From contig NZ_JAGQCD010000002.1 in NCBI RefSeq assembly GCF_024345975.1, positions 124,001-188,000 of the forward strand: a stretch of DNA of 64,000 nucleotides. The letters run 5' to 3'. The position numbers and the translations under genes are program-made. Of the stretch, positions 1-64,000 are shown one piece after another. Source of the DNA: Cyanobium sp. Cruz-8D1 (GTDB lineage Bacteria > Cyanobacteriota > Cyanobacteriia > PCC-6307 > Cyanobiaceae). Positions within the stretch are counted from its first letter, which is position 1, and each line of letters opens with the position of its first letter. Under the pieces are notes generated by a model that saw only the letters and a program-made list of their open reading frames with translations, was not told the origin of the DNA and ran no database searches.

Positions 1-1160
1 GCCAGCAGCAGGTCGGCGGTGGCTTCGATGTCGGCGTCGTCTTCGCTGGGCAGGCCGGCCATGCCATAGAGCTTCAGGCCGCTGAGGCCACCTTCTTTGG
101 CGTAGCGGGCCGCCGCGAAGATCTCCTCGCCGCTCAGCTTCTTGTTCACCACCCGGCGCATCCGTTCGCTGCCGCTTTCGATCGCGATCGTGAGCGACTT
201 GCTCCCCCGCCGGGCCAGGATCCGCCCCAGCTGTGGGGTCACGGTGGCGGCCCGCACCGAGCTGACGCTCACCCGGGTGCCTTCGAAACGGTCCTGATCG
301 AGCCAGCTGAGCAGGTCGTCAAACTGGGGGTGCTGGGTCACCGAGGCCCCGAGCAGGCCAAGCCGCTGCGTCACCGCCAGCCCGGTTTCCACCGCCGGGA
401 TCAGGCCGTCGTCGAGGGAGGCGGTGCGGAAGGGCAGGGTCAGGTAGCTGGCCAGGCAGAAGCGACAGAGCTCCGGGCAGCTGCGGGCCACCTCCACCAT
501 GTGGATCGACGGCCAGGCCGCCTGCGGCGTGATCACCGTGGAATGGCTCAGGGTGTTGCCGCGCCAGGTCTGCTTGGCGATGGTCGCCGGCAGGTCCGGC
601 TCGATCGGCTCCACCGCCAGCAGGGCTCCTTCGCCGTTGTAGCGGGGGGCGTACAGCGCCGGCACGTAGACCCCGGGAACCCTGGCCAGGAGGCGCAGGC
701 GCTCGGAACGGGGCAGGGCGCGCCCGGCCTCGAGCGCGTCGATGAAGGCGGGCAGCAGCAGCTCGCCGTCGCCGAGCAGCACCACGTCGAAGAAGGGAGC
801 CAGGGGTTCGGGGTTGGCGGTGAGCACCGGCCCGCCGCCGAACACGATCGGGTCGTCCTCACCCCGCTGGTGACTCCAGAGCGGAATTCCCTGGCGCTCC
901 AGCAGGTCGAGCAGCACCGGACCGTCCAGCTCCCAGCTGAGCGAGAGGCCGAACAGGTCGCAGTGGCGGTGCGGCGGGTCCCCCTGGTCGGTGAACAGCC
1001 GGCGCACATCGAGGTCGCCGCGGCGCGCCAGGCTGGCCCACACCACCTGATACCCCAGGCTGGTGATCCCCACCGAATAGCTGCTCGGAAAAGCAAGCAC
1101 GGTGCGCAGCGCATCGGTTGCCGGCCGGGCTGGCTCAAACAGCAGGGTTTCCTGATTCAG
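1..1160 (-). CDS. Radical SAM protein (partial, C-terminus beyond left edge)
   Basis: Reading the minus strand gives one continuous frame that starts with an RPATDALRT / SVGITSLGYQVVW segment, resembling the N-terminal region of cyanobacterial B12-binding-type radical SAM proteins. About 180 residues later comes a SCPELCRFC motif, the CxxxCxxC cluster that binds the [4Fe-4S] used to cleave S-adenosylmethionine, followed by TIAIESGSERMRR and KLYGMAGLPSE, typical of the radical SAM barrel. The frame is open from about 1190 and has no ATG. CTG at 1160 or GTG at 1100 are the possible starts, so the 5' end is uncertain. The gene is divergent from the antiporter at 1250 and is cut by the window edge. 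The substrate cannot be read from the sequence. Confidence 0.85.
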   Translation of the reverse strand, partial: MNQETLLFEPARPATDALRTVLAFPSSYSVGITSLGYQVVWASLARRGDLDVRRLFTDQGDPPHRHCDLFGLSLSWELDGPVLLDLLERQGIPLWSHQRGEDDPIVFGGGPVLTANPEPLAPFFDVVLLGDGELLLPAFIDALEAGRALPRSERLRLLARVPGVYVPALYAPRYNGEGALLAVEPIEPDLPATIAKQTWRGNTLSHSTVITPQAAWPSIHMVEVARSCPELCRFCLASYLTLPFRTASLDDGLIPAVETGLAVTQRLGLLGASVTQHPQFDDLLSWLDQDRFEGTRVSVSSVRAATVTPQLGRILARRGSKSLTIAIESGSERMRRVVNKKLSGEEIFAAARYAKEGGLSGLKLYGMAGLPSEDDADIEATADLLL

Positions 1161-1249
1161 GAGGGCGTCAGGGAGGGGAGTTCCAGCGTGTCACTTTGGA
1201 CGACCAGGCGTCGCTTACTTAGGGTGGATGGCTTTACAACGCCCTTTCG

Positions 1250-2344
1250 ATGCCCACCCTGCCAAGTTCCGTCGAGATCATCCTCGGGATCCTGGTGCTG
1301 TTCGGCGGCGGGGAGCTGTTTGTGGCTGGTTCCGTCGCCCTGTCCCTGCTGCTGGGCATTCCCCAGCTGGTGATCGGTCTGACGGTCGTTTCGCTGGGTA
1401 CCAGTGCCCCGGAACTGTTCGTGAGCCTCATCTCCACATTCAACGGCGATGCCGACCTGGCCGTCAGCAACGTGGTGGGCAGCAACATCTTCAACATCCT
1501 GGTGGTGCTGGGCGCCAGCGCCGCCATCGTTCCTTTGCGCGTCAGGAGCCGCCTGGTGCGCAGGGATATGCCGCTGCTGCTGGGCATTTCCATGGCCGTG
1601 TGGGGGATGGCCTCCGCGGGCCGCGTCACCTGGCAGGCCGGGGTGGCGTTGCTGTTCGCGCTGGTGGCCAACGTCGTCTGGGAGATGCGCACCGCCTCGG
1701 AGGATTCTGAGGAGGCCGAAGAAGACATCGAAGAGGAACGGGCCACCCCGCTGGTGGCTGGCCTGAAGCTGGCCGCCGGCCTCGTCCTGCTGGTTTTGGG
1801 CTCGCAGCTGCTGGTGAAGGGGGCCACCACGGCCGCTGTGGCCCTGGGGGTGAGCCAGACGGTGATCGGCCTGACGATCGTGGCGGCCGGCACGTCCATG
1901 CCCGAGCTCGTCACCTCACTGGTGGCCGCCTACCGGGGCCGGGCCGATCTGGCCATTGGCAACGTGGTGGGCAGCAACCTGCTCAACCTTGTGCTGATCC
2001 TGGGCCTCTGCGCCGTGGCCTCCGGCGGCCGGGGGCTGGCGGTGGACCCGGTGATGGTGAGCCGCGACCTGCCGATCATGGTGGCCACCACCCTGGCCTG
2101 TCTGCCGATCTTCTGGACCAACGGGTCGATCTCCCGCGTCGAGGGCTGGTTGCTGCTGGGGCTCTACGGGCTCTATCTGGTGGAGCAGGTCCTGTCCGCC
2201 ACCGCAGGAGGCGAGAGCGTCGACAACACCTACCGGTTCGTGGTGCTGGTGGCGGTGCTGCCCTTGCTGCTGGTGTTCCTGGTCTGGCAGGTGCTGCGCT
2301 GGAAGCAGCAGCGCAAGCTGCTGGCCGTTCAGGGCGGCGAATAG
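1250..2344 (+). CDS. CaCA-family calcium/sodium antiporter (YrbG-like)
   Basis: This 364-residue integral membrane protein has the two inverted alpha-repeats of the Ca2+:cation antiporter superfamily. The first carries GTSAPELFVS (about residues 48-57) and the second GTSMPELVTS (about 214-223), each followed by a VVGSN motif that completes the ion site. About ten hydrophobic helices are visible, with an acidic loop (EDSEEAEEDIEEE, about 148-160) between the halves, where such exchangers often bind or sense cations. Length and layout match bacterial YrbG-type exchangers. The role is Ca2+ or Na+ extrusion at the plasma membrane; ion specificity is inferred. The stop codon is in the same frame as the nucleotidyltransferase reading frame that follows. 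Confidence 0.9.
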   Translation: MPTLPSSVEIILGILVLFGGGELFVAGSVALSLLLGIPQLVIGLTVVSLGTSAPELFVSLISTFNGDADLAVSNVVGSNIFNILVVLGASAAIVPLRVRSRLVRRDMPLLLGISMAVWGMASAGRVTWQAGVALLFALVANVVWEMRTASEDSEEAEEDIEEERATPLVAGLKLAAGLVLLVLGSQLLVKGATTAAVALGVSQTVIGLTIVAAGTSMPELVTSLVAAYRGRADLAIGNVVGSNLLNLVLILGLCAVASGGRGLAVDPVMVSRDLPIMVATTLACLPIFWTNGSISRVEGWLLLGLYGLYLVEQVLSATAGGESVDNTYRFVVLVAVLPLLLVFLVWQVLRWKQQRKLLAVQGGE

Positions 2345-2437
2345 GAACGGGAGCTGTCGGGGCTGCCGGATCTCGGCCCCGGCCTTGATCCTGAGAGCTG
2401 TCGTCTGGCGCTGGCACGGCTCTGTGCCGATGCCGAT

Positions 2438-2710
2438 GTGAGGGCGGTGCTGGTTTTCGGATCGAGGGCCCGGAGCGAGGCGCGTCCTGATTCCGACCTC
2501 GACCTGGCGGTGATCGTGCACCGACCCCAGCTCACCCCCGCCGAGAAGGCCGCCTGCTGGCAGCGCTTTCGCCAGGCCCTCGGGCCCCTCGGTGTGCGGG
2601 TCGACCTGGTGGTGGCCGGCGTCGCCGACGCCGAACGGTTGAGTGGCTCGCGCTGGCACGTGTTCGGCGATGTGGCCCGCGAGGGCAAGGTGCTCTATGT
2701 CGCCGGCTGA
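2438..2710 (+). CDS. MntA-like nucleotidyltransferase antitoxin
   Basis: This 90-residue minimal nucleotidyltransferase carries the GS-X10-DxD motif exactly (G8, S9, then D20 and D22 counted from the GTG at 2438). In the known MntA/HepT (type VII) systems this enzyme AMPylates the partner HEPN toxin and silences it. The frame is open upstream to 2345 and encodes a plausible helix (RLALARLCADADV), but it has no ATG. Either translation starts at GTG 2438 or a non-standard start lies upstream. The 3' end overlaps the HEPN gene by 14 bases, the arrangement expected of a toxin-antitoxin operon. Confidence 0.8.
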   Translation: MRAVLVFGSRARSEARPDSDLDLAVIVHRPQLTPAEKAACWQRFRQALGPLGVRVDLVVAGVADAERLSGSRWHVFGDVAREGKVLYVAG

Positions 2711-3068
2711 GGACGCGGCCCTGCTGCTGGCGATCGTGCGCCGCCATCTGCGCACCTTGCGCATCGGGCTCGATCCCGAGTATCCGGTGGAGGACTGGGG
2801 CTTCACTGGGCAGCAGGTGGTGGAGAAGCTGCTCAAGGCCTGGATCGTGCTGAGCGATCGCCGGCCTCCCCGGGTGCACGAACTGAGCGACCTGGCCTCT
2901 GTGGCAGGTCAGCCCCTGGAGCCCCGGCTGGCGGCGCTGCAGGAGTTCGCCGTGGAGGCCCGCTACGGGGAAGGGCCCTTCCCCCTGCCGGCCGAGCGAT
3001 CGGAGCTGCTGGCTCTGCTGGTGACGGAGCTGGAACGCTGCGAGCGGGCTGTGGCAGGGCTCGGTTGA
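2697..3068 (+). CDS. HEPN-domain protein (HepT-like toxin)
   Basis: This 123-residue all-helical protein begins at the ATG at 2697, inside the end of the MntA-like gene. It shows the HEPN signature helix (GQQVVEKLLKAW, about residues 38-49) and an R56-x4-H61 motif in RRPPRVHEL, the RNase active-site pattern of this family. Characterised HepT toxins have RX4HXY, where the tyrosine is the AMPylated residue. Here that position is leucine (L63). The pairing with an upstream MNT gene makes a type VII toxin-antitoxin role likely, but loss of the tyrosine means that neutralisation may work differently or the pair may be inactive. Confidence 0.78.
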   Translation: MSPAEDAALLLAIVRRHLRTLRIGLDPEYPVEDWGFTGQQVVEKLLKAWIVLSDRRPPRVHELSDLASVAGQPLEPRLAALQEFAVEARYGEGPFPLPAERSELLALLVTELERCERAVAGLG

Positions 3069-3663
3069 TCGGTCAAGCCCGTGGGCGACCGGCGTTCAGC
3101 GCTTCGGAGTGAAGCTGGGTGGAGCTTCGTGCTCAAGTTTTTCCGTCCGAACCGGCCCCAATGCGGCGAGATTGGGTTCAACCACTCCCTGGATGGAGCG
3201 CTGACGGATGGCCAGCTTGGCCAAGGCAGCAGGGAGTTGCTCCGGTTCTGCCTAAGTCGATGGGGTGTCGTGGCGCTGAAAGGTGAACTCAGGCCATGTC
3301 AAGTGTTTGACGGCGTTGTCCTCAGGGCAACTCGAACTTATGCTTCCCACGGCGGAAGATTTTGGACTTAGATGGTTCTGGCCAAGAAGCATTCGAAGGA
3401 TCGAGGAGATCAAGCTGGAAGACCCTTTTTGGGATCCCCTATAGCCCTTGATGCTCAGCTCGCAAGCATGCTCGTCGACATCGTTTGAGCAAGGCTGTGT
3501 AGGTCGACGAGCATTGACCGCATATCATCTCCACCTTCAAAGCAGGGCATGGAAGGGACGACGCCCTAAATCTTCAGCTGATCTCCTGGCAGATCTGGTG
3601 GGTTGTTGCGTAGGTGGGCCAGCTGATCTATATTGAAAGCTTGCCTAAACCAAGTGCACTTGC
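3069..3663. other. 595-bp stretch with no supportable gene
   Basis: Several short open frames occur on both strands (for example 3081-3371), but none has recognisable motifs, a good ribosome-binding site or codon use like the neighbours. GC content falls through this stretch towards the methyltransferase. A GCTTC/GAAGC inverted repeat near 3102-3120 and a candidate promoter at 3606-3634 are the only structured elements I see. Confidence 0.5.
3606..3634 (+). promoter_or_regulatory. Candidate sigma-70-type promoter for the methyltransferase gene
   Basis: A TTGCGT hexamer (3606-3611) is followed after 17 bases by TATATT (3629-3634), a near-consensus -10 in a locally AT-rich region. It lies 30 bases upstream of the methyltransferase ATG. 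There is no experimental or comparative support; the call rests on spacing and hexamer quality alone. Confidence 0.35.
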
Positions 3664-4416
3664 ATGAATTGGCTAATTAAAGAAATCTATTCGACAGGTA
3701 AGGTGCATGATTCGGGAGGGCTAGATGTTGATCTTGCTGACTGCATCGATCCCCGCGAAGGGGAATTCCTCATTAAAGTTATACACGAAAATCCGCATAT
3801 CAAAAGAACCCTAGAGATAGGCTGTGCTTATGGATTATCCGCCCTCCATATCTGCAATGCCGTTGATGGTCGGGAGGGAGCAATCCATACGATTATTGAT
3901 CCATTTCAACACACGCAATGGCGCGGAATCGGAATAGGCAACCTTGCAAAGGCCGGTTTTCATAGCTGGGAGCTCATTGAAAAAAGAAGTGAGCATGTCT
4001 TGCCTGAACTTGATGCAAGCAATGCAACGAAGTATGATCTGATACTTATTGATGGCTGGCACACATTTGATCATACGATTGTTGACACCTTCTATGCCAC
4101 TAGGCTGCTGAATGAAGGCGGTATCCTGGTTGTTGATGACGTTAATTTCCCCGCTGTTCGTTCTGTTATTAATCATCTGCTCACCTATCCCTGTTATCGT
4201 CTGATTGGTTCCGTGAATCGGCCGCGCCCTCTCTCAAGGCGTCAACATCTTTTGCGTACCCTAGTCTCCTTGCTCCCAAAAGAGAAGCGTGAGCTCTTCT
4301 TGTCCTCCTATGTGTGTCAACTTGTTGATTCGCGGGAAACACAGTCGTTGATGGTCGCGTTGAAGAAGGTTACTTCCGACGAGCGCGGTTGGGATTGGCA
4401 TGAACCATTCGCCTAG
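3664..4416 (+). CDS. Class I SAM-dependent methyltransferase
   Basis: This 250-residue protein has a Rossmann methyltransferase core. Motif I is LEIGCAYGLSALH (about residues 45-57), the acidic strand-2 end is in IIDPFQ (about 77-82), and YDLILIDGWHTFDH (about 127-140) with GGILVVDDV (about 155-163) complete the fold in the Methyltransf_24 style. The DGWH motif resembles family members that methylate small molecules or glycans, but no substrate can be named. Codon use is AT-rich (many ATA, AAA, GAA), unlike the flanking GC-rich genes, which suggests recent transfer. It shares this composition with the glycosyltransferase at 18254. It has its own candidate promoter and no operon partners. Confidence 0.8.
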   Translation: MNWLIKEIYSTGKVHDSGGLDVDLADCIDPREGEFLIKVIHENPHIKRTLEIGCAYGLSALHICNAVDGREGAIHTIIDPFQHTQWRGIGIGNLAKAGFHSWELIEKRSEHVLPELDASNATKYDLILIDGWHTFDHTIVDTFYATRLLNEGGILVVDDVNFPAVRSVINHLLTYPCYRLIGSVNRPRPLSRRQHLLRTLVSLLPKEKRELFLSSYVCQLVDSRETQSLMVALKKVTSDERGWDWHEPFA

Positions 4417-4419
4417 TGC

Positions 4420-4432
4420 GGTTCGACGAACC
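4420..4432. terminator. Short perfect hairpin after the methyltransferase gene
   Basis: GGTTCG-A-CGAACC is a perfect inverted repeat that begins four bases after the methyltransferase stop. GCG/CGC bases outside it can extend the stem with a bulge. No U-tract follows, so a classical intrinsic terminator is not shown; it may simply stabilise the 3' end. Confidence 0.3.
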
Positions 4433-4639
4433 CACCGCCTGACGAAACAGAGACCGACTACCTTTTGTGGGCAGCAGTTAAGGCGCCGTGTCAAGGGTCG
4501 GTCTGTGAACGATCTCTTTAGGGACGCGACACTTTGAACAATGCCATTCACCGGAGCCGCCACCTTAAGAATTCCTACACCGGGTAAAAGTTCGGTGCCC
4601 CGGTGATGGCAAGCGACAGGCGGCACAAACGGAGATTCC

Positions 4640-5026
4640 ATGCGAATTCCACAGGGCTTCAGTACCGTCACTCCGTACTTCTTCGTGGAAGGTGCTGACC
4701 ACTTTCTTCAATTCCTCGCCGAGGCATTTGGTGGTGTCGAGATTGGCCGCCACATGAACGGTGAGCGTATCGCGATCGCACATGTGCGGCTTGGAACATC
4801 AGCTGTCATGGTCAGTGCGGCATCAGCAGTGTTTCCTGCCATGCCGGCTTCTTACTACCTGTATGTCGAGAACGCTGATGAGGCGATGTTGAAGGCCATT
4901 GCTGCGGGGAGTGTAAAGATCATGGATGTAGCGACCATGCCATACAACGACAGGCAGGCCGGCATCTGAGACCAGTTCGGAAATCTGTGGTGGTTGTCGG
5001 AGCGCCTGACAGATGATCCGTCCTGA
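4640..5026 (+). pseudogene. VOC-family (glyoxalase/PhnB-like) protein with internal stop codon
   Basis: The frame from the ATG at 4640 encodes a vicinal-oxygen-chelate fold: TPYFFVEGAD near the start, LYVENADEAM in the middle and YNDRQAGI near the end. It stops at TGA 4967-4969. The same frame then continues with DQFGNLWWLSERLTDDPS up to a second TGA at 5024, which is the conserved D-x-FGNxWW terminus of this family. Changing TGA to CGA would restore a complete protein of about 128 residues, so a single C-to-T nonsense change is the simplest explanation. A HIP1 octamer (GCGATCGC) lies at 4772-4779. The truncated product would lack the last beta strand and probably does not fold. Confidence 0.8.
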
Positions 5027-5143
5027 AGGGCTGGCTGTGCGCATCACCTTGCGGCACTGCCCACCCATTCATTGCATAGGCGGTAAGAAACGTTCCCGGG
5101 AGCAAACCAGGTAGGGTTTGCCTTGGCCCCGAGCAAAGGACCG

Positions 5144-5889
5144 ATGCGTGCTCCCCTCGCCTTTGCTGTTTCTGGCCTTCTGGCCATCAGCCTCCCGGCT
5201 GGGGTTGGACTGGCCCAGAGCGCGATCGAGAGTCAGAGAGGGTCACGTTTCGTGCCGGAGCTGATTCCACCCTGCTGAAGGGCCAGCTCAAGGGCGACCA
5301 GACCGTCGATTACAAGCTTCGGGCCGGCGCCGGTCAGACCCTGAGCGTGGAACTCAAGGGTTCCAACCCGCAGAACGACTTCAATGTGATGGCGGCCGGG
5401 ACCGACACCGCCCTGTTCATCGGCAGCAGCTCCGGCAATCGCTTCCGTGGGCCCTTGCCCAGCGATGGCGATGTCAGGGTGAGGGTGTTTCTGATGCGGC
5501 CGGCGGCGCGCCGCAACGAAACGAGCACCTACAGCCTCAAGGTGGGGATCGGCGGTGCTCCCCTTGCCCCCGTGCCCGCGTCCCGCGATGCGCTGATCCC
5601 AGGCACGCCGTTCCACGCCTCTGCGGAGGTGCCCTGTGGGTCCGTGAACAGCGCCAAGGCCACCAGCTGCAAGGCCTCCGTGATCCGACGGGCCTACAAC
5701 AGTGCCACGGTGGTGGTGATGAACCCCGAGGGTCAGAAACGCCAGTTCCTGTTCGTGAAGGGCAAGGCTGTTGCTTCTGATCAGCCCGAAACGCTCTCGG
5801 TGCAGCGGCGCGGCGATGTGTCGGTGCTGCTGCTTGGGGAGAACTTCGAGCGCTATGAAATCGTCGACGCCCTCGTGGTGGGGGGCTGA
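5144..5889 (+). pseudogene. Secreted PPC-like domain protein, frameshifted after the signal peptide
   Basis: The ATG at 5144 opens a signal peptide (MRAPLAFAVSGLLAI, then an AQS cleavage region), but this frame ends at a TGA about 45 codons in. From about 5236 a different frame encodes VTFRAGADSTLLKG, then GAGQTLSVELKGSN and ARRNETSTYSLKVGIGG, which resemble bacterial periplasmic pre-peptidase-C-like domains. It then runs through a Cys-containing C-terminal region to 5889. The two halves join if two bases are removed (or one added) in the AG-rich run near 5230-5240. The C-terminal part alone could start at GTG 5347. Either the gene is broken or there is an indel error in the sequence. Confidence 0.65.
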
Positions 5890-5895
5890 GGTCCC

Positions 5896-6223
5896 AGCCC
5901 GTGGTGAGGGATGGCGCCGTGAATGGCACGTTTTAGCTCTGGCCGCCAAAGCAGCCCTGGAGGGCCTGCTCCAGCGCCGCGCCTGGGTGACGTTGTCGAC
6001 ACGCAGCAAGACCGCTGACGGTGTCGAGCTGGCGGAGATCATTCCCGTTGGTTCGACACTGCCGATCAACCTGTGCCTGGTGCAAGTCGGCTTGGCGGCG
6101 CTGGATCGCCAGGCCGCGAGCCCGTGCAACCAGGAGATCTACAGAGAGGCGGAGTTGAGAGTCCGTACCATGCAATTTGGACTCTGGAGGCCATCGCCGG
6201 GAATTCGATCGAGGCAGCCCTGA
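5896..6223 (+). pseudogene. Remnant of a thermonuclease (SNase-like) gene, C-terminal part only
   Basis: The frame ending at 6223 encodes ELAEIIPVGSTLPINLCLVQVG, then LDRQAASPCNQEIYREAELR and MQFGLWR. This is the C-terminal third of staphylococcal-nuclease-like domains: the iN-x-LV-x-G strand and helix, the conserved Cys, the YREAE helix and the GLW end. The N-terminal barrel with most catalytic residues is absent; the upstream sequence in this frame overlaps the preceding gene and is not similar. No credible start exists, so this is a truncated gene. Confidence 0.6.
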
Positions 6224-6266
6224 CCCATTCGCTCCCTGGACCCACGCACGGCGCGGGCTCGCCATC

Positions 6267-8888
6267 TCAGACCTCCGCCAGCACCTTCGCCTCCTCCTCC
6301 ACGCTCACCACCCTCCCGGCATCCTCGAAGCCGTCGATCTGGTCGAAGTTGAGGTAGCGGTAGAGCTGGTCCGAGAGGGGATCGATCCTGGCCGCCGCGA
6401 TCTCCAGATACTCGGCCGGGGTGGGGATGCGGCCCAGCAGGGCGCACACCGCCGCCAGTTCGGCGCTGCCCAGGTACACCTGGGCGCCGTTGCCGAGGCG
6501 GTTGTTGAAGTTGCGGGTGCTGGTGGAGAACACGGTGGTGTTGTCCTCGACCCGGGCCTGGTTGCCCATGCACAGGGAGCAGCCGGGCAGCTCCATGCGG
6601 GCGCCGGCGGTCTCGAACTTGGCGGTGTAGCCCTCGGCGCGCAGCACCTCGTCGTCCATGCGGGTGGGTGGGCAGACCCATAGCCGGGCGGCGCTGGTGC
6701 CGGCCCCATCCAGCACCGTGGCGGCGGCGCGGTAGTGGCCGATGTTGGTCATGCAGGAGCCGATGAACACCTCATCGATCCGGTCGCCCGCCACCTCGCT
6801 CAGCACCTTGACGTTGTCGGGGTCGTTGGGGCAGGCCAGGATCGGTTCGCTCAGGCTGTCCAGGTTGATGTCGATCACGGCGGCGTACTCGGCGTCGGCA
6901 TCGGCCTCCATCAGCACCGGATCGGCCAGCCAGGCCTCCATCGCCTTGATCCGCCGCGCCATGGTGCGGGCATCGCTGTAACCCCGCGCGATCATGTTCT
7001 TGAGCAGCGCCACATTGCTGCGCAGGTATTCGCTCACCGTCTCGACGCTCAGCTTGATCGTGCTGCCGGCGCAGGAGCGTTCGGCGGTCGCATCCGTCAA
7101 CTCAAACGCCTGCTCCAGCTTCAGATCGGGGAGTCCTTCGATCTCCATGATGCGGCCGCTGAAGATGTTCTTCTTGCCGGCCTTCTCCACCGTCAGCAGG
7201 CCCTGCTGGATGGCCACGTAGGGAATGGCGTTGACCACGTCCCGCAGGGTGACGCCGGGTTGCAGGGAGCCGGAGAAGCGCACCAGCACCGATTCGGGCA
7301 TGTCGAGGGGCATGGCGCCGATGGCGGCGGCGAAGGCCACCAGGCCGGAGCCGGCCGGGAAAGAGATACCGAGGGGGAAGCGGGTGTGGCTGTCACCGCC
7401 GGTGCCCACGGTGTCCGGCAGGAGCATGCGGTTGAGCCAGCTGTGGATGATGCCGTCGCCGGGGCGCAGGGCGACGCCACCGCGGGAGCTGATGAAGTCG
7501 GGCAGCTCGGCGTGGGTCTTGAGGTCGACAGGTTTGGGGTAGGCGGCGGTGTGGCAGAAGCTCTGCATCACCAGATCGGCGGAGAAGCCCAGGCAGGCCA
7601 GCTCCTTCATCTCGTCGCGGGTCATCGGCCCGGTGGTGTCCTGGCTGCCGACGCTGGTCATCAGCGGTTCGCAGCTCGTGCCGGGGCGCACGCCCGCCAG
7701 GCCGCAGGCCTTGCCCACCATCTTCTGGGCCAGGGTGAAGCCCTTGCCGGTGTCGCTGGGGGCCACCGGCCGGATGAAGGCCTCCGAGGCGGGAAGGCCC
7801 AGTTGCAGCCGCACCTTGTCGGTGAGCGAGCGGCCGATCAGCAGGGGGATGCGGCCGCCGGCCCGCACTTCGTCGGCGATGGTGCTGGGCTTGAGCTCGA
7901 AGCGGGCGACCACCTCCCCGGCACCTGGCTCGCCGGCGGCCCGCTCGATCGTGCCGGCGTGGGGCCGGATCGTGATCACGTCGCCGCTGTTCAGTGCGCT
8001 CACGTCGCACTCGATCGGCAGGGCGCCGGAATCCTCAGCGGTGTTGAAGAAGATCGGCGCGATCTTGCTGCCCAGCACCACCCCGCCGCTGCGCTTGTTG
8101 GGCACGTGGGGGATGTCGGTGCCGATGTGCCACAGCACCGAATTGATGGCGGATTTGCGGGAGCTGCCCGTTCCCACCACATCGCCCACGTAGGCGAGCG
8201 GATGGCCCTTGGCCTTCAGCTCAGCGATCAGGGCCAGCCCTTCGGGCATCCGCGTCTCCAGCATCGCCAGGGCGTGCAGGGGGATATCGGGACGGGTGGT
8301 GGCGTGGGTGGCCGGGGAGAGGTCGTCGGTGTTGGTCTCCCCCGTCACCTTGAACACCGTGACGGTGATAGCCTCCGGCAGGGGGGCACGGGCGTGGAAC
8401 CATTCGGCCGCCGCCCAGCTGTCCACCACCTGGCGGGCCAGGGGGTTGGTTTCGGCCAGCTCCAGAACATCGTGGAAGGCGTCGTAGACGAGAAGCGTGC
8501 GGCTCAGTCCCCGGGCGGCTTCGGCAGCGATGGCGGCCTCCGGGCAAGAGAGCAGGGCGATCAGGGCGCCGACGTTGTAGCCGCCGATCATGGTGGCCAG
8601 GAGTCCGGTGGCCTCCAGGGCGCTCACCAGGGGGCTCGCTGCGCTGCCCTGGGCCACGGCGCTGAGCCAGCCGGCCTTCACGTAGGCGGCCTCATCCACC
8701 CCCGGCGGGATGCGTTCGCCCAGCAGGTGCAGCAGAAACGCTTCCTCCCCGGCGGGTGGGTGCTCCAGCAGCTGGGTGAGGGCCTGGGCCTCGGGTGCCG
8801 TGAGCGGCAGGGGCGGCACGCCGAGGGCTTCACGGGCGGCGGCGGCCTCGCGGTAGCTGGGGAGCAGGTCGGCGGGCGAGAGGGACAT
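6267..8888 (-). CDS. acnB: Aconitate hydratase B / 2-methylisocitrate dehydratase
   Basis: This 873-residue protein, close to the E. coli AcnB length, has the AcnB order of domains: an N-terminal HEAT-like domain, a swivel domain with [12 protein letters not shown] and [13 protein letters not shown], then the catalytic domains with [13 protein letters not shown]. The three [4Fe-4S] cysteines are visible in [13 protein letters not shown] (about 715-720) and GCSLCMGNQ (about 775-785). It isomerises citrate to isocitrate in the cytosol. The ATG at 8888 ([13 protein letters not shown]) was chosen because the longer open frame upstream has no homology and overlaps the divergent DAHP synthase. It is divergently transcribed from that gene. 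Confidence 0.96.
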
Positions 8889-9054
8889 GGGGGAGTGGGT
8901 CCGGGTCGTACCCCCGGCTGGCATGGGCATGGCCCCCATTGTTCTTCCCCGCGGGGCCGCCCTCTGGTGACGACGGCTGCAGAAGTCGCCGAAGGCGTCA
9001 GTGCCGTCAGTTCGTAGGCTGGAGGGCCTGACCAATCTCCGCCGGCCGCAGCGC

Positions 9055-10128
9055 ATGATCCCCACCTCCGATCTCCACGTGGTGGAAACCCGGCCGCTGG
9101 TGCCGCCGGCGCTTCTGCATGCGGAGTTGCCCCTGTCCGAGCAGGCCGCCCGCACGGTGCAGCAGGCGCGCGAACGGATCAAGGCCATCCTGCACGCCGG
9201 TGACCAGCGGGTGCTGGTGATCGTCGGCCCCTGTTCGGTCCACGACGTGGCCGCCGCCCGCGAGTACGCCGGCGCCATCGCCCAGGCCCAGCGCCGCCAC
9301 CGGGGCGAGCTGGAGATCGTGATGCGGGTCTACTTCGAGAAGCCCCGCACCACCGTGGGCTGGAAGGGAATGATCAACGACCCCCACCTCGACGGCAGCT
9401 ACGACATCAACACCGGCCTGCGCCGCGCCCGTTCCCTGTTGCTGCACCTGGCGGAGCTGGGCCTGCCGGCGGCCACCGAGGTGCTCGATCCGGTGGTGCC
9501 CCAGTACCTCGCCGATCTGATCAGCTGGACCGCCATCGGCGCCCGCACCACCGAAAGCCAGACCCACCGCGAGATGGCCTCGGGCCTGTCGATGCCGATC
9601 GGCTTCAAGAACGGCACCGACGGCAGCGCCGCCACCGCCATCAATGCCATGGAGGCGGCCGCGAGGCCGCACCATTTCCTGGGCATCAACAAGGAAGGCC
9701 AGGCCGCGATCGTCTCCACCACCGGCAACCCGGATGGCCACCTGGTGCTGCGGGGGGGCAAGAGCGGCACGAACTACCACCCAGAGGCCGTCGAGGCCGC
9801 GGCGGCCCTGCTGGCCCGCGACGGCCTGCCGGCCCGGCTGATGGTGGATTGCAGCCACGGCAACTCCAACAAGGACTACCGCCGCCAGGGCGAGGTGCTG
9901 CGCCAGGTCGCCGACCAGGTGCGCCAGGGTTCTGTCCATGTGATGGGGGTGATGCTGGAGAGCCATCTGGTGGAAGGAAACCAGAAGATCTCCGCCGATC
10001 TTGCCTCCCTCACCTACGGCCAGAGCATCACCGATGCCTGCATCGATCTGGACACCACCCTGGATCTGCTGGTCGAACTCGCCGAGGCCGTCCAACAGGC
10101 CCAGGCCCGCAGTCTGGCCCTGGCCTGA
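9055..10128 (+). CDS. 3-deoxy-7-phosphoheptulonate (DAHP) synthase, type I
   Basis: This 357-residue enzyme of the AroF/G/H class condenses phosphoenolpyruvate with erythrose-4-phosphate, the first step to aromatic amino acids. Visible motifs are [45 protein letters not shown] and [10 protein letters not shown], which together supply the PEP, E4P and metal ligands. The ATG at 9055 is preferred to the upstream in-frame GTG at 9001 because the family starts near IPTSDLHV. The gene stands alone, divergent from acnB, and is followed by a cluster of hairpins. Feedback specificity (Phe, Tyr or Trp) cannot be assigned. Confidence 0.95.
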
Positions 10129-10135
10129 GGGGTTC

Positions 10136-10164
10136 ATCAGCACTCTGAAGCTGTGAGTGCTGAT
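10136..10164. terminator. Strong hairpin downstream of DAHP synthase
   Basis: ATCAGCACTC (10136-10145) and GAGTGCTGAT (10155-10164) form a perfect 10-bp stem with a 9-base loop, eight bases after the DAHP synthase stop. There is no long U-tract, only TTCGATCG. It is the best terminator candidate in this part of the window. Confidence 0.5.
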
Positions 10165-10170
10165 TCGATC

Positions 10171-10200
10171 GTCTGCAACAGACTGTTCTTGGTGAACAGT
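10171..10200. promoter_or_regulatory. Two overlapping, mutually exclusive small hairpins
   Basis: GTCTG-CAA-CAGAC (10171-10183) and ACTGTTC-TTGGT-GAACAGT (10182-10200) share bases GAC/AC and cannot fully form together. They lie between the DAHP synthase terminator hairpin and the hypothetical gene at 10254. The arrangement resembles an attenuator leader, but no leader peptide or ligand motif is seen. Confidence 0.3.
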
Positions 10201-10253
10201 TAACTGGTCCGCCCTGGGTACGTTTGGATCGGCAAGATCAACGAGGTCCGCTG

Positions 10254-10607
10254 ATGTCCTATCTCCTGCAGTTCTGCGGGTTGTCGGATCCGTTGCAGTT
10301 GTTTTATCTCGAACAGAAGTCCGCTTCCCCGGCCTCGGGCCACCCCACCCCGGGCCCGATCTATGGCGGCTTCCGCCCTTTCCAGCTGGATGATCTGCTG
10401 GGTTGGGCCCTCGACACCGCCGGGGGCCGCAGCTGGGACGGCGAGGCCATCCAGCGGCTGGTGCTCGACGTCTGGATGGAGCGGGCCGATGTGATCCGCC
10501 AGTGGCAGCTGCGGCTGCGGGAGGAGCCGGCCGAGCGGATGCTGGTGGCCGGGATCGGCACCCAGCGCGACTGGGAGTTCCGCTGCGAGCAGCTCCTGAA
10601 GGGCTGA
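10254..10607 (+). CDS. Hypothetical protein
   Basis: This 117-residue cytoplasmic protein starts at MSYLLQFCGLSD. It has a Pro/Gly-rich segment (about residues 22-42), aromatic residues in FRPFQLDDLLGWALD, and a helical C-terminus with two Arg/Glu-rich stretches (WQLRLREEPAERM). There are no transmembrane segments and no recognised catalytic motif. It lies between the DAHP synthase and the convergent channel gene. I do not recognise the family. Codon use matches the neighbours, so it is probably a genuine gene. Confidence 0.65.
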   Translation: MSYLLQFCGLSDPLQLFYLEQKSASPASGHPTPGPIYGGFRPFQLDDLLGWALDTAGGRSWDGEAIQRLVLDVWMERADVIRQWQLRLREEPAERMLVAGIGTQRDWEFRCEQLLKG

Positions 10608-10638
10608 GCACGGCCCCACACCGTCGTGGGCCTGCGTC

Positions 10639-12100
10639 TCACTCGACCTGGATGCCGAACAGGTCCCGCATGCGCGCCAGGATGGAGGTCTGGCGCCGGG
10701 CCGCATCGGGGGAAGAGAGCTTCTCGAGTTCCGAGCGCCGTTGGCCCACGATCGCCGCCAGGGCGTCCAGCACGCCGGCATCGTCCTCCACCAGGGGCAT
10801 GAAGTCGTCCCGTTCCACCTCCAGCAACACGCATTCCCCCCGCGACCGCACCGTGGCCGTGCGGGGTTCCCCCGTACACACGGTCATCTCGCCGAAGATC
10901 TGATCACGTCCCAGCACTGCCACCGACCGGCCCAGGGGGGAGCCATCGGCCTTGAACACCTCCACCTCGCCATCCACCACCTGGAAGAGGGCGTCGCCCT
11001 CCTCTCCCTCTCCCTCGCCCACGATCGTTTCGCCTGAGCCGAAGCGCAGGCAGCGCACCTCAGGGGCCAGCCGCATCACCTGCTCCTGGTCCAGCTGGGC
11101 AAACAGCCAGTTGCGCCGCAGCAGTTCCGCCGTCAGGGAGGCATCCACGCCGGTGGGATGGGCCGGATCCCGGGGCGTTTGGCGGCGCTTCAGCTCCCGC
11201 ACCGGATAGGGCAGCTCCCAGCCCTGCCGCTCCAGGGCGTACCAGATCTGCTCCAGCAGTTCGCTGCGCCACCGCAGCCGATCGCCCTCCGAGGCTCCCC
11301 GTTGGTACCCCTGCAATTCGTAGCGGATCAGGGAGTCCTCGTAGGAGAGGATCAGCACCTCCGGGGGTGGATCGATCAGCACCAGGGTATTGTCAGCCAT
11401 CACCCGCAACAGCAGCTGGCGGGCCCGGGCCGGCGGGATCTCGTAACCCAGGGCGATCTCGAAGCGGTTCCCCACCGGCTCGTGCTGGCTGAACCGCCGC
11501 ATCGGGTTGTCCGCCACCGTGTTGTTGGGCAGGTTCACGGTGGAGCCATCCCTGCGGCGCAGGCGGGTGTTCATCAGATGCAGCGACTCCACCGTGCCGT
11601 TCTCCTCGCCGACGCTGATCCAGTCCCCCTCCCGGAAGGGCGGATCCAGCTGCAGTTCGATGCCGGCGAACAGATCCTTGAGCGATTCCTGGGCCGCCAG
11701 GCCGATCACGGCGGTGAGCACGGCTGAGGTGGTCACCAGGCCCACCAGGTTGAGGTTGGCCAGGCGCTGCAGCACCAGCACGGTGGCCACCGCCGACAGA
11801 CCCAGGCTGAGCAGGTCGCGCAGGATCTTGGCGGTGGGACGCCACCAGCCCAGGGCCTCCGGACACTCCAGGGCCAGCCAGGCCAGCAGGCCGGCCGATC
11901 AGGGCATAGGCGGTGGCCAGTTCGTCCAAGGCGGCGAGCCACTGCACCCCGGCCGGTCGGGCTGTCGTGCCGAGCACCCACCACAGCAACACCGCCAGCA
12001 GCGGCGGGGCCGGGAGGCGAAAACGGCGGCTGGCGAGCCTTAACCCCAGCAAGGCCGCCACCAGGGCCAGACCGATCAGGATCCGCTCGATCGGCCCCAT
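10639..12100 (-). pseudogene. Mechanosensitive (MscS-type) channel with cNMP-binding domain, frameshifted
   Basis: From ATG 12100 (overlapping the phytol kinase stop as TGATG) the frame encodes two membrane helices up to YALIGR near 11900. The frame is then lost, and the downstream part continues one frame over as LLAWLALECPEALGWW, LQRLANLNLVGL, LAAQESLKDLFAG (pore helix) and the MscS beta domain (DGSTVNLPNNTV). A CAP/cNMP-binding domain (RFGSGETIVGEGEG to RTATVRSRGECVLLEVE) ends the protein. An in-frame TGA precedes the downstream segment, so both pieces need a single-base indel near 11890-11903 to join. The domain order is that of cyanobacterial cyclic-nucleotide-gated MscS proteins. It is either broken or reflects a sequencing error. 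Confidence 0.75.
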
Positions 12101-12786
12101 CAGCTCAGCACCCGCCATAGCCCCGCCACCGCCATCGGCACGCTGAAGTTATCGATGCCCAGCAGGGCCCATTGCTCCAGCCCCGTGGCCACCAGGGCGA
12201 TCAGCACGATTGCGGCCGGTGCCGGCACGGGGCCGCCGCCCAGCTGCCCCAGGGTCAGCAGAACGGTAAGGCTGGCGAGCCCCATGGCGGCTGTGCCCAC
12301 CAGGGAACGTCGCTCGCCGAGCACCGTCCAGGACGGGGAAGGAATCAACGGTCCCAGCAGACCGGCGAGGCCGTCACCGAAGGCCATCACCAGAACGCCG
12401 GCGGCCACCGTGGCGGGATGGGCGGGCCACCAGAGCCAGAGCAGCAGGGTGATCGAGGCGCCGTAGGCGATCGTGCCGTAACTGCGTCGTTCCACGTCCT
12501 CGATCGCCGGCAACACCCGCACCCGGTGGTTGAGGGCCGCCAGCAGGGTGATGGCGCCGGCGGCGGGCACCGCGATCAGGCGCTCCACCCCGAAGGCCCA
12601 GGCGATCAGCACCACCGGCCCGGCACCGATGTGCACCAGCTTGCGGCTCCACTCCCGTTGCTCGGGCCAGCGGCGGCGCAGCAGCAGGGCCGCGCCACTG
12701 AGCACGGCCAGCCAGGCGGCCACCAGCAGCACACCGGTGAGCTGGGCAGCCCCGTCGAGTTGGGTCGGAAGGACCAACGCCAGCAC
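12100..12786 (-). CDS. Phytol kinase / polyprenol kinase-like membrane protein
   Basis: This 228-residue protein has about seven hydrophobic helices and belongs to the dolichol/phytol kinase (CTP-dependent) family. Diagnostic segments are WSRKLVHIGAGPV, ERRSYGTIAYG, AFGDGLAGLLG, GERRSLVGTAAMG and ALLGIDNFSVPM. In plants and cyanobacteria the related VTE5/VTE6 enzymes recycle phytol from chlorophyll to phytyl phosphates for tocopherol or chlorophyll. The start is GTG at 12786, 12 bases after the sigma factor stop, and its TGA overlaps the ATG of the channel gene, so the three are probably one transcript. Which step (phytol or phytyl-phosphate) cannot be told from the sequence alone. Confidence 0.82.
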   Translation of the reverse strand: MLALVLPTQLDGAAQLTGVLLVAAWLAVLSGAALLLRRRWPEQREWSRKLVHIGAGPVVLIAWAFGVERLIAVPAAGAITLLAALNHRVRVLPAIEDVERRSYGTIAYGASITLLLWLWWPAHPATVAAGVLVMAFGDGLAGLLGPLIPSPSWTVLGERRSLVGTAAMGLASLTVLLTLGQLGGGPVPAPAAIVLIALVATGLEQWALLGIDNFSVPMAVAGLWRVLS

Positions 12787-12797
12787 CGATGGTGGGG

Positions 12798-13808
12798 TCA
12801 GGCGGCCTGGTGCAGATTGCTCATCAAGCGCAGCTTCATGATCGCCTTGGCCTCCAGCTGACGCACCCGTTCGCGGGAGACATTGATCTGGCGGCCGATC
12901 TCCGCGAGGGTGAGGGGTTCGGCCCCCTCCAGCCCGAAGCGGAGCCTGAGGATCTTCTGTTCCCTCTCGTTGAGCTGGGAGAGCCAGGCACCGAGATGCT
13001 CCTTCTGAAGATGGCGATCCATCGAATCGAAGTGCTCGTTGCTGGCCGGGTCAGCGATCAGCTCACCCAGGGTGCTGCGGTCTTCCTCACCCCGGGCATG
13101 GGCATCCAGGGAGGCGCAGGGGGCGCTCTGGGTCATCAGTTCTTCGAGCTCCTCGGGCCGCATGCCCATGGCGTGGGCCAGTTCGAGCCGGTTGGGCTGG
13201 CGCCCCAGCCGGTGGGAAAGCTCGCGGGTGATCCGCCGCATCTTCGAGAGCTTCTCGCTGATGTGAATCGGCAGACGAATCGTGCGGGCGCTGTTATCGA
13301 TGGCGCGGGTCATGCCCTGGCGGATCCACCAGTAGGCATAGGTGGAGAACTTGTAGCCCATGGCGGGGTCGAACTTGTCGACAGCCCGCTCCAGGCCGAT
13401 CGCCCCTTCCTGGACCAGATCGAGTAATTCCAGACCCTGATTCTGATACTTCTTGGCCACGCTCACCACCAGGCGCAGGTTGGCGGCCATCATGCGGTCG
13501 CGGGCCCGTTGGGCCATGCGCAGTTGTCGCTTCTGACGAGCCGTGAGCTCACCATCGACGAGGGCCAGTAGCTTCTTGCCGGCCTGGACGTGGTGGGCCA
13601 GCTCAATTTCTTCGGCCGGTGTGAGAAGAGGCACACGGCCGATGGTGCTGAGATACCAACCAATGGAATCAGCGCTGATGCGCCCTCCCTGGCGGGCGGC
13701 TGTCTTGGAACTGACTGAACCGCCACTGGGTTTCGCCTTGCTAGGCGAAGCCGCGTCGGCACTGCTTTTCAGCAGTGAGAGGGCGGAATGCAGAGGTGTC
13801 CCCATCAC
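12798..13808 (-). CDS. RNA polymerase sigma factor, RpoD-like group 2
   Basis: This 336-residue sigma-70 protein lacks the long region 1.1. Region 1.2 starts at SADSIGWYLSTIG (about residue 46). Region 2 is complete, with LRLVVSVAKKYQ, DLVQEGAIGLERAVDKFD and YKFSTYAYWWIRQGMTRAI (-10 recognition and melting). Region 3 follows (IHISEKLSKMRR) and region 4 ends with LTLAEIGRQINVSRERVRQLEAKA (-35 recognition). A Ser/Ala/Lys-rich tail precedes region 1.2. This is the architecture of cyanobacterial SigB/C/D-type factors that modulate circadian, light or nutrient responses. Two adjacent ATGs exist (13808, 13805). It lies downstream of ppk1 and heads a likely operon with the phytol kinase. Confidence 0.94.
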   Translation of the reverse strand: MMGTPLHSALSLLKSSADAASPSKAKPSGGSVSSKTAARQGGRISADSIGWYLSTIGRVPLLTPAEEIELAHHVQAGKKLLALVDGELTARQKRQLRMAQRARDRMMAANLRLVVSVAKKYQNQGLELLDLVQEGAIGLERAVDKFDPAMGYKFSTYAYWWIRQGMTRAIDNSARTIRLPIHISEKLSKMRRITRELSHRLGRQPNRLELAHAMGMRPEELEELMTQSAPCASLDAHARGEEDRSTLGELIADPASNEHFDSMDRHLQKEHLGAWLSQLNEREQKILRLRFGLEGAEPLTLAEIGRQINVSRERVRQLEAKAIMKLRLMSNLHQAA

Positions 13809-13922
13809 CCCAGGCTCCCGAATGAATTTGGCCGGAATGTAGCACTGCAGGATGGGTGAAACCAGATTCTTTTGGAAGATTGTCTGTAAGCTGTCAGAAA
13901 AATGTTGCTTATGTCGTGATGG

Positions 13923-16064
13923 CTACGCATTGGCGGCGCTGACGAGGCCGCCCCGCCAGCGCTCCATGAGGAGGTTCTGCGTCATTTTAGCCTCGCCGGA
14001 GTGCTGACGCTGTGCAAAGTGTCCATCGCTGTGCATGTGCCAGGCGCCGGTATCGCTCAGGTAAAGGTCAAGCAAAGCCTCGATCTGTTTCTGCAGGCGT
14101 GGATCCTCGATCGGTGCCACCGCCTCGACGCGCCGATCCAGGTTGCGGGGCATCCAGTCGGCGCTGCCGAAGAACATCTCCGGCTGGCCGCCGTTGCCGA
14201 ACCAGAAGAGCCGCGAATGCTCCAGGAAGCGACCGATCACGCTCACCACGCTGATGCCCTCGCTGACCCCTTCGAGCCCGGGGCGCAGGCAGCACATGCC
14301 GCGGATGATCAGCTCGATCCGCACGCCGGCCGCGGAGGCTTCATAAAGCAATGCAATGATCGCCGGGTCGACCAGGGCATTCATCTTGGCCCGGATGTGT
14401 CCACCGCGACCTTCGCGGGCATGGTCGATCTCCCGGCGGATCAGCCCTTCCATCCCCTTGCGCAGGGTGACGGGCGCCACCAACAACTTGCGGAAACTCT
14501 GCTGCTTGGAGAAACCCGTGAGGTAGTTGAACAGCTCCACCAGGTCCTGGCCAAAATCCTCCCTTGCCGTAAGCAAGCCGACATCGGTGTAAAGCGAGGA
14601 GGTCTTGGAGTTGTAGTTGCCGGTGCCGATGTGCACGTAGCTGCGCAGGGTTCCCTTCTCACGCCGCACCACCAGCAGCACCTTGGTGTGGGTCTTGAGC
14701 CCCAGCACCCCGTACACCACATGCACCCCGGAGCGTTCCAGCTGGCGGGCCCACTGGATGTTGTTGTCCTCGTCGAAGCGGGCCTTGAGCTCCACCAGGG
14801 CCATCACCTGCTTGCCGTTTTCGGCGGCCCGGATCAGGGAGGCCACCACCGGCGAGTCCTTCGACGTGCGGTAGAGGGTCATCTTGATGGCCAGCACCGA
14901 GGCATCGGCGGCGGCTTGGTTGAGAAATTCCTCCACTGAGGTGGAGAAGAGATCGAAGGGATGGTGCAGCAGCACATCGCCGCGGCGCAGCACCGAGAAG
15001 ATGCTCTCGAATTCCTCCTGCTTGATCGACCCGTCTTCCAGCTGGCTGCGCTGGGCCCGCACCAGGGAAGGCACGGTGCGGCCCTTGTGGGGGGCGTCTT
15101 TCAGCTGGCTGAGGGGGATCGCCATCAGGCTCATCAGATCGTCGAGGCCGAGGGGACCGTTGGTGCGATAAATGTCCTTCGGTTCCACGTCGGTGCCCTC
15201 CATCAGCAGGTGCACCACCTCCTCGGGCATCTCGTCGGCCACCTCCACCCGCACCACTTCGCCGCCGACGCGCCGCTTGCGCAAGCCCTCCTGCAGGGCC
15301 TCCATCAGGTCGTCGGCCTCCAGGTCCCGCAGTTCCAGGTCAGCGTCGCGGGTGATGCGGAAGAAGTAGTGCCCCTCGATGGTCATGCCGGGGAACAGCC
15401 AGCGCAGGTTGAAGGCCACCAGCTGCTCCAGGGGAACCGCCGTGAAGCCAGGAGTGGGCACGATGCCGCTCAGCTCGGCGGGGATCGGCACGAAGCGGGG
15501 CAGGATCTTCTGGGGCACCTTCACCCGGGCGAACTGCTGCCGGCCGGTGTCAGGGTCGCGGATCAGGGCCGCCACGTTGAGGCTCAGGTTGCTCAGGAAC
15601 GGAAACGGGTGGGCCGGGTCGACGGCCAGGGGTGTGAGCACCGGAAAGATCGCCTTGCGGAAATAGTCGTCGGCCCAGGTTTTCTGGGCCTCGTTGAGCC
15701 GCAGGTAATCGAGCAGCTGGACGCCGTACTCGGAAAGGTGGGTCTTGAGGGAATGGCGGTAGTGCTGCTGTTGCATCTCCAGCAGGGGACGCAGCTTGGT
15801 GTGGATCGCTTCCAGCTGTTCCTGGGGCGTCAGGCCGTCGTCACTGCGGCTGGTGACGCCGGCCTCCACCTGGGACTTCAGCGAAGCCACCCGCACCATG
15901 AAAAATTCGTCGAGGTTGTTGCTGAAGATGGCACTGAATTTGGCCTGCTCCAGCAGGGGCGTGTGCTCGTCGAGAGCCTGGGACAGCACCCGATGGTTGA
16001 AATCGATCCAACTCTGCTCGCGGTTGATGTAGAGATCGGGAGCGACGACCGGCTGCGACGACAT
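13923..16064 (-). CDS. ppk1: Polyphosphate kinase 1
   Basis: This 713-residue enzyme makes and breaks long-chain polyphosphate using ATP. The N-terminal domain begins YINREQSWIDFNHRVL. The catalytic C-terminal domains carry YVHIGTGNYN (the autophosphorylated histidine), VELKARFDEDNNI and GMCCLRPG, with the second-domain motif HSRLFWFGNGG. ATG 16064 (MSSQPVV) or ATG 16085 (MPSELRRM) could both serve as start; the longer frame continuing to 16736 is antisense to the MFS gene and is not part of this protein. It lies between the MFS transporter and the sigma factor on the same strand. Confidence 0.95.
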   Translation of the reverse strand: MSSQPVVAPDLYINREQSWIDFNHRVLSQALDEHTPLLEQAKFSAIFSNNLDEFFMVRVASLKSQVEAGVTSRSDDGLTPQEQLEAIHTKLRPLLEMQQQHYRHSLKTHLSEYGVQLLDYLRLNEAQKTWADDYFRKAIFPVLTPLAVDPAHPFPFLSNLSLNVAALIRDPDTGRQQFARVKVPQKILPRFVPIPAELSGIVPTPGFTAVPLEQLVAFNLRWLFPGMTIEGHYFFRITRDADLELRDLEADDLMEALQEGLRKRRVGGEVVRVEVADEMPEEVVHLLMEGTDVEPKDIYRTNGPLGLDDLMSLMAIPLSQLKDAPHKGRTVPSLVRAQRSQLEDGSIKQEEFESIFSVLRRGDVLLHHPFDLFSTSVEEFLNQAAADASVLAIKMTLYRTSKDSPVVASLIRAAENGKQVMALVELKARFDEDNNIQWARQLERSGVHVVYGVLGLKTHTKVLLVVRREKGTLRSYVHIGTGNYNSKTSSLYTDVGLLTAREDFGQDLVELFNYLTGFSKQQSFRKLLVAPVTLRKGMEGLIRREIDHAREGRGGHIRAKMNALVDPAIIALLYEASAAGVRIELIIRGMCCLRPGLEGVSEGISVVSVIGRFLEHSRLFWFGNGGQPEMFFGSADWMPRNLDRRVEAVAPIEDPRLQKQIEALLDLYLSDTGAWHMHSDGHFAQRQHSGEAKMTQNLLMERWRGGLVSAANA

Positions 16065-16120
16065 TCGGCGGAGCTCCGAGGGCATGGGGGAAAGGCAACG
16101 TAGCAATGGCGATCCCGCCG

Positions 16121-17368
16121 TCAGGGTGTCGCCTCTGCTTGACGCTGGGATCCTGCTGCCACAAGCCACACCACAACAGCCATCAGGAGAATTCCCAGCC
16201 AGAACGGGCTGCGGCGGCCGATGGTCTCGTAGGCCAGCCCCGCCAGGGGCGGTCCGAGGAAGCTGGCCAGGCTCTGCAACCCCTGCAGGCTGCCGAGGGC
16301 GGCGCCCTGGCCGCTGTCGGCGAGGCGCCGTGACACCAGGCTGCGCAGGCTGGGGGTCACCAGCCCGGTGCCCAGGGCCAGCAGTGCCACCGCGGTGAAC
16401 ACCACGGGCACGGCGTTCTGGCGTTCCGCCAGGGGCACCAGCAGGAAGCCCGCCATGACACAGCCCAGGCCGATCTGGGTGAGGCGCCACTCCCCCAGCC
16501 GCTGCACCAGCGGACCGATCAGTCCGCCCTGCACCACCGTGGCCACCACGCCCACCACCAGGAAGGCACCGGCCGAGAGGCCCGGCCCCCAGCCGAACAC
16601 CTGCTTGAAATAGAGCACCAGCAGGGCGGTGAAGCCGCTGAAGCCGAGGAAGAAGAGGAAGAAGGCGGCGCAGAGGCGGCGGACCCTTGGATTGGCGAAC
16701 ACCCGCTGCAGCTGGCCGAAGGGCTGCAGCTCCCACTGCCTGGGCAGGGGCAGACGGGCCTCGGGCGGATGGGTTTCCGGCAGCAGGGTCACCACCACCA
16801 CCAGGTTCAGGATCGCGAAGCCCACGGCGAGCAGCAGCGGCAGGCTCACGTTGATGCGGCCCAGCACGCCGCCGAGGGCCGGGCCGAGGATGAACCCCAA
16901 CCCGAAGGCCACGCCGATCAGGCCGAAGGCCCTGGCCCGCCGCTCCGGGGTCGAGATGTCCGCCAGCACGGCCGCAGCTGTGGCGGCCGTGCCGCCGCTC
17001 ACGCCATCGATCAGGCGGGCGGCGAACAGCAGGGCCAGGGGCAGACCACTGGCGGCGGCCTGCGGCCAGAGGCGGCCCCAGGGCAGGATCACGGTGAGGG
17101 CGAACAGGCCCAGGCCCAGCACCGAACCGGCCACGCAGATCGTGATCACGGGCCTGCGGCCGTAGCGATCACTGAGGGCGCCGATCAGGGGGGTGAAGGC
17201 GAACTGGGCGAGGGCATAGCTGCCGGCCAGCAGGCCGAGGGTGCGGCCGTCGGCGGTGAAATCCGCCAGCAGGAACGGCAGCAGCGGGAACACGATGCTC
17301 TCCCCCAGCCGGTCGTTGAGCAGCGTCAGGAAGGCGCAGAAGAGGGGGGAGGGGCGCGAGAGGCGCAC
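16121..17368 (-). CDS. Major facilitator superfamily transporter (TetA-like)
   Basis: This 415-residue protein has twelve predicted membrane helices. LLNDRLGESIVFPLLPF starts helix 1, and the loop 2-3 motif A appears as GALSDRYGRRPVI (about residues 61-73). A second motif-A-like loop occurs in GLIGPLVQRLGEWR (about 282). It resembles the TetA/multidrug drug:H+ antiporter branch that exports small hydrophobic compounds, but the substrate is unknown. It is 57 bases upstream of ppk1 on the same strand. Confidence 0.88.
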   Translation of the reverse strand: MRLSRPSPLFCAFLTLLNDRLGESIVFPLLPFLLADFTADGRTLGLLAGSYALAQFAFTPLIGALSDRYGRRPVITICVAGSVLGLGLFALTVILPWGRLWPQAAASGLPLALLFAARLIDGVSGGTAATAAAVLADISTPERRARAFGLIGVAFGLGFILGPALGGVLGRINVSLPLLLAVGFAILNLVVVVTLLPETHPPEARLPLPRQWELQPFGQLQRVFANPRVRRLCAAFFLFFLGFSGFTALLVLYFKQVFGWGPGLSAGAFLVVGVVATVVQGGLIGPLVQRLGEWRLTQIGLGCVMAGFLLVPLAERQNAVPVVFTAVALLALGTGLVTPSLRSLVSRRLADSGQGAALGSLQGLQSLASFLGPPLAGLAYETIGRRSPFWLGILLMAVVVWLVAAGSQRQAEATP

Positions 17369-18253
17369 GGCGGGGAGCCGGGGGGCCAGGGCACCATCCC
17401 ATGGCGGGGGGTGGCGTGGCAGAGATAATTGAAAGTCTGGTCAAGTCGCCCATCCCCGCCTAATCTCAGTCACCGCGATCAGCTTGGTGATGGCGTGGAC
17501 CGCTGCGGCCAGGCTTGCTTTCCATGCACCAGCTGGCTCCTCACCATTTGCAGCATGGCTTTTGGCGTGGTGCGCAGGCCGGTGAGAAGGAGGTGCCGCT
17601 AGAGGGATGGCTTGTCCGGTCAGCTTGGGGCTGACGACCAGCCTGACGATCCAGCTGTAGCTGGGCCAGGCCTCTGTCGTGAAGTTAGAAGCCTGTTCGG
17701 CCCTGAGGGCTCAGTTGGTTGTCCGCGCCCGTGACCACGCTCTGCAACCGCTGCGCAGTAAGAAATCATGCGGGAGTAGAGGAATCGCGCACTGATCGGG
17801 CAATGCTGAGTCTGTTGGTTTGCTCACTCCTCCTCTTCGAGGAGGCAGCGCCAACGGAGATGCCTTCGGCTACATCGTGAAAAGGAAGTCGGCACCCTGC
17901 TCCGTGAGCTGCTCCATAATGGTGTCTGCGTGCGAAGCGCGCCGGCCTGGAGGAGGACGCTCTCCAGATCCATGGTGGAGAGCAGCTTCCGCAGATCCGG
18001 GCCCTCTTGGTTCTCGAGGGAGTCATCGGTGGTTTGGGTCATCGCCCAAGTGAGCTTCTCGGAGTAGAAGATCACTTGGGCAATGAAGGAGACCAGCCGC
18101 CGACCTAAAGGCGAATACAGGGGGGGCGGTTTGCGTAATGCACTTGGTGCATAAGTGCCTGGTCAGATCCTCTCCATATAGCTCAGCCTGAACCTGAAGT
18201 TTAGTCGCGACTGAGAAGAATGCCTTTGCGCTGATCAGTTATCTGGTTTTCCC
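17369..18253. other. 885-bp gene-poor stretch
   Basis: No confident gene is seen. GC content drops progressively towards the glycosyltransferase. One short, apparently frameshifted frame at 17870-18042 is listed separately. No tRNA, insertion sequence or long repeat is visible. A TGCACTT-GGTGC-ATAAGTGC dyad lies near 18138-18160, upstream of nothing obvious on the plus strand and just after the stop of the glycosyltransferase on the minus strand. Confidence 0.45.
17870..18042 (-). pseudogene. Possible small frameshifted gene of unknown function
   Basis: From ATG 18042 the frame reads MTQTTDDSLENQEGPDLRKL then LSTMDLESVLLQAG. After that the coding-like signal jumps one frame to RASHADTIMEQLTEQGADF and LFTM before TAG at 17870. 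Together they would be a 57-residue acidic helical protein. The composition of both halves looks coding, and the combined length fits a small cyanobacterial protein, but I recognise no family. The frame jump is near 17940. Confidence 0.28.
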
Positions 18254-19387
18254 CTAAGCCAATAGCTGCTTGATATAGCCGATTGCTTTGGCTTGCCCGA
18301 TTCGCCAAGTCAGGCAGGCTCCATAGATCAGTCTGGAAAGTCTGGGGAAGGCGTGACTGTGTACCTGTCTGGATAAAATTAGCCTCAGGGGGAATTGCAA
18401 ACGCAAAGATCCATGAAGCCCATGGCCAATCAGTAGCTCAAAGATAGATGGCTTAATGCGTTGAATATATTCAACGAAAATCCAGTCCCAGCCCGGAGAA
18501 AGCATTCGATGCTGGCATTTCCGAAGGCGTTGTTCCGGCTGATAGTCGCTGATCATGCTATCGACTTGACAGAACTCACTGATATGGCGACTGGCTCTTG
18601 CCTTGTCTCTAGATAGTGCTCGCGTAGTTGTTGAGTGGCTCCGAAACCACGATTGCACATTGGGTATATAGCAAACATGGCCATCGGTATTGGTAAGGTA
18701 ATGAAGCCAGAAAAGCCAGTCTCCAGCGAAAAGAAAATTGCCTAGGATTGGCTGAATGCTCATGCATGTAAGGGCCTGATCACGCCTGAATATTACAGCG
18801 CTGGCGTTGGGTATGACATTGCCTTGGGTGAGAAATCGCCTGCAAAACTGATCGCTAGATATGCTGAAGCTCTTCTTCCATAGCTTGCTGTCAAACGCCT
18901 CCGGCCAATAGAAACTGTCTTCGCTGATGTGAGTTCCATTGGCATCAATCTCTGAAGAGCGGCAGTAAGACAATAAAACCTCTTGACCCATGCATTCTAA
19001 TATAGTGGCTAGAAATGTTGGAGGGCATGAGTCGTCGGATTCTGCTATCCAAATATATCGGCCTCTGGCTTTTTTGATGCCCTTCAGCCATTGACTGCAA
19101 GGAGACCCTGAATTGCGATCATTGGTCATCAGCAGGTGTGGAAAATCAGAGAGCTCGTTGCGGATAATCTCCAGCGAATGATCACTTGAGGCATCATCTA
19201 GAACTATTAGCTCGTAATCCTTGAAGGTCTGGCTGCGGATGGATAAGAAGCGTTCGGGGAGAAAATGGGCATGATTGTAATTGGGTACGATCACGCTAAC
19301 TAGGGGTATTTCTGAAGAAGCCCACACCCCAAGGTTTTCATGAATGTGATGAGACGGAGTCTGCGTGGACGTGTTCATGGGTTTCAT
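18254..19387 (-). CDS. Family 2 glycosyltransferase
   Basis: This 377-residue GT-A enzyme starts its catalytic fold at PLVSVIVPNYNHAHFLPER (about residues 28-46), followed by YELIVLDDASSDHSLEII and the nucleotide-sugar/metal motif WIAESDDSCPPTF (about 112-124). The C-terminal third is basic and aromatic and lacks clear membrane helices. It probably adds a sugar to a cell-surface glycan or lipid-linked intermediate; donor and acceptor are unknown. Codon use is markedly AT-richer than the neighbours, like the methyltransferase at 3664, pointing to horizontal acquisition. It stands alone in a sparse region. ATG 19387 or 19378 could be the start. Confidence 0.85.
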   Translation of the reverse strand: MKPMNTSTQTPSHHIHENLGVWASSEIPLVSVIVPNYNHAHFLPERFLSIRSQTFKDYELIVLDDASSDHSLEIIRNELSDFPHLLMTNDRNSGSPCSQWLKGIKKARGRYIWIAESDDSCPPTFLATILECMGQEVLLSYCRSSEIDANGTHISEDSFYWPEAFDSKLWKKSFSISSDQFCRRFLTQGNVIPNASAVIFRRDQALTCMSIQPILGNFLFAGDWLFWLHYLTNTDGHVCYIPNVQSWFRSHSTTTRALSRDKARASRHISEFCQVDSMISDYQPEQRLRKCQHRMLSPGWDWIFVEYIQRIKPSIFELLIGHGLHGSLRLQFPLRLILSRQVHSHAFPRLSRLIYGACLTWRIGQAKAIGYIKQLLA

Positions 19388-19855
19388 GGCGTGCTTGCCA
19401 GATCTCTAATCGATGTGCAGTCGCAAAAACATTAAGCAACGAACAGCCGCAAAATGCTGAGGGCCGATATCAACGGCAACCATCTGGAGACTTTTGCCTC
19501 TGAAGAGCGTGCGAATGCATGGAAGCCAGCAATTGTGAGCTTCAGATGGCCTGGCCGGAATGATACGGGCGCGTGCCGCCAAGCCCATGTTGATGAACAG
19601 TTAGGCTCCGACGCGGGATTTCCTGACTGTAGGGATGGTCGTTGAAAGCAACAGGAATAGCCTCCCGTTCAAAGTTCCCCTGGCAGAAAGGGCCTCTACC
19701 TCTGTTGGTATTCGCATGGCTTCGTTGTAACATTAAGGACAAGGCGGCCTTCTAAATTTTACCGTTGCGACCCTGATGTCCCTGCTCTGGCTCTCTTCTC
19801 GTGTGATGCTGCCTTCAGCCCCCATCGCCCGATCGCGAGCGGAGGCCATTCGCCA
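19388..19855. other. 468-bp intergenic region upstream of sdhC
   Basis: Short open frames on both strands show no motifs. Base composition changes from AT-rich to GC-rich across the stretch. A candidate promoter for the sdh genes is at 19705-19733; no other element can be supported. Confidence 0.45.
19705..19733 (+). promoter_or_regulatory. Candidate promoter upstream of sdhC
   Basis: TTGGTA (19705-19710) and TAACAT (19728-19733) are separated by 17 bases in an AT-rich pocket, about 120 bases before the proposed TTG start of sdhC. The assignment rests on hexamers and spacing only. Confidence 0.3.
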
Positions 19856-20506
19856 TTGAGCCTGCCTGGATTCTGGATCGCCGTCACCGGTCTGGCCCTC
19901 GTGCTGTTCCTGGCTGTCCACCTGGGTGGCGTGGGGATGGCCCTGGCGGATCCGGCGGTTTTCGAACGCTTCTCCACCTCCCTGCACCAGCAGGCCTGGC
20001 TCCCCTGGCTGGAGGTCGCCCTGCTGGCGGCCGGCCTGGGCCATCCCGTGCTGTCGCTGCACAGGGCCCATCGCAACCGATCGGCCCGGGGCCCGGTCGC
20101 CGGCCCCCTGCGCAGTCGCCGGAAGGGGCCGTGGGAGTCGCTGGCGGCCCTGGCGGCCCGGCTGATCCCCTGGAGTGGATCGCTGCTGCTGATCTTCCTG
20201 GCCGTTCACCTGGCCCAGCTGCGCTGGCACCGGCCGGTGGCCGGCGCGGAACTGGCCGCGGTGCTGGCCGTGTTGCGGGCCCCCTGGAGCCTGGTCCTGT
20301 ACGCGGTGGCCGGGGCCGCGGTTGGTCTGCACCTGCTGCATGGCGTCGAGAGTGCCGTGCGCCGGCTGGGACTGCTGGAGCCCGCCAATGCGGCGGTCCT
20401 GCGGCTGGGTGGGAGGGGCCTGGCCCTGCTCCTGGGGGCGGGCTTCGCACTGCTTCCGCTCGCTCTGGTGCTGCGGCCTGCAGGCCCGCTGCTGGCCGGC
20501 GGATGA
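19856..20506 (+). CDS. sdhC: Succinate dehydrogenase/fumarate reductase cytochrome b subunit
   Basis: This 216-residue protein has five hydrophobic segments (about residues 5-25, 48-66, 103-125, 143-165 and 188-208) with histidines near helix ends that could ligate haem. This is the single-subunit, five-helix membrane anchor of type-B succinate:quinone oxidoreductases (Wolinella/Bacillus type). There is no ATG or GTG in frame after the preceding stop; TTG 19856 with a GGAGG 10 bases upstream is the best start. Its TGA overlaps the ATG of the flavoprotein gene, so the two are translationally coupled. Confidence 0.85.
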
Positions 20507-22425
20507 GCACGCCGATGCTGCTGGATCCGCGCCTGCCCGACGGCCCCGTCGCCACCGTCTGGCAGCGGTGCCGGGAGAGCCTGCCGCTGATCAGCCCCAA
20601 CCGCAAGCAGGGGCTGCGGATCCTGGTGGTGGGCAGTGGCCTGGCCGGGGCAGCGGCGGCCGCCAGCCTGGCCGAGCAGGGCTACCGGGTGCAGGTGCTC
20701 ACGTACCACGACAGCCCGCGCCGGGCCCACTCGGTGGCGGCCCAGGGGGGAATCAATGCCGCCCGCAACTACGCCAACGACGGTGACAGCGTCGAGCGAC
20801 TGTTCCGCGACACAGTGAAGGGCGGTGATTTCCGCGCCCGGGAAGCCGGCTGCCATCGGCTGGCCGAGATCAGCGGCTCGATCATCGACCAGTGCGTGGC
20901 CCAGGGGGTGCCGTTCGCGCGGGAGTACGGCGGCACCCTGGCCAATCGCAGCTTCGGTGGCGCCCTGGTGAGCCGCACCTTCTACGCCCGGGGCCAGACG
21001 GGCCAGCAACTGCTCTATGGCGCCTACCAGGCGATGCTGCGTCAGGTCGCGGCCGGGCGGGTGGAACTGCTCTGCCGCCGGGACATGCTCGACCTGGTCG
21101 TCCATGACGGTGTGGCCCGGGGGGTGGTCTGCCGCCACCAGCTCAGCGGCGCCCTGGAGGTGCTCAGTGCCGATGCGGTGCTGCTGGCCACCGGTGGCTA
21201 TTCGAACGTCTTCTACCTCTCCACCAATGCCCTGAAGTCGAATGCCACCGCGATCTGGCAGGCCCATCGGCGTGGGGCCTGTTTCGCCAACCCCTGCTTC
21301 ACCCAGATCCACCCCACCTGCATCCCCAGCGGTGATGCCCACCAGAGCAAGCTCACCTTGATGAGCGAGAGCCTGCGCAACGACGGTCGGATCTGGCTGC
21401 CGCTGCGGCCGGGCGACGACCGGCCGCCGGCGGCGATCCCGGAAGCGGAGCGGGATTACTTCCTCGAGCGGCAGTACCCCAGCTACGGCAATCTGGTGCC
21501 GCGGGATCTGGCCTCACGGCGGGCCCGGGAGCTCTGTCTGGAGGGCCGGGGGGTTGGCCCCGGGGGCCGCTCCGTCTATCTCGACCTGGCCCAAGCCATC
21601 GCCCGGGATGGCACAACGGCGATCGAGACGCGCTACGGAAACCTGCTGGAGATGTACGAGCGAATCACCGGCGAGGACCCCAGAACCACCCCGATGCGGA
21701 TCTATCCCGCCCCCCATTACACGATGGGCGGGCTGTGGGTCGACTACCACCTGATGAGCACGGTGCCGGGTCTCTTCGTGCTCGGAGAGGCCAACTTCTC
21801 TGAGCACGGCGCCAACCGGTTGGGGGCCAGTGCCCTGATGCAGGCGCTGGCCGACGGCTACTTCATCGCCCCGGCCACGGTGACCGGCTGGTTGGCTGGA
21901 AACGCTGCGGAAGCTCTGCCCGCTGAGCACCCGGCCTGTCGCGAGGCGCTGGCAGCGGTGGAGGCACGCATCGCAGCCCTGCGCCGCACGGGCGGCTCCC
22001 AGCCCGTGGATGTCTTCCACCGGAGGCTCGGCCACTTGATGATCGACGCCTGCGGCATCAGCCGCCAAGCCGATCGCCTGGCGGCGGCGCTTGGCGAGCT
22101 GGAGACGCTACGGCTCGGCTTCCTGGCGGAGGTCTGCATCCCAGGCGATGACGGCGTTCTTGACGCTGAACTGGCCAAGGCCCTGCGGCTGGAGGACTTC
22201 TTCGGACTGGCGGATCTGATGCTGCGGGATGCCTTGGCGCGGCAGGAATCCTGCGGCGCCCATTTCCGCGAGGACCATCAGACTGCGTCCGGTGAAGCCC
22301 TGCGGGATGACGAACGCTTCGCCCACATCGCGGCCTGGGAGCACCGGCCTGGAGCCACGCCCGTGCGCCACAGCGAGCCGCTGGTGTTCCAAACCGTTAC
22401 GCCGGGACCGCGCAGCTACGGTTGA
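20503..22425 (+). CDS. sdhA: Succinate dehydrogenase/fumarate reductase flavoprotein subunit
   Basis: This 640-residue subunit carries covalent FAD and the dicarboxylate site. The Rossmann FAD motif is [19 protein letters not shown] (about residues 41-59), the flavinylation region is [15 protein letters not shown] (His about 74), and the active-site segments are [13 protein letters not shown]-like [30 protein letters not shown] and [11 protein letters not shown], with [16 protein letters not shown] near the end. It starts at ATG 20503 by a four-base overlap with sdhC. The iron-sulfur subunit is not adjacent; it lies 1.9 kb downstream beyond an antisense GGDEF-EAL gene, with which this gene shares a 29-bp tail-to-tail overlap. 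The enzyme links the TCA cycle to the plastoquinone pool. Confidence 0.94.
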
Positions 22426-24160
22426 TTGGCTCCGGACGGCCGAAGAGATAGCCCTGACCCCGGGCGCAGCCCATGGCGAGCAGGCCTGCATGCTGCTCGG
22501 CGGTCTCGATGCCTTCGGCGATCAGGCCCAGACCCAGGTCGCGGGAGAGGCGAATCATCGCCTTGAGCACCACGGCCTTTCGGTGATCGTGGAGAAAATC
22601 AGAGATGAAACTTCGATCCACCTTGATCGTGTCAATCGGTAGTCGCGCCAGCCAGGACATGCTCGAGTAGCCCGTACCGAAGTCATCGAGATGCACCTTG
22701 ACGCCGGCTTCCCTTAAGCGACGCAGCTCAGACGTGGCCAGGTCGGGATGTTCGATCAGGATGCTTTCGGTCACCTCGATCACCGTCCAGGAGGGATCCA
22801 CACCGGAGCGTTCCGCCTGGCTGAGGAAGAAGTCGCTGAGGCCGTTTTCCTTCAGCTGCAGGGGACTGACGTTGATCGCCATGGTGACGTCCGAACCCTC
22901 GGCACGGAGTTGGCAAAGCCGCTTGAGAGCCTGGCCGATCACCCAGCGGCCGATCGGCAGGATCAGGGCCGTGCGTTCGGCGAGCGGGATGAATTCCGAC
23001 GGGGTGGCAATCGGCGCGGCGACGGCACCGAGGCGCAGTAAGGCCTCCATCCCCACCACCACGCGGTTGCCCAGCTCCACGATCGGCTGATAGGCCAGGA
23101 ACATGGCCTCGTGCAGGAGGGCCACCTCCAGCTGATGACGCAGGTGGATGTTCTTTCTGACCTTTTTGTCGATGGAGGAATGGTAGAAAGAGATGTGCTG
23201 ATCGCTGTTGGTCTTGGCTTCATACATGGCAAGATCCGCCCGCCGGATCAATTCATTGACGCTGATCTCGGGATCGTCCGAGATGGTGATGCCGATGCTC
23301 ATCGATGGGCGGATCGTATGATCTTCTGCCGACCAGGTCTGGCCGACAGCGTCATTGAGGCGCATCGCCAGTTGCAGGGCATCGCCCTCATCAAAAAGGC
23401 CCATCGTGAGAACCACGAATTCGTCGCCACCGAGGCGCGACAGGATGTCTCCAAAACGCAGGGATCGCTGCAGTCGGCGGCCGATCTCGACCAGCAGGTC
23501 GTCGCCGATCTGATGCCCATGCAGATCGTTGATCTCCTTGAAGGAGTTGAGATCGCAGAACAGGATGCTGATCCGGCCGCCATTCTCCCGCTGGGTCTTC
23601 AGGGCCGCACGGATGCTGACGTGCAGGGCGCGGCGATTGGGCAGGCCGGTGACCGGGCACTCCATCACTTTGGTGGCCAGGGCGAGGCGTTCCTGCTCGA
23701 GCGCCCGGTTCAGATTCTCGGTCTGCTGGCGGCGCCGCTCGATCCGTTCGGCCTCGACCCGCAGCTGCTCATAGGAGAGCAGGGCGCTGACGTCGCGGAA
23801 GCAGAAGATCAGGGGGCGGAGCCGCTCACTGCGGATGGGCTTCCACTCGATCTCGAGGGCGCGCAGCTCGTTGCGATGCAGGACCTTGGTGAACGGCCCT
23901 CCCTGGTCGTTGCCGGCCAGCACCTGCTCCGGGTTCAGCAGGGAGGCACCGTCACAGTCGCGGGGAAGCTGGTCGTAGATCGATTCGCCCAGCAGAGACG
24001 GAGGGGTACGCGCCACCAGCTCCCCATAACTGGCATTGCACCAGAGCACCCGCCCCTCGCCGCTGGTGATCACCAGGGCGTCGCTGATCGTGCCCAGGGC
24101 CGCCTCCAGCCTCCCCAGCGACCGACGCAGTTTCATCACCAGCTTGCGTTGATCGTTCAC
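22397..24160 (-). CDS. PAS-GGDEF-EAL cyclic-di-GMP turnover protein
   Basis: This 587-residue cytosolic protein has an N-terminal PAS-like sensor (about residues 15-130), a coiled-coil linker ([20 protein letters not shown]), a GGDEF domain (about 165-320) and an EAL domain (about 335-580). The GGDEF active-site motif is intact in [10 protein letters not shown], and an RxxD inhibitory site (RFGD) sits five residues upstream. The EAL domain has [20 protein letters not shown] and AEGIETAEQ, so both synthesis and hydrolysis of c-di-GMP look possible. It lies antisense between sdhA and sdhB. Confidence 0.92.
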
Positions 24161-24368
24161 GCGGCGGCAGGAACCCGGTCGGGCATAGGGCTGGCTAATG
24201 AATGCTGAAAATTAGATGAAAATTGCATCTTTCTCCTCGCCTGCGGGGGGCCTGCTGCGGGGATGACGCGGAACGACAACATCAACGCCCCTTGGGCGGC
24301 AGAATCAATGCAGGCCCTGGGGCTTTCCTGGTCCCGCCACCGGCAACGCCCCTGCCAAGCCTGTTTTG

Positions 24369-25112
24369 ATGACCACCATTTCCCTCACCCTGAGGATCTG
24401 GCGCCAGGCCGGTTCCGGCGAGCCCGGTGGCTTTGAGGTTCATCGGCTGGACGCGGTCTCCACCGACCTCTCCCTGTTGGAGGCCCTCGACCTGCTGAAC
24501 GAACGGCTGATCGCTGCCGGGGAGCGCCCTGTGGGTTTCGAGCATGACTGCCGCGAGGGCATCTGTGGGTCCTGCGGCTTTCTCGTCAATGGCCAGGCCC
24601 AGGGGCCCCAGCGGGCCACCAGCGTCTGCCAGCTGTACCTGCGTCAGTTCCGCGATGGCGCGGTGCTGACGCTGGAACCCTTCCGCGCCCGGGCCTTTCC
24701 CGTCTTGCAGGATCTGGCCGTGGATCGCTCCGCCTTCGACCGGATCATCGCTGCAGGCGGGTATTGCTCGATCAACACCGGCAGTGCGCCGGAAGCGAAC
24801 ACCCTGCTGGTCGGCCGCGAGCAGGCGGCCATGGCCTTCGACGCGGCCACCTGCATCGGCTGCGGCGCCTGTGTGGCCAGCTGCCGCAACGCCTCAGCCA
24901 GCCTCTTTGTGGCGGCCAAGCTGGCACATCTGGGCCAGTTGCCCCAGGGCCAGCCGGAGCGGCAGCATCGGGCCCGGGCGTTGCAGGCGCAGATGGTCAG
25001 CGAAGGCTTCGGCAGCTGCAGCAGCCACCTGGAATGTGAGGCCGCCTGCCCCCAGCAGATCTCCGCCGACTGGATCAGCTGGATGCACCGCGAATCCTGG
25101 CGGCGACCCTGA
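24369..25112 (+). CDS. sdhB: Succinate dehydrogenase/fumarate reductase iron-sulfur subunit
   Basis: This 247-residue subunit has a plant-type ferredoxin domain with the [2Fe-2S] ligands in DCREGICGSCGFLVNG and a following Cys (about residues 59-82). A bacterial ferredoxin domain follows with CIGCGACVASCRN (about 162-173) and CSSHLECEAACP (about 217-228) for the [4Fe-4S] and [3Fe-4S] clusters. It would pass electrons from SdhA to the membrane anchor. It starts at ATG 24369 and is separated from sdhCA by the antisense GGDEF-EAL gene, so it needs its own promoter. It converges on ackA with only four bases between the stops. Confidence 0.93.
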   Translation: MTTISLTLRIWRQAGSGEPGGFEVHRLDAVSTDLSLLEALDLLNERLIAAGERPVGFEHDCREGICGSCGFLVNGQAQGPQRATSVCQLYLRQFRDGAVLTLEPFRARAFPVLQDLAVDRSAFDRIIAAGGYCSINTGSAPEANTLLVGREQAAMAFDAATCIGCGACVASCRNASASLFVAAKLAHLGQLPQGQPERQHRARALQAQMVSEGFGSCSSHLECEAACPQQISADWISWMHRESWRRP

Positions 25113-25116
25113 GGCC

Positions 25117-26202
25117 TCAGGCGCCCGCAGCGCCGCAGTGACGGGCGATCACCCCCTCCTCATCGGCGGGGACCTGCAGCAGTTCGAACGGCCCCAGCCA
25201 GGCGAGCTCCGCCTCCAACTCCTGCTTCAAAGCGCCATCGTGCTCGCCGATGCCGCCGGTGAGGGCCACCACATCGACCCCTCCCAGCGAGGCGGCCATG
25301 GCCCCGATGCCCTGCAGCAGCTGGTGGCGGAACACCGCGATCGCCAGCTGGGCACCCCCGTGGCCATCGGCGGCGGCCAGGCGCAGGTCCTTCATGCTCG
25401 GACTCAGCTCTGAAAGGCCCAGCAGCCCGCTCTCCTGCTGCAGGTCGTGGGCGAGCTCCTCGACCGTGGCCCCCCGGCGCAGCTGGTGCAGCAACAGCCC
25501 TGGATCCACCGAACCGCTGCGGGTGGCCATCACCAGACCCTCGAGGGGGGTGTAGCCCATCGTGGTGGCGATGCTGCGCCCCCCGCGGATGGCGCAGAGG
25601 GAGCAGCCGGCGCCGAGGTGGCAGCTGATCAGCCGCAGCCCGTCGCGATCGGCGGCCTCGGTGCGGTGCTGGGCCACGCTTTCGGCCACGTGCTGGTGGT
25701 TGAGGCCGTGGAAGCCGAAGCGCCGCAAACCCTCGGCGCGCCAGCGGGCTGGGATCGCATAGGTGCGGGCTTCCGGCGGCAGGGTGTTGTGGAAGGCTGT
25801 GTCGAAGCAGGCCCACTGCTCGATCGCTGGCTTCCAGCCGCTCAGCCAGCGCATCACCCGCAGGGCCGGCCCGTTGTGCAACGGAGCCAGGGGCACCAGC
25901 TCCTCCAGCACGTCGAGCACCTCCGCGTCGAGGCGGACGGGGGCCGTGAAGCGCTCGCCGCCATGGACCACGCGGTGGCCGGCGCGGATCAGCCCCTCTC
26001 CCCAGGTCGCCAGCGCCTCGGGTAGCCAGGCGTCCAGCACCGCCTCGGTGTCTTCGGCGGCGGCAAGGCTCCAGCTGCGCTGGTCGCTCCAGAGGCGGGT
26101 CCCCGTGCGCCCGTGCACGGAGACCTTGAGGCTGGAGCTGCCGGCGTTCAGCACCAGCACCTCGCCCACGCCGGGCGCTGTCGCCGTGGCCGATGCCGTC
26201 AT
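25117..26202 (-). CDS. ackA: Acetate kinase
   Basis: This 361-residue ASKHA-fold kinase interconverts acetyl-phosphate + ADP with acetate + ATP. Family signatures are VLVLNAGSSSLKVSV at the N-terminus, AGHRVVHGGERF, FDTAFHNTLPPEA, RFGFHGLNHQHV, CHLGAGCSLCAIRGG and VALTGGIGEHDGALKQE near the end. It is about 40 residues shorter than E. coli AckA, with gaps in loops, not in motifs. It overlaps the phosphoketolase stop by four bases, so acetyl-phosphate made by Xfp would be turned into acetate and ATP by the next enzyme of the same transcript. Confidence 0.95.
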   Translation of the reverse strand: MTASATATAPGVGEVLVLNAGSSSLKVSVHGRTGTRLWSDQRSWSLAAAEDTEAVLDAWLPEALATWGEGLIRAGHRVVHGGERFTAPVRLDAEVLDVLEELVPLAPLHNGPALRVMRWLSGWKPAIEQWACFDTAFHNTLPPEARTYAIPARWRAEGLRRFGFHGLNHQHVAESVAQHRTEAADRDGLRLISCHLGAGCSLCAIRGGRSIATTMGYTPLEGLVMATRSGSVDPGLLLHQLRRGATVEELAHDLQQESGLLGLSELSPSMKDLRLAAADGHGGAQLAIAVFRHQLLQGIGAMAASLGGVDVVALTGGIGEHDGALKQELEAELAWLGPFELLQVPADEEGVIARHCGAAGA

Positions 26203-28640
26203 CCGTGGTCGGCGCTCGGCGGCGTCCAGCGCCAGTCGGTCACTTCGGGGGCATCCTTGCCGTGGGCATGGGCATAGGCGCGGTGGGACAGGATCGCGTC
26301 CTGCATCCGTTCCTTGACGTGGGCGGCGCGGGAGCGCAGGAAGGGCACCCGGTTGACCACGTCGATGACAAGATTGAAGCGGTCGATCTGGTTGTTCATC
26401 GCCAGTTCCAGGGGCGTGTTGATGTTGCCCTTCTCCTTGTAGCCCCGCACGTGAATGTTGGCGTGGTTGGTGCGGCGGTAGGTGAGCCGGTGGATCAGCC
26501 AGGGATAGCCGTGGAAGTTGAAGATCACCGGCCGGTCGGTGGTGAACAGGGTGTCGAAGTCCCGGTCGCTGAGGCCGTGGGGATGTTCGTTCGGTTCGGT
26601 GAGGGCGAACAGCTTGACCACGTTGATCACCCGGATGCGCAGGCTGGGGATCTCGCGGTGCAGGATCTCCACCGCCGCCAGCGTTTCTTTGGTGGGGATG
26701 TCGCCAGCGCAGGCCATCACCACATCCGGTTCACTCGGTTCGGCCGCGTGGTCGTCATTGCTGGCCCAGCCGACGATGCTGACCCCCTTGGCCACATGGC
26801 GCCGGGCCTGTTCCAGGGTGAAGTACTGCAGGTGCTTCTGCTTGTCGGAGACGATGATGTTGCAGACATTGGTTTCCTGCAGGGCCTCCTCCGCCACCGC
26901 CAGCAGGCAGTTGGCATCCGCCGGCAGGTACACCCGCACCACGTCACCGCTCTTGTTGCCCGCCAGGTCGATGAAGCCGGGATCCTGGTGGGTGAAGCCG
27001 TTGTGGTCCTGACGCCACACCGTGGAGGAGATCAGACAGTTCCAGGGGCCGATCGGGGCCCGCCAGGTGGCATGCAGCAGGCAGGATTCCAGCCATTTGG
27101 CGTGCTGGTTGAACATCGAGGCGATCACATGGGCGAAGGCCTCGTAGGTGTGGAAGAAGCCATAGCGCCCGGTGAGCAGGTAGCCCTCCATCATCCCCAC
27201 CAGGGTGTGCTCGCTGAGCATCTCCACCACCCGACCGCTGCGGGCCAGTTCACTGCCGTTGAGGTCTTCAGGAAGAAACTCCTCCATCCACACCTTCTTG
27301 CTGACTTCGTAGATGGCCTGCAGACGGTTGGAGGCGGTCTCATCGGGGCCGAACACCCGCATGGAGTTGGGATTCGCCTGGATGATGTCGCGCAGCAGCT
27401 CGCCCAGCGGGTAGGTGTTCTCCTCCTCCGTGGCCCCCGGCGCCACCACCTGCACCGCGTAGTCCTCCAGGGAGGGGAACTGCAGCTTGCGGCGCAGCAG
27501 GCCGCCGTTGGCGTGGGGGTTGGAGCCCATCCGCCGGTTCCCCTGCGGTGAGAGCGCCTGCAGTTCGGGCCGCAGCGTGCCGTTCGCGTCGAACAGCTCC
27601 TCGGGCCGGTAGCTCCTGAGCCACTGCTCCAGCAGCTGCAGCTGTTCGGGATCGGTGTTCGGTGCGGCCAGGGGCACCTGGTGGGCCCGCCAGAAGCCCT
27701 CCAGCTTCTTGCCGTGCAGGGAGGTCGGGCCGGTCCAGCCCTTGGGCGAGCGCAGCACGATCATCGGCCAGGCGGGGCGGACCGCCTCGCCGCTGGCGCG
27801 GGCCTCGGCGCGGATCTGCAGGATGCGCCCGATCGCCTGGTCCATGGCGGCGGCCATGGCCCGGTGCATGGCCATCGGCTCGTGGCCTTCGACGAAGATC
27901 GGCTCCCAGCCGTAGCCGCGCATCAGGTTGGCCAGCTCCTCGTGGGGGATGCGGGCCAGCAGGGTGGGGTTGGCGATCTTGTAGCCGTTGAGGTGCAGCA
28001 CCGGCAGCACCGCACCGTCGCCGATCGGGTTGAGGAACTTGTTGATGTGCCAGGAGGTGGCCAGGGGGCCGGTCTCGGCCTCGCCATCGCCCACGCAGGC
28101 CAGGGCGATCAGGTTGGGGTTGTCGAACACCGCCCCGCAGGCGTGTGAGAGCACGTAGCCGAGCTCGCCCCCCTCATGGATCGAGCCGGGGGTTTCCGGG
28201 GTGCAGTGGCTGCCGATGTGGCCCGGGAAGGAAAACTGCTTGAAGAAGCGCCGCAGCCCTTCGGCGTCCTGGCTCTTGTCGGGGTAGACCTCGCTGTAGC
28301 TGCCGTCGAGGTAGGTGGGGCCGAGCACCCCGGGGGCACCGTGTCCCGGCCCCGACAGGTAGATCATGTCCAGGTCGTGGCGGCGGATCACCCGGTTGGC
28401 ATGGGCCCAGAGGAAGGCCTGACCGGGGGAGGAGCCCCAGTGGCCCAGCAGCCGCGCCTTGACGTGCTCATGACGCAGCGGTTCGGCCAGCAGCGGGTTG
28501 GCGCGCAGGTAGATCATCCCCACCGCCAGGTAGTTGGCGGCGCGCCACCAGGCATCGATCAGGGACAGTTCCTGCTCAAATTCCGGTGTCGAGGCCTGGG
28601 CCTCGAAGGGAGCCATCGTCGAGATGGTCATGGCCGTCAC
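26199..28640 (-). CDS. xfp: Phosphoketolase (xylulose-5-P / fructose-6-P)
   Basis: This 813-residue thiamine-diphosphate enzyme cleaves xylulose-5-P or fructose-6-P with phosphate to acetyl-phosphate plus glyceraldehyde-3-P or erythrose-4-P. Typical segments are WWRAANYLAVGMIYL, GHWGSSPGQAFLWAH, YLSGPGHGAPGVL, the ThDP motif VGDGEAETGPLATSWHINKF and SHTLVGMMEGYLLTGRYG-like EHTLVGMMEGYLLTG. YTYEAFAHV-like FHTYEAFAHV and GYKEKGNINTPLELAMNNQ follow in the C-terminal domains. ATG codons at 28640, 28631 and 28616 are all possible starts. It sits between the transketolase-like gene and ackA in one minus-strand operon. Confidence 0.96.
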   Translation of the reverse strand: MTAMTISTMAPFEAQASTPEFEQELSLIDAWWRAANYLAVGMIYLRANPLLAEPLRHEHVKARLLGHWGSSPGQAFLWAHANRVIRRHDLDMIYLSGPGHGAPGVLGPTYLDGSYSEVYPDKSQDAEGLRRFFKQFSFPGHIGSHCTPETPGSIHEGGELGYVLSHACGAVFDNPNLIALACVGDGEAETGPLATSWHINKFLNPIGDGAVLPVLHLNGYKIANPTLLARIPHEELANLMRGYGWEPIFVEGHEPMAMHRAMAAAMDQAIGRILQIRAEARASGEAVRPAWPMIVLRSPKGWTGPTSLHGKKLEGFWRAHQVPLAAPNTDPEQLQLLEQWLRSYRPEELFDANGTLRPELQALSPQGNRRMGSNPHANGGLLRRKLQFPSLEDYAVQVVAPGATEEENTYPLGELLRDIIQANPNSMRVFGPDETASNRLQAIYEVSKKVWMEEFLPEDLNGSELARSGRVVEMLSEHTLVGMMEGYLLTGRYGFFHTYEAFAHVIASMFNQHAKWLESCLLHATWRAPIGPWNCLISSTVWRQDHNGFTHQDPGFIDLAGNKSGDVVRVYLPADANCLLAVAEEALQETNVCNIIVSDKQKHLQYFTLEQARRHVAKGVSIVGWASNDDHAAEPSEPDVVMACAGDIPTKETLAAVEILHREIPSLRIRVINVVKLFALTEPNEHPHGLSDRDFDTLFTTDRPVIFNFHGYPWLIHRLTYRRTNHANIHVRGYKEKGNINTPLELAMNNQIDRFNLVIDVVNRVPFLRSRAAHVKERMQDAILSHRAYAHAHGKDAPEVTDWRWTPPSADHG

Positions 28641-28758
28641 AGGCAGGGGGCTATGGGTTCAACTTTCGCCTGCCCGCGTTAAAAAGCTGGAAATCAATGG
28701 CCCTGCTTTGGGGGGGTCAGGAATCCGACATCCAGCGTCCTGAATCATGGGCGTGCGT

Positions 28759-30666
28759 TCAGCCCAGCAGGTTGCGCACGTGGGCCAGGATCCCCTCACT
28801 GTCGATGCCCTGGTGGGGAGCCTGTTCCCAGAGGCCGCCACAACCTTCGCGCCAGGTGCCCAGGTGGGCGTATCTGGGGTGGTAACCCCGTTCCAGCAGC
28901 CAGGTGCCGAAACGGCTGCCCAGGCCGGTGCGGCGGTTGAAGGCTTCCACCACCAGCACGAACGGTGAACGGCCGATGGTCTCCATCATCGTTTCGTCCA
29001 CCACGTTGAGGCTGGCCTTGTTGATCAGGCGCACGGCCGTGCCCTCCTGGCGCAGCCGCTCCACCGCATCAAGGGCCCGGTAGAGACAGTCCCCGAAGCT
29101 GATGATCGTGCCGGCCTCCCCCTCCCGCACCACTTCGTCCCGCCCCGGCTCGAAGACGTAGCCATCCCCGTGCAGGTCGTTGCCCTGCTGATCCAGCAGG
29201 TTGGGCACCTTGGAGCGGGTCGAGAAGATGAAGCGGAGTCCCGGATCGTGGAACACCGCCTCCACGCAGGCCTTCATCTGCCCCGCATCGGCAGGGAAAT
29301 AGAGCCGGGTGGGGAGGTGGTCATCCTCCAGCCCGTTGTCGGCGAACAGGTTGTTGAGGCCGAAATGGCAGGTGTTGTCGGCCATGTCGTCGACGCCGGC
29401 ATGGGAGAAATGGCAGAGCACGTTGGCGCCGTTGAGGCGCGCCATGGTGATCTCGGAAATGCACATCTCCAGGAAGGCGCTGAAGGTGGCGAACAGGCCC
29501 TGGCGCCCTTTCTGCATGCCAAAGCCGGCGGCGGCGGAGAAGTTGGCCCGCTCCATGATGCCGCCGCTGATGAAGATCTCCGGATAGGCCTTGCGGATCT
29601 GGCTCAGACCGCAGGACCCCTCCAGATCGGAGTCGACGCAGAGCACCGTGTCCTTGCGCTCGCTGGCGTCCAGGTGGGAGAGCACCGTCACGACCGTGTC
29701 GCCGAAGATGTTGCGGTTGGCGGCGGTGGTGCGGCTGGAGCCCAGGTAGATGGTGGGATTGACGGGTTTTTCGATCGCCTTGAGGTGTGCGGCGGCCGCG
29801 TACTGGCCGCGCTGCTCCAGATAGGCGATCGCCAGATCGACGGGGATCACGTCGTGGCCATGGGTGGAGCCTTCGAGCCCCTCGATGCCCACGGCCATCG
29901 GCCGTTTGTTGATCACCGCCACCGGCCCATCGGTGGCCACGGCGGCGCAGAGCCGGCCGTAGAGGTCGTCGAGATCCTCGCCATCGCCGCTGAGGGTGGC
30001 CAGCCCCTGGCCCGCCAGGGTGCGGCCCACGTCGTAGCCCTTCTGGTACTGGGAGGGATGGCCAGCGATGGTGACGTCGTTGTCGTCGATCACCAGCTTC
30101 ACGTCGAGGCCGTGGGCCACCGCGAAGCGGGCCGCTTCGGCGTCATCCCCCTCCTGCTGGGCGCCATCGGAGCCGAGGCAGAAGAGGATGCGGCCGGGAT
30201 GGGCCAGGGCCACCCCGTTGACGAAGGGCCAGAGGTGCCCCAGCCGGCCCGAGCTGAACTCCACCCCGGGGGTGAGACCGAGCTCCGGGTGGCCGGGAAG
30301 GCGGGAATGGGCGGCCCGGTACTGCATCAGATCGCTGGCCTGCAGCTGGCCCCGCAGCACCGCCATCAGGTATTGGGTGGCCACCCGGTGGCCGGCCTCA
30401 TCGAAGAAGACCGGCACGAAGCGCTCCGGGGCGCCGCGGAAGAAACCATCGAGGATCATCACCTCCGGCACGGTGTCGTAGGGGCCGCCGGTGTGGCCGC
30501 CCACCCCCCGGGCAGCGCCGGTGGCCGTGAAGAAGACGATCGCGTCCCGGCAGAGCTGGATGTTGGCGCGCAGGGCCTGCCGCTGGGAGGGGCTCAGCTC
30601 GGGCTGGCAGGGGTCGAGGGCCAGGGGCTGGTAGGCGGCCAGATCGATCGGGAAGGCGTCGGTCAC
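28759..30666 (-). CDS. Transketolase-like thiamine-diphosphate enzyme
   Basis: This 635-residue protein has the transketolase layout: an N-terminal PP domain with GGHTGGPYDTVPEVM (about residues 55-69), a ThDP/metal motif FCLGSDGAQQEGDDAE with IDDNDVTI about 30 residues on, a Pyr domain with the probable catalytic glutamate in GGIMERANFSAAAGFG (about 380), and a C-terminal domain. The substrate-binding motifs differ from classical TktA, and the family name alone does not give the reaction. It lies 118 bases upstream of xfp on the same strand, so it may feed or share sugar-phosphate substrates with phosphoketolase. That functional link is inference from context. Confidence 0.8.
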   Translation of the reverse strand: MTDAFPIDLAAYQPLALDPCQPELSPSQRQALRANIQLCRDAIVFFTATGAARGVGGHTGGPYDTVPEVMILDGFFRGAPERFVPVFFDEAGHRVATQYLMAVLRGQLQASDLMQYRAAHSRLPGHPELGLTPGVEFSSGRLGHLWPFVNGVALAHPGRILFCLGSDGAQQEGDDAEAARFAVAHGLDVKLVIDDNDVTIAGHPSQYQKGYDVGRTLAGQGLATLSGDGEDLDDLYGRLCAAVATDGPVAVINKRPMAVGIEGLEGSTHGHDVIPVDLAIAYLEQRGQYAAAAHLKAIEKPVNPTIYLGSSRTTAANRNIFGDTVVTVLSHLDASERKDTVLCVDSDLEGSCGLSQIRKAYPEIFISGGIMERANFSAAAGFGMQKGRQGLFATFSAFLEMCISEITMARLNGANVLCHFSHAGVDDMADNTCHFGLNNLFADNGLEDDHLPTRLYFPADAGQMKACVEAVFHDPGLRFIFSTRSKVPNLLDQQGNDLHGDGYVFEPGRDEVVREGEAGTIISFGDCLYRALDAVERLRQEGTAVRLINKASLNVVDETMMETIGRSPFVLVVEAFNRRTGLGSRFGTWLLERGYHPRYAHLGTWREGCGGLWEQAPHQGIDSEGILAHVRNLLG

Positions 30667-30749
30667 GCTGAGGATGGGGGCTGGAGAACGGGCTGCCGAA
30701 GCCTTTGATCTTTCTTACCCCGCCCAGGTAAAGGAACGCGGCAGAGCCA

Positions 30750-31358
30750 TCAGGCCACCGGATTCAGCGCTGCATTCCAGCACTTCACGGCCGGGAGTCC
30801 TCGGTAGTTGGAAAGAATCGTGAGCGTGGCGGTGTCGAGCAGGAAGTGGGCGCCGTGGCTGGGCGGCAGCCCGATCCAGCGCGCCACGAACACCCGCAGC
30901 AGATGCCCGTGGGCGAACAGGGCCACCCGGCCACCGCTCTGCTGCAGCCGGTGAATCACCCGGTCGACCCGGTCCCCCACCTGGGCAGGACTCTCCCCCT
31001 CAGGACAGCCGTCGCGGAACACCATCCAGCCGGGCCGCAGACCCTGGATCTCTGTGTTCGTCAGTCCTTCATAGGCCCCGTAGTTCCATTCGATGAGATC
31101 GGGCTCAAGGTGGGCCTGCCCGGCCAGGCCCGCCAGTTCGCAGGTGCGCCGGGCCCGCTGCAGCGGGCTGGACAGCACCAGGGAGAACGGGCTGGCTGCC
31201 AGGACCGGAGCCAGTCCGCGGGCGGCCGCCTCCCCCCGTTCGGTGAGGGGGATGTCGGTGCTGCCGGTGTGTTGTCCCGAGAGGCTCCAGGCCGTTTCGC
31301 CGTGGCGAATGAGCACCACCTCGGCGGCGGGGGCGGGGCCGTTCTGGATCGTTGTCAC
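30750..31358 (-). CDS. Histidine phosphatase family protein (phosphoglycerate mutase-like)
   Basis: This 202-residue enzyme has VVLIRHGETAWSLSGQ (phosphoacceptor His in the RHG motif), TDIPLTERG, SSPLQRARRTCE, EWNYGAYEGLT and the second catalytic His in ALFAHGHLLRV. These are the elements of the branch that dephosphorylates sugar phosphates or similar small molecules. The GTG at 31358 was chosen because the upstream extension of this frame has no similarity and lies in the promoter region shared with narB. The natural substrate is unknown. Confidence 0.85.
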   Translation of the reverse strand: MTTIQNGPAPAAEVVLIRHGETAWSLSGQHTGSTDIPLTERGEAAARGLAPVLAASPFSLVLSSPLQRARRTCELAGLAGQAHLEPDLIEWNYGAYEGLTNTEIQGLRPGWMVFRDGCPEGESPAQVGDRVDRVIHRLQQSGGRVALFAHGHLLRVFVARWIGLPPSHGAHFLLDTATLTILSNYRGLPAVKCWNAALNPVA

Positions 31359-31515
31359 GGTTGGAGCGTCACGGAAGGGCTCTGGCGGGGAGACATCGTC
31401 CCGCTCACTTAAGCTCGTTACTCTGGCCAGGACGGTGGAAGGTGGGGCCGGTAGCCGCTGCTGACACACCAGTGCCCGTCGCAAAGCCGCCTGCGCCAGT
31501 CGTCCGCCCGCGATC

Positions 31516-33738
31516 TTGAGCGACCCCTCCGCGCCTCTCTCCTCCGCCGACGGTCCGGCCCGGGCCCAGTGCCCCTACTGCGGTGTCGGCTGCGGCCTGG
31601 AGATGAAGCCCCCCACAGCGGCGGCGGCCGGCAGCGAGGCCATCTGGACGGCCCGTGGTGACCGCCAGCACCCCTCCTCCCTGGGGCAGGTCTGCGTCAA
31701 GGGGGCCACCGTGGGCGAGACCCTGCACCGCAACCGGCTCACCACACCGCTCTATCGGCAGCGCACCGACCAGCCCTTGGCGCCGATCAGCTGGGATCGG
31801 GCCTTTGACCTGCTGGAGGCCCAGGTGCGACGCACCCTGGCTGAGAAGGGCCCCTCAGGCCTGGCGATGTACGGCTCCGGGCAGTTCCAGACCGAGGACT
31901 ATTACGTCGCCAACAAACTCTTCAAGGGGGCGCTGGGCAGCAACAACTTCGACGCCAACTCGCGCCTGTGCATGAGTTCGGCCGTGTCGGGTTATGTGCG
32001 CAGTTTCGGCTCCGACGGCCCCCCCTGTTGCTACGACGACCTGGATCAGGCCGATACGGTGCTGTTGATCGGCACCAACACGGCCGAGTGCCATCCGGTG
32101 CTGTTCCAGCGCCTGCTGAAGCGCAAGCGCAAGCAGAAGCAGGCCCTGCAGATCGTGGTGGTGGATCCGCGCACCACCGCCACCAGCGACGCGGCCGACC
32201 TGCACCTGGCCATCCGGCCCGGCACCGATCTGGCCCTGCTGCACGGCCTCGGCCACCTGCTGCTGGAGATGGGCGGGGTGGATCGGGCCTATGTGCAGGC
32301 GTCGACCGAGGGCTTTGAGGCGTTGGCGGAGTTGTGGGCGCTGTGGACACCCGCCAAGGTGAGCCGGTTCTGCGGCATCGAGGAGCGGCAGCTGCACCAG
32401 CTCGCGGACCGCTGGGAGGCAAGCCCCGCCGTGCTGAGTCTCTGGTCAATGGGGGTGAACCAGAGCGTCGAGGGCACCGCCACCGTGGCCGGGATCATCA
32501 ACCTGCATCTGGTCAGCGGCCAGATCGGCAAGCCCGGTGCCGGGCCCTTTTCCCTCACCGGCCAGCCCAACGCGATGGGGGGCCGGGAAGCCGGTGGCCT
32601 CGCCAAGCTGCTGCCGGGCTACCGCTCCGTCACCGATGCCGGGCATCGCGCTGAGCTGGAACGCCACTGGGGTCTGGCCCCCGGTGCCATCGCACCGGAA
32701 TCGGGGCTCACGGTGTGGGAGCAGATCGAGGCGATGGAGCGGGACGCCCTGGGGCTCTGGTGGGTGGCGGCCACCAATCCGCTGGTGAGCCTGCCCTGGC
32801 TTGATCGGGTGCGGGCCGCCGTGGCCCGCTGCCCGATGGTGGTGCTCAACGAGGCCTATGCCGGCACCGAGACCGCCGCCATCGCCCACCTGGTGCTGCC
32901 GGCGGCGCAGTGGAGTGAGAAGGCCGGGGTGATGACCAATTCCGAACGCCGTGTCACCTACTGTCCGGCCTTTCGTGTGCCCCCGGGCGAGGCCCGAGCC
33001 GACTGGGCGATCTTTGCCGAGCTGGGCCGCCGCCTGGGGTTTGAGGAGCAGTTCCGCTACGGCTCTTCGGCCGAGGTCTTCGATGAGTTCGTGGTGATCA
33101 CCGCAGGCCGGGTGTGCGATCTCAGCGGCCTCAGCCATGGGTTGCTGCACGAGCACGGCCCCCAGCAATGGCCCTTCCCCACCGGCACCTCCCCGGGTGG
33201 CGGCACCCCGCGCCTGCACACCTCCGGCCGCTTCCCCACGGCCTCCGGCCGCGCCCGCTTGATCAGCGAGGCGCCCATGGGCCTGGGCGAACCCCCCGAT
33301 GACGACTACCCCCTGGTGCTCACCGTCGGCCGCTACCTGGAGCAGTGGCACACCATGACCCGCACGGCCCACGTCGAGCGGCTGCTGCGGCCCCACGCTG
33401 CGCCGCTGCTGGAGGTGAATCCCGTCGACGCCCGAACGCATGGATTGGTCGATGCGGGCCGCGCTGAGGTGATCTCCCGCCGGGGCGCCGTGACGGCCAC
33501 GGTGCAGATCACCGAGCGCATTCGCCAGGGCACGGTGTTTCTGCCGATGCACTGGGGGGCGTCCCAGGAGCAGGCCTGCGAGGCCAACCGGCTGATGCAT
33601 GCCTTGGGTTGCCCGATCTCCCAGCAGCCGGAACTCAAGGCCGCGGCTGTGACGCTGAAGCCGATCGCGGCGCCGTCAAAGCCGAGGCTGTCGAACTCCG
33701 GTGACCATCCAGGTCTCCGGTCCGAACCGAAGTCTTGA
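31516..33738 (+). CDS. narB: Ferredoxin-nitrate reductase (assimilatory)
   Basis: This 740-residue molybdopterin enzyme reduces nitrate to nitrite with electrons from ferredoxin. The N-terminal [4Fe-4S] motif is CPYCGVGCGLE (Cys 19, 22, 26) with the fourth Cys in GQVCVKGA. MGD-binding motifs follow: SNNFDANSRLCMSSAV (the Cys proposed to ligate Mo), LIGTNTAECHP, SLWSMGVNQS, TGQPNAMGGREAGG and the C-terminal RTAHVERL and VFLPMHWG segments. TTG 31516 is the only plausible start after the TGA at 31462. Its last 63 bases overlap the convergent Crp/Fnr gene. It belongs with nrtABCD and nirA. Confidence 0.96.
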   Translation: MSDPSAPLSSADGPARAQCPYCGVGCGLEMKPPTAAAAGSEAIWTARGDRQHPSSLGQVCVKGATVGETLHRNRLTTPLYRQRTDQPLAPISWDRAFDLLEAQVRRTLAEKGPSGLAMYGSGQFQTEDYYVANKLFKGALGSNNFDANSRLCMSSAVSGYVRSFGSDGPPCCYDDLDQADTVLLIGTNTAECHPVLFQRLLKRKRKQKQALQIVVVDPRTTATSDAADLHLAIRPGTDLALLHGLGHLLLEMGGVDRAYVQASTEGFEALAELWALWTPAKVSRFCGIEERQLHQLADRWEASPAVLSLWSMGVNQSVEGTATVAGIINLHLVSGQIGKPGAGPFSLTGQPNAMGGREAGGLAKLLPGYRSVTDAGHRAELERHWGLAPGAIAPESGLTVWEQIEAMERDALGLWWVAATNPLVSLPWLDRVRAAVARCPMVVLNEAYAGTETAAIAHLVLPAAQWSEKAGVMTNSERRVTYCPAFRVPPGEARADWAIFAELGRRLGFEEQFRYGSSAEVFDEFVVITAGRVCDLSGLSHGLLHEHGPQQWPFPTGTSPGGGTPRLHTSGRFPTASGRARLISEAPMGLGEPPDDDYPLVLTVGRYLEQWHTMTRTAHVERLLRPHAAPLLEVNPVDARTHGLVDAGRAEVISRRGAVTATVQITERIRQGTVFLPMHWGASQEQACEANRLMHALGCPISQQPELKAAAVTLKPIAAPSKPRLSNSGDHPGLRSEPKS

Positions 33739-34314
33739 GTCGCTTGCCGGCTGCTCCACCAGTCGCGGAGCGAGCCTCAGGTCTCCGGTCGGGCCGCGGC
33801 AGGTTTCGATCAGCCGAGCTCGACGCAGAATCGAGAAATTCTGCGTCACGGTCACCCTGGTGTGTCCGATCAGATCGGCAATCTGGGCGTGGGTGAGTTG
33901 GAAAGGCAACACATACCATTCCTTCTGTCGATAACCGATGCGTTCGGCCAGCAATCGCAACAGGGCTGTCAGGCGTTGTTCAGCCGTTGTCAGGTGGCGA
34001 ATCAGCAGCAGATCCACGGTCCAGTCGTTGAGGCTGTGCTGCCCTGGTTGCGGCGCGTCGACGTTGCATTCGCTCAGCTGCACCGGGGTGATGGCTTCCA
34101 GATGCATCGTTGCCCGGCGCTGAAACTCCAGGGGCAACTGATCGCCGGCTTGAAGAAATCCCAGGGTGATGGCCTGGTTGTTGGTGGTTGACAACGAGAC
34201 CTTCAACAGCCCCTGCTCGATCTGGAAACACCGGACCCCACCTTGATGTTCTGGATCGAGCAGCAGGGTGTGACCCTCGGCGATGTTGATCCCGACACTC
34301 TGTTGTGGTGTCAC
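33676..34314 (-). CDS. Crp/Fnr-family transcription regulator at the end of the nrt operon
   Basis: This 212-residue protein has an N-terminal effector-like beta-roll (CFQIEQGLLKVSLST, GFLQAGDQLPLEF) and a C-terminal winged helix with THAQIADLIGHTRVTVTQNF as recognition element (about residues 140-160). That helix is like the NtcA HTH (IG-TRVTVT). The beta-roll is short and lacks the cAMP phosphate-binding residues, so the signal is probably not cAMP. Its ATG overlaps the nrtD stop by four bases, which places it as the last gene of the nrtABCD operon. The obvious hypothesis is local control of nitrate genes; it is not the global regulator NtcA by length and N-terminus. Confidence 0.85.
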   Translation of the reverse strand: MTPQQSVGINIAEGHTLLLDPEHQGGVRCFQIEQGLLKVSLSTTNNQAITLGFLQAGDQLPLEFQRRATMHLEAITPVQLSECNVDAPQPGQHSLNDWTVDLLLIRHLTTAEQRLTALLRLLAERIGYRQKEWYVLPFQLTHAQIADLIGHTRVTVTQNFSILRRARLIETCRGPTGDLRLAPRLVEQPASDSRLRFGPETWMVTGVRQPRL

Positions 34315-35144
34315 TGATCGTCGTGGGCGTAGCGTCGGTAGAGGAAGTCGAGGGCGTGGTTGCGGACGTCGTAGTACTCCGGCATTTCCATCAGCTGGGC
34401 CCGCTGGCGGGGCCGCGGGAAGGGCAGCTCGAGGATCTCGCCGATCTTTGCGGCCGGGCCGTTGGTCATCATCACGACCCGGTCGGCCAGGAACAGGGCT
34501 TCATCGATCGAGTGGGTGATCATCAGCACGGTCACCTTGTGTTCCTGCCAGATCTTGAGCAGTTCCTCCTGCAGCTCCTCCTTGGTGATCGGATCGAGGG
34601 CTCCGAACGGCTCATCCAGGATCAGCACCTTCGGCTGCAGGGCCAGGGCCCGGGCGATCGAGACCCGTTGCTTCATCCCCCCCGACAGGCTGCCGGGTTT
34701 CTTGTCGGCCGCCTCACTCAGCCCCACCATCGCCAGGTGGCTGTCCACGATCCGGCGGGCGTCGCCGTTGCGTTTGAGATGGGGGAACACATTGTTCACC
34801 GCCAGGGCCACGTTTTCGGCGGCCGACATCCAGGGCAGCAGCGAGTAGTTCTGAAACACCACCATTCGGTCAGGGCCGGGCTCGCGGATCGGTACCGACT
34901 CCAGCCGCACCTCGCCGCTGGTGGGCTGGCCGAAGCCCGACACCAGGTCGAGCAGGGTGGATTTGCCGCAGCCGGAATGGCCGATGACACAGATGAATTC
35001 GCCTTCCGCCACCTCCAGGCTGATGTTGTCGAGCACGGTGTAGGGGCCCTGCGGGGTGGGGTACACCTTGCTGACGCCATCGATCACCAGGAACGGTTCA
35101 GCGGAGCCGGCTTGGGTGTGCTGGGGGGACGTCAGGGTCTGCAT
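34311..35144 (-). CDS. nrtD: Nitrate ABC transporter ATP-binding protein
   Basis: This 277-residue ABC ATPase has Walker A GHSGCGKSTLL, a Q-loop in VVFQNYSLLPW, the signature LSGGMKQRVSIARAL and Walker B VLILDEPFGALD with a following H-loop (MITHSIDEAL). It closely parallels the N-terminal half of NrtC. In cyanobacteria NrtC and NrtD form the heteromeric ATPase that drives uptake of nitrate and nitrite through NrtB. It is the fourth gene of the nrt operon. Confidence 0.95.
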   Translation of the reverse strand: MQTLTSPQHTQAGSAEPFLVIDGVSKVYPTPQGPYTVLDNISLEVAEGEFICVIGHSGCGKSTLLDLVSGFGQPTSGEVRLESVPIREPGPDRMVVFQNYSLLPWMSAAENVALAVNNVFPHLKRNGDARRIVDSHLAMVGLSEAADKKPGSLSGGMKQRVSIARALALQPKVLILDEPFGALDPITKEELQEELLKIWQEHKVTVLMITHSIDEALFLADRVVMMTNGPAAKIGEILELPFPRPRQRAQLMEMPEYYDVRNHALDFLYRRYAHDDQ

Positions 35145-35178
35145 GCAGGCGCAAGGGGATGGGGACGCAAGGGGGTCG

Positions 35179-37176
35179 TCAGCGGCTGGACGGGGCTGGC
35201 AGCGGCGTCGGGGCCACCGTCACCTGGCCTTTGACGGCCAGAAGGTCGAGATAGCCCAGGGGATCGAACGGATCGAGGCGATCGCCTTCGAAGGCCCCCA
35301 GCGGCGACGGGGGCCGTTCGGTGGCTGGCAACCCCAGGGCGGCGGCGGCGCTCCGGAACAGGGCGCGGTCCTGCACCCGATCGGCCACCTCCTGCCAGTT
35401 GCTGGGAAAGCTGGTCAGGCCCCAGCGCCCCAGCTGGCTGAGGATCCAGACCGCTTCACTCGGGTTCGGCTCGTTGACCTCGGGGCCGAAGAAGCGGTTG
35501 AACGACGGCATCGACGTGGGCGCGCCGGTGCCACGGTCGTAGGCATCGATGAGGCCCGGCCGGATCGTCGCCACATCGGTGCCTACGTACTGACTTTGGG
35601 ACAACAATTCCGCCAGTTCGTCGCGGTGGGCCGGGTCGTCGCAGTAGCGGCAGGCCTCCAGCAGCGCCTGCACCAGGGCCTGGTGGGTGCGGGGGTAGGC
35701 CGCTGCCCAGGCCTCTTTCACCCCCAGCACCTTTTCGCCGTGGCCATTCCAGAGCTCCACATCGGTGGCGATCACGGTGCCCAGACCTTCCCGCACGGCG
35801 CGGGAGTTCCAGGGTTCGCCGACGCAGTAGCCATCGATGGTGCCCGCCTTGAGGGCGGCCACCATCTGGGGGGGTGGGATCACCAGCAGCTCCACGTCAC
35901 GCTCGGGGTGGATACCCGCTGAGGCCAGCCAGGCCCGCAGGATCAGGTTGTGCATCGAGGCCGGATGCACCATGGCGAGCACCGGTTTGGTGCCCGGGTG
36001 GGCCACGATCCAGGCTTTGAGCTCAGCCAGGGTGGTCACCCCGGCGTCGTGGAAGCGGCGATGCAGGGTGATGGCATTGCCGTTGCAGCTCAAGGTGAGG
36101 GCACTGACCATGGGCATCGGCGGCTGCCCGTTGCAACCGAGGGTCATGGCGATGGGCATCCCCGCCACCATCAGGGCCCCATCGATCACACCCTGGCGGA
36201 CGTGGGTCTCCAGGGTTTTCCAGTTGCTTTCACGCCGCAGCCGCACCTGGCCGAGGCCGTGCTTGGCGAAGAACCCCTTCTCCTGAGCCACCACCAGCGG
36301 CAGGCAGTCGGTGAGGGGAATGAAGCCCAGCTCCAGATTCACCTTCTCCAGGCCGTTGGCGGCGATGGCCTCGGCGGGCTTGAGCCGTTGCTGCCTGGCC
36401 CGGCGCTGTTCCGACAGGAAGCCCACGATCTCGCCGCGCAGCCCGTAGTAGCGCGGGTGCTCCACCGCCCCCAGCTGGGTGCGGGGCCGGGGCAGGGGCA
36501 CCTCAAGGATCTGGTCGATGTGGGCCTCGGGCCCGTTGGTCATCAGCACCACCCGGTCGGAGAGCAGCAGGGCCTCGTCCACGTCGTGGGTGACCATCAG
36601 GGCGGTGACCTTGGCCTCCTGGCAGATCTGCATCAGCTGCTCCTGCAGGTTGCCGCGGGTGAGCGCATCGAGGGCGCCGAAGGGCTCATCGAGCAGCAGC
36701 AGTTTCGGTCGCAGGGCCAGGGCCCGGGCGATGGCGACCCGTTGTTTCATGCCGCCGGAAATTTCCCTGGGGTACTTATCGGCGGCGGCCTTCAGCCCCA
36801 CCAGCTGAATGTGGTGTTCGATGATCGCTTCCCGTTCCTTGGGATCCTTGGCGGCGATCACGTTGTCGACACCCAGGGCGATGTTCTGACGCACCGTGAG
36901 CCAGGGCAGCAGGGAATAGTTCTGGAAGACCACCATCCGATCGGGCCCCGGATCGGTGACCTGGCGTCCGTTCATCAAAATGCCGCCCTGGGTGGCACTG
37001 GTGAGGCCGGCCAACAGATTGAGCAGGGTGGACTTGCCGCAGCCGGAGTGGCCGACGAGGGAGATGAATTCGCCTTCGGCGATATCGAGAAAAATATCCT
37101 TGAGGGCGACATACTCCCCGCCTCCCGGCAAGGGAAAGGTCTGGGTGACGTGGTCAACCGTGAACAGGGCGCCCAT
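35179..37176 (-). CDS. nrtC: Nitrate ABC transporter ATPase fused to NrtA-like domain
   Basis: This 665-residue fusion starts with an ABC ATPase (Walker A GHSGCGKST at residues 42-50, signature ISGGMKQRVAIARAL, Walker B LLLLDEPFGALD, H-loop VTHDVDEALL). From about residue 280 it continues with a domain similar to the substrate-binding protein NrtA (FIPLTDCLPLVVAQEKGFF, VHPASMHNLILRAWL, YCVGEPWNSRAV). In the well-studied Synechococcus elongatus system this cytosolic domain senses nitrogen status and mediates inhibition of uptake by ammonium. The ATG is two bases after the nrtB stop. Confidence 0.96.
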   Translation of the reverse strand: MGALFTVDHVTQTFPLPGGGEYVALKDIFLDIAEGEFISLVGHSGCGKSTLLNLLAGLTSATQGGILMNGRQVTDPGPDRMVVFQNYSLLPWLTVRQNIALGVDNVIAAKDPKEREAIIEHHIQLVGLKAAADKYPREISGGMKQRVAIARALALRPKLLLLDEPFGALDALTRGNLQEQLMQICQEAKVTALMVTHDVDEALLLSDRVVLMTNGPEAHIDQILEVPLPRPRTQLGAVEHPRYYGLRGEIVGFLSEQRRARQQRLKPAEAIAANGLEKVNLELGFIPLTDCLPLVVAQEKGFFAKHGLGQVRLRRESNWKTLETHVRQGVIDGALMVAGMPIAMTLGCNGQPPMPMVSALTLSCNGNAITLHRRFHDAGVTTLAELKAWIVAHPGTKPVLAMVHPASMHNLILRAWLASAGIHPERDVELLVIPPPQMVAALKAGTIDGYCVGEPWNSRAVREGLGTVIATDVELWNGHGEKVLGVKEAWAAAYPRTHQALVQALLEACRYCDDPAHRDELAELLSQSQYVGTDVATIRPGLIDAYDRGTGAPTSMPSFNRFFGPEVNEPNPSEAVWILSQLGRWGLTSFPSNWQEVADRVQDRALFRSAAAALGLPATERPPSPLGAFEGDRLDPFDPLGYLDLLAVKGQVTVAPTPLPAPSSR

Positions 37177-37178
37177 GG

Positions 37179-38012
37179 TCAGGAGGCTCCCTTGCTGAGC
37201 TTGCGCCCGGCGAAGGCCACCAGGCGATCCAGCAGCAACCCCACGATGCCCACATAGATGATGGCCAGAATGATCTGGCTGGAGCTGGCGTCACCGCCGG
37301 CGTTGTAGGCATCCCAGATGAAGTAGCCGATACCCCCATCGGCCTTCAGCATTTCGGCGGCCACGATGGCCAGCCAGGCCAAACCCACAGCGATGCGAAG
37401 TCCGGCGAATACATAGGGGATGGTCGAAGGTATGACAATGTCCTTGATGTAGGCCTTCTTAGGAAGCTTCAGCACCCTGGCCACGTTGATGTAGTCCTCG
37501 GGGATCTCACGAATGCCGATGGCGGTATTGATGATGATCGGCCAGATCGCCGTAATGAAAATCACAAAGATGGCCGATGTCGTGGAATCCTGGAACACCA
37601 TGAGCGTGATGGGAAACCAGGCCAGGGGGGGGACGGTCCGCAACACCTGAATCACAGGGTCGAAGCCCTTGCCGAGGAAGCGGTTCATCCCCAGGAGGCC
37701 GCCGACGGTGATCCCCACCACAGCGGCCAGCCCGTATCCCAGGGCCACCCGCTGCAGCGAGATCAGGATCTGCCAGGCCAGGCCCTTGCTGGTCCCCCCA
37801 TCATCGAAAAACGGATGAATGATGTAGGGATCCCAGGTGTCGACAACGACATTGACGGGCCCCGGCAGCCGGCCGACGCCCAGGACCAGGGACAGCAGCT
37901 GCCAGACCACCAGAAAGGCGCCGATGCAGATCAGATAGGGCGATAACTGGGCGACCCAGACGGGCGCGATCCGTTTGGGTCGATTGTGTCGGGCGACTGC
38001 GCTGGTGGCCAT
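37179..38012 (-). CDS. nrtB: Nitrate ABC transporter permease
   Basis: This 277-residue permease has a leading helix (LSPYLICIGAFLVVWQLL) and five to six further helices. The conserved cytoplasmic loop that contacts the ATPases is visible in NVARVLKLPKKAYIKDIVIP (about residues 175-194), the EAA-type motif of the BPD_transp_1 family. It forms the membrane channel of the nitrate/nitrite transporter with NrtC and NrtD. It lies 57 bases downstream of nrtA. Confidence 0.94.
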   Translation of the reverse strand: MATSAVARHNRPKRIAPVWVAQLSPYLICIGAFLVVWQLLSLVLGVGRLPGPVNVVVDTWDPYIIHPFFDDGGTSKGLAWQILISLQRVALGYGLAAVVGITVGGLLGMNRFLGKGFDPVIQVLRTVPPLAWFPITLMVFQDSTTSAIFVIFITAIWPIIINTAIGIREIPEDYINVARVLKLPKKAYIKDIVIPSTIPYVFAGLRIAVGLAWLAIVAAEMLKADGGIGYFIWDAYNAGGDASSSQIILAIIYVGIVGLLLDRLVAFAGRKLSKGAS

Positions 38013-38069
38013 GGGGGAAGGTTGGGAAGCGGCGGGGTGAAGAGGTCTCCGTTGGGAGTGTCTTCAACG

Positions 38070-39377
38070 TCAGGACATGGCTTTGATCTTCAGGGCGTCC
38101 AGGTAGGCCTTCGGATTCTCCGGGTCGAAGACGACCCCGTCAAAGAAGGTTTCCTTGCCCCGTGAATCACTGGCCGGAATGGCCTTGTCCTGCCCGATCG
38201 CCTTGGCCGCTTCCTTCCAGAGATCGGCGCGGTTGACCTGGTTGACCAGGGCGTCGATGTCGGTGCTGGCGGGGAGATAGCCCCAGCGCATGTCCTCAAC
38301 GACGAACCATTGGTCGTGGCTCTTGAACGGGAAGGAGGCGTTCTCGCTCCAGAAGCGCATGCGATAAGGGCTGTCGGTCACGACACGGCCGTCGCCGAAG
38401 TCGAAGTTGCCGGCCAGGCGGGGCTTGATGTCCTCCACGCTGGCTTTGAAGTACTTGTCCTTTGAGGTGATTTCACAGAGCTCGTCGAGGTTGGCGGGGT
38501 CTTCGCACCACATCTGGGCTTCCAGGACCGCCTTCAGCAGGGCCTGGGTGGCCTTGGGGTTCTTCGCGACCCAGTCGGCACGCATGGAGAAGGATTTCTC
38601 GGGGTGGAACTTCCAGAGTTCACCCGTGACCGCGGCGGTGTAGCCGAGCTTCTTGTTGACGAGGCGCTGGTTCCAGGGCTCGCCGACGCAGAAGGTGTCC
38701 ATGGTGCCGGTCTGCATGTTGGCCACCATCTGGGGCGGGGGGACCACCACCAGGTCGGCGTCCTTGTTGGGGTCGATGCCGTTGGCGGCCAGCCAGTAGC
38801 GCATCCACAGGTCGTGGGTGCCGCCAGGGAAGGTGACCGCGGCCTTGAACTTCCTGCCGGTCTTGGCCGTGGCGGCCACGGCATCGGCGAGACCCGCCTT
38901 GTTGTCGATGGTGAGCTTGTTGGCCAGAAAGTCCTTCGAGACCGACAGGCCCTGTCCCTGGAGATTCAGCCGGGCCAGGGTGGCCATCGGCAGCGGCTGC
39001 TTGCTCTTGGTGATCTTGCCTGCCGCCAGCAGCAGGGGCATCGGCGTGAGGATGTGGGCACCCTCGATGCCGCCGCCCGCTCCTCCCAATTCCAGGTTGT
39101 CGCGGGTGACGGCCCAGGAGGTCTGCTTCATCACCTTCACCTCCGGCATGCCGTGTTTGGCGAAGAAGCCCTTCTCCTTGGCAATGATCAGCGGAGCGGC
39201 GTCGGTGAGGGCGATGAAGCCGAGGGACACGCCGGTGACTTCAGGGGCATCGCTGCCACCACCAGCCGGTGCGGGGGTGGCCGCTTCCTTGGTGCCACCA
39301 CAGGCACTGAGCCAGATGGCGCCGGCCGTGGTGCCGGCGGCGGTGATCAGGAATTGGCGACGGGAAAGGTTGGACAT
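38070..39377 (-). CDS. nrtA: Nitrate/nitrite-binding lipoprotein
   Basis: This 435-residue periplasmic binding protein begins with a twin-Arg-like SRRQFLI segment, a hydrophobic stretch and the lipobox LSAC, so the mature protein is probably anchored by Cys at about residue 26. Binding-domain motifs match the NrtA half of NrtC: FIALTDAAPLIIAKEKGFF, FPGGTHDLWMRYWLAANGI, FCVGEPWNQRLVNK. ATG 39377 (MSNLSRRQ) was chosen because it places the signal peptide at the N-terminus; an upstream in-frame ATG at 39428 would bury it. It is the first gene of the nrt operon. Confidence 0.95.
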   Translation of the reverse strand: MSNLSRRQFLITAAGTTAGAIWLSACGGTKEAATPAPAGGGSDAPEVTGVSLGFIALTDAAPLIIAKEKGFFAKHGMPEVKVMKQTSWAVTRDNLELGGAGGGIEGAHILTPMPLLLAAGKITKSKQPLPMATLARLNLQGQGLSVSKDFLANKLTIDNKAGLADAVAATAKTGRKFKAAVTFPGGTHDLWMRYWLAANGIDPNKDADLVVVPPPQMVANMQTGTMDTFCVGEPWNQRLVNKKLGYTAAVTGELWKFHPEKSFSMRADWVAKNPKATQALLKAVLEAQMWCEDPANLDELCEITSKDKYFKASVEDIKPRLAGNFDFGDGRVVTDSPYRMRFWSENASFPFKSHDQWFVVEDMRWGYLPASTDIDALVNQVNRADLWKEAAKAIGQDKAIPASDSRGKETFFDGVVFDPENPKAYLDALKIKAMS

Positions 39378-39552
39378 GGAGCCAAGGGAGTGCCAGGGAG
39401 GACCGGAGGAAGGCACCTGCAGGTGCATGTGTTCTCAGGACGGGCCTCACAACAAAGCGCACCGTGCTGGCGAAGGTTGGGTGGCTGGCGCAAAGGCTGA
39501 CCAGACACGATTCAAGAGACCACGGCGACAGCTTCCTCCAGAGTCGCGTTGG

Positions 39553-40662
39553 TTACCGATTCGCAAGTTGGCGACGCAGGCGTTCGCCGCTGCGGGCCAG
39601 CAGCAGGCCCGTGGCCCGTTCCAGGGCGTCTTCGAGGCGCTCGAACCGCCCGGCGAACCACAGGTAGGCCGCCACGTTCCAGCGCAGCGCCGGCATCAGG
39701 GCGCCTTCGCCGCAGAGGGCTTCCAGGGCCTGCGATCGCCAAAGCTGGAGGCCCTGCCAGGGCACCTCGGCGCTGGTGATGCCGTGGTCGCGGGGGTGGA
39801 GCAGGATGCGCTGGGTGGCTCCCTGGCGCACCCGGGCGGTGATGCCGGCGCGGGAGGTGGGCAGGTCGGTGGAGCCCTCCAGTCCCTTCACCGTCAGCAG
39901 GTCGGTCTCGTCGCAGTCCTGCAGGGCCTGCCAGGCGCGGGTCTCGGTGGGGGGATGGACGAAGCCGCTCACCAGCAGGTGCTCCCCACGGTGCGGCGTC
40001 CACAGCAACTCCAGGCTCGCCACCGGCGGCCGTTTGCCGATGGCGTCCCTCACCGGCACCAGGCGTTCGGCCCAGGGGAAATGGTCGGGCTGGTGGGTGA
40101 GGGCCAGCCCATGGCGGTCGAGGCGGTGCTGCACCGCGCTCAGCGGCAGGCCGGTCGAGGGGATGCCGATCGCCTCGAACAGCTCGGCCAGGGTGACGCC
40201 GAACTTCACCGGCATCGGGTCGCCGCCGTGCAGCACCACCGGCAGATCGTCGCTGGCCAGCACCAGGGCCACCAGGGGCAACAGCGGTGCGGTGCGGCTG
40301 CGGCCGTCGTAGGGCACCCCGAAGCAGAGTGGTCGCCGCCCGGGGGTTTCCAGCACCGGGCCGCAACGGCGGTAGCTGTCGAGCATGCCGGAGAGCTCGG
40401 TGGGGTGGGGGCGCCGGATGCGGTGGGCGATCAGGAAGGCCCCCATCTGGGCGTCATCGACCAGCCCGCGGAGCATCAGGTCCATCGCCTCAGCGGCCTG
40501 CTGGCGATCCAGGCCGGTGCTGGTGTGTTCGCCGCTGCCCACCTTGCCGATCAGCTCACGGAAGCGGGCCCGCTCAGGGCCGAGCGCCCGCAGGCGGACC
40601 TGGCGTCGATCCGAAGCGGCGTCGGGCCCCAGGCTGGCCGGTTCTGGTAACAGTGACGACAT
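39553..40662 (-). CDS. TrpD2-like (anthranilate phosphoribosyltransferase family) protein, copy 1
   Basis: This 369-residue protein has the GT-fold of nucleoside phosphorylase III/TrpD. An N-terminal helical part (QMGAFLIAHRIRRPHPTEL, about residues 72-90) is followed by the alpha/beta domain. The GTGGD loop that binds PRPP in true TrpD is replaced by FGVPYDGRSRTAPLLPLVAL (about 113-132) and LHGGDPMPVKFG, which resembles the TrpD2/YbiB branch, known in E. coli to bind nucleic acid and not to make tryptophan. It is head-to-head with nirA (206-bp gap) and upstream of nrtA on the same strand. A paralog is at 49068. A role in tryptophan synthesis is unlikely. Confidence 0.82.
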   Translation of the reverse strand: MSSLLPEPASLGPDAASDRRQVRLRALGPERARFRELIGKVGSGEHTSTGLDRQQAAEAMDLMLRGLVDDAQMGAFLIAHRIRRPHPTELSGMLDSYRRCGPVLETPGRRPLCFGVPYDGRSRTAPLLPLVALVLASDDLPVVLHGGDPMPVKFGVTLAELFEAIGIPSTGLPLSAVQHRLDRHGLALTHQPDHFPWAERLVPVRDAIGKRPPVASLELLWTPHRGEHLLVSGFVHPPTETRAWQALQDCDETDLLTVKGLEGSTDLPTSRAGITARVRQGATQRILLHPRDHGITSAEVPWQGLQLWRSQALEALCGEGALMPALRWNVAAYLWFAGRFERLEDALERATGLLLARSGERLRRQLANR

Positions 40663-40834
40663 GGGCGGACAGTTCCATGGCGGAAACTAAGCCCTTGTTG
40701 ATCGGTGGGTCGGCGCAGCTTTCCCTGGCGCTCCCCGACAGACGATCGTTCCCGACGGCGCAGCTCTCATCGGCGTCCCGGCCTTAGACGACCCCCCGAG
40801 GGTTTCTCTGCGTCCTCCTGCCTGGCAGGGATCC

Positions 40835-40855
40835 TCCGCATGGTCGCCATGCGGA
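40835..40855 (+). promoter_or_regulatory. Perfect hairpin in the nirA leader
   Basis: TCCGCATGG-TCG-CCATGCGGA forms a perfect 9-bp stem with a three-base loop, ending 13 bases before the nirA ATG at 40869. In mRNA it would sit next to or over the ribosome-binding region. The symmetric sequence could equally be a protein operator. No U-tract follows, so it is not a terminator. Confidence 0.5.
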
Positions 40856-40868
40856 CCGCCGCTTCCGC

Positions 40869-42446
40869 ATGAACAGCACCGACACCAGCACCGAGCTCAC
40901 CACGCCGCCAGCGCCCAGCCTCAGCAAGGTGGAACAGGCCAAGGCGGATCTCTGCGGCCTGGATCTGGCCCCCCGGCTGGCGGAACTGGCCGCGGCGGGC
41001 TGGGACAGCCTGGATGAGGCCACCCTGACGATCCGGCTGAAGTGGCTGGGGATCTTCTTCCGCCCCGTCACCCCCGGTCGCTTCATGGTGCGCCTGCGGC
41101 TGCCCAATGGTGTGATCGACGCCGAGCCGCTGGAGCTGCTGGCCGATGCGGTCGACCGCTGCGGTGACCACGGCAGCGCCGACATCACCACCCGCCAGAA
41201 CCTGCAGCTGCGGGGCCTGTTGCTGGAGGACATGCCACCCCTGCTGGCGGCGATGGAGCGTGTGGGCCTCACCAGCCGCCAGTCGGGCCACGACAACCCC
41301 CGCAACATCACCGGCAACCCCCTGGCCGGCCTCGATCCGGAGGAACTGGTCGACACCCGGCCACTGGTGGACGCCATCCAGGCCCGGCTGCTGGCCGACG
41401 ACGGCCCCCGCAACCTGCCGCGCAAGTTCAACGTGGCGGTGGGTGGCGCCCCCGACAGCTTCCTGCTGCACAACGACCTGGCCTTCCTGCCGGCGCCCCA
41501 CCCGCAGGATCCGGCCGCGCCCCTCGGTTTCACGGTGATGGTGGGCGGCTTTTTCTCGGCCCAGCGCAACGAACTGGCCGTTCCCCTCGGCCTCTGGCTG
41601 CGGCCCGACCAGCTGCCCGCCTTCACCCTGGCCCTGCTGCGCCATTACGACGCCCACGGCAACCGGGTCCAGCGCAACAAAAGCCGGCTGATGTACCTCA
41701 TCGATGGCCTGGGGCTGGAGGCCTACCGCGCCGCCGTGGTGGCGGCCTATCAGGAGCTGGCCGGGGAATCAGCGCCGGCGCCCCTGCCCCACGATGGCCG
41801 CCATCTGGTGGTGCGGGCCCCCCGCGACGGGCTGGGAGTCCAGGCCCAGAAGCAGGCGGGCCTGCATTGGGCGGGGCTGCATGTGCCGATGGGGCGCCTC
41901 GACGCCAGCTCCATGCTCGAGCTGGCCCGCCTGGCCCGCACCTACGGCAGCGGTGAGCTGCGCCTCACCGAGGCCCAGAACGTGCTGATCGTGAATGTGC
42001 CGACCGACCGCCTCGGGGCCCTGGAGGCCGAACCCCTGCTGGAACGGTTCCGCCTGGAGCCCGGCGCCCTGCAGGCCGAAGCGGTGAGCTGCACGGGCAG
42101 CCGCTACTGCAGCTTTGCTCTGATCCCCACCAAGCGCACCGCCCAGGCGGTGCTCGACGAACTGGAGCGGCGGCTGGAGCTGCCCGAGGCCGTGCGCAGC
42201 CACTGGACCGGCTGCCCCAACGCCTGCGGCCAGCCCTACATGGGCCAGATCGGCCTGATGGGGGCCAAGGCCCGCCAGGACGGCCAGCTGGTGGAGGCGG
42301 CCAAGATCTTCCTGGGGGGGCGCCTGGATCAGGACCCGCAGCTGGCCGAGCTGCACGAGAAGGCGGTGCCCCTCTCCGAGCTCGCGGATGTGCTGGAAGG
42401 GTTGCTGGTGGAACGCTTCGGCGCCCGGCGGCGGTCCGCACCGTGA
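40869..42446 (+). CDS. nirA: Ferredoxin-nitrite reductase
   Basis: This 525-residue sirohaem/[4Fe-4S] enzyme reduces nitrite to ammonium with six electrons from ferredoxin. The duplicated NIR_SIR fold is visible, with substrate/sirohaem basic residues in ITTRQNLQLRG and GHDNPRNITGNPLAG. The cluster ligands are in CTGSRYC (C-x5-C) and HWTGCPNACGQPY (C-x3-C). The ATG at 40869 follows a hairpin. The next gene starts eight bases after its stop. It uses the sirohaem made by the cobA-linked genes at 50-52 kb. Confidence 0.96.
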   Translation: MNSTDTSTELTTPPAPSLSKVEQAKADLCGLDLAPRLAELAAAGWDSLDEATLTIRLKWLGIFFRPVTPGRFMVRLRLPNGVIDAEPLELLADAVDRCGDHGSADITTRQNLQLRGLLLEDMPPLLAAMERVGLTSRQSGHDNPRNITGNPLAGLDPEELVDTRPLVDAIQARLLADDGPRNLPRKFNVAVGGAPDSFLLHNDLAFLPAPHPQDPAAPLGFTVMVGGFFSAQRNELAVPLGLWLRPDQLPAFTLALLRHYDAHGNRVQRNKSRLMYLIDGLGLEAYRAAVVAAYQELAGESAPAPLPHDGRHLVVRAPRDGLGVQAQKQAGLHWAGLHVPMGRLDASSMLELARLARTYGSGELRLTEAQNVLIVNVPTDRLGALEAEPLLERFRLEPGALQAEAVSCTGSRYCSFALIPTKRTAQAVLDELERRLELPEAVRSHWTGCPNACGQPYMGQIGLMGAKARQDGQLVEAAKIFLGGRLDQDPQLAELHEKAVPLSELADVLEGLLVERFGARRRSAP

Positions 42447-42453
42447 CGGCCTC

Positions 42454-43167
42454 GTGACCGCCGCTCTCGCCGCCTGGGATCCCCTGCAGTTGCCCGCCAG
42501 CGGCAGCCCCGAGCGCTGGCCCTGGCTGCAGGGCCTGCGGCGGGCCCAGGACCTTGACCTGGAGCCCTGGCTGCAGGCGGTGGAGGCCGGCCAGCTGCGG
42601 CCCGCCCTGGATCTGCTGGGCGCCCTGGCGGATTGGCTCGATGGCCCGGCGGCGGCCCGGCTGCTGGTCTGGTGGCTGGCTGAGCCCGCCGCCGATCCGG
42701 CCCTGCTGGCCGTGATCGGCCGCCGCCGCCATCCCCGTTGCCGAGTCCTGTTGCGGCAGGCCCTGGAGGGAGACAGCCCTGGCGCTGGGCGGATCGAGCT
42801 GTTGCTGCCGCTGCTGGGCCACCAGCGCGATCCCGAGGATTTCCAGCTGCTGCGGCAGCGGGCCCTGGCCCCCCTGCCGCTGCAGCAGCGCCGGGCCGCC
42901 CTGGAGGGCCTGGCGGTGGGGCTCGCCGCCTGGCCGGCGGCCCCACTGCGGCAGACCCTGTGCCATCTCATCGGGGATCTCGATCCCGCCCTGGCGGCCA
43001 CGGCCGTGGACCTGCTGGCCCGTCTGCCGGCGGGCCGGGGGGACCTGGCCGGTCTTGATCGGGGCCGGCTGGCCCCGGAACTGGCGCAGCGAGTGGAGCG
43101 GCGCCTCGCAGGGGCCGGTGGGGTCACGGCCGCCGGGCGATCATGGAATCCACCCCAGCGCCCATGA
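42454..43167 (+). CDS. Helical protein of unknown function downstream of nirA
   Basis: This 237-residue protein starts at GTG 42454, eight bases after nirA, so it is probably co-transcribed with it. The sequence is Leu/Ala/Arg-rich and built from repeated amphipathic helices of about 30 residues (LDLLGALADWLDG, LLPLLGHQRDPEDF, LCHLIGDLDPALAATAVDLLARLP), reminiscent of HEAT-type solenoids that bind proteins. There is no signal peptide and no catalytic motif. Its position suggests an accessory role in nitrite reduction or nitrogen control; that is inference. I do not recognise a named family. Confidence 0.65.
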   Translation: MTAALAAWDPLQLPASGSPERWPWLQGLRRAQDLDLEPWLQAVEAGQLRPALDLLGALADWLDGPAAARLLVWWLAEPAADPALLAVIGRRRHPRCRVLLRQALEGDSPGAGRIELLLPLLGHQRDPEDFQLLRQRALAPLPLQQRRAALEGLAVGLAAWPAAPLRQTLCHLIGDLDPALAATAVDLLARLPAGRGDLAGLDRGRLAPELAQRVERRLAGAGGVTAAGRSWNPPQRP

Positions 43168-43177
43168 GGCGAGGCCG

Positions 43178-43696
43178 ATGTTCCGTCACCTGCTGGTGCC
43201 CACCGACGGCTCCGATCTCTCCGACGGCACCATCCGGCGGGCGGTGAGCTACGCCAGCGAGACCGGCGCGACCATCACCTTCCTGCACGTGCTCGCCAAC
43301 CTGGCGATGCCACCCCAGGGCTCCCTCTACGGCGATCCGGTGTTGCTCGATCCTGCCGTGGTGGCGCAGTTCAGCCGGGCGGAGCGGGCCTACGCCGCCG
43401 GGCTGCTGGAGCGGGCCCGCGCCCTGGCCGAGGCGGCGGGCGTCCGCTGCGACACGGCCGTGGGCGATCACCCCGTCGTCTACGAGGCGATCATCGAGGC
43501 CGCCAGCCGCCATGGCTGCGACCTGATCTTCATGGCCTCCCATGGCCGTCGCGGTCTCGCCGGGCTGCTGCTGGGCAGCGAGACCCAGCGGGTGCTGACC
43601 CACTCCGACCTGCCCGTGCTGGTGTTTCGGAGCCCGGAGCCCGCCGCCGGCAACGATCAGGAGGCTCCCTCGGCCCCGACCGCGCCGGCCTGCTGA
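43178..43696 (+). CDS. Universal stress protein (UspA family)
   Basis: This 172-residue protein has an N-terminal LLVPTDGSDLSDGTIRRAV strand-helix and the C-terminal ATP-binding signature ASHGRRGLAGLLLGSETQRVL followed by SDLPVLVFR, close to the G-2x-G-9x-G(S/T) motif of ATP-binding Usp proteins. ATG 43178 was chosen because the family begins directly with the first strand. It lies 10 bases after the helical gene linked to nirA and its end overlaps the convergent transporter gene by 40 bases. The role is stress adaptation; the specific trigger is unknown. Confidence 0.9.
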   Translation: MFRHLLVPTDGSDLSDGTIRRAVSYASETGATITFLHVLANLAMPPQGSLYGDPVLLDPAVVAQFSRAERAYAAGLLERARALAEAAGVRCDTAVGDHPVVYEAIIEAASRHGCDLIFMASHGRRGLAGLLLGSETQRVLTHSDLPVLVFRSPEPAAGNDQEAPSAPTAPAC

Positions 43697-45255
43697 AGGC
43701 GCCAGCGGCGCACCACCTCCGCCACACCCAGGCCCTCGAGGTCGACCTGGGCATTGAGGCGCTGCATCGTGGCGGCGGGGATGCGGCCGGCCAGCGCCTC
43801 GATCACCGGCACCAGTTCCGGCCGCCGCCGCAGGGTGGCCGCGTTGAACACGGGTACGGCTTCGTAGGGCGGGAAGTAGTGGCGGTCGTCCCGCAGCTGT
43901 TGCAGGTCGAGGGCGGGGATCAGGCCGTTGGTGGTGTCGCCGGCGATCAGGTCGAGCCGCCCCTCGGCCAGGGCCCGGTAGGTGAGGCCCAGATCCATCG
44001 CCTCGGGCGGCTGGGCGAAGCGCAACCCGTAGCTCCGGGCCAGGCCGGCGAAGCCATCCGGCCGGTTGAGGAATTCGTAGCCGAAGCCCGCCCGCCAGCG
44101 GGGGGTGTGGGGGGCCGCCTCGCTGATCGTGGCGATCCCCAGCCGGCGCGCCTCAGCGCGGCGCACCAGGATCGCGAAGCTGTTCTCGAACCCCAGGGAG
44201 GGGAACAAGGTGAGCCCGAAGCGCTCGCCATACAGCCGGCGCGTCTGCTCGAACACCCGCCGCGCCGGATCGGGCGTGTCCGGCGGCGGCAGCGGCTGGT
44301 CAAGCAACGTGGTCCAGGCGGTACCGGTGTATTCCACGTAACCGTCGATGCGGCCGCTGCGCACGGCGGCGTGGATCAGGCCGGTGCCCCCCAGGCCGAA
44401 GTCCCGCTTCACCTTCAGCGGCGTGCTGGCCTCGATCTGCTGGGCCAGCAGTTCCCCCAGGATCAGCTGCTCGGTGAAGCTCTTGCTGCCGATCCGCACC
44501 GTGCCGGCGCCGCTGGCCGGCAGCAGCCGCAGCGCCAGCACGGCCCCGAGGGCCAGGCCCGCCAGGATCCAGGCGAGCCCCCGTCGCCGGCCGCCGCTGG
44601 GACCCTTGGCACGGGGCTGGGCCAGCCGTCGTTCCAGCAGGCCCAGGCCGCCATCGGCGAGCAGGGCGATCGCGGCGGCCGGCAGGGCCCCGGCCAGGAT
44701 CAGGCCGTTGTTCACCGTGGCGATGCCCCGGAAGATGAACACCCCAAGGCCGCCGGCGCCGATGGCCGCGGCGATCGTGGCCACACCTACGCCGATCACC
44801 GTGGCCACCCGGAGGCCGGCCATCAGGGTGGGCAGGGCCAGGGGCAGCTCCACGTGCAGCAGCACCTGGCGCCCGCTGAGTCCGAGGGCTTGGCCGGCCT
44901 GCTTCAGCCCCGGGGGCACCTGGGCCAGGCCGGTGACCAGACCCCGCAGCAGGGGCAGCAGGGCGTAGAGGGTGAGGGCCACGATCGCCGGTGTGGTGCC
45001 GATGCCCCCCAGCAGCGGCACGGTGAGCAGCAGCCCGAAGATCGCCAGGCTCGGCACCGTCTGCACGGTGCTGGCCACCGCCAGCACCGGCCCGGCCCAG
45101 TGGGGCCGGCGGCTGATCCACAGGCCCAGCGGCAGGCTGATCGCCAGGGCCAGGCCGATGGCGCTGCCCACCAGCAGCAGGTGCTCGCCGCTGCGCTGCA
45201 GGATCTCCCCCGCCAGGGCGCCGTCCCACCAGGCCGGCGGCCACGGGCCGCTCAT
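43657..45255 (-). CDS. OpuC/ProW-like ABC permease fused to its substrate-binding domain
   Basis: This 532-residue fusion begins with a six-helix permease (about residues 1-215; EAA-type loop in GQALGLSGRQVLLHVELPLALP) of the quaternary-amine/proline transporter family. A connecting helix (about 235-255) leads to a periplasmic binding domain (VRIGSKSFTEQLILGELLAQ, IDGYVEYTGTAW, RADAIAGDTTNGL-like DLIAGDTTNGLIPALDL). Such fusions import glycine betaine, choline or related compatible solutes. No ATPase gene of this type is visible next to it in the window. The start overlaps the stop of the upstream permease by four bases. Confidence 0.88.
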   Translation of the reverse strand: MSGPWPPAWWDGALAGEILQRSGEHLLLVGSAIGLALAISLPLGLWISRRPHWAGPVLAVASTVQTVPSLAIFGLLLTVPLLGGIGTTPAIVALTLYALLPLLRGLVTGLAQVPPGLKQAGQALGLSGRQVLLHVELPLALPTLMAGLRVATVIGVGVATIAAAIGAGGLGVFIFRGIATVNNGLILAGALPAAAIALLADGGLGLLERRLAQPRAKGPSGGRRRGLAWILAGLALGAVLALRLLPASGAGTVRIGSKSFTEQLILGELLAQQIEASTPLKVKRDFGLGGTGLIHAAVRSGRIDGYVEYTGTAWTTLLDQPLPPPDTPDPARRVFEQTRRLYGERFGLTLFPSLGFENSFAILVRRAEARRLGIATISEAAPHTPRWRAGFGYEFLNRPDGFAGLARSYGLRFAQPPEAMDLGLTYRALAEGRLDLIAGDTTNGLIPALDLQQLRDDRHYFPPYEAVPVFNAATLRRRPELVPVIEALAGRIPAATMQRLNAQVDLEGLGVAEVVRRWRLQQAGAVGAEGAS

Positions 45256-46577
45256 GGCGCTTCGGCCGCTGTCAGGGCCCGGGTGGCCCAGAACAGGGGC
45301 ACACTCACGCCGATCAGCAGCAGGGCCCAGCTGCTGTTGGCGGTGTCGTTGAGCAGGGCGCCGACCAGGAAGGCGATCGACCCCACCAGCACGATGGCGG
45401 TGCTCCACGGGTGGCCCCAGGCCTTGAACGGCCGTGGCCGCTCCGGCTCCCGCCGGCGCAGCACGAACAGGCAGACGATCCCCACCAGGTAGAGGCTCAC
45501 GTAGAGGAACGCCGCCAGCCCGAGCAGGATCGTGAAGTCGCCGGCGAGCACCAGCAGGGCCGAGGCCAGGCTGGTGAGCACCAGGGCCACGGTGGGGGTG
45601 CCGCCCCGGTTGACCCGGTCGACCAAGGGGCTGAACAGCTTGTCGCGGCTGAGGCCGTAGAGGATGCGGGGGGCGCCCATGATCGAGGCGTTGATCAGGC
45701 CCGCCAGGGACACCAGGGCCAGGACGGTGATCGCCTGGCCGCCGAAGGCGCCGAACAGCAGGGCGGCCGCATCCGCCACCGGCAGGCTGGAGACGGCGAT
45801 CACCTTCAGGGGCAGCACCCGCAGCAGGGCCAGGTTGAACAGGGTGTAGAGGACGATCACGGCCAGCACACCGCCGATCAGGGAGCGGGGCAGGTCCTCC
45901 TGGGGTTCGCTGAACTCCTCGGAGAAGTAGATGGGGCTGTGCCAGCCGTCGTAGGTGGTGACGATCGCCTGCAGGGAGAACACCAGCGCCACCGCCAGAC
46001 CCATCCAGCCCGCCGGGGTGGCCAGGGCCGTTGCAGGGGTGGAGATCGCCGCGCCGGCAGCGGCGCGGGTGTCGGGGCCGCCCAGCAGGAAGCAGGCCGC
46101 CACCACCGCCAGGAAGGCGAGCGCCTTGGCCAGGCTGAGCAGCTTCTGGCTGCCGCTGCCGGCCTCCACTCCCAGCAGCTGGATGAGGGTGAACAGGGCC
46201 ACCACCGCCAGCCCCACCAGCTTCCCGGGCAACTCCAGGCCCGGCAGCAGGAACAGCGTGTACTCGCCGATGGTGATCGCCACCCAGGCGATGCCGGTGC
46301 AGTGGCCGATCCAGTCCATCCAGCCCACGCTGAAGCCGGCGGCATCGCCGAAGCAGCGACGGGCGTAGACGTACCAGCCGCCGGCCAGGGGCAGGCTGGC
46401 CCCCAGCTCCGCCACGGCGATGGCGCCGAGCAGGGCATAGAGGCCGCCGGCCAGCCAGGCCGCCAACACCCAGGGGCCGCTGCCCAGCTGGGCGGCCACC
46501 AGGCCGGGGGTGCGCAAAATGCCGGCTCCGATGGTGCCACCCACCGCGCCGGCGATGCCGAAGGTCACCCCCAGCAC
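45252..46577 (-). CDS. APC-superfamily amino acid permease
   Basis: This 441-residue protein has about twelve membrane helices and the APC unwound helix 1 motif GIAGAVGGTIGAGILRTPG (about residues 7-25). SLAGLINASIMGAPRILYGLSRD marks helix 8 and the following loop. It probably imports an amino acid or amine by proton symport. GTG 46577 is the first clear start; an in-frame extension back to about 46640 (TRSAPPDPVSPELESPG) could be translated only from a CTG. It overlaps the OpuC-like gene by four bases and the two likely form an osmolyte/amino acid uptake operon. Confidence 0.85.
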   Translation of the reverse strand: MLGVTFGIAGAVGGTIGAGILRTPGLVAAQLGSGPWVLAAWLAGGLYALLGAIAVAELGASLPLAGGWYVYARRCFGDAAGFSVGWMDWIGHCTGIAWVAITIGEYTLFLLPGLELPGKLVGLAVVALFTLIQLLGVEAGSGSQKLLSLAKALAFLAVVAACFLLGGPDTRAAAGAAISTPATALATPAGWMGLAVALVFSLQAIVTTYDGWHSPIYFSEEFSEPQEDLPRSLIGGVLAVIVLYTLFNLALLRVLPLKVIAVSSLPVADAAALLFGAFGGQAITVLALVSLAGLINASIMGAPRILYGLSRDKLFSPLVDRVNRGGTPTVALVLTSLASALLVLAGDFTILLGLAAFLYVSLYLVGIVCLFVLRRREPERPRPFKAWGHPWSTAIVLVGSIAFLVGALLNDTANSSWALLLIGVSVPLFWATRALTAAEAP

Positions 46578-46639
46578 GTTGAGCAGGCGGCCCGGCGACT
46601 CCAGCTCCGGGGAGACCGGATCGGGGGGAGCGGAGCGGG

Positions 46640-47704
46640 TCAGGAGGCGATCACCCGTTCCAGCAGGGCGTGGAGCTCGTCCAGTTCGTGGCGGCTCAGC
46701 AGCCAGTCCCCCTGCTGATCCTTGGTGACGCGGGCCTCGATGATCCAGCCGTCCTCCGTGCGCGCGATGGCGAAGTGGGGGGACTGCAAAGGGTCGACCA
46801 TGGGCGGGCGGGAAAAAGACGGTACCTCTTGCTTAGCCAGATCCGCCAGTAACGGCGGTGGACCCAGCTGCTCGAGCCGGAACGCGGCGCCGTAGCTGGG
46901 GGTGGGCTGCTGGGAATAGAAGCGGGCGGCGGCGGGCCGGCCCAGGCGGCGGCGGGCGCTGGCCACCAGGGCGGCGGCCCGGCTGCGGCCTCGCAGGGCC
47001 TGCAGCACCAGTGTCTGCAGCCAGTCGGGCGGGGTGCTCCAGCCCAGGGCCACGCAGGTCTGGCCATCCAGCAGGCCCAGCAGCCCCCGCCGCAGGGCGG
47101 GGCGCAGGGGTGCGGGCCAGTCGGCCAGCAGCATGGCCCGGGTGGCCTCGGCGATGCGCCGGTTGGTGGCGGCCGGGGCGAAGGCCTCCCGCTCCACCCG
47201 CTCGTTCAGGGCCAGCAGTGCCGCGAGGCTGTCCGGCAGGTTCGCGATCCCCATCCGTTCGCCCACCCCGCACCAGAAGCGGAACAGGTGCTCCTGCTCC
47301 AGGGGGGTCAGGGGCCGCCAGCCGTAGCGGGCCAGCCAGCGGATCGGCTCGGCCACGAAGGTGGAGAGCACATAGAGGAAATCGTCGTTGCTGATCGCGT
47401 AGTGGCCATGGATGCGGTTCATGCGCTCGATCACCGCGGCCCCGGCCGGGCTGCCGGGGCCATGGCGCAGCAGTTCAGCCACCATCAGGCCCGTGTCGTC
47501 GTAACGCTTGCGCGGCCGGCGCTCGAACTCCCCGGTGCGGGCCAGCAGTCCGGAGATGGAGGGCACGCAGAAGGTCTTGAGCAGGGCCAGCTCCAGGGCC
47601 TGGGTGAGGTCCCAGGCAAACAGCTCGCCCGCCAGCCGATGGGCGGTGGCTTCGGCGGCCCGGAGGGTCGCGTCGGCGCCTGAGGAGTCGGTGGGGGAGG
47701 GCAT
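46640..47704 (-). CDS. MpaB-like oxygenase family protein (DUF2236)
   Basis: This 354-residue protein has the features of the MpaB/latex-clearing-protein-like haem family: FERRPRKRYDDTGLMVAELL (about residues 61-80), IHGHYAISNDDFLYVLSTF with a conserved histidine (about 98-116), and FRFWCGVGERMGI. The C-terminal 100 residues contain a linker (RFYSQQPTPSYG) and an unusual WIIEARVTKDQQGDWLLS segment. Members oxidise hydrophobic substrates, but the substrate here is unknown. It is in the same direction as the permease genes. Confidence 0.78.
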   Translation of the reverse strand: MPSPTDSSGADATLRAAEATAHRLAGELFAWDLTQALELALLKTFCVPSISGLLARTGEFERRPRKRYDDTGLMVAELLRHGPGSPAGAAVIERMNRIHGHYAISNDDFLYVLSTFVAEPIRWLARYGWRPLTPLEQEHLFRFWCGVGERMGIANLPDSLAALLALNERVEREAFAPAATNRRIAEATRAMLLADWPAPLRPALRRGLLGLLDGQTCVALGWSTPPDWLQTLVLQALRGRSRAAALVASARRRLGRPAAARFYSQQPTPSYGAAFRLEQLGPPPLLADLAKQEVPSFSRPPMVDPLQSPHFAIARTEDGWIIEARVTKDQQGDWLLSRHELDELHALLERVIAS

Positions 47705-47714
47705 CGGGCAGGGA

Positions 47715-48076
47715 TCAGAAGCGGGAGCCGGGCTGCTGCAGGAACGCCAGCCCCTTGCTGGTACTGGGCCGGCCGAGGACCCGGTTGCGATGGGGAAAGC
47801 GACCGAAGCGGGCGATCACGTCCAGGTGGCGGCGGGCGAAGTCGGCGGTGCGGGCGTCGGTGTGCTGCTCGAACAGGGGCAGGCCCAGCTCCTGCAGGGC
47901 CAGATCCTCACTGTGCATCAGGGGCATCAGCCAGAACGGCCGCCGCCCAGGGCCTGCTCGGTGAGCGCAGCGAAGCGTTCCCGCACGACCCGGTCGCCCT
48001 CGGGGCCGGGCCGGAACCAGGCGGAGGGGGGAATCTCTTCAAACCAGAAGTGCAGCACCTCCTCCGGGGTCGGCAT
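47715..48076 (-). pseudogene. DUF924-family protein with internal deletion and frameshift
   Basis: From ATG 48076 the frame encodes EEVLHFWFEEIPPSAWFRPG and VRERFAALTEQALGGGR, the N-terminus of DUF924 proteins, and then stops. One frame over the C-terminus begins as PFWLMPLMHSEDLALQELGLP and ends at 47715 with RFGRFPHRNRVLGR. The middle of the family, with the conserved LDQFpRN stretch, is missing; I estimate 50-70 residues. Deletion plus loss of frame near 47935 means that the gene is dead. Confidence 0.72.
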
Positions 48077-48079
48077 GGT

Positions 48080-48301
48080 TCAGGCGAGGAAACGGCTCAG
48101 AAGAAAGGGAAGCACCATCAGCAGCAGCGCCACGATCAGCAGGACGGCAAGGTTGCTGAGGCCGTAGGGGATCACCATCAGGAGCACCCCACAGCCCAGG
48201 GCTACCGCGTGGGCCTGCTTCTTGCCGTAGATCGCGTAACCCAGACCGACCGAGCTGATCAACAGCGCCAACAGTTGGCCGAGGCTCGGATCACTGCGCA
48301 T
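48080..48301 (-). CDS. Small two-helix membrane protein
   Basis: This 73-residue protein starts MRSDPSLGQLLALLISSVG and has two hydrophobic helices (about residues 8-25 and 34-70, the latter possibly split by a YGLSN turn) with a short basic AIYGKKQAHA loop. It resembles short proteins annotated as amino acid transport protein in other bacteria, but a function has not been shown. It ends three bases before the DUF924 remnant. Confidence 0.65.
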   Translation of the reverse strand: MRSDPSLGQLLALLISSVGLGYAIYGKKQAHAVALGCGVLLMVIPYGLSNLAVLLIVALLLMVLPFLLSRFLA

Positions 48302-48364
48302 GGATCCTGGCCTGAACCGACGGACCCCCCCATGCTGGGGCTCCCAACGCTGTCCTGCCCACCC

Positions 48365-49123
48365 ATGACCCACCTGGTGGTGCTCCAGCACCTGGAGCGG
48401 GAAGGCCCGGGTCGCTTCGCCGAGGAGGTGAGCCGCCGGGGCTGGACGCTGACGGTGTGCCGGCCCGACCGGGGGGAGCCCCTGCCCCGGCTTGGCCCCG
48501 ACCAGGCCCTGCTGGTGCTGGGCGGACCGATGGGCGTCGCTGACATCGGCTCGCCGTCGTTCCCCTGGCTGGCGGGGGAGGTGGCCCTGCTGCGGGAGTG
48601 CCTGGCGTGCGAGCGCCCGGTGATCGGCCTGTGCCTGGGGGCCCAGCTGCTGGCCGTCGCCGCCGGCGGCCAGGTGGTGCCGCTGATGGCGGGGGAGCCC
48701 CCCGTGCGCGCCTACGAGGTGGGCTGGGGACCGGTGACCTGGACCCGGGCGCAGGGGCAGGAACCGGTGCTCGCCGGGCTCGGGGATGCCATACCGGTGT
48801 TGCATTGGCACGGCGATCGGATCCGGCTGCCCGCCGCGGCCACCCTGCTGGGGTCAACGCCCCTTTGCGCCGAGCAGCTGTTCCGGATCGGCCACCACGC
48901 CCATGGGCTCCAGTTCCACGTGGAGGTGACGGACGCCGCCCTGCAGACCTGGCTCGATGAGGACGGCGACTACGTGCGGTTGGCGCTCGGGCCGGACGGG
49001 GTCGAGCAGGTGCGGGCCGGCCAGGCCCGCTGGGGGGAGCAGGGGGAGCGCCAGGGGCGACGGCTGATCAACAACCTGCTGGATCGGGCCAGTGCCCTGC
49101 TGGGGGGCTATCCCCTGCTGTGA
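48365..49123 (+). CDS. Class I glutamine amidotransferase
   Basis: This 252-residue protein has the nucleophile elbow IGLCLGAQLLA (Cys about 87) and the catalytic His/Glu pair in HGLQFHVEVTDAALQ (about 183-197), with WHGDRIRLP as the usual substrate-channel segment. It resembles stand-alone GMP-synthase-like amidotransferases that hydrolyse gamma-glutamyl compounds or supply ammonia. ATG 48365 was chosen; an in-frame ATG at 48332 would add eleven residues. The 3' end overlaps the convergent TrpD2-like gene by 56 bases. The synthase partner or substrate is unknown. Confidence 0.85.
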   Translation: MTHLVVLQHLEREGPGRFAEEVSRRGWTLTVCRPDRGEPLPRLGPDQALLVLGGPMGVADIGSPSFPWLAGEVALLRECLACERPVIGLCLGAQLLAVAAGGQVVPLMAGEPPVRAYEVGWGPVTWTRAQGQEPVLAGLGDAIPVLHWHGDRIRLPAAATLLGSTPLCAEQLFRIGHHAHGLQFHVEVTDAALQTWLDEDGDYVRLALGPDGVEQVRAGQARWGEQGERQGRRLINNLLDRASALLGGYPLL

Positions 49124-50231
49124 GCGCGAGCCCGTCGGCCAGTTGGCGGCGCCGCTGCTCCACCGCCCCATCCTCCAGCAGCCGCTCCGCCAGGGTCAGC
49201 CCCGCCTGGAGGCTCTCGCTGATTCCGGCCCGCCAGAGCAGGAAGCCAGCGTTCCAGATCAGCCCCGCCGCCAGGGGCCCCGAGGCGGCCAGGGCCTCCC
49301 GGGCCTGGCCCTGCCACTGCGCCACGCTCTCCAGCGGCACCTCGGGCGCCCCCAGGCCGTGGTCGCGGGCCCGCAGGATCAGCCGTTCAGAGTCTCCCCC
49401 CGCTCCCGCCTGGCGGTGGGAGGCGATGGCCACCCGGTTGGTGGGCAGTTCCACGCCCCCCTCCATCCCCTTGATCAGCAGCAGTTCGTGCTGGCCGGTG
49501 GCGGCGAGCGCCTCGCGGGCCAGCCGTTCGGTGGGGGCATGGACGAAGCCGCTGACCTGCAGATGGGGCCCGTCGTGGCAGCTCCACAGCAATTCGAGGG
49601 TGGCGATCGGCGGGCGCTTGCCGATCTGCTCCCGCACCGGCACCAGCCGCTCGGCGGCCGGGAAGTGCGCCGGCTGGTGCATCAGGGCCAGCCCTTCCTG
49701 GGCGAAGCGGCGGTTCACCGCGCTCCAGGCCAGGCCGCGGCGGTCAAGGTCGAGGGCGGCCAGGGCCTCGGCCGTGGTGAAGCCGTACTTCACGGGCATC
49801 GGGCCGCCGCCATGCAGCACCACCCCGACGCCGGCCGTCACCAGCAGCAGGGCCACCAGGGGCAGCAGCGGGGCGGAACGGCTGCGGCCATCGAAGGGCA
49901 CCCCGAAACTGAGCACCCGCCGCGGCGTCGTCGCCAGCCGGGGTCCCCGCTGCCGGTAGCTGTCCAGCAGGCCGGCCAGCTCCTGGGGCTCAGGACGCCG
50001 CAGGCGATGGGCGATCAGGAAGGCACCCGCCTGGGCGTCCGTGCAGCGACCGTTGAGCAGGAGATCGAGGGCTTCGCTGGCCTCGGCCCGGCTCAGGGCC
50101 CGGCCGCTGCGTTCGCCGCTGCCCAGGGCGGCGATCAGCTCGCGGCAGCGGCAGCGGTCGGGCCCCAGGGCGTCCCCGTGCTGCTGACGCCGCTGCGGTG
50201 TCCATTCGCCCCCCGGGCTCAGCGTCGACAT
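49068..50231 (-). CDS. TrpD2-like (anthranilate phosphoribosyltransferase family) protein, copy 2
   Basis: This 387-residue paralog of the protein at 39553 has the same layout: AGAFLIAHRLRRPEPQEL, FGVPFDGRSRSAPLLPLVAL in place of the PRPP-binding GTGGD loop, LHGGGPMPVKYG, RLVPVREQIGKRPPIATLELLW and SGFVHAPTE. ATG 50231 was chosen by alignment of the N-terminus with copy 1. Only 40 bases separate its ATG from that of the CbiX/SirB-like gene, so the two share one short promoter region. Function is unknown; the siroheme neighbours suggest a regulatory or cofactor-linked role. Confidence 0.82.
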   Translation of the reverse strand: MSTLSPGGEWTPQRRQQHGDALGPDRCRCRELIAALGSGERSGRALSRAEASEALDLLLNGRCTDAQAGAFLIAHRLRRPEPQELAGLLDSYRQRGPRLATTPRRVLSFGVPFDGRSRSAPLLPLVALLLVTAGVGVVLHGGGPMPVKYGFTTAEALAALDLDRRGLAWSAVNRRFAQEGLALMHQPAHFPAAERLVPVREQIGKRPPIATLELLWSCHDGPHLQVSGFVHAPTERLAREALAATGQHELLLIKGMEGGVELPTNRVAIASHRQAGAGGDSERLILRARDHGLGAPEVPLESVAQWQGQAREALAASGPLAAGLIWNAGFLLWRAGISESLQAGLTLAERLLEDGAVEQRRRQLADGLALTAGDSPPAGHWPDPAGC

Positions 50232-50271
50232 GCGCGGCGGCCTCCATAGGGTGATCCCTAGGCTGAGGGGT

Positions 50272-50919
50272 ATGCGCCGGATCATCGCAAGCCCCCTTCT
50301 GCTGGTGGTGCATGGCCGTGCCGGTGGCCTGATCCCCGCCGAACTGCAGGACCTGGCCCGTCAGCTGGAAGAGGGTCGTGGGGCGCCTGTGGGACTGGAA
50401 GCGCTCACCGCAGGCGAACCCCCGGCCCTGCCGGCCAGCAGCAGCGCAACCCCCCTGCTGCTGGTGCCCCTGTTCCTCCTGCCCGGCAGCCATGTGCGCC
50501 GGGACGTGCCGCGGATCGCCGCCCGTTGCCGCCAGTGCGGGCCGTTGCGGAGCCTGCCGTTTCTGGGCTCCTGGCCCGCCTGGCAGGGGGCCCTGGCCGC
50601 CGAGCTGGCGGCCCTGAAGGCGCCGGCTGACGCGCCCGCAGGGGATGGGCCCTGGCTGTTGCATCACCCCCTGGAGGGGCCGCTGGGGGCGGCGTTCCTG
50701 GCCCACCTCGAGGCTGTCACCGGTGGCCGCTGCCGCGCCACTCCATACACTGCCCCCAACCCCGCGGACGCTCCGCTGCCCCTGCCTGGCCCCGCCCTGC
50801 CCCTGGCCCTGGCGGCCAACCGGCTCACCGACGCCCTGCCGTCGCCGCTGGGCGTGCCGTTGCTGCAGCGGCCCCGGTTCCGGGCCGTGCTGCTGGAGGC
50901 GCTGATGGCGCTGCCATGA
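50272..50919 (+). CDS. CbiX/SirB-like sirohydrochlorin chelatase
   Basis: This 215-residue protein has a chelatase-type N-terminus LLLVVHGRAGG with the metal-binding histidine (about residue 14) and LLLVPLFLLPGSHVRRDVP with the second histidine (about 76). These are the two active-site histidines of CbiX-type class II chelatases. Its stop overlaps the ATG of cobA by four bases. With cobA and nirA in the cluster, the likely job is inserting iron into sirohydrochlorin to make sirohaem; cobalt insertion for B12 is the alternative. The sequence is divergent and the chelatase assignment is moderately firm. Confidence 0.7.
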   Translation: MRRIIASPLLLVVHGRAGGLIPAELQDLARQLEEGRGAPVGLEALTAGEPPALPASSSATPLLLVPLFLLPGSHVRRDVPRIAARCRQCGPLRSLPFLGSWPAWQGALAAELAALKAPADAPAGDGPWLLHHPLEGPLGAAFLAHLEAVTGGRCRATPYTAPNPADAPLPLPGPALPLALAANRLTDALPSPLGVPLLQRPRFRAVLLEALMALP

Positions 50920-51725
50920 CGGACGCGACCCTGGCCCCGGTGGCGAACGACGGCCCCGGGACGGTGTATCTGGTGGGGGCCGGCCCCGGCGATCCCGACC
51001 TGCTCACCCTGCGGGCCCACCGGCTGCTGCAGCAGTGCGACGCCCTCGTCTACGACTCCCTGGTGCCCACCGCCCTGCTGGATCTGGTGCCAGAGGGGTG
51101 CGAGCGCCATTTCGTGGGCAAGCGCCGCGGCCACCATTCGGTGCCCCAGCCCAGCACCAACGCCGTGCTGCGCGAACTGGCCGGCCGCCGCAGGCTGATC
51201 GTGCGCCTCAAGGGCGGCGATCCGTTCCTGTTCGGCCGCGGCGGTGAGGAGGCGGCGCACCTGGCGGCCCATGGGATCCCGGTGCAGGTGGTGCCCGGGG
51301 TCACGGCCGGCATCGCCGCCCCCGCCTACGCCGGCATTCCGGTCACCCACCGGCGGGCGGGTTCGAGCGTCACCTTCGTGACGGGCCATGAGGAGATCGA
51401 CAAGCGCCGTCCAGGCGTCGACTGGCGCGGCCTGGCCCGCAGCAGCGACGGCCTGGTGATCTACATGGGCCTGCACAACCTGCGCCACATCATCGCGGAG
51501 CTGATCGCCGGGGGCCTGCCGCCAACCACCCCCGCCGCCGTGATCCAGCAGGGCACCGTGCGGGGCCAGCGGCAGCTGGTGGCCACCCTGGCCGTGCTGG
51601 CCGACCGGGTGGAGGCCGAGGCGTTCGCCTCGCCATCGATCGTGGTGGTGGGCGCGGTGGTGGAGGAGCGGGTGCCGTCCTGTGCGCCGTCGCCCGCCGA
51701 TGTGGCGATGCCGATCCCCTTCTGA
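50916..51725 (+). CDS. cobA: Uroporphyrinogen-III C-methyltransferase
   Basis: This 269-residue SAM-dependent enzyme makes precorrin-2, the branch point to sirohaem and cobalamin. Signatures are [56 protein letters not shown] and [22 protein letters not shown], in family order. It lacks the CysG oxidase/chelatase domain, which fits a separate chelatase gene upstream. It is co-transcribed with the CbiX/SirB-like gene and followed by moaC and moeA. Confidence 0.95.
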
Positions 51726-51784
51726 GCCACCCCAGCCGGGACGGGCGCCATGCTGGTGCCTTGCCCGATCCCATCAGCCCCGGC

Positions 51785-52300
51785 ATGAGCCAGCCAGGCC
51801 TTTCCCATCTCAACGCCGCCGGTCAGGTGCACATGGTGGAGGTGGGCGACCGGCCCGCCAGCGACCGCCGCGCCGTGGCCGAGGGCCACATCACCATGGT
51901 GCCCGAGGTGCTGGCCCTGGTGCTGGAGGGTCGGGCGGCCAAGGGGGACGTGCTGGCGGTGGCCCGGGTGGCGGCGATCCAGGGCGCCAAGCGCACCTGG
52001 GAGCTGATCCCCCTGTGCCACCCGATCGCCCTCACGGGCCTGGAGGTGCTGATCGAGCCCAGCGCCGATGGCAGCGGCCTGCGGCTGCAGGCCAGCGCCC
52101 GCACCAACGGATCCACCGGCGTGGAGATGGAGGCGCTGACGGCGGTGCAGGTGGGCCTGCTGACCCTCTACGACATGGTCAAGTCGGCCGATCCAGCCAT
52201 GACCATCGGCCCGGTGCGGCTGTTGCGCAAGGAAGGGGGGCGCCGGGGCCCTTGGGTGTACCCCGATGCCCAGGGTCCAGCCGGTGAGTCCGATGGCTGA
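51785..52300 (+). CDS. moaC: Cyclic pyranopterin monophosphate synthase
   Basis: This 171-residue protein contains the MoaC signatures [49 protein letters not shown] and YDMVKSADP. With MoaA it converts GTP to cyclic pyranopterin monophosphate, the first step to Moco. moaA itself is not in the window. ATG 51785 was chosen by family N-terminus. The stop overlaps the moeA start by eight bases. Confidence 0.95.
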
Positions 52301-53534
52301 GCCGTTCCCCCGCGAAGGCCTGCCCCTGGAGGAGGCGCGCCGCTTGGTGCTGGCGGCGCTCACGCCGCTGGCGGGCCGTGAGCGGCTGCCCCTTGCGCAG
52401 TGCCTGGGCCGGGTGAGCGCCGAGCCGGTGCGGGCTCCCGAGGCCGTGCCGGGATTCCGGGCCTCGATCATGGATGGTTATGCCATCGCCGAAGCCGAGC
52501 CCCCCGGCGCGGGCCGCCGCTGGCGTCTGGTGGGCCGTTCCGCCCCCGGGGCCCCCTACGGAACGGTGCTGGTGGCGGGGGAAGCGATCCGGATCCTCAC
52601 CGGCGCCCCCCTGCCGGAGGGGGCCCAGCGGGTGCTGCCCCAGGAGCTGGTGACCCCCGATCCTGGCGCCGACAGCCTGGTGCTCACCGGGGAGGCGGGG
52701 CCCAACCCCTGGATCCGCGCCCCTGAGGAGGAGGCTGCCGCCGGCGACGCATTGCTGCTCGCCGGCGTGCGCCTGGGGCCTGCTGCCCTGGGTCGGCTCG
52801 CCAGCTGCGGTGTGGCGACGCTGCTGGTGAGCGCCCAGCCCCGGCTGGGGCTGCTGATCAGCGGTGATGAGCTGGTGGCGGCCGGCGCGGCGCGGGGGCC
52901 GGGCCAGATCTGGGAGAGCAACGGCACCCTGCTGCGGGCCCTGCTGGCGCGGCTCGGCTATCCCGTCACCGAGCAGCGGGTGGTGGCCGACGATCCGGCC
53001 GCCCTGCATCGGGCGCTGCTGGAGCTGGCCAGCGGCTGCGACGTGGTGGTGAGCACTGGCGGGGTGTCGGCCGGAGACAGCGACTGGATCCGGCCCCTGC
53101 TGGCCGAGCTGGGGGAGGTGGGCTTCTGGAAGTTGTTCCTCAAGCCCGGCCGACCCTTCGCCTTCGGGCGGCTGGGGCCGCGGCCCTTCTTCGGCCTGCC
53201 CGGCAACCCGGTGGCCGCGGCGATCACGGCCCTGCAGCTGCTGTGGCCGGCCCTGCAACGGCTGGAGGGGGGCGAGGTGCTGCTGCTGCCGCGGCTGAAG
53301 GTGCGTCTGGCGGCGGCGCTGAAACGGGGTGCCGGCCGGCCCGAACTGGCCCGGGCCCGCTTGCAGGTGGATGGCGACGGTGTCCTGCTGGCGCTGGTGG
53401 AGGGGAGCCAGGCTTCCTCCCGCCTCGGTTCGCTGCAGGGGGCCGATCTGCTGCTGGAGATCCCCGCCGAGGCGGGTGCCCTGGAGGCCGGCGCGGAGCT
53501 GTGGGCCCAGCTGCTGCGGCTGCCCCTGCTCTGA
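52293..53534 (+). CDS. moeA: Molybdopterin molybdenumtransferase
   Basis: This 413-residue enzyme inserts molybdate into adenylated molybdopterin. Visible are [10 protein letters not shown] near the start, [52 protein letters not shown] and [13 protein letters not shown], which line the Mo/MPT site. ATG 52293 is preferred; ATG 52266 would add nine residues and a longer overlap with moaC. It supplies Moco for NarB. It is convergent with the PPOX-like gene with a one-base gap. Confidence 0.95.
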
Positions 53535-53535
53535 G

Positions 53536-54117
53536 TCAGGGCGTGCCGTCGCCGGCGGGCCTGGGGGCGGGGATCGGGGCGCTCAGGCCGTCGATGCTGC
53601 GGCGGTTCTTGCGCTGCCAGTAGCGCTCCAGGCCCTCGGGCCCCTTGCGGCGGGCCCAGCTGTCGAGGGCGGTGCGATCCCCCCCGTAGGCGTACGTGGG
53701 CACCGCCATGCCGCAGGAGGTCTGGACCCGTTCGATGGCCAGATCAAAGATCTGGCGAGCGCCGGCCAGGGGCTCGAACAGGCCGTAGAGCGCCGCCCAG
53801 CCGTCCTCGCCGCACTCCTCGCCGTACTGGATGGTGCGGGCAGTGCCGTAGAGCCGCAGGATCTGGGGCGGGCCCTCGAAGGCGCAGAACATCAGGGTCA
53901 TGCGCGGGAACGCCTGCACGTGGGCGGCGGTTTCGTTGCCGCTGCCGGTGAGGTTGAGCCAGATCACGCGGCGCTCATCGAGCACCCGCAGCGCATCCCG
54001 CCCCTTGGGGGACACGTTGACCGTGCTGTCCGCGGTGGCGGTGCCGACGAAGAAGAGCTTCTGGGTGGCGATGAAGGCGATGTGGTCGGCCGTGAGGGCG
54101 TCGCTGGACTGGCCCAT
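53536..54117 (-). CDS. Pyridoxamine 5'-phosphate oxidase-fold protein
   Basis: This 193-residue split-barrel flavin-binding-fold protein begins with HIAFIATQKLFFVGTATAD and continues VNVSPKGRDALRVLD, VIWLNLTGSGNETAAHV and MTLMFCAFEGPPQILRLYG. It resembles FMN- or haem-linked oxidoreductases of the PPOX family of unknown substrate. The ATG at 54117 (MGQSSDAL) was chosen; the longer frame upstream has no similarity. It is probably cytosolic and dimeric. Confidence 0.82.
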   Translation of the reverse strand: MGQSSDALTADHIAFIATQKLFFVGTATADSTVNVSPKGRDALRVLDERRVIWLNLTGSGNETAAHVQAFPRMTLMFCAFEGPPQILRLYGTARTIQYGEECGEDGWAALYGLFEPLAGARQIFDLAIERVQTSCGMAVPTYAYGGDRTALDSWARRKGPEGLERYWQRKNRRSIDGLSAPIPAPRPAGDGTP

Positions 54118-54289
54118 GGGACGGGGGCAGGTGGTGGTGGAAGAGATCCTCCGGCAGCTTCCGGGCTGGTGCGGGCGGCCCAGCCCATGGATCACAAGGA
54201 ACCGGCCGCTCCAGCTGGCCGCCGGGAGGTCCCCCAGGGACGACCGGTGCCATGCTGACCCCAGAGTCTGACGTCCGAGTGGCGAGACC

Positions 54290-54520
54290 ATGAAAGTGAC
54301 CGTTGAGCTTTCAGAGAAAGAGATGGCTGAAATCCTTGATCTCACCGGCGAGCGGAAGAAGGGCCCCGCCATCCGACGGCTTATGGAGGAAGCGTTGCAG
54401 CTTCGCCGCCGCGCCTTGATCGCCCAAAGGTTCATCAGCGGCGCGTGGGGCGTCGAACTGGAAACCTTCGAGGCTGACCAGGAGCGCGACTGCCAGCGCG
54501 ATCTGGGGCTGGCCCCATGA
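54290..54520 (+). CDS. VapB-like ribbon-helix-helix antitoxin
   Basis: This 76-residue protein has an N-terminal beta strand (MKVTVELSEKEM) and helix region (GPAIRRLMEEALQLRRRALI) like ribbon-helix-helix DNA-binding antitoxins, then an acidic C-terminus (DQERDCQRDLG) that would fit into the toxin. It overlaps the PIN toxin gene by four bases. It is expected to repress its own promoter. Confidence 0.75.
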   Translation: MKVTVELSEKEMAEILDLTGERKKGPAIRRLMEEALQLRRRALIAQRFISGAWGVELETFEADQERDCQRDLGLAP

Positions 54521-54921
54521 CCCTGCTGCTCGACAGCAGCCTGTGGATCGACTTCACCCGGGCCCGCAGCCCGTTGGTGTTGAAGCAGTTCATTGCTCCC
54601 TACGTGCTCGATCCCACCACGCACCTGGCGGAACCGGTGCGCTTCGAAGTGCTGCGCTCAGCAAGGCCGCAGGAGGCCCAGCAGCTGGAGGCCCAGTTCG
54701 CCGTTCTGCCGTCCCTCCAGACCCCTGCGGATCTGTGGGAACGGGCGATCACTCTCGGCCAGGCCTGCCGCCAGGTCGGCCGTACCGTGCTGAGCCTTGA
54801 TCTCCTGGTCGCCGCCGTGGCCCTGCATCACAACGCTGTGCTGGTGAGCTTCGATGCCGACTTCGAGGCCATCGCCTCCGTGAGCGAGCTGCGCCTGCAG
54901 CGGCTCGAACGCCCTCTCTGA
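54517..54921 (+). CDS. VapC-like PIN-domain toxin
   Basis: This 134-residue PIN nuclease has the acidic active-site set D6 (LLLDSSLW), E44 (RFEVLR), D95 (SLDLLVAA) and D113/D115 (SFDADF), all intact. It would cleave RNA until bound by the overlapping VapB. The pair lies inside the nitrate/Moco region between the PPOX-like gene and moaE. Confidence 0.88.
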   Translation: MTLLLDSSLWIDFTRARSPLVLKQFIAPYVLDPTTHLAEPVRFEVLRSARPQEAQQLEAQFAVLPSLQTPADLWERAITLGQACRQVGRTVLSLDLLVAAVALHHNAVLVSFDADFEAIASVSELRLQRLERPL

Positions 54922-55034
54922 ACGATGAACCCACTTCGCCGCCGTGGTGAACGCCAAGTGGTGGACGTGCCCCCTGAGGCCGCCCCCACCCCAGAGACGG
55001 CCGATACCCCCCCGCTGCGGCATCGCCCGCCCAC

Positions 55035-55496
55035 TCAGAGGGGGGTGTTTCCGGCCACCCAGGTGCCGCGGCCGCCGCTCCACTCCCGTTTCCAGAAGGG
55101 AGCGTGGTGCTTGAGATCCTCCAGCAGCTCCTGGACGCAGCGCAGGGCGGGACCGCGGCGGTCGGCCTGGACGGCCACCAGCACGATGGCTTCCCCCGGC
55201 CGCACCCGCCCCACCCGGTGCGCGACCAGCACCGCGCCCGCCCCGTGGCACGCCCCGCAGGCCTCGGCGATGGTTCGCAGCTGGGCCTCGCTCATGCCGG
55301 GGTAGTGCTCGAGTTCCAGGGCCTCGAGGGGCTCGCCGCTGGCGGTGGTGGGGCGCACGCGGCCGATGAAGTGGCTTTCCGCGGCCGGGGCGGCTGGGCC
55401 CAGGCCGCGCTGCCAGGCGGCCAGCAGCTCCAGCGGCTGGAAGCGTGTCTCTAGCAGCTGCACCGCGATGGGGTGTCCTGGGCTGGGGGTCGGCAT
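55035..55496 (-). CDS. moaE: Molybdopterin synthase catalytic subunit
   Basis: This 153-residue protein has SHFIGRVRPTTASGEPL, ALELEHYPGMSEAQLRTIAE, LVAHRVGRVRPGE and DLKHHAPFWKREW, the last containing the catalytic Lys residues of MoaE. It transfers two sulfurs from MoaD to precursor Z. It lies three bases downstream of moaD on the same strand. Confidence 0.93.
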   Translation of the reverse strand: MPTPSPGHPIAVQLLETRFQPLELLAAWQRGLGPAAPAAESHFIGRVRPTTASGEPLEALELEHYPGMSEAQLRTIAEACGACHGAGAVLVAHRVGRVRPGEAIVLVAVQADRRGPALRCVQELLEDLKHHAPFWKREWSGGRGTWVAGNTPL

Positions 55497-55499
55497 CGC

Positions 55500-55799
55500 T
55501 CAGCCTCCGGTGATCGGGGGCAGGAAGGCCACCTCGTCGCCGGGGCGCAGGGGGGTGTCGGGGGTGGCGAAAGCCTGGTTGATGGCGACGCGGATGCTGG
55601 GCGGGAGGTCACTGGCGCCTGCCGCGGGGCCGTCGTCCAGGGCCAGCTGGTGCCAGAGATCGGCGGCGCTGGTGAGGCTGGTCTCGAGGGGGATCAGGCG
55701 TTCACCCCAGCCGGCCCGCTCCCGCAGGGCGGCGAACAGCCGCACCCGCACCGGGGTGGAGTGGTCTGGAGAAGGGGCGACCAAGGGACGGTGGCGCAA
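55500..55799 (-). CDS. moaD: Molybdopterin synthase sulfur-carrier subunit
   Basis: This 83-99-residue ubiquitin-fold protein ends in GG, the tail that is thiocarboxylated to carry sulfur, with RPGDEVAFLPPITGG just before it. VRVRLFAALRERAGW is the typical first strand. The given start is TTG 55799; GTG 55751, just before VRVRLFAALRE, fits the family length better. It pairs with moaE downstream. Confidence 0.88.
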   Translation of the reverse strand: MRHRPLVAPSPDHSTPVRVRLFAALRERAGWGERLIPLETSLTSAADLWHQLALDDGPAAGASDLPPSIRVAINQAFATPDTPLRPGDEVAFLPPITGG

Positions 55800-55840
55800 C
55801 GATCAAAGCGTGACTCTGGGTCATGGGGTTTCGCGGCGGC

Positions 55841-56695
55841 TCAGGCCAGCAGCCGCACCGGATCGCCCACCGCCACCGGGCCGGGGGTCACCACGCTGAG
55901 GCGGATGCCGGCCACCACGCCGTTGTGACGGGCGGTGGCGCGCAGGATCTCCAGGTCTTCGCCCAGGGCGCCCTGGGCCAGGGTGGTGACGACGCAGCGG
56001 GGGCAGCCGCCATCGACCCGCAACACCAGCTGCTCGCCGATCTGCAGACAGCCGCCGCTCCAGGCCTCTTCCACGAAGCCTTCGGCCCCTTCCGGCGTGC
56101 GGATCAGCAGGTTGGGGCGGAACCGTTCGACGGCGAAATCGAGCTGGGGTTCGAGCTGCCGCAGCCGCTCCAGGGTGGCGGTGCTGATGGCGTGGATGGG
56201 GCAGGCGTCGAAGAAGGTGCCCGCAGGTAACTCCAGGGCGTTGGTTGCGTCCTGGAAGGCGCGACCTTCCACCGGCGGCCAGTACTGGTCGAGGCTGGCG
56301 CTGTCGGGGGGGGTGTCGAGCAGGCTCACCCGGCGCCCGAACAGCTCGCTGAAGAAGGCGCCGACATCGGCGTCATCGCTGCAGAGCTCGGCGGTACCGT
56401 CCTCCTGACGCGGGCCGATCAGGACCGCTGGCAGGGGCGCGGACGGCGTTGGCTCCTCGCGAAAGCGGGCGCGATAGTCGAGCAGATCCCTCCAGAGGCG
56501 CGGGTTCTTGGCGCTGGCCACCCGGCCGCTGGCGTGGTCCCACAGGGCGTAGGCCCGATCGCCCCGGATGCCGCGGGCCTCCACATCCAGCCGCTGGGGG
56601 GAGTCCCCGAGCATCGATTTGACCGGGTAGCGCCACAGCGTCTGCACCGTCCCCACCAGCTCCTGCACGCCCTTGACCCGTTGTGGCCCGTCCAC
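55841..56695 (-). CDS. MOSC-domain protein
   Basis: This 284-residue protein has an N-terminal MOSC beta-barrel (TLWRYPVKSMLGDSPQRLDV, GIRGDRAYALWD) and the C-terminal MOSC domain with FRPNLLIRTPEGAEGFVEEAW and the conserved Cys in GGCPRCVVTT. MOSC proteins bind Moco-derived sulfur or act as Moco oxidoreductases. The start is GTG 56695. It follows the moaD/moaE genes in orientation and probably belongs to Moco use or trafficking; the substrate is unknown. Confidence 0.85.
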   Translation of the reverse strand: MDGPQRVKGVQELVGTVQTLWRYPVKSMLGDSPQRLDVEARGIRGDRAYALWDHASGRVASAKNPRLWRDLLDYRARFREEPTPSAPLPAVLIGPRQEDGTAELCSDDADVGAFFSELFGRRVSLLDTPPDSASLDQYWPPVEGRAFQDATNALELPAGTFFDACPIHAISTATLERLRQLEPQLDFAVERFRPNLLIRTPEGAEGFVEEAWSGGCLQIGEQLVLRVDGGCPRCVVTTLAQGALGEDLEILRATARHNGVVAGIRLSVVTPGPVAVGDPVRLLA

Positions 56696-56775
56696 TCTGC
56701 GGGCGGAGACGGGCCAGCTCCGGTAGCAGGACCTACCGTCCGCCCAGGGTCAGCCTGGATCCGTTGGCTGGGGCC

Positions 56776-57189
56776 ATGAAGGAGTTCATCCACCTGCGGT
56801 CCGCCCAATTCCCGCTGCTGCCCGGCGAAGCCGAGGAGAGGGTGAATGAGGGGCTGGTGGGCAGAGCCCTGGCCCTCTATCTGCAGGAGAAGCTGCGGCG
56901 CCTGGGCCGGGACGTGCCCTTCGTCTGCTGCGAAGACTGGGGCTGGTGGCTGGAGCTGGCCGGAACTCCCTTCCGTTTCGGGGTCTGCGTCTACAGCCTC
57001 CCCAGCGAAGGGGATCGGGCTGAGTTCTGCTGCACCGATGGGGCCAGCGCCGCGCGGATCTGGAACTGGCGGCGGTTCGGCTTCATCGACACGGCCCCCT
57101 GGGCGGCGGCCCTGCACGGGGAGTTGCTGGCCATCTTCCGGGACGATCCGGAGGTGGAGCTGCTCGGCAGCGGCCCCACGTTTCCGTGA
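56776..57189 (+). CDS. Hypothetical protein, conserved-looking
   Basis: This 137-residue cytosolic protein begins MKEFIHLRSAQFPLLPG and has a striking CCEDWGWWLELAG segment (about residues 54-66), then CVYSLPSEGD and IWNWRRFGFIDT. It has no membrane segment and no recognised catalytic motif. Start ATG 56776 was chosen over a 31-residue upstream extension that overlaps the MOSC start region. I do not recognise the family. The aromatic-rich centre suggests a compact ligand- or protein-binding fold. Confidence 0.7.
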   Translation: MKEFIHLRSAQFPLLPGEAEERVNEGLVGRALALYLQEKLRRLGRDVPFVCCEDWGWWLELAGTPFRFGVCVYSLPSEGDRAEFCCTDGASAARIWNWRRFGFIDTAPWAAALHGELLAIFRDDPEVELLGSGPTFP

Positions 57190-57191
57190 GC

Positions 57192-57359
57192 TCAGGGGCT
57201 GCCGAAGAAGCCACGGGAATTGAGCCAGAGGCTCAGCACCAGCAGCGGCAACAGGAACCCCGCCAGGATCTGCAGGCGTGGGCGCAGGCCGCCTGACGCG
57301 GCCTTGGCGGGCATGGTCTTGCTGGGCCCTGGAGTCTTGCGGCGCGAGCGCGCGGGCAT
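57192..57359 (-). CDS. Small single-helix membrane protein
   Basis: This 55-residue protein has a basic N-terminus (MPARSRRKTPGPSKTMPAKA) and one hydrophobic helix (LQILAGFLLPLLVLSLWLN) near the end, so it would be a type II membrane peptide. It lies two bases beyond the convergent gene at 56776. An in-frame ATG at 57401 adds 14 residues. The function is unknown; it could be a small accessory subunit. Confidence 0.5.
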   Translation of the reverse strand: MPARSRRKTPGPSKTMPAKAASGGLRPRLQILAGFLLPLLVLSLWLNSRGFFGSP

Positions 57360-57556
57360 GGGATCAGGGGGGGCAAGAGGGCCGTCATTCTGCTGGGCCA
57401 AAGACGATCCCGGAGCTCACCGGGGAGCTGGGTCCAATGGCGGGCGATCGGATCGGCCAGCTGCTGACCGTTGACGAGGCTGATCCTGGCGGTGGAGAGG
57501 AGAGGCCATGGCCGCCGGAGGCACGACGGTAAGGAGACGTCGTCCCAGCGGATTTT

Positions 57557-57976
57557 TCAGCTCTTTGTTCCAAGCCTTCGCACGGCTCGCTCCAGGGAGG
57601 GCGCCAGGCTGCGCCACTGCCTCCGCCTGGGGCTCCAGATCTGGCCGCTTCGCAGCGCCTCGAAGCCGGCCAGCACCATGTCCTGCCCCTCGTTCAGCTG
57701 CAGGGCCGCCAGGGGGACCGTGAGGGGGCCTTGGAAGTAGTAGGCGCTGAGCTGGGCATCGTGATGCTCAAACCAGAGCGGCAACGGCGGCGCCCCCCAG
57801 CTGATCTCCTCCTGCAGTTCGCGCAGGATCGCCTGCTCCGGTCGCTCCCCCGGATCGAGGTGGCCGCCGAACAGGCCCCAGCAGCCCGGATGGACGATGC
57901 CCTCGATGTCGTCCCGCAGCTGCAGCAGCCACTGGCCCTCCCGCTCCAGCATCGCCAGCGCCACCGCGAAGGTCAT
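57557..57976 (-). CDS. NUDIX hydrolase
   Basis: This 139-residue protein contains the Nudix box with GHLDPGERPEQAILRELQEEI (GX5EX7REUXEEXGU; about residues 39-59). The flanking WLLQLRDDIEGIVHPGCWGLFG is typical of enzymes cleaving nucleoside diphosphate-linked molecules. ATG 57976 was chosen because it starts at the first beta strand. The substrate is unknown. It is in a region with several decayed genes but is itself intact. Confidence 0.88.
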   Translation of the reverse strand: MTFAVALAMLEREGQWLLQLRDDIEGIVHPGCWGLFGGHLDPGERPEQAILRELQEEISWGAPPLPLWFEHHDAQLSAYYFQGPLTVPLAALQLNEGQDMVLAGFEALRSGQIWSPRRRQWRSLAPSLERAVRRLGTKS

Positions 57977-58149
57977 GGGTGGAGGGGCGCCATGGAGCGG
58001 GGGCGGTCGTTGGGGCGATTCTGGCCAGGGACGGGCGCCCATGCCGGCGGAGCAAGCTCGCCACGAATGACGCGTCGTCCATCCGCCCCTACTTTCCTGG
58101 GCGACACCCCTGAAGCGCCGGTGCCACCGGTGACCGAGATCCTGAGCCT

Positions 58150-58518
58150 TTGACCGCCGCCGACCTCGCCTTTTTCGTGCTGCGCGGCGCCACGGCCCTG
58201 CTCTGTGCGCTGGCCGCGCGGGGTGCGCTGCGCCAGCGCGACGTGCTGGAGGTCGAGCTGGCCGCCGCGGCCCTCGCCGCCGCCGCGCGCGACGGCCGGC
58301 CGGTGGTGGGCGCCATGCTCGACATCGACCATTTCAAGGCCATCAACGACGGCTGGGGCCACGCGGCAGGCGATGCGGTGCTGCGCGAGGCGGCCACGGC
58401 CATGCGGGGTGTGCTGCCCGGGGTGGACACCGAGGGCGCGCGGCCCCTGCTCAAGCTGGAGAGCGCGCTCTACGCCGCCAAGGCTGCGGGGCGGAACCGG
58501 GTGCTGGTGGCGAGCTGA
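58150..58518 (+). pseudogene. GGDEF-domain remnant lacking the catalytic core
   Basis: The frame encodes MLDIDHFKAINDGWGHAAGDAVLRE, the metal-binding first part of a diguanylate cyclase (shown here as MLDIDHFKAIND and WGHAAGDAVL). It then passes directly to ALYAAKAAGRNRV, the very end of the domain. About 65 residues including the GG(D/E)EF active-site loop are missing, in frame. The N-terminal 30 residues are hydrophobic. It starts at TTG 58150 with no better start. The product cannot make c-di-GMP; it may be a remnant or a short regulatory fragment. Confidence 0.7.
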
Positions 58519-58564
58519 GGGGCGCCAGTAATATTCTTACCAGCTCTTGGCTGCGGGCACGCCC

Positions 58565-58801
58565 ATGCGGATCACCTCCAAAGGCCAGGTGACCATCCCT
58601 CAGGACATCCGGCGCCAGTGCGGCCTTCTGCCCCACACCGAGGTGGTCTTCCGTGTCGAGGAGGGGCGCGTGCTGCTGGAGAAGGCCCCTGAGCAGCAGG
58701 AGCCCGGGGCCGAGGCGATCCAGCGGCTGCGCCAGGCACGGCTGCGCACCCGGCTCAGCACCGATGAATTGCTGGCCCTCACCCGGGGAGACGCCGGCTG
58801 A
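58565..58801 (+). CDS. AbrB/MazE-type (SpoVT-like) antitoxin
   Basis: This 78-residue protein has the swapped-hairpin DNA-binding N-terminus MRITSKGQVTIPQDIRRQCG and continues VVFRVEEGRVLLEK. The C-terminal helix (EAIQRLRQARLRTRLSTDEL) would bind the PIN partner. The stop codon TGA shares its last base with the ATG of the next gene. ATG 58565 was chosen because it starts the first strand. Confidence 0.83.
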   Translation: MRITSKGQVTIPQDIRRQCGLLPHTEVVFRVEEGRVLLEKAPEQQEPGAEAIQRLRQARLRTRLSTDELLALTRGDAG

Positions 58802-59199
58802 TGGTGCTGGTCGACTCCAACGTGATCCTGGACGTCGCCACGGACGATCCCCGCTGGAGTGGCTGGAGCGCCCATCAGCTCCGTCACTGGTTGGACCGCG
58901 GACCGGTGGCGATCAACGCCAGCGTGTATGGCGAAATCGCCTTTGCCTGCGAGACGATCGAGTCGGTGGACGAGCTGCTGCCTCCCCATCTTTTCGAGTA
59001 CCGGTCCATGCCACGGGAGGCGGCTTTCCTGGCCGCCCGGGCCCATGCGGAGTACCGCAGCCGGGGCGGAGAGCAGCGCTCGATCCTGCCGGATTTCCTG
59101 ATCGGCGCCCATGCTCTGGTGGAGCGCCTGCCGTTGCTTACCAGGGATCAGCGCCGCTACCGGCAGGCGTTCCCGGGCTTGGATCTGATCAGCCCCTGA
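58801..59199 (+). CDS. PIN-domain toxin (VapC type)
   Basis: This 132-residue PIN protein carries D5 (VLVDSNVIL), E45 (SVYGEIAF), D98 (LPDFLIGAH) and D116 (TRDQRRY), all active-site acids. It is the partner of the AbrB-type antitoxin immediately upstream. Its end overlaps the antisense tail of the glutamine-synthetase-family gene by 11 bases. Confidence 0.87.
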   Translation: MVLVDSNVILDVATDDPRWSGWSAHQLRHWLDRGPVAINASVYGEIAFACETIESVDELLPPHLFEYRSMPREAAFLAARAHAEYRSRGGEQRSILPDFLIGAHALVERLPLLTRDQRRYRQAFPGLDLISP

Positions 59200-60475
59200 G
59201 CCTCGCGACCACGACGGGGTTGTCGGCCTTCAGCCGATCCCCCCCACCACCGGCCACCAGGCCGCGGCGGCGGTCAGCTGCGCCTCGCTGCAGCCCGCGG
59301 CCCGCCGCACCTCCGCCGCCTGGCTGTCGCACAGGGAGCCGTGCAGCGCTTCCCCCAGGGCCCGGCGCAGCAGGCCGCTGGCGGTGAAGGCGGCCGAGGC
59401 CTGCGCCAGGCTGGCGGGCAGGAGCGGCCTGCAGGGCCCCCAGCAGCAGGTAGGGGTTGGCGGCCAGGTCCGCCACCTTCAGCTCCAGGTGGGCCGGGGC
59501 GCCATCGGCCGCGGCGGGCACGAGGCGCAGGGCCGCTTCCCGGTTCTCCACGCCCCACACCTGGAACGGGGCCGACCACGACCCCGGGGCCAGCCGCCGG
59601 TACGACACCGCCAGGGGGCAGGCCAGGGCCAGCAGGGCCGGCAGCTCCGCCAGCAGGGCCGCCAGCACCCCGGCCCCCGCCGCGCCCAGGCCCCCCTCGC
59701 CGTCGCCGCCCTCCAGCAGCGCCGCCCCGTCGCGACGGACGCTCAGGTGCAGGTGGCCGCCGTTGCCCACCCGCTCCAGGCTGGGCTTGGGGCTGAAGCT
59801 GCAGCGCCAGCCGAAGCGGCGCGTCAGCCGTTGGATCAGCAACTTCGCCTGCACCAGCCGGTCGGCGGCCTCCAGGGCCGTTCCCGGCGCCAGCGACAGC
59901 TCGAACTGGCTGGCGCCGTACTCCGGGTGGAACTGCAGCCAGGGCAGGCCGGCCGCCTCCAGGGCCTCGAGCAGGGCCGTGGCGTAGTCGAGGCCCTCCA
60001 CCAGCCGATCGGCCCCGTAGGCCCCCCCGGGGATCGCCGGACCCGGCGTGCCATCGGCAGCGGGGCTGGCCACCAGCCACTCCAGCTCGAAGCCGGCCCG
60101 CAGTTCCACCCCGGCGCGCTGCAGCTGCTCCATCTGGCGACGGCACAGGTGGCGCTGGTCGCCCACATAGGGCTCGCCACTGCGCTCGAAGCGCTCCCCC
60201 GGCGCCCAGGCCCAGCCGCTGGCCGGCTCCAGCGGCGCCAGGGCCGCCGCATCCGCCCGCAGGCGCAGGTCGCCGTCGGGCCGGGCCAGGCGATGGGTGG
60301 CAGCGATGCCGCCGTCGGCGCCGAAGGCATCGGCCACCGGTGAGAAGCCCACGCCCACTGCCGCCGCCGCCTCGAAACCGGCCAGGGGCACCACCTTCAC
60401 CAGCGGCGCCCCGGCGTGGTTCACCCAGGTGATCGCCACCCAGCGGATCCCCTGCGCAGCCAGTGCCGCGGCCAT
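59189..60475 (-). pseudogene. Glutamine-synthetase-family gene, frameshifted near the 3' end
   Basis: From ATG 60475 the frame encodes a glutamate-ammonia-ligase-like protein: IRWVAITWVNHAGAPLVKVV, ELEWLVASPAADG, FHPEYGASQFELSLAPG, GNGGHLHLSV, YRRLAPGSWSAPFQVWG and ELKVADLAANPYLLLGA. These match GS beta-grasp and catalytic domains of gamma-glutamyl-amide synthetases more than classic GlnA. After GALQA (about 59425) the frame becomes low-complexity, while the next frame reads LPASLAQASAAF, LLRRALGEALHGS. That is the usual C-terminal helix, but the stretch expected between the two is missing. It is therefore frameshifted and probably carries a small deletion. It is divergent from the hydrolase at 60547. 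Confidence 0.72.
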
Positions 60476-60546
60476 GGGGGCGGGGGGAATGGACACGGGC
60501 CCAGCGAGCGTCTGCCGCAATGATTGAACGGATCGCCGGAGCCTGC

Positions 60547-61260
60547 ATGGCGTCGTGCTCTCCCGCCGAGTGGCTGGACCCCGGTGGCACCGCGCTGCTG
60601 CTGGTGGATCTGCAGCAGGGCACCTGCGGTGACGCCCAGCCCCGGCCGGATGCGGACTTCGATCGCCGCTTCCGCGCCACCACCCTGCCGAACGCCCAGC
60701 GGGTGCTGGCGGCGGCCCGCCGCGGCGCTCTGGAGGTGATCCATACCGTGATCGCCAACCTCACCGCCGACGGCCGCGACCGCAGCTTTGACTACACGCG
60801 CTGCGGCATGGGCTTCCCGCCCGGCAGCCGCGCCGCCGAGGTGATCGCCGAGCTGGCGCCCCTGGCCGATGAGCTGGTGCTAGCCAAAAGCTCCTCCTCG
60901 CCCTTCAGCTCCACCAGCCTCGACTACCTGCTGCGCAACCTGGGTATCCGGACGCTGGTGGTGATCGGCCTGCTCACCGACCAATGCATTGACCACACCG
61001 TGAAGGACGCCGCCGACCGCGGCTACCGCGTCGTCTGTGTCCACGACGCCTGCCTGGCGGTGACCCTTGAGCGCCATGCCGCTGCCCTGGAATGCTTCGC
61101 CGGCTATGGCGAGCAGATCAGCTGTGGGGAGTTCGTGGCGGCCATGGACTTAGCCGCAAGCGGCGAACCCCGCCGGGGCGGCGTCCTGGGGGACTCCGCG
61201 GAAGTGGGAGCCGATCTCAAGGCTGATTTCGCCGACGAGATCGACGCCCTGTTCGGTTGA
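60547..61260 (+). CDS. Isochorismatase-like cysteine hydrolase
   Basis: This 237-residue protein has the catalytic triad of the family: Asp in LLLVDLQQGTC (about residue 22), Lys in VLAKSSSSPFSS (about 116), and the nucleophile Cys in LLTDQCIDHTVKDA (about 149). Members hydrolyse amides (nicotinamide, N-carbamoyl or similar) or vinyl ethers. ATG 60547 with GGAG at 60537-60540 is preferred; ATG 60520 also is possible. It lies head-to-head with the GS-family gene. An amide hydrolase next to an amide ligase hints at a small amide or amine pathway, now damaged on one side. Confidence 0.83.
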   Translation: MASCSPAEWLDPGGTALLLVDLQQGTCGDAQPRPDADFDRRFRATTLPNAQRVLAAARRGALEVIHTVIANLTADGRDRSFDYTRCGMGFPPGSRAAEVIAELAPLADELVLAKSSSSPFSSTSLDYLLRNLGIRTLVVIGLLTDQCIDHTVKDAADRGYRVVCVHDACLAVTLERHAAALECFAGYGEQISCGEFVAAMDLAASGEPRRGGVLGDSAEVGADLKADFADEIDALFG

Positions 61261-61270
61261 TCTGCCCGCC

Positions 61271-61858
61271 GTGCCCCCCAGCGAACCCCAGCCCCTGCTG
61301 GTCGACACCCAGCTGCTGCTCCGGTGGGCGATCGAACCAAGCCGGCTGCCGGCCGGGACGGCGAGCCTGCTGGCGGATCCGGCCCAGCCTTTGGTGCTCA
61401 GCGTCATGAGCCTGTGGGAGGTGGCGATCAAATCGTCCCTGGGCCGGGCCGACTTCCAGGTGGAGGCCGCCGCCCTGCGCCTGGGCCTGCTGGGGCAGGG
61501 ATTCCGCGAACTCCCTGTCCGCGCCGAGCACGCGCTGGCGGTGCAGCACCTGCCCTGGATCCACCGCGACCCCCACCGCTGCGCGGAAGACTTCGTCTTC
61601 GATCGTCTGCTGGTGGTGCAGGCCCAGCTGGAGGGCCTGCGGCTGCTCAGCGCGCCACCGCGCTCCTGGCGCCATGGCTTGAATAAGGCAACGGCGGATT
61701 CAAGGGAACCGGCACTTCCTTTAACAAGCCTGCCGATAGACGGCCTGGCGGTCCCGTTTGCCGATCGCAATCACCAGCACGAGCAACTGCTGGTCCCGCA
61801 CCTCATAGACCAGGCGGAATCCAGCGGCGCGGAGCTTGATCTTGTAGCGATCGCTTGA
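61271..61858 (+). pseudogene. PIN-domain protein with altered, overlapping 3' end
   Basis: The first about 130 residues form a PIN nuclease of the type II toxin class: LLVDTQLLL (D12), SVMSLWEVAIKSSLGR (E50), HRDP and FDRLLVVQAQLEGLRLLS. Between HRDP and FDR there is an eight-residue insert (HRCAEDFV), where other family members have them adjacent. After LLS the frame runs on for about 65 residues that lie antisense to the RelE gene and have no PIN character, and the last conserved Asp segment is missing. No antitoxin gene is adjacent. It is probably an inactive remnant. The start is GTG 61271. Confidence 0.6.
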
Positions 61859-61996
61859 GCCCCGCAGCTTGCTGGCGGGGATGCGGGGCTGGATCAGCCG
61901 TTCAGCCAGCTTCTTCTTGAACGTCTCCCGGATCTCTGCAGCCAGCTTGTGCCACTCGCGAAGGGCCTCGGGGTGGAAGGCCAGCTCATAGCCCAT
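61721..61996 (-). CDS. RelE/ParE-superfamily toxin
   Basis: This 91-residue protein has the RelE-like fold: FHPEALREWHKLAAEIRETF, KLRGSSDRYKIKLRAAGFRLVYEV and LVLVIAIGKRDRQAVY. Basic residues R and K in the central strands and the C-terminal Arg/Tyr correspond to those used for ribosome-dependent mRNA cleavage in RelE. It overlaps the upstream antitoxin gene by 11 bases. Confidence 0.88.
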   Translation of the reverse strand: MGYELAFHPEALREWHKLAAEIRETFKKKLAERLIQPRIPASKLRGSSDRYKIKLRAAGFRLVYEVRDQQLLVLVIAIGKRDRQAVYRQAC

Positions 61997-62243
61997 CCAT
62001 GGTCACGCGCACCGGTTCCTGCCCATCCGCCAGTCGCGTGTCGGCGATGCGGTTGAGCCCCAGGTCTTCGACCAGGTCCATCAGATCCTCATAGGCCTTG
62101 GCGGGCACGCAGTAGAACGCCGGTTCGTTGCGGTTCAGAACGGCCACCGGCAGCCCCTCGCCAGCCGCCACCGTGGCCATCGGATTTTTCTTGAGTTCCG
62201 AGATGCTCACAGCGATCTCGGCCAGCATGCGATGGGCCATCAA
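61986..62243 (-). CDS. Phd/YefM/StbD-type antitoxin
   Basis: This 85-residue protein starts MMAHRMLAEIAVSISELKKNP and continues LPVAVLNRNEPAFYCVPAKAYEDLMDLVEDL. This is the Phd/YefM antitoxin pattern: an N-terminal DNA-binding strand-helix and a flexible acidic tail that occupies the toxin groove. ATG 62243 or 62240 may be used. Together with the RelE-type gene it makes an intact toxin-antitoxin unit next to the tRNA remnant. Confidence 0.85.
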   Translation of the reverse strand: MMAHRMLAEIAVSISELKKNPMATVAAGEGLPVAVLNRNEPAFYCVPAKAYEDLMDLVEDLGLNRIADTRLADGQEPVRVTMDGL

Positions 62244-62328
62244 CTCTTACGACCAGCTCGTGGACCCACTTTAGGTCCCGCAACAGGTCTCGGAGCAGGT
62301 CCCCGGATGTCTGACGCAGCCAGTGTGA

Positions 62329-62375
62329 TGCCCGATGCCGGTTTCGAACCAGCGACATCCTGCTTGTAAGGCAAG
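62329..62375 (-). pseudogene. 3' half of tRNA-Val(UAC); probable attachment-site scar
   Basis: Read on the minus strand, the segment gives tRNA positions 27 to 73. There is an anticodon stem CTTGC/GCAGG around the loop CTTACAA (anticodon TAC, valine), a five-base variable region ATGTC, and a T-arm GCTGG-TTCGAAA-CCGGC. Then come the 3' acceptor strand ATCGGGC and the discriminator A. The 5' acceptor and D-arm, expected at 62376 and above, are missing: the sequence there shows only a chance TGCCC and no D-arm. Such a 3'-half fragment is typical of tRNA-integrating islands, where the displaced 3' end marks the far end of the element. With this orientation the element lies at higher coordinates. 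Confidence 0.85.
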
Positions 62376-62433
62376 GATTTAACTAGGGCAAAAGCCTTGC
62401 GAGAACTGACTCTCTAAGTTGGCAATGCTGGGC

Positions 62434-62457
62434 ATGTGAGAAGGTATGTGAGAAGGT
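62434..62457. repeat. Tandem 12-bp duplication
   Basis: The unit ATGTGAGAAGGT occurs twice without a gap, 59 bases beyond the tRNA-Val remnant. It may be a recombinase arm-type site or a slip-strand duplication. No further copy was noticed nearby. Confidence 0.9.
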
Positions 62458-62840
62458 TCGCCATTTTTGCCCCTTTGCTTGCGAAGCCGCAGCCTTCTTG
62501 AGGGTCGCCTTCAAACAGCCGCCAAGACGGGATTGAGACGCCAGAGACGTGTGGCCGCAGATTTTGCCCCTGCTCCGCAGCGGGGCCAATAGAGGGCTTT
62601 CTTACTGCGCAACGAGCTCGATGACAGGCCACTAGCGGATGTGGTGACTGAGCTGGGTGGGTAGTTGCTGCTGGTGTCGCCCCGTCTAGGCAGCCATCTC
62701 TCGGACCAGCTGCCTGCTGTTCAGCCGGCGCGCGTGACCGCTATGGCATCGCGGCCTGGCTGCGCTGGCAAGACGCTTCGGTCAGCGGCGGCCGTCCTGA
62801 ACTTGCCACGGCGGTGCCGTGGCTGACGTCAGACAGCCGC

Positions 62841-62870
62841 CGCCGCCCTCCGCCGCCCTCCGCTGCCCTC
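62841..62870. repeat. Three tandem 10-bp units
   Basis: CGCCGCCCTC is repeated as two exact copies and one with a single change (CGCTGCCCTC). The region is strongly pyrimidine-rich on this strand. The function is unknown. Confidence 0.85.
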
Positions 62871-63056
62871 CGGGCGTGGGTGTGGGGCTGAAGGTGTCTC
62901 CCGCGACTGCGGTGCCAGGGGTTTTCTGATGCCAATTGATGTTGCTGAAGAGCCGGAATGTCCTGGCTCAGGCTGATGGCCGAGCGGGAGGATCTGGCTC
63001 AGCGGCGCTCCAAGGAGATTGGGCCATATTCCAGTCTGCAGCTGGCTTTTGCTGAG

Positions 63057-63083
63057 TTGATAGTGCAAGTGTTCTGGTAGGAT
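63057..63083 (+). promoter_or_regulatory. Candidate promoter before the SLOG gene
   Basis: TTGATA (63057-63062) and TAGGAT (63078-63083) are separated by 15 bases, slightly short of optimal, in an AT-richer patch 129 bases upstream of the SLOG-family ATG. The call is weak. Confidence 0.25.
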
Positions 63084-63211
63084 AGAGTCTGCGCCAAAGG
63101 CCCTAAGCCCATCGCCGGCGGCAACCTCATCCCCTGATCTCGCCATCACCGCCGCATAAGTCTGAGCGGCCGTGATGCCCCGATCAGTTGTCACCCACGG
63201 CAACTGATTCC

Positions 63212-63709
63212 ATGGCTTTCTGTACTTCATCCAGGTCCGTCATCGCTGCCGGTCGCTCCCTTGTGATCGCGGCCGGCGGCGGCCGTGATCTGGCCTGGTC
63301 CCATCAGCGCATTGCCGCTGAGCTGCTGGCCCGCAGCGGTGGCCGGCTGGTCCATCTGCTGCTCCACGGCGGGGCCCGCGGTGCCGATGCCGCCATCGCC
63401 CGCGCGGCCCATCAGCTGGGCTGGTCGGCGCTGGTCCTGCCTGCCGAGTGGCGGCGCCATGGCCGGGCCGCCGGGCCGATCCGCAACCGGGAGCTGCTTG
63501 AGCTGGCTGTGGCCAGGGCCGAGGCCCACACCTCCCCTGGGGTCTCCACCTCCGTGCTGGTGGTGGCTTTCCCCGGCGGACCTGGCACGGCCTCGTTGGT
63601 GAGCGAAGCCCGCCGCATGGTTTCCCGTGCGCCGGTGCCGATCGCCGTGGTGGAAGTCAGCCCATCAGCGGGCCGTTGGGCCAAGCCCACTGCTGTCTCT
63701 TGCCCCTGA
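63212..63709 (+). CDS. SLOG/DUF2493-like Rossmann-fold nucleotide-binding protein
   Basis: This 165-residue protein has SLVIAAGGGRDL near the start, LLHGGARGADAAIARAA in the middle (the nucleotide-binding loop of the YspA/DUF2493 branch of the SLOG superfamily), PAEWRRHGRAAGPIRNRELL and VLVVAFPGGPGTASLVSEARR. Such proteins are frequent in phages and islands and bind nucleotide-derived ligands, some in defence or conflict systems. ATG 63212 was chosen by family N-terminus. It is followed 49 bases later by the Gp157-like gene on the same strand. Confidence 0.85.
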   Translation: MAFCTSSRSVIAAGRSLVIAAGGGRDLAWSHQRIAAELLARSGGRLVHLLLHGGARGADAAIARAAHQLGWSALVLPAEWRRHGRAAGPIRNRELLELAVARAEAHTSPGVSTSVLVVAFPGGPGTASLVSEARRMVSRAPVPIAVVEVSPSAGRWAKPTAVSCP

Positions 63710-63758
63710 AGCCTTCCGCGCCATTAGGCGCCTCCGTTCCCATTCCCATTTCACCGTC

Positions 63759-64000
63759 ATGCCCGTTCTTACCCCCACCCCCACCGCTGCTGCCACGGCG
63801 CCCGTTCACGTTGCTGCGGATGCAGCTGGCCCCGCCTGTTCCTTGCAGCGCTCAAGCTCCCTTTGGCAGCTGGGCATCGAGGCCCAGGAGCTCACCACGG
63901 CCATCGGCCAGCTGGCCCAGCAGCTGGAAGCCGACGACGACACCCGCGCCCAGGCCCTCGCCGAGCTGGAGGCCGCCCTCCTTGCGGAAGAAGGCAACAA
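63759..64000 (+). CDS. Phage Gp157-like protein (partial, runs off right edge)
   Basis: The visible 80 residues start MPVLTPTPTAAATAPVHVAA, a low-complexity lead-in, followed by SLWQLGIEAQELTTAIGQLA and LEADDDTRAQALAELEAALL. The LWxL-x-EAQEL start and the D-x-D-rich helix spacing fit the N-terminal part of siphovirus Gp157 family proteins, which in streptococcal phages are linked to superinfection resistance. The coiled-coil pattern is clear; the family call is likely but rests on a partial sequence. Confidence 0.6.
   Translation, partial: MPVLTPTPTAAATAPVHVAADAAGPACSLQRSSSLWQLGIEAQELTTAIGQLAQQLEADDDTRAQALAELEAALLAEEGN

Follow-up and report, generated by a model that had tools for sequence, protein, structure and literature searches.

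The window analyzed here is a stretch of 64,000 nucleotides of Cyanobium sp. Cruz-8D1 (contig C21, positions 124001-188000), and the genome searched with it comprises 3.97 Mb in 108 contigs (100% completeness, 0.15% contamination). At the right end of the window a host toxin-antitoxin pair adjoins a partial tRNA gene, followed by phage-type DNA. The features are as follows, in coordinates of the window:

61721..61996, minus strand: host ParE toxin partner (PF05016, E 1.2e-11)
61986..62240, minus strand: host Phd/YefM antitoxin, the first chromosomal gene past the junction (PF02604, just below the cut-off)
62327..62373, minus strand: attachment core at the distal junction, putatively the displaced chromosomal 3' half of tRNA-Val(UAC) (47/47 identity to C40:18649-18695)
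62374..64000, strand not assigned: first 1.6 kb of the proposed prophage, continuing on C21 to 224,362 and then on contig C40 from 28,100 to 18,649 (from gene content and sister-phage gene order)
62434..62457, minus strand: arm-type repeats, two tandem copies of ACCTTCTCACAT on the phage side of the core (23-bp exact match to C40)
63188..63709, plus strand: SLOG-family protein (YspA/cpYpsA-related), the prophage end gene (PF10686, E 1.7e-7)
63759..64000, plus strand: start of a gene for a Gp157-like phage protein, which continues to C21:188388 (PF05565, E 8.5e-25; phrog_253, E 1.1e-25)

The minus strand of 62327-62373 has the sequence TGCCTTACAAGCAGGATGTCGCTGGTTCGAAACCGGCATCGGGCATC, in which the anticodon loop CTTACAA (UAC), the variable region, the T-arm and the acceptor 3' strand can be read, with the discriminator A at 62329. 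The initial annotation, made from this DNA alone, had described positions 27-73 of a minus-strand tRNA-Val as intact and the 5' half as absent. The identity of the tRNA and the absence of its 5' half were confirmed, but the match starts at about position 29, position 28 being T instead of C; the 47-bp core thus spans about canonical positions 29-73 together with 2 bases downstream of the tRNA. Lacking its 5' half, the fragment escapes detection as a gene: ARAGORN made no tRNA call in the window, the fragment included, and the Rfam tRNA score was 24.7 bits against a cut-off of 29 bits. When the whole genome was searched with the fragment, strong matches were obtained only to itself and to C40:18649-18698 (98%), with E values of 1e-68 and 4e-18 and a next best value of 0.07. 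Two strong matches and no others in 3.97 Mb exclude chance. Over C40:18649-18695 all 47 bases are identical to the fragment.

The tRNA-Val(UAC) to which the second copy belongs is intact and was detected by ARAGORN at C40:18622-18693. An intact minus-strand tRNA-Val further to the right, with a tyrosine integrase near it, had been predicted. Both the intact gene and the integrase were found, the latter 138 bp past the tRNA, but they lie on C40; their placement further right and on the minus strand is deduced from the way the contigs are oriented, from arm repeats that match, from the empty site to which the joined flanks correspond and from the order of genes in a sister phage (see below). The integrase gene runs from 18832 to 20094, its start having been shifted from the predicted GTG (C40:19021) to the ATG at 18832, just past the arm repeats, because its homologues begin there. 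Its product matched phrog_1 (E 2.3e-12) and had no Pfam match at E 0.01; similarity to PF00589 is weak, its close homologues reaching E 0.0086 at best, and a phmmer search against solved structures returned chance matches only. Residues R264, K284, R361, H385 and Y394 are invariant across five integrases of the genome (alignment A2) and are read, by motif, as the catalytic R, K, R and H and the nucleophile Y. A structural model of a viral-contig homologue 58% identical to the C40 protein, of modest confidence (pLDDT 66), gave tyrosine recombinases as all of the top solved structures in Foldseek (Tn1549 Int, XerA and lambda Int). Judged by its sequence and by the similarity of the homologue model, the C40 gene product is a tyrosine integrase, albeit a divergent one.

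Three near-copies of ACCTTCTCACAT stand beside the C40 core, at about 18797-18834, and extend right up to the integrase ATG; an exact 23-mer is common to these and to the repeats in the window. The motif recurs beside tRNA-Gly(CCC) on C17 and in the attP of a viral contig (L309, below), and elements on C27, C55 and C31 have another motif in a like layout of repeats. Direct repeats on both phage arms are as expected for integrase arm sites, the role we would assign to them from their sequence and position. A separate motif near CGTGCCARGCT lies upstream of the arm repeats, between the tRNA core and the integrase, on C40, C27, C17, C55, C62 and C31, and is possibly an integrase promoter or a DNA-bending site.

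The SLOG and Gp157-like genes noticed to the right of the fragment are real, by the domain matches listed above, and the element extends toward higher coordinates as had been proposed, with phage genes from 62.4 kb rightwards on C21. In the related elements of C20, C31, C38 and C62 the SLOG gene likewise occupies the distal end. After the SLOG and Gp157 genes, C21 encodes an endolysin-like C39 peptidase, a collagen/Lcl_C tail fibre, a major capsid protein, a scaffold, a portal, a terminase large subunit and a primase. Terminase (phrog_38, E 7e-75), portal (phrog_145, E 3e-31) and an HK97-type capsid protein (major head protein, phrog_212, E 5e-66) are therefore all present. The share of phage genes on C40 consists of VRR-NUC, a DUF2815/Gp2.5-like SSB/annealing protein, KilA-N and the integrase. 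In C21:195366-204590 no tail tube or tape-measure genes were recognised, the matches being of tail-fibre type only, and several of the structural-region genes there had no PHROG match. Between the scaffold and capsid genes lies an island (C21:206167-211811) with DoxX and AraC-family genes; it contains internal duplicated segments that are about 89% identical and is partly present on C49 and C61.

C21 ends at 224,362 inside the phage primase gene, 36 kb past the window, in sequence shared with C61, and the end sequence of C40 is shared with C87, C46, C72 and C49. No bridge between C21 and C40 was found via shared contig ends, both contigs ending in repeats common to other contigs. Since they end in sequences shared elsewhere and do not meet, the linkage between them is indirect. 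The two prophage pieces total about 47.5 kb, which would put the two junctions at least that far apart; C21 and C40 would then form one molecule, with about 2 kb or more of sequence missing between them.

Support for this arrangement was provided by the sister phage. Close relatives of the C40 integrase were present on seven IMG/VR contigs, all seven of which also carry the terminase. One of them, IMGVR_UViG_3300042360_000665 (L309), is 49,900 bp long and has an identical 99 bp at both ends, so that it would circularise at 49,801 bp. At L309:4745-5002 it has arms, the 3' half of tRNA-Gly(CCC) without the 5' half, arms again and then the integrase, an arrangement that is read as an uncut attP. 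Two prophages in tandem could likewise produce an attP-like junction, but a contig that spans just one phage, repeats its first bases at its end and lacks host DNA would then be unexpected. The gene order of L309 is Gp157, attP, integrase, KilA-N, DUF2815, VRR-NUC, helicase, primase, terminase, portal, scaffold and capsid. Opened at attP, it gives the order of C21 followed by that of C40, the helicase region being the one part lost between the two contigs. At C40:26.5-28.1 kb there are genes that the sister phage does not have at that point, followed by the repeat at the contig end, and the prophage copy may therefore be interrupted there. Secreted-looking gene pairs without a Pfam match were seen at C40:20137-21615 and 26512-27782, but not at the corresponding positions of the circular sister phage.

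The empty site was sought by tracing the gene located 5' of tRNA-Val through 18 congeners. Two of them (G008 and G018) have an intact, uninterrupted tRNA-Val and, about 100 bp beyond it, the Phd/ParE pair, with an antitoxin 94% identical to that of the window. When the flanks were joined (C40 left of the core and C21 right of it), they aligned to both genomes through the tRNA over about 1120 bp at 89.5% identity. The comparison of related strains that the initial annotation had called for thus yielded the unoccupied site, and relatives with the fragment but without an element, which would have argued against integration, were not found among the congeners examined. Together with the duplicated core, the empty site bears out the reading of the fragment as the distal scar of integration at a tRNA 3' end. 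Five other congeners (G006, G013, G004, G010 and G011) carry a repeat of the tRNA-Val 3' end 5.7-12 kb downstream, indicating other, shorter insertions at this gene. tRNA-Val(UAC) is an integration hotspot.

Similar pairs occur elsewhere in the genome. An intact tRNA-Gly(UCC) at C27:25758-25828 has a 3' fragment at C20:32348-32394, tRNA-Arg(CCU) at C23:16510-16585 has one at C74:8093-8142, tRNA-Arg(UCU) at C55:10911-10986 has one at C28:1239-1284, and the intact tRNA-Pro(UGG) on C32 has three, on C38, C62 and C31. An integrase adjoins tRNA-Gly(CCC) on C17, for which no mate fragment was found in the genome. These sets mark additional integrated elements, for the most part relatives of the C21/C40 prophage, and with tRNA-Val included there are prophage-type junctions at six tRNA genes of the genome. 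Host genes lie past several of the junctions, and those elements are therefore chromosomal. Backbone proteins encoded on several of these contigs and on others are often 80-98% identical to their C21/C40 counterparts, and the integrases of the related elements are 54-60% identical to that of C40. The integrase at tRNA-Arg(UCU) (C55:11143-11964) is truncated to 273 aa; the gene after it, which is also present at the start of C28, is likely a transposase.

From these sequence comparisons we conclude that the fragment in the window is almost certainly one att site of a prophage, about 50 kb long and of a temperate, tailed-phage type, that occupies tRNA-Val(UAC) of a picocyanobacterium. The integrase, whose gene starts 138 bp past the tRNA, would recombine the tRNA-Val gene with a phage attP in which ACCTTCTCACAT arm repeats flank a second copy of the 3' half. 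The phage-supplied 3' half would then complete a working tRNA at the integrase end, on C40, and the original 3' half would be displaced to 62327-62373 of the window, beside its old neighbour, the Phd/ParE pair; we infer both strand exchange within the core and an active integrase. Integration at tRNA 3' ends by a tyrosine integrase is textbook knowledge from P22, P4 and HP1. The element resembles these and lambda-type systems in the duplicated tRNA 3' core, the tRNA restored at the integrase end, the two-sided arm repeats and the integrase beside the core, and differs from them in its divergent integrase (PF00589 at best E 0.0086) and in arm repeats that reach the integrase ATG.

Two elements in tandem at tRNA-Val, one supplying the C40 integrase and another the phage on C21, with a third core lost in the gaps, would also give these junctions. 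The contig ends are repeats, the genome is rich in related elements and the tRNA-Pro fragments number three on separate contigs, all of which would suit such an arrangement. However, the genome has just two strong copies of the core, and C21 past the fragment holds distal-end, structural and primase genes with no integrase called. C40 in turn is exactly the missing integrase-side half, ordered as in the 49.9 kb sister phage, and the arm motif is common to both junctions while mostly differing at the other elements of the genome; a tandem origin is accordingly improbable.

An integrative island of non-phage type or a phage satellite, rather than a complete temperate phage, is more improbable still. 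Tycheposons and other picocyanobacterial tRNA islands likewise target tRNA 3' ends with a tyrosine recombinase, and the short elements of 5.7-12 kb at tRNA-Val in other congeners have distant integrases. Unlike tycheposons, the C21/C40 element brings capsid, packaging and replication functions of its own. It encodes a terminase, a portal, a scaffold, a capsid protein, a tail fibre, an endolysin and replication proteins, and it has a sister in the form of a circular viral contig. Fragments of tRNAs are also known to arise by other routes, but a stray pseudogene or duplication formed without integration is scarcely conceivable here, because the fragment is bounded by phage DNA to one side and by a conserved downstream neighbour to the other, and the empty site of the relatives has neither phage nor fragment.

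The prophage in tRNA-Val(UAC) belongs to a lineage with a wide distribution. Relatives of its terminase large subunit (TerL) were found at 69 loci, nearly all in records labelled Cyanobium, Synechococcus, Vulcanococcus or unnamed cyanobacteria. Close homologues were present in 46 of the 251 genomes of the family and 13 of its 59 genera, in a survey that scored at most three candidates per genome, so that the number given for any one genome is a minimum. Among isolated phages the best matches were 38% for the terminase and 46% for the capsid. By terminase the nearest isolated relatives are the cyanosiphoviruses PSS2, S-CBS2 and S-CRES1-3 (33-38%), and by major capsid protein PSS2 (46%); these have genomes of 71-108 kb and were isolated as phages, in contrast to the integrated element of about 50 kb described here. 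With the two marker proteins used for the comparison at about 46% or less, no close relation to a cyanosiphovirus of the PSS2/S-CBS2 type was seen. In Synechococcus sp. CS-601, phiSynAce1 was reported as a replication-defective prophage remnant of 8.2 kb (locus 65,524-73,790; PMC6337551). Its locus includes a terminase of the C21 lineage (NZ_CP018091.1, about 70049-71620), and it was reported as a remnant and not recognised as lying within a lineage of full-size, tRNA-integrated prophages. The open-licence literature searched contained no description of the lineage as a group.

A paper on a freshwater cyanosiphovirus describes lysogeny as apparently rare among unicellular cyanobacteria and notes that no inducible prophage has come to light in isolates of Synechococcus or Prochlorococcus, and from other freshwater Synechococcus it names two prophages as intact (PMC6157547). 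The integration mechanism described here is a textbook one. What is notable is that a lineage lacking any close isolate shows abundant lysogeny at multiple sites, and does so in organisms described as having little of it. On balance we favor the view that a temperate-phage lineage without a close isolated member is abundant in freshwater and brackish picocyanobacteria (Cyanobium / Synechococcus 5.2 type), and that in it a shared backbone combined with integrase-att modules for different tRNA genes would let several phages co-reside in one cell. The loci, att sequences and PCR targets now allow tests of the question of picocyanobacterial lysogeny, and the named records of the terminase lineage include cultured strains; Cyanobium sp. 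FGCU6 and FGCU52 are among the sequenced strains that carry it. Related phages at different tRNA genes also constitute a natural experiment on the change of integrase target.

Follow-up and report, generated by a model that had tools for sequence, protein, structure and literature searches.

The locus and its genes

The window, the whole stretch of DNA that was analysed, is 64,000 nucleotides long (G000:C21:124001-188000) and comes from the 3.97 Mb, 108-contig genome of a freshwater picocyanobacterium. Its right end holds a gene for a SLOG protein and the beginning of a gene for a Gp157 protein (Table 1). An earlier note, made from the sequence of the window, gave the two genes these family names, both of which are borne out by Pfam, and a spacing of 49 bp, which is exact with the Gp157 start codon (ATG) at 63759. 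When read past the window edge, the complete Gp157 protein has 209 amino acids (L009 7759-8388). The note had also proposed looking rightward for recombination or single-strand-binding genes. A Rad52 gene begins 83 bp after Gp157, and a Gp2.5-like SSB gene is present in the other half of the prophage described below.

Table 1. Features at the attachment end, in window positions unless a locus is named
Feature	Position	Strand	Remarks
attR core, 3′ end of tRNA-Val(TAC); host DNA to the left, prophage to the right	62324..62373	-	98% to C40
Conserved noncoding block upstream of SLOG (about -451 to -358)	62760..62853	+	blastn among own-genome copies
Conserved noncoding block upstream of SLOG (about -150 to -86)	63061..63126	+	alignment of 12 own-genome copies
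SLOG protein, YAcAr/YspA family, 165 aa	63212..63709	+	PF10686; ATG to TGA
Gp157 protein, first 80 codons in window	63759..64000	+	PF05565, phrog_253; continues to G000:C21:188388 (L009 8388)
Rad52 SSAP, third gene, outside window	L009 8472-9488		338 aa, Rad52_Rad22 family

The genome holds further copies of this cassette, which are referred to by letter. The more distant of the two noncoding blocks upstream of SLOG is 88% identical over 94 bp to that of copy f (blastn). The nearer block contains a TAGgAT/TAGAAT hexamer and is a possible candidate for a promoter or operator; a sigma-70 scan upstream of SLOG did not find a promoter. In some cassettes, a 70-amino acid ORF (L010 9657-9866) lies between Gp157 and Rad52, while elsewhere Rad52 has a longer N-terminus instead. 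This ORF has no family match.

Protein families and folds

The SLOG protein scores 31.5 bits against a cut-off of 28.2 for PF10686 (YAcAr), which places it in the YAcAr/YspA family. Its structural model has a mean pLDDT of 87.4, and the best solved neighbour is YpsA (Z 12.1, rmsd 2.6 over 127 residues), followed by ShosA (Z 10.8), DprA of S. pneumoniae (Z 10.1, rmsd 3.4 over 117 residues, on a par with LOG and others), the LOGs (about 10) and the Thoeris protein ThsA (8.9). Because YpsA, ShosA, LOG and DprA are near ties (Z 10-12), the function of the protein is not told by its fold. A Foldseek search against viral models returned 48 matches at E ≤ 0.001, several of them named YspA or DUF2493. 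There was nothing at E ≤ 0.001 in a Foldseek search of the PDB, no match of the SLOG profile to PDB sequences, and no relative at E ≤ 0.001 by tblastn among 50,697 phage records.

The motif of LOG phosphoribohydrolases is PGGxGTxxE, with a glutamate. The SLOG protein has PGGPGTASL, and leucine 129 is nearly invariant at the glutamate position among 33 sequences (alignment A3). As the glutamate is lacking, the identification as a LOG enzyme was rejected. Jumbo phages have been described by Iyer et al. as having DprA-type and YAcAr SLOG proteins, for which ssDNA-binding and NAD+-linked roles were suggested (PMC7824862).

An HMM search with the complete downstream protein, as the note had advised, gave 87.4 bits for PF05565 (Sipho_Gp157) against a cut-off of 28.6, and the protein belongs to that family. 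The model consists of long helices and a beta-rich C-terminus (pTM 0.51). It had no Foldseek match in the PDB at E ≤ 0.001, and the profile gave weak, unrelated PDB matches alone. The likeness to the Mu Gam end-protection protein is a PHROG label only (phrog_253).

The third protein is a member of the Rad52_Rad22 family (PF04098; 139.2 bits against 20.3), and its best matches to RAD52 chains in the PDB have E-values of 3.5e-12 (8g3g) and 3.3e-9 (8ril). It falls below the TIGR00607 cut-off (63.9 against 224.8). None of the three proteins has a further domain above the Pfam cut-off. Approximately 70 residues of the Rad52 C-terminus (L009 9258-9461) recur, about 35-51% identical, at the C-terminus of a different, 256-amino acid protein (L015 11818-12585) that is encoded in the early operon of the same prophages. 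At E ≤ 0.1 Pfam gave nothing for the shared segment, whose sole PHROG match has an E-value of 0.096; it could possibly be a docking domain, e.g., for SSB. The early-operon protein (Cterm256) was also considered as a homologue of the RecT of phage S-LBS1, and no homology was found.

Attachment site and prophage

The gene pair had been placed in the note next to an integration scar at the edge of an island. The scar is real and is an attR that duplicates the 3′ end of tRNA-Val(TAC). The edge stands as the attR boundary, while the island itself is a prophage. The core matches G000:C40:18649-18698 over 50 bp with one mismatch and consists of the last 45 bases of the tRNA gene, called on contig C40 by ARAGORN, together with 5 further bases. 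On C40, the intact tRNA-Val is followed by an integrase (phrog_1), a KilA-N protein, a Gp2.5-like SSB, a VRR-NUC-like endonuclease and the contig end. On C21, a head scaffold (phrog_206), portal (phrog_145, DUF4055), terminase large subunit (phrog_38) and primase lie to the right of the cassette, again up to the contig end. The two ends of the prophage probably sit on separate contigs, C21 with attR and C40 with the tRNA-Val and integrase.

A prophage in genome G102 has the same gene order as C21 from 197.4k to its end together with the C40 early genes, at 77-96% nucleotide identity (matches over 250 bp); the integrases are 71% identical, and the cassette of that prophage lies on the other side of the integrase. 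The empty tRNA-Val site is found in G165 and G157, where the left flank of C40 adjoins the left flank of the window with a 50-bp overlap. The att sites, the empty site, the integrase and the structural genes show that a temperate phage has integrated in tRNA-Val(TAC), and they bear out the phage side of the note's proposal of a phage- or plasmid-derived cassette. The relatives of the portal suggest that the prophage is a siphovirus. A tycheposon was considered as well, and the element was not classed as one because structural genes are present. The SLOG gene is also carried on six IMG/VR contigs, four of which have an integrase match starting within 2.6 kb upstream; of the two without such a match, one has only 1 kb of upstream sequence.

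Just outside attR lies a gene pair (61721-62243) that resembles, by eye, a RelE-type toxin and antitoxin, and this pair also adjoins the empty site in G165 and G157. Four genomes (G155 C2, G161 C1, G153 C2 and G090 C1) have a second tRNA-Val core approximately 9.6-12 kb off, with no SLOG match, and it seems that the site is used by other elements too. To the right of the cassette are two long genes (L009 16662-18772) that resemble, by eye, genes near cassette b (L010 3086-4546). A tail-fibre label for them was dropped, since they have no PHROG match at E ≤ 0.001.

Position at attachment sites across loci

In 38 of 74 loci, a tRNA T-arm was found no more than 2 kb upstream of SLOG; the loci are not independent, as several come from a single genome. 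The search took in those of the 86 loci with at least 1.2 kb of upstream sequence, the others having no room. The association is not due to chance, as only one of 50 equally long downstream stretches and none of 74 mononucleotide shuffles gave a T-arm. No tRNA piece was detected in the remaining 36 loci, and a looser tRNA pattern found nothing upstream of copies c, e, g, j and k of this genome. The cassette sits beside the attachment core, opposite the integrase.

Several loci illustrate this arrangement. In G184, an element of about 7 kb that contains SLOG is delimited by a tRNA-Gly(TCC) and by a repeat of the 3′ end of this tRNA, beside glgX; the tRNA next to glgX is bare in the other nine of ten chosen glgX loci. 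The element in G062 is about 10 kb long and comprises a tRNA-Gly(TCC), an integrase whose match is split in two, a truncated Gp157, SLOG and a further core. From SLOG to the far core, the distance is about 0.8 kb in G062 and 1.9 kb in G184, and both cassettes are incomplete. No structural genes were recognised in these elements of about 7-10 kb with a tRNA-Gly, a second core and a partial cassette (L043 1328-11280 and L069 2443-9296), which may be decayed prophages or satellites. Among 28 cassettes whose surroundings were searched for direct repeats, L069 alone has a tRNA att repeat within 9 kb.

At the tRNA-Pro(TGG) loci, the core is reversed relative to the cassette, and in several an intact tRNA directly precedes it. 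A tRNA-Pro core lies between cassette and integrase in copies b, f and i of this genome, in G102 and in G124, and the simplest reading is a tandem-prophage junction or attP. Vulcanococcus sp. Clear-D1 has two cassettes 56,093 bp apart that are identical at 9263 of 9375 positions from locus position 7001. Leftward from SLOG, their exact match ends at position 7142, which is the end of the tRNA core.

Copy h of this genome (L014 8064-8129) has kept a tRNA-Gly core beside glgX, and its Rad52 end abuts an antiporter gene. The best match of this antiporter in G171 is on a different contig from glgX, and a rearrangement is possible. Between the att core and some cassettes there is an orphan protein of 128 amino acids (L015 6594-6977, L016 9260-9643 and L018 10487-10870) with no match in Pfam, PHROG, NCBIfam or PADLOC.

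Conservation and copy number

SLOG, Gp157 and Rad52 form a conserved operon. Gp157 follows SLOG in 60 of 65 loci, Rad52 is present in 54 and missing in 11, and all three genes occur in 54; these 65 of the 86 loci, again not independent, have at least 2.3 kb of downstream sequence each, for which the others have no room. The scan of genome contigs retained 80 of 95 rows before counting.

This genome contains 12 full-length SLOG matches and five partial ones, 11 full-length Gp157 genes and one broken, and Rad52 at 11 cassettes. There are six full-length portal genes without stops, which are 88-100% identical to one another, five partial or broken portals, six SSB genes, and 12 integrase matches, five of them full-length at ≥ 55% identity. 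Some of the cassettes appear to remain where the other parts of the prophage have been lost. Among 41 genomes of the genus, SLOG is matched in 26 and portal in 22, with SLOG alone in seven and portal alone in three; the two counts are correlated (Spearman 0.62, or 0.58 without this genome). In a sample of 151 genomes of the family, 39 have Rad52-profile matches, some covering the C-terminal part only, and 33 have SLOG.

Selection and recombination among copies

The median dN/dS among the copies of this genome is 0.29 for SLOG (12 copies), 0.26 for Gp157 (10 copies, not g or k) and 0.29 for Rad52 (10 copies, not f; k has none). The proteins are therefore kept by selection, perhaps mostly inside phages.

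The three genes of the cassette do not share one history. In tests on nine of the 12 copies (f, g and k left out), the AU test rejected the tree of each gene on the alignment of each other gene (six of six, p ≤ 0.00125); under the SH test, which is milder, two of these six results have borderline p-values (0.043 and 0.046). Alignment A1 holds eight of 11 Rad52 copies and A2 holds ten of 12 SLOG copies. From the conflicting trees, it follows that the cassettes recombine. Copies a and b, for example, are 93% identical in the SLOG protein, 81% in Gp157 and 58% in Rad52. The cassettes within this genome have roughly 70-93% nucleotide identity, and this range, together with the exchanged genes, indicates that the module region recombines with resident relatives. 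In E. coli phages, Rad52-like recombinases make mosaics with defective prophages, according to De Paepe et al. (PMC3945230).

Function of the operon

The locus is best explained as an operon at the attR end of a temperate phage that has integrated in tRNA-Val(TAC), with SLOG, Gp157 and Rad52 probably forming a homologous-recombination module of the phage. Rad52 would anneal single-stranded DNA, as its family and PDB relatives suggest. Gp157 may act as a DNA-end or ssDNA partner, a tentative role that draws on the PHROG label and the coiled-coil model. SLOG could be an accessory protein that binds nucleotides or ssDNA, possibly as a loader similar to DprA or as a regulator gated by a ligand. 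Once the phage genome is circular, attP would have the operon on one side and the integrase on the other, and the module region would exchange with resident relatives. No exonuclease gene was seen in the operon. The same prophages have their SSB and endonuclease genes in another operon, which lies towards the integrase, and the operon at the att end may therefore be a moron as opposed to the main recombination module.

It is conceivable, though improbable, that the operon is a repair cassette retained by the host, whereby solitary copies are kept after prophage loss and Rad52 annealing helps the cell to repair or take up DNA. The 12 full-length SLOG and 11 Rad52 genes outnumber the six full-length portals and six SSB genes, the reading frames are mostly open with the low dN/dS given above, and copies d, j and k have none of nine phage markers (hits over 60 aa) in a stretch of about 20 kb. 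However, the excess of 12 cassettes over six portals is not significant (simple binomial p 0.24), and the extra cassettes could belong to prophages whose portals are of other types. The dN/dS between copies may mostly reflect evolution inside phages, and 15 of the 41 genomes of the genus have no SLOG match at all.

The position of the cassette, at the prophage end opposite the integrase, resembles that of lysogenic-conversion genes, and the note had pointed to the occurrence of SLOG proteins in defence and conflict systems and to a link of Gp157 with phage superinfection resistance. SLOG and Gp157, expressed in the lysogen, would then block related phages, with SLOG making or sensing a nucleotide signal. 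SLOG domains do occur in Thoeris ThsA and ShosA, both of which are fold neighbours, and a host of several prophages could profit from exclusion. The defence role nonetheless found no support, as PADLOC (library of 2023) gave no match at E ≤ 0.01 for SLOG, Gp157, Rad52 and three more proteins, and the first three hold no additional domain. The Gp157 link fared no better; the resistance traces to phage Sfi21, where the protective element is described as a 302-bp noncoding replication origin (PMC6356513). Moreover, six closely related full-length portal genes coexist in one genome, which argues against strong exclusion. With the PADLOC result and the Gp157 literature, a defence cassette was rejected as the main reading and is regarded as unlikely.

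It is very improbable that the cassette is itself a mobile element or satellite inserting beside att sites; the att-bounded elements of G184 and G062, which have cassette parts and no recognised structural genes, would suit this, as would the homology block of many copies, which stops near the Rad52 stop codon, but a search of copies for direct repeats flanking just the cassette found none, and next to the cores that were found, the cassette is placed as expected of a phage end.

The recombination module of a temperate phage, the preferred reading, can be extended in a direction that is speculative and unlikely to hold in full. The cassette could be a portable recombination hub, left selectively at att sites as a landing strip for incoming phages and gated by SLOG. 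If so, it would sit at the attachment end throughout a lineage of temperate cyanophages, and homologous landing strips, each encoding an annealing protein that tolerates divergence, would fill the chromosome. Incoming phages would swap ends with residents, thereby switching att specificity (tRNA-Val, tRNA-Gly and tRNA-Pro), and the exchange of ends would build tandem prophage arrays. SLOG, as the sensor of a nucleotide signal given by infection or DNA damage, would gate the exchange.

Lysogeny is apparently rare among unicellular cyanobacteria, as stated in one study (PMC6157547). One genome here has six full-length, closely related portals of a single prophage lineage, and the mark of this lineage is an operon in which a SLOG protein and a Rad52 annealing protein are paired. 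This offers a tractable case for establishing the role of SLOG proteins in phages, and whether residents and invaders are recombined in nature by the annealing proteins of phages.

Relation to known phages and systems

The portal is 28-32% identical, over 86-87% of the protein, to those of the cyanosiphoviruses P-SS2, S-CBS2 and S-CRES. This group accounts for all eight portal matches at E ≤ 1e-5 among the 50,697 phage records, the nearest being 32% identical. The prophages thus appear, by portal, to form a temperate lineage distantly related to P-SS2 and S-CBS2, and the lineage has no isolate among the records searched. P-SS2 differs in having RecT beside int, and S-CRES3 in having SSAP_Sak. 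A relation to the LOG and SSAP_Sak genes of S-CRES3 found no support (hhalign probabilities of 7.6 and 1.2).

Cyanosiphovirus S-LBS1, a siphovirus of freshwater Synechococcus with an integrase, shares Gp157 (47% identical) and VRR-NUC (59%), whereas its SSAP is RecT-like. Queries with SLOG, Rad52, SSB, integrase and partial portal and terminase gave nothing at E ≤ 0.01 in S-LBS1. An S-LBS1-like phage was rejected, since of the queries Gp157 and VRR-NUC alone are common to both.

A RAD52 family gene at a tRNA-linked phage island, as here, has been reported for the islands of Synechococcus RS9917, where it was explained as repair under IS attack; the parts of that paper drawn on here do not describe the operon or its att position (PMC2784084). 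A published description of the SLOG-Gp157-Rad52 operon was not found in the open-licence literature.

Among the closest known arrangements are the SSAP modules (Rad52, Red-beta and Erf) of temperate phages, which likewise combine a Rad52-superfamily SSAP with a Gp157-like gene near int and att and undergo mosaic exchange. In contrast to these, the operon described here starts with SLOG, lies on the non-integrase side of att, and occurs in many copies per genome, some without other phage markers nearby. What is new is the presence of SLOG in this operon, its position at the att end and its many copies per genome.
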